The notes under the pieces: model-generated
Databases searched by the model: none
The model's input: the letters and a program-made list of their open reading frames with translations, nothing else
Told to the model about the DNA's origin: nothing
Program-made: the position numbers and the translations under genes
Assembly (NCBI GenBank): GCA_022566355.1
Contig: JADFJB010000140.1
Span: forward strand, 1 to 11,499
Direction: 5' to 3'
DNA from: a candidate division KSB1 bacterium
Lineage (GTDB): Bacteria; Zhuqueibacterota; JdFR-76; DREG01
Length of the DNA: 11,499 nt
Part shown: positions 1 to 11,499 of the stretch, piece by piece
How the letters are laid out: each line of letters opens with the position of its first letter
How positions within the stretch are numbered: position 1 is the first letter of the stretch

Positions 1-523
1 TGCCCCGGTTCGCAACGACGATATCGGGAAGACCATCATTATTCAGGTCTACGACGTTTGCGTTTCGGGTAGGCCAATCAGCGCGACCGAATTTCGGACC
101 AGCCTGGAAGAATCCCTTGCCGTCGTTCAAGTACACGAGATTCGAATCCGGCCTGTCGTTACTGACGATTACATCCAGGTCGCCATCGCCATCGATATCG
201 GCGAGTCGTCCGGAATAGGACCGATTTGCGACGGTCCCAAGATCATATGATCTTATAACGCCGCCTTTACCATCGCCAAGGAGCACACGATTGACCAGCG
301 GCCAATGGCGCCCTTTTGCTAAAATGATATCGAGATTTCCGTCCCCATCAAGGTCTCCAAACGCAACATTAGCCGAAGTTTCAGAAGTGGTTTCAAGGAT
401 TACGGTGCGATCGTATCGTGGAAGATTCCCTGGTTTCGATATGTCGTTTACTTGTGCCTGCAAAGGCGTCTGTGCCGCAGCCAGGAGAACAAGAATTATT
501 GCGAGGAACGGTTTTCTAATCAT
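1..523 (-). CDS. Exported FG-GAP/VCBS repeat protein, N-terminal 174 residues (3' end outside window)
   Basis: Reading from the ATG at 523, the minus strand stays open to the window edge and gives 174 residues. Residues 1-23 form a signal peptide: MIRK, then a hydrophobic core rich in I, L and A, with likely cleavage after LQA before QVND. Three FG-GAP/VCBS units follow, each with a Ca2+-binding-type Asp loop: DLDGDGNLD (57-65), DIDGDGDLD (109-117) and DLNNDGLPD (159-167). Such units build extracellular beta-propellers that bind Ca2+ and often ligands or integrin-like partners, so this is a secreted or surface protein of unknown target. An AGGA Shine-Dalgarno-like site lies 9 nt upstream of the ATG. 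A copy of the dispersed repeat (from 538) starts just upstream and may carry its promoter. The C-terminus is not visible, so a sorting domain or catalytic domain cannot be judged. Confidence 0.9.
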   Translation of the reverse strand, partial: MIRKPFLAIILVLLAAAQTPLQAQVNDISKPGNLPRYDRTVILETTSETSANVAFGDLDGDGNLDIILAKGRHWPLVNRVLLGDGKGGVIRSYDLGTVANRSYSGRLADIDGDGDLDVIVSNDRPDSNLVYLNDGKGFFQAGPKFGRADWPTRNANVVDLNNDGLPDIVVANRG

Positions 524-537
524 ACAAGTTAATCCTA

Positions 538-660
538 TTGGTTTTGCAAATAACCATCCTGAGAAATTTTGTTCATTAATGTAAAATATTTTTTTCCAAA
601 AGCAAACCAAAGAAACCTGGTTTTCGGCGGCATTCGTTTCTTTTTGGATTTATTATTTTT
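538..660. repeat. Dispersed intergenic repeat, copy 1 (modules A and C)
   Basis: Module A is the 18-nt string TTGGTTTTGCAAATAACC at 538-555, identical to 1758-1775. Module C at 567-614 shares 26 consecutive identical bases with the start of 8004-8050 and then continues at high similarity (CCAAAAGCAAACCAAAGAA against CCAAAAGCAACCAAAGAA). Weaker similarity (GCATTCGTTTCTTTTT against GCAATCGTTTCGTTTTT) extends to about 660. The roughly 90 bp central module present in the other two copies is missing here. The end points are estimates by eye. Confidence 0.75.
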
Positions 661-768
661 TGATGCGAAGTAATATTGAAAAAGTTAGAAACAATTATCA
701 TTGTATTCTTCGATGAACTGCCCGGTGCGGACCCGCATTACGGGTGGGGTGGGTGGAAAAATACTCAT

Positions 769-900
769 TTAGGAATTTTTGCTTTCCTCTTGAGACCCCA
801 TCTCAATTCGCAATGGCAGGTCGGTCATTGCATAGTGAATGAATTGCTGACCCAGTCCTGTAAGTTCGTATAAATCGTCTTGATCAATAGCTGACTTCAT
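769..900 (-). CDS. Small hypothetical protein or C-terminal gene fragment
   Basis: From an ATG at 900 the minus strand encodes 43 residues containing LYELTGLGQQFIHYAMTDLP, ending in a TAA at 769-771. The composition looks like real protein. The same frame is open without a stop back to 1017 (82 codons in all), reading a basic, Ser/Lys-rich stretch (VKPKSKSSSQGG), but that extension has no ATG. The best reading is the C-terminal remnant of a longer gene whose 5' part has been lost or replaced by the upstream pRiA4b-like gene, which ends at 990 in another frame. An independent microprotein starting at 900 is the alternative; a GGTGG stretch about 13 nt upstream is too far away to be a convincing ribosome site. 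I do not recognise the family. Confidence 0.45.
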   Translation of the reverse strand: MKSAIDQDDLYELTGLGQQFIHYAMTDLPLRIEMGSQEESKNS

Positions 901-989
901 TGTTTTTTTGGTACCACCTTGTGAGGAAGATTTTGATTTTGGTTTAACTAAAAAATTTCCGTAATAGTCAGTTTCTCTGTGCTGACGAA

Positions 990-1694
990 CTATACTGCAT
1001 GATTTTTCATTACAAAGCTAGTAGATTTATGATATTCAATTAATATTTTGTGGTTATTTTTAGTGTACCTAAGATGAAAAGGCCATTTTCCATCTTTTTT
1101 TTGGGTTCCAGACTCTACATAATCAGGGTTGAATTTATCAGCTTCATATGGATAGTAGTTTTTTGCGTGGCCTTTAAGCCATTCAATATTGTCATTATAT
1201 TCGGAATGGTTAGGGTCATTTAATATTTCAATAAGTTGATAATATCCGGGTACCCCACCGCAATCCTCAGGTGGACATGCGCGTTCACCTGCTATACATA
1301 TTGGGTATTTAGCCTGACTGTCCTTCATGAGAATACTTTCAAGCAGGACATGATGCGACCATTTGTCACCGAAGTCATAATCATAGATAGCAAATTTCCC
1401 AGGGTCTGTGAAATAGTCCTTTACTAAAACCTCCCACCCTGGCAATACCAGATGGTCATAGGATTCTTTATCTGGAATACCTATTTCTGTTTCTTTTTTC
1501 TTGTAGGGCATCCGAACACGGAATGCATGTAGATGATAATCAAGCCAGCCCATTGAATCTTGTATTGCTACGTGCAGATCCCAAAAAGTATATCCAGAGG
1601 GTACTTGTATCACTCTCCAAATAGTTGGTTCTATTTCACTCAACTCAATCCGAAACTGGTAAACTAAATTATCACTAAGCTTATTTATTTTCAT
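990..1694 (-). CDS. Plasmid pRiA4b ORF-3 family protein (IS1096 TnpR-like passenger domain)
   Basis: This 234-residue protein matches the pRiA4b ORF-3 family, named after an Agrobacterium plasmid ORF and related to the passenger protein of IS1096. Landmarks are IEPTIWR (residues 21-27), LHVAIQDSMGW (40-50), YDYDFGDKWSH (104-114) and a Cys-containing CIAGERACPPEDCGG (133-147) followed by YYQLIEILNDP. The biochemical role of the family is not established; members are often found in mobile or accessory regions. I chose the ATG at 1694 over an in-frame ATG at 1727. AGGA lies just upstream of 1694, and the 11 extra residues would be read from the dispersed repeat that begins at about 1698. The last 40 or so residues (from VESGTQ on) are a lysine-rich tail past the usual domain, next to the fragment at 769-1017. 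No transposase is visible beside it. Confidence 0.88.
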   Translation of the reverse strand: MKINKLSDNLVYQFRIELSEIEPTIWRVIQVPSGYTFWDLHVAIQDSMGWLDYHLHAFRVRMPYKKKETEIGIPDKESYDHLVLPGWEVLVKDYFTDPGKFAIYDYDFGDKWSHHVLLESILMKDSQAKYPICIAGERACPPEDCGGVPGYYQLIEILNDPNHSEYNDNIEWLKGHAKNYYPYEADKFNPDYVESGTQKKDGKWPFHLRYTKNNHKILIEYHKSTSFVMKNHAV

Positions 1695-1697
1695 AAT

Positions 1698-1860
1698 TCC
1701 TACTAATAAATAGACCCGCGAAAACAAATGCTAAAACATTCATGATAATGAAACTTGTTGGTTTTGCAAATAACCCTATAAACATCGGAATGGGCGTTTT
1801 ATATTGTGTTTTCATAATATAAAACCATTCGATTTATGGTGTATAATTTATATCCCCGGG
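1698..1860. repeat. Dispersed intergenic repeat, copy 2 (left module, A and B)
   Basis: The unit starts with TCCTACTAATAAAT (1698-1711), like TCCTAACTAATAAAT at 7843-7857. It contains module A at 1758-1775 (identical to 538-555) and module B at 1794-1860. Module B is about 90% identical by eye to 7935-8003. It holds a perfect 9-bp inverted repeat, TTTTATATT (1797-1805) and AATATAAAA (1816-1824), with a 10-nt loop, and ends with TATAATTTATA and a C/G-rich CCCCGGG. Module C is absent. The unit abuts the start of the pRiA4b-like gene and contributes its AGGA. Confidence 0.75.
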
Positions 1861-1922
1861 ATGTGCTATAAACGACTGCTTCATTCGCGGGCGCCTCTTT
1901 TGAAAGTGAGATTATCTTGCCA

Positions 1923-4900
1923 TCAAAACAGATCCATGCTATCTAGCTTTGTCACACAATTATTATATTTTCTTGGCTTGCCCAACTCCTTCCATAATTC
2001 TGCCGCTTTGGCGTACTCGCCGAGCTTTTCATAAGTCTGGGCTATTTTTGCTTTGTTCTTACCCGATTTGACATACATCGCAAGCGCTTTTTCGTAGTTG
2101 TGTGCTTTGTAATAGGCTTCGCCTGCCCTGGTGAACTTCTGGATTTTCTCGAACATCCCGGCCGACTTGCCATACTTTCCCGCAACGTTGTAGTAGTTTG
2201 CCGCGTCAACTAGCAATCCGCGCTGCTCATAGATCTCTGCCAGTTTCAAGAATTCCTTTCTGTGCAGAAGAATTCTGGCCACTTCATAGAACTCGCCTTT
2301 TTCCATCATCATGTCCATGGCTTTGTCGTTGTGCGTAGATTCTGCGAAGATTCGATAGTTATGCTCGGTGATTTGCAATTGCCTTACGATGCGATTGAAG
2401 TCTTCAAACTTGCCCAGAAAATACAGTTTGATAGCAGAGAGCTCAGATATGTCTTTAACCAATTCCGGGTATTCGCGTTTGAATCGTTTTTCCAATTTGG
2501 ACATCGATTGCGGAGCTTCTTCGCGGAGCTCCCGGAGGTATGAGAAGTAGTGATCGTATCGCCGGCTTTTCTCCAGGTAGAATAGTTTCTTATCCTGGAG
2601 TTCGTCCGAAAAGGTAAGCCTTGTTAGGATCTCAACCCACTTCACCATCTCCTTCTCATCGGGGTCCTGTTCGAAATATTTGTCCATAAGAACGACCAGC
2701 GACGATTTATTTTCTAACTGGAACTGATAGTCTATATAATCATAATCATAATAGTAACTGCTAGAAAATGCGTAAGGCGGTTCGCTCAGGAGAAATTCAG
2801 CTGCGACTTTTATGAAATCATGCCTGAGGCAATATGCCGCGATTTTTTCTATTTGATAAGGCTGGTACAGGCATTTCCGCCAGTGGTTTAACGCCTGCTC
2901 GCGCCGGCTATCTTGCAGGGCGCAGCAACCTGCCTGGACATTGTCGTGAGCCAAAGTAAAACAAAGTTCTGCCGCTTCCAGTTGCTGCTGAGTGTGGAGT
3001 TGATGTCCCACATTGATGATGTCAGGCGCTATGACATGTCTGGCTACCCGCCTGGCGTCTGCAAAGTTATTTTGTCTGTCTTCTTCAGATTTGAGATAGT
3101 TCACAAACGCAGCCTTCATATTTTTCAACTTCTGGTAGGCTTTGGCAGCATGGTAATAGTCGTGGGCTAACTCGCAGAACCGGGCCGCTTCCGCAAAGTT
3201 CTTCAATTTGAAATAACTCATCGCCGTTCCATCATGGTCCTTCGCGACATAGTACCTGACCAGCGCTGGAAAATATTTTCGTTTCTCAAAAAAATCGTGC
3301 GCCTGAGAGAGCAGGTCCTCCGAATCTGATAGTTTCTTCACAACCTTGACTGCGTTATCGAAGTCCCTGGCCTTCTCGTATATTTTTAATTGGTTCGAAT
3401 AGTCCCCGGTCTGCTGATAAATTGAAAGCAAGCGATCTTGTCGTTTCAGGTGGCGCCATAGCCTCATGGCGCTGTCGAAGTCCTTAGCCTTTTCAAACAG
3501 CGCGGCCGCCTTTTCCAAATTCTTGAGTTTCTCGTAGAGCACGGCAGATTGCTTAAAGAGGCCGCCTTTTTCATAGTAGTAAGCCGCTTCTTCTTTGTCC
3601 TTGAGTCGCTTGAGACTTACTTCGGCCGCCTGGTCATATATTTTCGCCTTAACCAAAAACTCAAATCCCAGCCGATACGCTTTGCGGGATAGATGAATAT
3701 CCGCCAGTTCTCCAAAGCGGCCCTTCTGTTCCAATAACTTCAGATGACACCGATGCGCGTTTTCTTTACTGTTCGATTTGCTCCATAATAGAAAGGCTTG
3801 TTCGTAGTCTCCACATTTTTCATAATAAGAAGCGGCCTTGTCCAAATCTCCAATCTCTTGAAAACAGTTAGCCGCCAACTGAAAATCCTGTCGCTTTTCG
3901 GCCTCGTAAGCCCTGGCCTTGACCAACAATGTGTCTTCGCCGGCATTTTTGTAACACTCCATTGCCGCTTTGTAGTAACGCCGTTCGAAAAAATAATGCC
4001 CCTGAGTCAGCCATTCGTCGGGTGCGGAGATAACATTCCAGACACTGCTAATGTAGTTGACATCATCGGTGATATAAACTTTATCTCGGATAGGCTCGCT
4101 GCGCCAGATCAACGACGGTTCGGTATCGTCATAAATCAGCAAATCTCTCTGCGCGCGAGTGATGGCGACATAAAGCAGGTTGATTTCATGCTTGATTTTC
4201 GCTTGATGAATGCTTTGGTCGGATTCGGCTATAATGACCTTCCAGATATCTTTCGTACGAACATCGCTGCCAAATTTCCACAGCAACACAGTGTCGAATT
4301 CCAGACCTTTGGCTTCGTTAATAGTAAAAATGAGTTCCGTATCCAGAAGTTCTCTAAGGTACTTTTTCTCTTCCTCTGTGCGCACCAGGATGGTTTTTTT
4401 GGCGCTGGTGCTCCGGATACTCTCCAGAATTGTGGGTTGATCCAAATTCCGGACCACAACGGGCGGCCGTCCTTTGTATTTCCAGTCCTCCTTCGGCTCT
4501 TCGGCACTGCTGCCCAGAAGCTTCGCCTTTAACTCCAAAAGAATGTTGGACAATTCCACAATGCTGCCCGAACTTCTGAAATTCAAGTTGAGAAAATGAA
4601 TGTCCGGTATTTTGAGTTTCCGCTCATAAAAATGGCGTTTCAATTCTTCCCAGCGAAATCCACTGGGATTGATCGTCTGTTTCGTATCGCCACATAAAAG
4701 CAAATTCATCGGATTTCTGACCGTGTAAAAAAGTAGCTCATGTTGCACATCGGTCAAGTCCTGTACCTCGTCACAGACCACCAGGTCATAGCAATGGGTG
4801 TCCGGCTTATGTTCGCTCAATAGTGTCACAACCTCTCTGGTAAGATCCAACTCATCCCACAATCCCTCGCGGTGGAGTCTTTCCTGGTACCATTCGAAAA

Positions 4901-6206
4901 CGCGGTAGAGGTTGTGCCGGTCGAGTTGGAAATTGGGTGCTTTCTTCTTTCCAAGCGCTTCATAATCGACAAAAGAAAGATACTTTTTCTGTGTTAACTC
5001 CCTGGCTTTCGACAAAAGGTTGAAGGTGCGATCAATGACCGTCAACACCCGGTCGCCCTGGGCTTCGACGTAGTGACTAAGATTTCTGGAAAATGTCATG
5101 ATATCGGTTCCAAGATACTTCTGAACAAAGTTCTCCACTTTTTCGAGAGATTTCAATTGTGCGAAGGTGTAAAATTGTTGCTGCAAAGCGCTCAAAAACC
5201 TTGGTTGAACCGGCTTGATTTTCAAACCTACCAAGGCGTTTTTGAGGATGTTGATGTTGATTTGCGGCAGGGCACCTTTGATGATGGAACGAATTTCCTC
5301 CCAGATCAAGGGAGCGTCGTATCCCTTCGCCTGTGGACAGGACAAGATCATCTTACTAAACTTCTCAAAGTCGACCTCTTTCTCTCTTGCAATGCTATTG
5401 TGACATCGCTCCGCGACATCCAGGCAGTATTCCTTAAATGTAAAAAACACAGGATCGAGGTACTCTTCTCTTAATGGGCTGGTATTCAACAAGCCATGGT
5501 ATAGTTTCCGCGCTGCGTTTTTCAAATGGTGATTGTAGGTGATGAACAGTTTTTTCTTTTTTGCCAGCGGTAGTTTCAGCAGGTAATAGATGCCGAGGGT
5601 GGTCTTACCGCTGCCAGCGGTGCCAGAGACTAAGGTCGGTAAAGGTTGGTTTAAGACTGCCTGCTGCTTTGGCGTTAGGTAGAGCTGCAACTCGAATGTA
5701 TCTTCCTGGTGATCTTGAATACGCCCCCAACTCTCTTCGTCCAGGAGATGCCATCTTTGGGTTGCGGAATCATCTGATATTTTCTGGGTAATGCTCTCTT
5801 GCGTAAAGTAAGCTGCATCCAGATTTTCCAGTGAGATTTCACCTATGGATTCTTCATGGTAGGGTTTGAATTGCAGGAAAGGAACGTTGCCTGGGAGGAT
5901 GCCTTTAGTTTTCCGGCTCACCCGGTCGTGCACAACAATGCCCCAAATGTAGACCAGTAAGGCGCCGGAGGATGCGCCATTTTCCTCTTCATGCCCCACC
6001 GTAAAGAGGATACGGTTAGCACGGTCGAGTCTGGCCTCGAAAACGACCTTCTGCCCTGCCAGGCTCTTGAGTTTCTTGACATTCAAACCGCCATCCCAGT
6101 ACCCGATCTCCAAATACTCAATCTTCTGCCGCAATTTCTTCCGGTAGGTATGAGGCTGGGAGAGCATATACTTCTTGAAGGAATCGTTGATAAGAACCTT
6201 GATCAT
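1923..6206 (-). CDS. Giant RelE-like / UvrD-type SF1 helicase / TPR-repeat fusion protein
   Basis: This is a 1427-residue cytoplasmic protein with three parts. (1) Residues 1-98 look like a RelE/ParE toxin fold: a basic helical segment, KKLKSLAG, then VVFEARLDRANRILFTV and a final LVYIWGIVVHDRV strand. (2) Residues 175-700 are a complete UvrD/Rep-like superfamily 1 helicase: Q-motif LTPKQQAVL (177-185), Walker A GTAGSGKTT (195-203), Ia FITYNHHL (221-228), Walker B/II CDEVQD (478-483), III CGDTKQTI (505-512), IV LNFRSS (541-546), V EAKGLEFDTVLL (631-642) and VI VAITRAQRD (680-688). All catalytic residues are present, so ATP-dependent nucleic-acid translocation is expected. (3) Residues 734-1110 and 1255-1410 are degenerate TPR-like helical pairs (YEKAKDFDSA, YYEKCGDYEQA, YEKLGEYAKAAELWKEL), probably a protein-binding scaffold. 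There is no signal peptide or membrane segment. No clear Shine-Dalgarno site precedes the ATG. Its role is unknown; defence is an inference. Confidence 0.9.
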   Translation of the reverse strand: MIKVLINDSFKKYMLSQPHTYRKKLRQKIEYLEIGYWDGGLNVKKLKSLAGQKVVFEARLDRANRILFTVGHEEENGASSGALLVYIWGIVVHDRVSRKTKGILPGNVPFLQFKPYHEESIGEISLENLDAAYFTQESITQKISDDSATQRWHLLDEESWGRIQDHQEDTFELQLYLTPKQQAVLNQPLPTLVSGTAGSGKTTLGIYYLLKLPLAKKKKLFITYNHHLKNAARKLYHGLLNTSPLREEYLDPVFFTFKEYCLDVAERCHNSIAREKEVDFEKFSKMILSCPQAKGYDAPLIWEEIRSIIKGALPQININILKNALVGLKIKPVQPRFLSALQQQFYTFAQLKSLEKVENFVQKYLGTDIMTFSRNLSHYVEAQGDRVLTVIDRTFNLLSKARELTQKKYLSFVDYEALGKKKAPNFQLDRHNLYRVFEWYQERLHREGLWDELDLTREVVTLLSEHKPDTHCYDLVVCDEVQDLTDVQHELLFYTVRNPMNLLLCGDTKQTINPSGFRWEELKRHFYERKLKIPDIHFLNLNFRSSGSIVELSNILLELKAKLLGSSAEEPKEDWKYKGRPPVVVRNLDQPTILESIRSTSAKKTILVRTEEEKKYLRELLDTELIFTINEAKGLEFDTVLLWKFGSDVRTKDIWKVIIAESDQSIHQAKIKHEINLLYVAITRAQRDLLIYDDTEPSLIWRSEPIRDKVYITDDVNYISSVWNVISAPDEWLTQGHYFFERRYYKAAMECYKNAGEDTLLVKARAYEAEKRQDFQLAANCFQEIGDLDKAASYYEKCGDYEQAFLLWSKSNSKENAHRCHLKLLEQKGRFGELADIHLSRKAYRLGFEFLVKAKIYDQAAEVSLKRLKDKEEAAYYYEKGGLFKQSAVLYEKLKNLEKAAALFEKAKDFDSAMRLWRHLKRQDRLLSIYQQTGDYSNQLKIYEKARDFDNAVKVVKKLSDSEDLLSQAHDFFEKRKYFPALVRYYVAKDHDGTAMSYFKLKNFAEAARFCELAHDYYHAAKAYQKLKNMKAAFVNYLKSEEDRQNNFADARRVARHVIAPDIINVGHQLHTQQQLEAAELCFTLAHDNVQAGCCALQDSRREQALNHWRKCLYQPYQIEKIAAYCLRHDFIKVAAEFLLSEPPYAFSSSYYYDYDYIDYQFQLENKSSLVVLMDKYFEQDPDEKEMVKWVEILTRLTFSDELQDKKLFYLEKSRRYDHYFSYLRELREEAPQSMSKLEKRFKREYPELVKDISELSAIKLYFLGKFEDFNRIVRQLQITEHNYRIFAESTHNDKAMDMMMEKGEFYEVARILLHRKEFLKLAEIYEQRGLLVDAANYYNVAGKYGKSAGMFEKIQKFTRAGEAYYKAHNYEKALAMYVKSGKNKAKIAQTYEKLGEYAKAAELWKELGKPRKYNNCVTKLDSMDLF

Positions 6207-6274
6207 AGTTTCGTGTCAATCGCTTTCTTGTTTTTAGTAAGGAAAACGTCGATGAGCCGGTATTATGTGACAGT

Positions 6275-6303
6275 AATGTAATCAAACTTGAAGTGAATAT
6301 CAA
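6275..6303 (-). promoter_or_regulatory. Candidate promoter of the helicase gene
   Basis: On the minus strand TTGATA (6303-6298) and TACATT (6280-6275) are separated by exactly 17 nt, a sigma-70-like arrangement about 70 nt upstream of the helicase ATG at 6206. It sits inside a pair of nested inverted repeats, described in the findings. If the host is a Bacteroidota-like organism its housekeeping promoters may look different, which lowers confidence. Confidence 0.35.
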
Positions 6304-6479
6304 GACGACATTACCACAAAACTCGTCTCTTCTCCGCATTTCACATTGTGTAAAAAGTCAGGGGGCGTTAGTCGAATGATTACAAAATAACGTGTGTTTA
6401 AGAATAAATAGTAATGAATTGTCAAATTCTGATTATAAAGTCATTTGGTTGTCATTAACTGAATGAATGAAATAAATTA

Positions 6480-6496
6480 TGCGACTTCGTGTCGCA
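6480..6496 (-). terminator. Short hairpin, possible terminator of the hicB transcript
   Basis: TGCGAC and GTCGCA form a perfect 6-bp stem around a 5-nt loop (TTCGT on the plus strand). Read on the minus strand it lies about 190 nt past the hicB-like stop and is followed by TAATTTATTT, a poor T-tract. It could be a weak terminator or simply a structured element. Confidence 0.25.
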
Positions 6497-6684
6497 ATAT
6501 AACGCAAAACTAACCCGCACCGGACGAATGGGCACGGAGATTCGAAATAAGTAATAAGCCTGAAAATCAGTGAAGACGTTAAAGAGAGAACCGCCCCCGG
6601 CATCGGGTGCAGTTGTTGTGAAGCCATGTGCCCTATTTACAAGCACTTAACTTATGGGTTTTCGTACAAAAGTTATTATTAGCA

Positions 6685-7023
6685 TTAGTCTGAAACAATT
6701 CTTCTTAAGGTTTTAACTACAAAATTATTTAGGCTCACACCTTCATTCAATGCACGGACCGCTAAAGCTTGATGTAGGTCAGGGTCAGTGCGCAGTACAA
6801 ATTTTCCAGAATATTTTTTACCGGCAGTGGCTGATGGAAGAGGGCGACCATCTTTTTTGTAAATCTCAATCCACTCATCCACAATTTGACAAAGCTCTTG
6901 GTAGACTTTCGTTTCATCTTCACCATGACAACATTTTCCTATCCAACCTGGGACAGAACCCACATAGCACTGATCTTCTTCAGACCACTCCACTAATTTT
7001 AAATATTTATCTCTTTCTTTCAT
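6685..7023 (-). CDS. hicB: HicB-family antitoxin
   Basis: This 112-residue protein has the two-part HicB layout. The N-terminal degenerate RNase H-like domain (about residues 8-60) contains VEWSEEDQCYVGSVPGW and GEDETKVYQELCQIVDEWI, the typical 'envelope' sequence. The C-terminal part (71-110) is a ribbon-helix-helix/HicB-like DNA-binding segment, GKFVLRTDPDLHQALAVRA followed by LNEGVSLNNFVVKTL. In this family HicB neutralises the HicA mRNA interferase and represses its own operon through the C-terminal domain. GGAAG lies 7 nt before the ATG, inside the end of the preceding hicA frame, and only 2 nt separate the hicA stop from this ATG, so translation is probably coupled. The gene is full length, whereas its hicA partner appears broken. 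Confidence is high for the family and lower for present-day antitoxin activity. Confidence 0.88.
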   Translation of the reverse strand: MKERDKYLKLVEWSEEDQCYVGSVPGWIGKCCHGEDETKVYQELCQIVDEWIEIYKKDGRPLPSATAGKKYSGKFVLRTDPDLHQALAVRALNEGVSLNNFVVKTLRRIVSD

Positions 7024-7025
7024 TT

Positions 7026-7214
7026 TTATACTTCCGCAATTTTTTGTTTAATCAATTTTTCTTGATACGGTTTTGCATCATCACCGAGTTTTCCTGAAAT
7101 AGTTAATACTAGACCTGATTCGTGAATGTAGTTTCGATGACTACCTTTGCCACCCCGATTAACGAAGCCCGCTTTTTCTAAATCGCCAGCAAAGTGCTTT
7201 GTACACCACTCTGC
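7026..7214 (-). pseudogene. hicA: hicA-type mRNA interferase toxin, 5'-damaged remnant
   Basis: The minus-strand frame from 7214 to the TAA at 7026-7028 encodes 62 residues with a clear HicA core. This is DLEKAGFVNRGGKGSHRNYI followed by LTISGKLGDDAKPYQEKLIK. It includes the GSH histidine at the position of the HicA catalytic residue and the double-stranded-RNA-binding-like fold pattern. The frame opens directly after a TGA (7217-7215) and contains no ATG, GTG or TTG before the conserved DLEKAGF, so no normal start exists. A GTG about 20 nt upstream of the conserved core lies one frame away. Removing one T of the CTTTG run would join it to the core as V-Y-K-A-L-A-G-D-L-E-K, close to a normal HicA N-terminus, so a one-base frameshift (or an assembly error) is the simplest explanation. 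It is followed 2 nt later by the hicB-like gene. Confidence 0.72.
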
Positions 7215-7231
7215 TCAACGAAACTACCCAT

Positions 7232-7792
7232 CTATGACTTCTTCTTTATTGTGAACAACGTTTCATTGTTTTGTCTGGTATTTTTTTCGATGTCAACCAA
7301 AAGTTGCAGGACTTCCGATATAGTAAAGAATGTCACAAATGCAATTCCAAGATATAGGAGAGGAAATAACAAAACTATCCCCATTTCAAAGCTACCTGTG
7401 AGCGTGTTGAAAATACTACTCATAATCCCCAATACACCGATAACTGCTGTAAGAAATGCAAGTGTTCGAAAAATAGTTGTTATAACATAAAGTCTAGGAT
7501 AATTAGCGAATCGTTCTTTTTTGGGCAGCAGCGAATAGAATAAACGTAAGAAAGATCTGCGTCCTGAAGGCGTTTGAGATTGCTCTTGCTGTTTCTGTCC
7601 ATCCAGTTGTTTTTTGCGAATTTGGTCAAGCCGTTGCTTTATATATTCAAGTCCTCCTCGTCTTTTGGCCTCTTCTTTTGCAATGTTTATCGCAGGCTCT
7701 GTATAATCTTGTGTACTTTCCTCCAGAACTTCCAGTAATTTCTCGTCGGATAAGGAATGAATCCGTTTTTTAACATCGTCAGTATTTTTCAT
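7232..7792 (-). CDS. Small membrane protein of unknown function with two transmembrane helices
   Basis: The protein has 186 residues. Residues 12-46 form a charged helical segment, LSDEKLLEVLEE then YTEPAINIAKEEAKRRGG. This resembles a short motif seen at the head of many uncharacterised membrane proteins, in which a 'sDEeLleiL...YtpeAi.iAkeElkRRg' helix precedes membrane segments. A basic, Gln-rich linker (about 50-80) follows. Two hydrophobic helices come next, at about 101-128 (LYVITTIFRTLAFLTAVIGV) and 136-160 (MGIVLLFPLLYLGIAF), then a VLQLLVDIEKNTRQ motif and a basic tail. The inner-membrane location is inferred. AGGA sits 7 nt upstream of the ATG at 7792, supporting this start. It ends 17 bp before the open hicA frame and may share a transcript with hicAB. 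No enzymatic motif is visible, and I cannot name a function. Confidence 0.8.
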   Translation of the reverse strand: MKNTDDVKKRIHSLSDEKLLEVLEESTQDYTEPAINIAKEEAKRRGGLEYIKQRLDQIRKKQLDGQKQQEQSQTPSGRRSFLRLFYSLLPKKERFANYPRLYVITTIFRTLAFLTAVIGVLGIMSSIFNTLTGSFEMGIVLLFPLLYLGIAFVTFFTISEVLQLLVDIEKNTRQNNETLFTIKKKS

Positions 7793-7842
7793 TTCGTTAT
7801 CCTATCACAACACGAATAAAACCATTTGACAATGCCTCAAGC

Positions 7843-8105
7843 TCCTAACTAATAAATCGATCTGCGAAATGTTGAAGTATGAATAATTATGGGCACTTTT
7901 AGTCCTCTAATAAAATCATGTAAAATCAATAAAAGCGTTTTATTTTGTGTTTTCGTAATATAAAACCAGTCGATTTTTTGGTGCATAATTTATACCCTGG
8001 GGGTTTTGTTCATTAATGTAAAATATTTTCTCCCAAAAGCAACCAAAGAATGAAAATTTCAATTCAATGACGCCAAGTTTCTGCAGCAATCGTTTCGTTT
8101 TTTTA
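7843..8105. repeat. Dispersed intergenic repeat, copy 3 (left module, B and C)
   Basis: The left module TCCTAACTAATAAAT (7843-7857) matches 1698-1711. Module B at 7935-8003 matches 1794-1860 at about 90% by eye, with the 9-bp stem carrying one mismatch (TTTTATTTT against AATATAAAA). Module C at 8004-8050 matches 567-614, including 26 identical consecutive bases. Weaker similarity to copy 1 continues to about 8105. This is the copy that joins modules B and C directly, showing that they belong to one element. Confidence 0.75.
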
Positions 8106-8172
8106 TGAATGAAAAATCATTCAATCTTTGATCATCAAAACTTTCTTCTTATACTAGATTGTGCAAAAGATA

Positions 8173-8256
8173 ATGAATCAAAACAGCTATCAACAAATGC
8201 TGCAACTTGCCATCGATGAAGCCAAAGAAGGCTTTCGGGAAGGGGTACCTAAATAA
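8173..8256 (+). pseudogene. 5' stub of a nucleoside/cytosine deaminase-like gene
   Basis: A plus-strand frame of 27 residues, with LQLAIDEAKEGFREGVPK at its end, resembles the N-terminal helix of the cytidine deaminase-like superfamily (pattern 'AI.EAk.G..EGG.PIG' in yeast FCY1-type cytosine deaminases and tRNA adenosine deaminases). It stops exactly where the 'EGGVPIG' strand should begin, one Gly short, and the zinc-binding HAE and PCxxC motifs are nowhere in the following 250 bp. This points to a truncated remnant and not to a working gene. It is the only plus-strand coding signal in the window. The match rests on a short stretch, so confidence is moderate to low. Confidence 0.4.
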
Positions 8257-8354
8257 GAGAATGGGCTTAACAGTTTTGGGGGTAACCAAGTACGGAATTG
8301 GTCGTTTGGAATTCCTGGAATTCTTAGAATACTTCTTTATAAATGCCCATCTCT
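8256..8354. repeat. Unit bounded by imperfect inverted repeats
   Basis: AGAGAATGGGC (8256-8266) and GCCCATCTCT (8345-8354) are inverted repeats that differ by one extra base. They bound about 99 bp that overlap the stop codon of the deaminase stub by one base. Inside lies a perfect 7-bp palindrome around one base, GAATTCCTGGAATTC (8309-8323). A mobile-element footprint is possible, but no flanking duplication was seen. Confidence 0.3.
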
Positions 8355-8506
8355 AAACAAAAGTTTCACGCTCAACTTCCGGCATTTATCCCCGACCGGG
8401 GTCCTTTCGTGAATCGGCGCGCTGGTAACGGCAGCCTTGTTAATGTGAGAAAGAATTTTCTTGCATCAGACTTTATGTTCTGTGTGATTAGAATGGTATC
8501 CCTTTT

Positions 8507-10183
8507 TTATTTGAGTAATAATAGTTTCTTCACCTTTAAGAATCGCTCTTTTCCTCCCACGACTTCTGCAACTATTTGATAAATGTAAATTCCGTTTGAA
8601 ACTGCTCTGCCTTGACGATCTTTCCCATTCCAAACAACTTGATGATAACCGCCAGGCTTTTCTTCATCAACTAAACGGACAACTTCTCGCCCCAAAATAT
8701 CATAGATAATCAGAGAAACTTTGCTGGCTTTGGGGGAATCAAATCGAATGGTCGTCGTCGGATTAAACGGATTCGGATAATTTTGTCCGAGAGAGAATTC
8801 TTCAGGTATGGGATTGACTTCTTCAACGTCCAAGACGGGAGATTGCGGAGTTTGAAATTCATTTTTCGTGGCACTTGCAGTGGTATCAGTACCATCCGTT
8901 GCTTTGATATGCCATGTATAAAGCGTCTCAAATTGAAGATAATTGTTGCCACCGAAAACCAACACGGTATCGTTTAAGCCAGAAATGGTCGTATCCAAAC
9001 CTGCGCCGAAAAGATTGAAGATGTACTGAATTTCATCCCCTGCATCAACATCCAGCGACTTTTGCCATACAAATGAGATCAGCAAGTTGTCCACAGTACC
9101 GCCAACTGCCGGTGATATTAAATCAAAAACTGCCGGCGGATCATTACCAGGAATAACCGTTACCATAAATGTATCGCTAACACTTGCGGCACTAACATCC
9201 CTTGCTGTTACAATAATGGTTGAAACACCGTTTGAATCGCTGACAGAATTAATTTCCAGAAGGCTGCCGATAACATCTGCTGTTACCAAATCATTGGATA
9301 CAGATACACTGTACACTAAGCTATCTCCAAAGGGTACATCAACATCATCAAATACAGTGTCCAAGTCTGCAACGATTACACTGTTGAAATCTTCACTTAC
9401 TGTTAGATCAATAATTGAGTTTGTCGTAGTTGGCGCAGTATTGGATATTATGTCAAATTCGTGAACGAATTCTAAACTTCTTCCCCCATTGGCGTCCTTT
9501 GCATAGGCATGTATGTTGTAGGTCTTATCCGGATTTAAATGGGATAGATCAACAGGAAAGTCGGTATCAACTCTATCGGATGGCGGGAAATCCGTATATG
9601 TGAAAACCTGAGAATCTATTGTATCACTGCTAAAAAACCACTCGATAGAAACGATATCCGGTGACGCATCTAAACTCGATGTTGCTTCTTTTAAAAAAGG
9701 TCGTGCATAGGTTAAACTCCAACTGCTATTGGCATCTTGCGACCGAACATAGAGGATATGAAACCCATTATCCACACTAGTCAAATCCACGGAAAAAAGT
9801 TTTGTAATATTGCTGGTAGTAGAAAGTGAAATATCTACACCCTTTCCATAGCCCGGATCGGTGTCAATGAAGTATTCCATTTTTATAATATTCGGCGGGG
9901 GTTCGCGGCTCGCGGTTCCTTTGAAAAACGGTTTGGGATAAGTTGGACTCCATCTGCCAGAATCGTCTTTTGCTCGTATGTATAAAATGTGAAATCCGTC
10001 GCTAACCTCTGCCAAACCCACACTAAAGCTGAATTCCAGACTGGAATCTGGTATCGTAATGCTTACCTGTGTTCCGTTTCCGTATCCAGGGGTTGTATCG
10101 ATAAAATACTCGATTTGCACAATACTTTGTGCATAAAGTCCCTGGTAAAAAAACAGAATAAATAACATGGTTATTTTTTTCAT
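8507..10183 (-). CDS. Exported multidomain protein with T9SS type A sorting domain
   Basis: This 558-residue protein starts with a signal peptide (1-18, MKKITMLFILFFYQGLYA before QSIV). Residues 21-88 and 98-166 are two homologous modules sharing EYFIDT-PGYG-G at the front and DGFHILYVR, then W-TY-PF at the back. Residues 177-245 are a degenerate third copy (IEWFFSSD, VDLSHLNPDKTY). A cadherin/Ig-like domain (about 247-346, with a PTTTNSIIDLTVSEDF start) and a fibronectin-III-like domain (about 347-445) follow. The end (466-558) is a T9SS type A sorting domain: NYPNPFNPTTTIRF, YDILGREV, GGYHQVVWNGKD, VSNGIYIYQI. In the type IX pathway this tail takes proteins across the outer membrane and is then removed or linked to the surface. 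AGGA lies 4 nt before the ATG. The gene starts 32 bp after the beta-helix gene, so the two are probably one operon. Ligand or activity is unknown; an adhesin or surface-matrix role is an inference. Confidence 0.9.
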   Translation of the reverse strand: MKKITMLFILFFYQGLYAQSIVQIEYFIDTTPGYGNGTQVSITIPDSSLEFSFSVGLAEVSDGFHILYIRAKDDSGRWSPTYPKPFFKGTASREPPPNIIKMEYFIDTDPGYGKGVDISLSTTSNITKLFSVDLTSVDNGFHILYVRSQDANSSWSLTYARPFLKEATSSLDASPDIVSIEWFFSSDTIDSQVFTYTDFPPSDRVDTDFPVDLSHLNPDKTYNIHAYAKDANGGRSLEFVHEFDIISNTAPTTTNSIIDLTVSEDFNSVIVADLDTVFDDVDVPFGDSLVYSVSVSNDLVTADVIGSLLEINSVSDSNGVSTIIVTARDVSAASVSDTFMVTVIPGNDPPAVFDLISPAVGGTVDNLLISFVWQKSLDVDAGDEIQYIFNLFGAGLDTTISGLNDTVLVFGGNNYLQFETLYTWHIKATDGTDTTASATKNEFQTPQSPVLDVEEVNPIPEEFSLGQNYPNPFNPTTTIRFDSPKASKVSLIIYDILGREVVRLVDEEKPGGYHQVVWNGKDRQGRAVSNGIYIYQIVAEVVGGKERFLKVKKLLLLK

Positions 10184-10215
10184 GATGTCCTATTTAGATT
10201 AAAATGATTTTTCAA

Positions 10216-11202
10216 CTAGTTATGCGATTTGACTTTTACATTAACCTGAAGTCCTGAATTCGTTGAACCGGAAGTGGGTGCATCAAAGAACCAAATAGCG
10301 GGAATAGCAGGTACGCCAGACAGCCTATAAGGTTCGTTTCCGCCAAATATTCCGCAATCTTCTCCCGTTATACCCGCACCAATAGCGGGAGAGCCAGGAG
10401 CTAATTGCCACTGCCCGTCTGTGCTGCCTTCGCCGACAAAAACCATATTCATATCTACATTTTCCTGGTTGCCATTGAGGGTACCAAATTGGTTAGAATT
10501 TCCTATATTGTTTTGGACATCACAGTTTAAAAGAGCTATAGTGCCGGACCCAATATTATTATAAAATATAGAATTAGTTACAAATGACTGATTATGAGAA
10601 GAAATAACATTGTTCCTTATATCAGCAGATGCTGTGGCATCCATGGAGATAGCAACAAACTGATTTCCATCACTTATATAATTATTGTGGATAATAATAT
10701 TTTGACATGAAGCTCCAATGGCTAAGAAAGAGCCACCAGATAAATAATTTTGAATAATAATGACGTTTGATGCGGCCGAATCTATTATTAAATTATCTTC
10801 AGTAAAATTCCTTTTAATTATGATGTTGTTGGCATAAATCTCGATACCATTATTACCTTCCTGATAAAGCCCTGTTAATAACGACCCTTCTGAACCAGTA
10901 TTAAAAATAACTTGTCCCACTTTTGCCGAAAGGAACGATACCTGCGTTTCCGGATTTTCATTTAAAAGATACCCGGGACCAAAAATGTATAGTGTCTTGG
11001 TGAGGTTAAGATGACCATAACTGAGTCCCGAGCCGTACACATACAGGGTGTCTCCAGTAAGCGCACCATCATGTGCCTCTTGCAAAGTAGTAAAATCGCT
11101 GATATTAGCAGGGTTATTATCTACTCTCCAAATTTTAGCAAACGCAGTTGTTGTTAGCAAAGCGAAGGTTACAATTGCCAAGAGGATTGTTTTGGTTTTC
11201 AT
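10216..11202 (-). CDS. Exported right-handed parallel beta-helix protein
   Basis: This 328-residue protein has a signal peptide at 1-22 (MKTKTILLAIVTFALLTTTAFA, then KIWRVDNN). After a 'DFTTLQEAHDGALTGDTLYV' entry, typical of pectate-lyase-like beta-helices, it shows regular rungs about 20-25 residues apart: NNIIIKRNF (125-133), SNVIIIQNYL (145-154), QNIIIHNNYI (168-176) and ADIRNNVI (193-200). It closes with LAPGSPAIGAG (267-277), a common cap of such proteins. A C-terminal SGVPAIPAIWFFDAPTSG tail follows, of a kind I recall from FCB-group secreted proteins. There are no obvious catalytic residues and no T9SS sorting domain, so lyase activity should not be assumed. The start is well supported by AAGGAG 7 nt upstream of the ATG. 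It is the first gene of the pair with the T9SS protein 32 bp downstream. Confidence 0.88.
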   Translation of the reverse strand: MKTKTILLAIVTFALLTTTAFAKIWRVDNNPANISDFTTLQEAHDGALTGDTLYVYGSGLSYGHLNLTKTLYIFGPGYLLNENPETQVSFLSAKVGQVIFNTGSEGSLLTGLYQEGNNGIEIYANNIIIKRNFTEDNLIIDSAASNVIIIQNYLSGGSFLAIGASCQNIIIHNNYISDGNQFVAISMDATASADIRNNVISSHNQSFVTNSIFYNNIGSGTIALLNCDVQNNIGNSNQFGTLNGNQENVDMNMVFVGEGSTDGQWQLAPGSPAIGAGITGEDCGIFGGNEPYRLSGVPAIPAIWFFDAPTSGSTNSGLQVNVKVKSHN

Positions 11203-11356
11203 GGTTTTTCTCCTTGTATTTTTTGTTTAATCTATCATTTTTTATTGCATATGTTTTTTGATTCATGGGTTTCTAATATAGAAAATTACTTTTTATTCCC
11301 TTTTTTTCGTTAAGCTGAAAAGACATCTAACCTGGATAATTCATGAACCCTATCAC

Positions 11357-11465
11357 TGTCATCCAGGAGGGATCTATTTAGCCCTTTATTTTATACTTAC
11401 AATTATACTTACAATTTTGCTTTTTAATTTTACGGAAATAGATCCCGTTGCGCGACGGGATGGCA
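11357..11465. repeat. Compact inverted-repeat element (REP/MITE-like)
   Basis: A perfect 11-bp inverted repeat, GGGATCTATTT (11369-11379) and AAATAGATCCC (11436-11446), is extended outward by TGTCATCC (from 11357) on the left and GGATGGCA (to 11465) on the right, so the ends read TGTCATCC...GGATGGCA. The right arm itself folds as ATCCCGT-TGCGCG-ACGGGAT (11442-11461). The AT-rich centre contains a perfect 12-bp tandem repeat, TTATACTTACAA, at 11391-11402 and 11403-11414. There is no coding capacity. Its location is 155 bp upstream of the beta-helix gene. Confidence 0.65.
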
Positions 11466-11499
11466 CTTTTGAAACTTCAAGCATAATACTATAATTCAT

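What the first reader, a model, noticed from the sequence alone, without database searches (positions are those of the whole stretch)
1923..6206. RelE-like domain fused to a full UvrD helicase and a very long TPR tail
One 1427-residue polypeptide joins a toxin-fold-like N-terminus, all SF1A helicase motifs with intact catalytic residues, and roughly 650 residues of TPR-like repeats. Seen in sequence: the motifs and their order. Known: UvrD-type helicases act in several anti-phage systems (for example GajB of Gabija), and RelE-fold enzymes cut mRNA. Inference: the repeats may sense or bind a partner, the helicase may act on foreign nucleic acid, and the RelE-like part may be an effector or a nucleic-acid-binding adaptor. 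The overall plan recalls eukaryotic TRANK1 (helicase plus repeats). Its position beside a hicAB remnant and a pRiA4b-type gene fits an accessory defence-type locus.
Basis: partly seen in the sequence, partly recalled or inferred. Interest (0 to 1): 0.72.

Follow-up and report, generated by a model that had tools for sequence, protein, structure and literature searches.

The report
RelE toxin fold fused to helicase
One large bacterial protein joins an RNA-cutting-toxin fold, a DNA/RNA motor and a long protein-binding tail; relatives are scattered across many bacterial phyla and on plasmids, and it may be an undescribed built-in-trigger defence or stress protein.

Summary
The 1,427-residue ORF is real, intact and on the minus strand (6206 down to 1923). 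Its first ~100 residues have the RelE/YoeB toxin fold: the predicted structure's 50 best structural matches are all RelE/YoeB/HigB/YafQ/ParE family or the CRISPR nuclease Cami1. Residues ~173-720 are a UvrD-type SF1 helicase with all motifs intact. The rest is a TPR-like solenoid. The same three-part plan occurs in about 70 loci. A sister family keeps the RelE-UvrD core but carries ankyrin repeats, on plasmids and in E. coli genomic islands. The family is accessory: 7 of 82 genomes in the window's phylum, 3/291 cyanobacteria, 15/248 spirochaetes, usually single-copy, with signs of transfer between phyla and broken copies. No antitoxin or conserved partner gene was found. Defence-gene enrichment near it was not shown. 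Most likely it is a self-contained sensor (tail), motor (helicase) and translation-blocking effector (RelE) used in conflict with mobile elements. This is inferred; no function was tested. I found no published description of this plan in the papers I could search. It is a new variant of known RNase-helicase and toxin-fusion defence proteins.

The parts
1923..6206 (-). Whole gene: RelE-like domain, UvrD-type helicase, TPR-like tail (1,427 aa)
   Evidence: 71 homologous ORFs
5895..6206 (-). RelE/YoeB-fold domain (residues 1-104); at least 90% conserved K44, K45, E57, R59, R65, F68, H93, D94
5691..5894 (-). Linker between RelE-like domain and helicase (residues 105-172)
   Evidence: conserved tryptophan W152
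4047..5690 (-). UvrD-type SF1 helicase core (residues 173-720), without a full 2B domain
   Evidence: UvrD 4c2t, Z 31.2, rmsd 4.8, 412 aligned
5598..5630 (-). Helicase motif I / Walker A, residues 193-203 (SGTAGSGKTT)
   Evidence: invariant G195, A197, G198, G200, K201, T202
5274..5303 (-). Family signature WEEIRSIIKG (residues 302-311)
   Evidence: R306, K310, G311 invariant; used to find relatives
4758..4778 (-). Helicase motif II / Walker B, VCDEVQD (residues 477-483)
   Evidence: D479, E480, Q482, D483 invariant
4641..4694 (-). Motif III and family signature, CGDTKQTINPSGFRWEEL region (residues 505-522)
   Evidence: D507, Q510, P514, F517 invariant
4278..4316 (-). Motif V, EAKGLEFDTVLLW (residues 631-643)
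   Evidence: K633, G634, E636, F637 invariant
4152..4181 (-). Motif VI, NLLYVAITRA (residues 676-685)
   Evidence: R684 invariant
1926..4004 (-). TPR-like alpha-solenoid tail (residues 735-1427), evolving fastest towards the C-terminus

Best explanation
It is a self-contained accessory protein in which the repeat tail binds or senses a partner, the UvrD-type helicase acts as an ATP-driven motor or switch on nucleic acid, and the RelE-fold domain is the effector, most likely cutting ribosome-bound mRNA (or otherwise blocking translation) once the motor is engaged. Because no antitoxin accompanies it, the RelE domain would be held inactive by the rest of the polypeptide until triggered, for instance by a phage or plasmid product or an invading nucleic acid. 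Shown here: the three domains, their conservation, retained residues at RelE/YoeB active-site positions, absence of a conserved partner gene, patchy and horizontally mobile distribution, and replacement of the tail by ankyrin repeats in a sister family. Inferred: that RelE is an active nuclease, that the tail is the sensor, and that the biological role is conflict with mobile elements.
For: RelE fold. Aligned with YoeB proteins, R59 and R65 fall on the YoeB arginines and H93 on the YoeB terminal histidine; by my own hand alignment R65 also falls on RelE R61, listed as an active-site residue in PMC3482391. The RelE domain is as conserved as the helicase (58% v 61% within the clade; 44% v 40% to spirochaetes), while the tail beyond residue 950 falls to 34-36% and 15-23%: stable effector and motor, fast-changing tail. 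A two-domain model of 735 residues gives pTM 0.85, compatible with RelE docked on the motor. Accessory distribution: 7/82, 3/291 and 15/248 genomes, one copy in most genomes. Deltaproteobacterial, Fidelibacterota and Pseudomonadota members nest among spirochaetes, with helicases 73-78% identical between phyla. Plasmid copies. Ankyrin-tailed relatives keep the RelE-like N-terminus (hhalign 95.5%, E 1.6e-8; hmmsearch 7.5e-7 Methylosinus and 7e-9 Cetobacterium) and sit in E. coli islands as cargo, with remnants and a frameshifted copy. Precedents for design: Cami1 (RelE effector plus sensor) and Schlafens (RNase plus SF1 helicase).
Against: No function was tested. No defence-island signal: neighbours are mostly ordinary genes, and PADLOC hits are scattered apart from seven DUF4143 ATPases (v control 102). 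RelE's second arginine (R81) and tyrosine (Y87) positions are not conserved as such, and YoeB's glutamate position is lysine (K44), so catalysis could be lost. No match in phages or viral contigs. hhalign of the RelE profile against 12 YoeB sequences was not significant.
Confidence: 0.42

Rival explanations
1. Stress or ribosome-rescue helicase: the RelE fold is a non-toxic adaptor that docks on the ribosomal A site (or on RNA polymerase), and the helicase clears stalled complexes, with the tail recruiting clients. No conflict role.
For: Helicase folds nearest UvrD/PcrA and also matches the RNA-polymerase-binding HelD (Z 24.6 for 8q3i). Some catalytic RelE positions are changed. Neighbours are ordinary genes.
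Against: Found in only 1-9% of genomes of its groups, on plasmids and islands, with broken copies; housekeeping rescue factors are rarely so patchy.
Confidence: 0.25
2. Element-serving protein: carried by plasmids and islands to help their own maintenance, transfer or competition with rival elements rather than to protect the cell from phage.
For: Ankyrin-tailed relatives cover at least 80% of the query in 125 plasmid records and lie in E. coli islands behind Gp2-like and HTH genes; TPR forms occur on two cyanobacterial plasmids, both close to partition genes.
Against: Most TPR-tailed members, including this one, are chromosomal or on contigs without visible mobility genes.
Confidence: 0.18
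3. ParE-like domain: the RelE fold has lost nuclease activity and binds a protein target (ParE inhibits gyrase), with the helicase acting on DNA.
For: ParE structures share the fold (6x0a Z 7.9, 3kxe Z 7.7); ParE-like Pfam hits in 5 of 65.
Against: Nuclease-type relatives rank higher (RelE, YoeB, YafQ Z 9-10), and charged residues and a histidine at their active-site positions are conserved at 90% or more.
Confidence: 0.1

Closest known systems
RelE/YoeB/HigB toxins (BECR-fold, type II toxin-antitoxin)
   Same: Fold and strand order; arginine (R65) and histidine (H93) at YoeB/RelE active-site positions
   Different: Not a small stand-alone toxin, no antitoxin gene beside it, embedded at the start of a 1,427-aa helicase protein, some catalytic positions changed
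GajB and other UvrD/PcrA SF1A helicases
   Same: All helicase motifs; best PADLOC hits are GajB models (5.9e-15); structure nearest D. radiodurans UvrD (Z 31.2)
   Different: No GajA (OLD nuclease) partner seen, 2B domain reduced, RelE domain in front and repeat tail behind, own signatures WEEIRSIIKG and INPSGFRWEEL
Schlafen group III (SLFN11, SLFN14)
   Same: Works-like: an RNase-type domain followed by an SF1 helicase in one chain; helicase parts superpose (Z 21-22)
   Different: Different RNase fold, animal proteins, no TPR or ankyrin tail; no common ancestry of the whole plan shown
Cami1 (CARF-RelE, type III CRISPR effector)
   Same: RelE-fold effector joined to a sensing module; RelE part matches at Z 8.1
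   Different: Sensor is a cyclic-nucleotide CARF domain, no helicase, CRISPR-linked
Eukaryotic TRANK1-type proteins (from memory, not compared)
   Same: UvrD-type helicase with TPR and ankyrin repeats
   Different: No RelE domain is known to me there; no eukaryotic sequence was available for comparison
Ankyrin-tailed RelE-UvrD proteins of E. coli, Methylosinus and Thermus plasmids (annotated only as UvrD-helicase, AAA ATPase or ankyrin proteins)
   Same: Same RelE-UvrD core
   Different: Ankyrin instead of TPR tail, ~920-970 aa; separate side of the tree

Membership tests
RelE/ParE (BECR) superfamily domain | RelE fold | tested here: met
   all 50 best VIA matches are of this superfamily or its fusions
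RelE/ParE (BECR) superfamily domain | Sequence similarity to family profiles | tested here: met
   HigB-like, YoeB (2.6e-5), Gp49, ParE-like recur in homologues; weak (E 0.16) for the window sequence alone
RelE/YoeB ribosome-dependent mRNases | Full catalytic residue set | tested here: inconclusive
   R59, R65, H93 positions kept; RelE R81/Y87 and YoeB E46 positions changed
RelE/YoeB ribosome-dependent mRNases | mRNA cleavage in the ribosomal A site | not testable with these tools
   needs biochemistry
Type II toxin-antitoxin module | Antitoxin gene or domain alongside the toxin | tested here: not met
   no conserved neighbour across lineages; HicB gene next to the window gene is not shared by relatives
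UvrD/PcrA SF1A helicase | Motifs I-VI with catalytic residues | tested here: met
UvrD/PcrA SF1A helicase | 1A/1B/2A/2B domain layout | tested here: inconclusive
   core superposes (Z 31.2), but only ~120 aa lie between motifs III and V, so 2B is reduced or absent
Gabija system | GajA-type OLD/TOPRIM nuclease beside the helicase | tested here: not met
   no such ORF in this window and no conserved neighbour in relatives
TPR protein | TPR-like repeat solenoid | tested here: met
   tail profile to designed TPRs 7.7e-27; cyanobacterial members score TPR_1 at 1.8e-115
Known anti-phage defence system in PADLOC-DB | Full-length match to a defence protein model | tested here: not met
   only partial helicase matches (GajB, RTasHel)
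TRANK1 family | Homology to eukaryotic TRANK1 helicase | not tested
   no eukaryotic sequences available

The most novel reading that the evidence does not exclude
A widespread, undescribed class of one-gene bacterial immune receptors in which a UvrD helicase replaces the usual STAND-type ATPase: RelE effector, helicase switch, interchangeable TPR or ankyrin sensor. It would need no antitoxin and would be a bacterial counterpart of Schlafen- or TRANK1-type helicases.
Probability: 0.25. Interest if true: 0.85.

Novelty: new variant of a known kind. Interest (0 to 1): 0.6.

Why it matters
An RNA-cutting-toxin fold has been overlooked in proteins annotated merely as 'UvrD-helicase', 'ankyrin repeat protein' or 'hypothetical'. 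The core occurs in many bacterial phyla and one archaeal metagenome bin (Heimdallarchaeota), and about 2% of complete E. coli genomes hold at least part of an ankyrin-tailed version, so it can be tested in a laboratory strain. It gives a concrete case for how a RelE-type toxin can be kept safe without an antitoxin, and whether helicases can serve as the switch in single-gene immune proteins. Gerdes (PMC11980606) set aside multidomain RelE proteins that lack antitoxins; this family falls in that gap.

Tried and rejected
Defence-island argument: PADLOC and Pfam scans of 211 neighbours against 147 proteins from random regions of the same genomes gave no convincing enrichment; only DUF4143 ATPases (PDC-S01) recur (7 v 0). 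Conserved partner or antitoxin: none across lineages; shared neighbours occur only among close cyanobacteria. Phage or viral carriers: none. Profile-profile match of the RelE domain to 12 spirochaete YoeB sequences: probability 0.1%, E 0.5, so the fold assignment rests on structure and on Pfam hits of homologues. Sequence search of solved structures with the RelE profile: only borderline hits (YoeB 0.15-0.2, RelE3 0.5). A plant 'inhibitor of virus replication' with TPRs looked like a lead but derives from APC7. Literature searches for a RelE-UvrD fusion found none; the library is open-access only. Small ORFs overlapping the gene (e.g. 6118-6339) have no credible family match. No Rfam hit or tRNA in the window.
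Full report
WHAT IS THERE. The window (a whole contig, C140, of a 4.6 Mb, 98.5% complete genome) contains one 1,427-residue ORF at 1923-6206 on the minus strand, ATG start, uninterrupted, one copy in the genome. The nearest relative is from a Caldithrix MAG (70% identity); others are candidate division KSB1. Pfam finds the UvrD N-terminal domain at 180-512, UvrD_C at 622-691 and borderline TPRs behind.

THE RelE PART. Pfam does not call residues 1-110 in the window protein. In 65 homologous N-termini, however, the families hit most often are HigB-like toxin (19), YoeB (18, best 2.6e-5) and Gp49 (15), with ParE-like in 5; [quoted passage not shown] AlphaFold2 with 63 homologues gives pLDDT 82, pTM 0.76 and the RelE order of elements. 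The VIA-align 2 top 50 holds only RelE, YoeB, HigB, YafQ and ParE proteins and the CARF-RelE effector Cami1 (best Z 10.3, 3.0 A over 85 residues, to P. horikoshii RelE); the one Foldseek match under E 0.001 is the same protein. Residues kept in at least 90% of homologues are L32, G40, V43, K44, K45, E57, R59, R65, F68, T69, H93 and D94. Laid on YoeB proteins, R59 and R65 coincide with YoeB arginines, and H93 with the histidine of the terminal HY pair. That the second arginine and the histidine are catalytic in YoeB is from my own knowledge; RelE R61 and R81 as active-site residues are given in PMC3482391. The RelE R81 and Y87 positions and YoeB's glutamate are not preserved. Catalysis is therefore plausible, not shown.

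THE MOTOR. Motifs I, II, III, IV, V and VI are complete, and their catalytic residues are invariant in 55 homologues. Profile search of solved structures gives PcrA (9.8e-22), UvrD, Rep and GajB; structure comparison gives UvrD (Z 31.2, rmsd 4.8, 412 residues), then AddA, HelD, and Schlafens at Z 21-22. Only ~120 residues separate motifs III and V, so the mobile 2B domain of UvrD is reduced or absent. The family has its own signatures, WEEIRSIIKG and GD-x-x-Q-x-INPSGFRWEEL. A model of residues 1-735 has pTM 0.85, compatible with a defined placement of RelE on the motor; inter-domain error was not available.

THE TAIL. About 690 residues of TPR-like solenoid: the profile of 32 tails hits designed TPR proteins (7.7e-27) and intraflagellar-transport solenoids. 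Cyanobacterial members carry textbook TPRs (TPR_1 1.8e-115). Conservation falls from the helicase and RelE domain to the tail end: 61, 58 and 36% within the clade, and 40, 44 and 15-23% to spirochaetes.

FAMILY AND SPREAD. One scan of 84,980 genomes gave 77 loci; 71 ORFs across Calditrichota/KSB1, Ignavibacteria, Aminicenantes, Acidobacteria, Spirochaetes, Deltaproteobacteria, Cyanobacteria, a Heimdallarchaeota bin and Fusobacteria start with the RelE-like domain. Frequencies are 7 of 82 in the window's phylum (one of them a divergent helicase with another N-terminus), 3 of 291 in the cyanobacterial class and 15 of 248 in the spirochaete class, with one copy in most carriers. In the tree, Desulfobacteraceae, Syntrophaceae and Neomarinimicrobia members nest among spirochaetes, with helicases 73-78% identical between phyla. 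This points to horizontal transfer, though metagenome bins can hold stray contigs. Some copies are split over frames (e.g. L056, L086).

THE TAIL IS REPLACED IN RELATIVES. Proteins on Methylosinus, Thermus and E. coli plasmids and in a Fusobacteriaceae MAG have the same RelE-UvrD core followed by ankyrin repeats. Their N-termini match the RelE profile (hhalign 95.5%, E 1.6e-8 for the group; hmmsearch 7e-9 for Cetobacterium and 7.5e-7 for Methylosinus; 0.03 for E. coli and 1.5 for Thermus taken alone). TPR- and ankyrin-tailed forms fall on two sides of the helicase tree, so one tail change suffices. In E. coli 111 of 5,426 genomes have a match, 95 over at least 80% of the gene, 102 of 112 places being chromosomal. 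In the examples read it sits as cargo in islands just behind Gp2-like and small HTH genes, near antirestriction and CbtA/YeeU genes, in one case frameshifted. About 100 Shigella plasmid records carry it too; these were not fetched.

NEIGHBOURHOOD. No gene accompanies the TPR-tailed gene across lineages, and there is no antitoxin. PADLOC hits among 211 neighbours are scattered; the only repeated family is DUF4143 ATPases, 7 against 0 in 147 control proteins. Two cyanobacterial copies are on plasmids, one near DUF262/DUF3696 genes and ParA. No phage or viral contig encodes it.

HOW IT PROBABLY WORKS. Stable effector and motor, a fast-changing or replaced repeat tail, accessory and mobile distribution, and no antitoxin fit a protein that senses through the tail, switches through the helicase and acts through RelE, most simply by cutting mRNA on ribosomes. 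The logic resembles Schlafens (RNase plus SF1 helicase) and Cami1 (sensor plus RelE). I give this 0.42. The main rival, a stress or ribosome-rescue helicase with RelE as docking module, I give 0.25.

NOVELTY. PADLOC-DB has no full-length model. Public annotation calls relatives 'UvrD-helicase', 'AAA family ATPase', 'ankyrin repeat' or 'hypothetical'. Literature searches found no RelE-UvrD fusion, and the recent survey of multidomain RelE proteins excluded those without antitoxins (PMC11980606). Each domain is known; the combination, its spread and the tail replacement are, as far as I could check, undescribed.

Noticed in passing
L119 3152-6064; L120 15049-17898; L121 15049-17894; L122 15001-17913: Ankyrin-tailed RelE-UvrD gene in E. 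coli islands and a conjugative plasmid, directly behind a Gp2-like or hypothetical gene and a small HTH gene; intact and frameshifted copies occur.
   Followed up: yes
L008 (G045:C129), reverse strand, ~133-3951 of the reverse complement: A related SF1 helicase with a long tail in the same phylum has a different N-terminus (MALYVYVTNECKEDAREHAI...) that does not match the RelE profile (E 38); it may be another effector or a far-diverged RelE fold.
   Followed up: partly
neighbours of the family loci: DUF4143/AAA_14 ATPases (PADLOC candidate PDC-S01) make up 7 of 211 genes within three genes of the family gene, against none in 147 random proteins.
   Followed up: partly
window 990-1727 (-): Plasmid pRiA4b ORF-3-like gene (PF07929, 1.1e-57), the only copy in the genome; not conserved beside relatives.
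   Followed up: partly
window 6685-7023 (-): Solitary HicB-type gene (PF05534, 2e-15) upstream of the main gene; no HicA recognised.
   Followed up: partly
window 8507-10183 (-): Secreted protein with FlgD-like/Por secretion tail (type IX secretion-type C-terminus).
   Followed up: no
L106 (G000:C114) and L105 (G095:C23): Stand-alone ~99-aa frames matching the fused-RelE profile (1.3e-4 and 4.2e-6), possible free-standing relatives of the domain.
   Followed up: no
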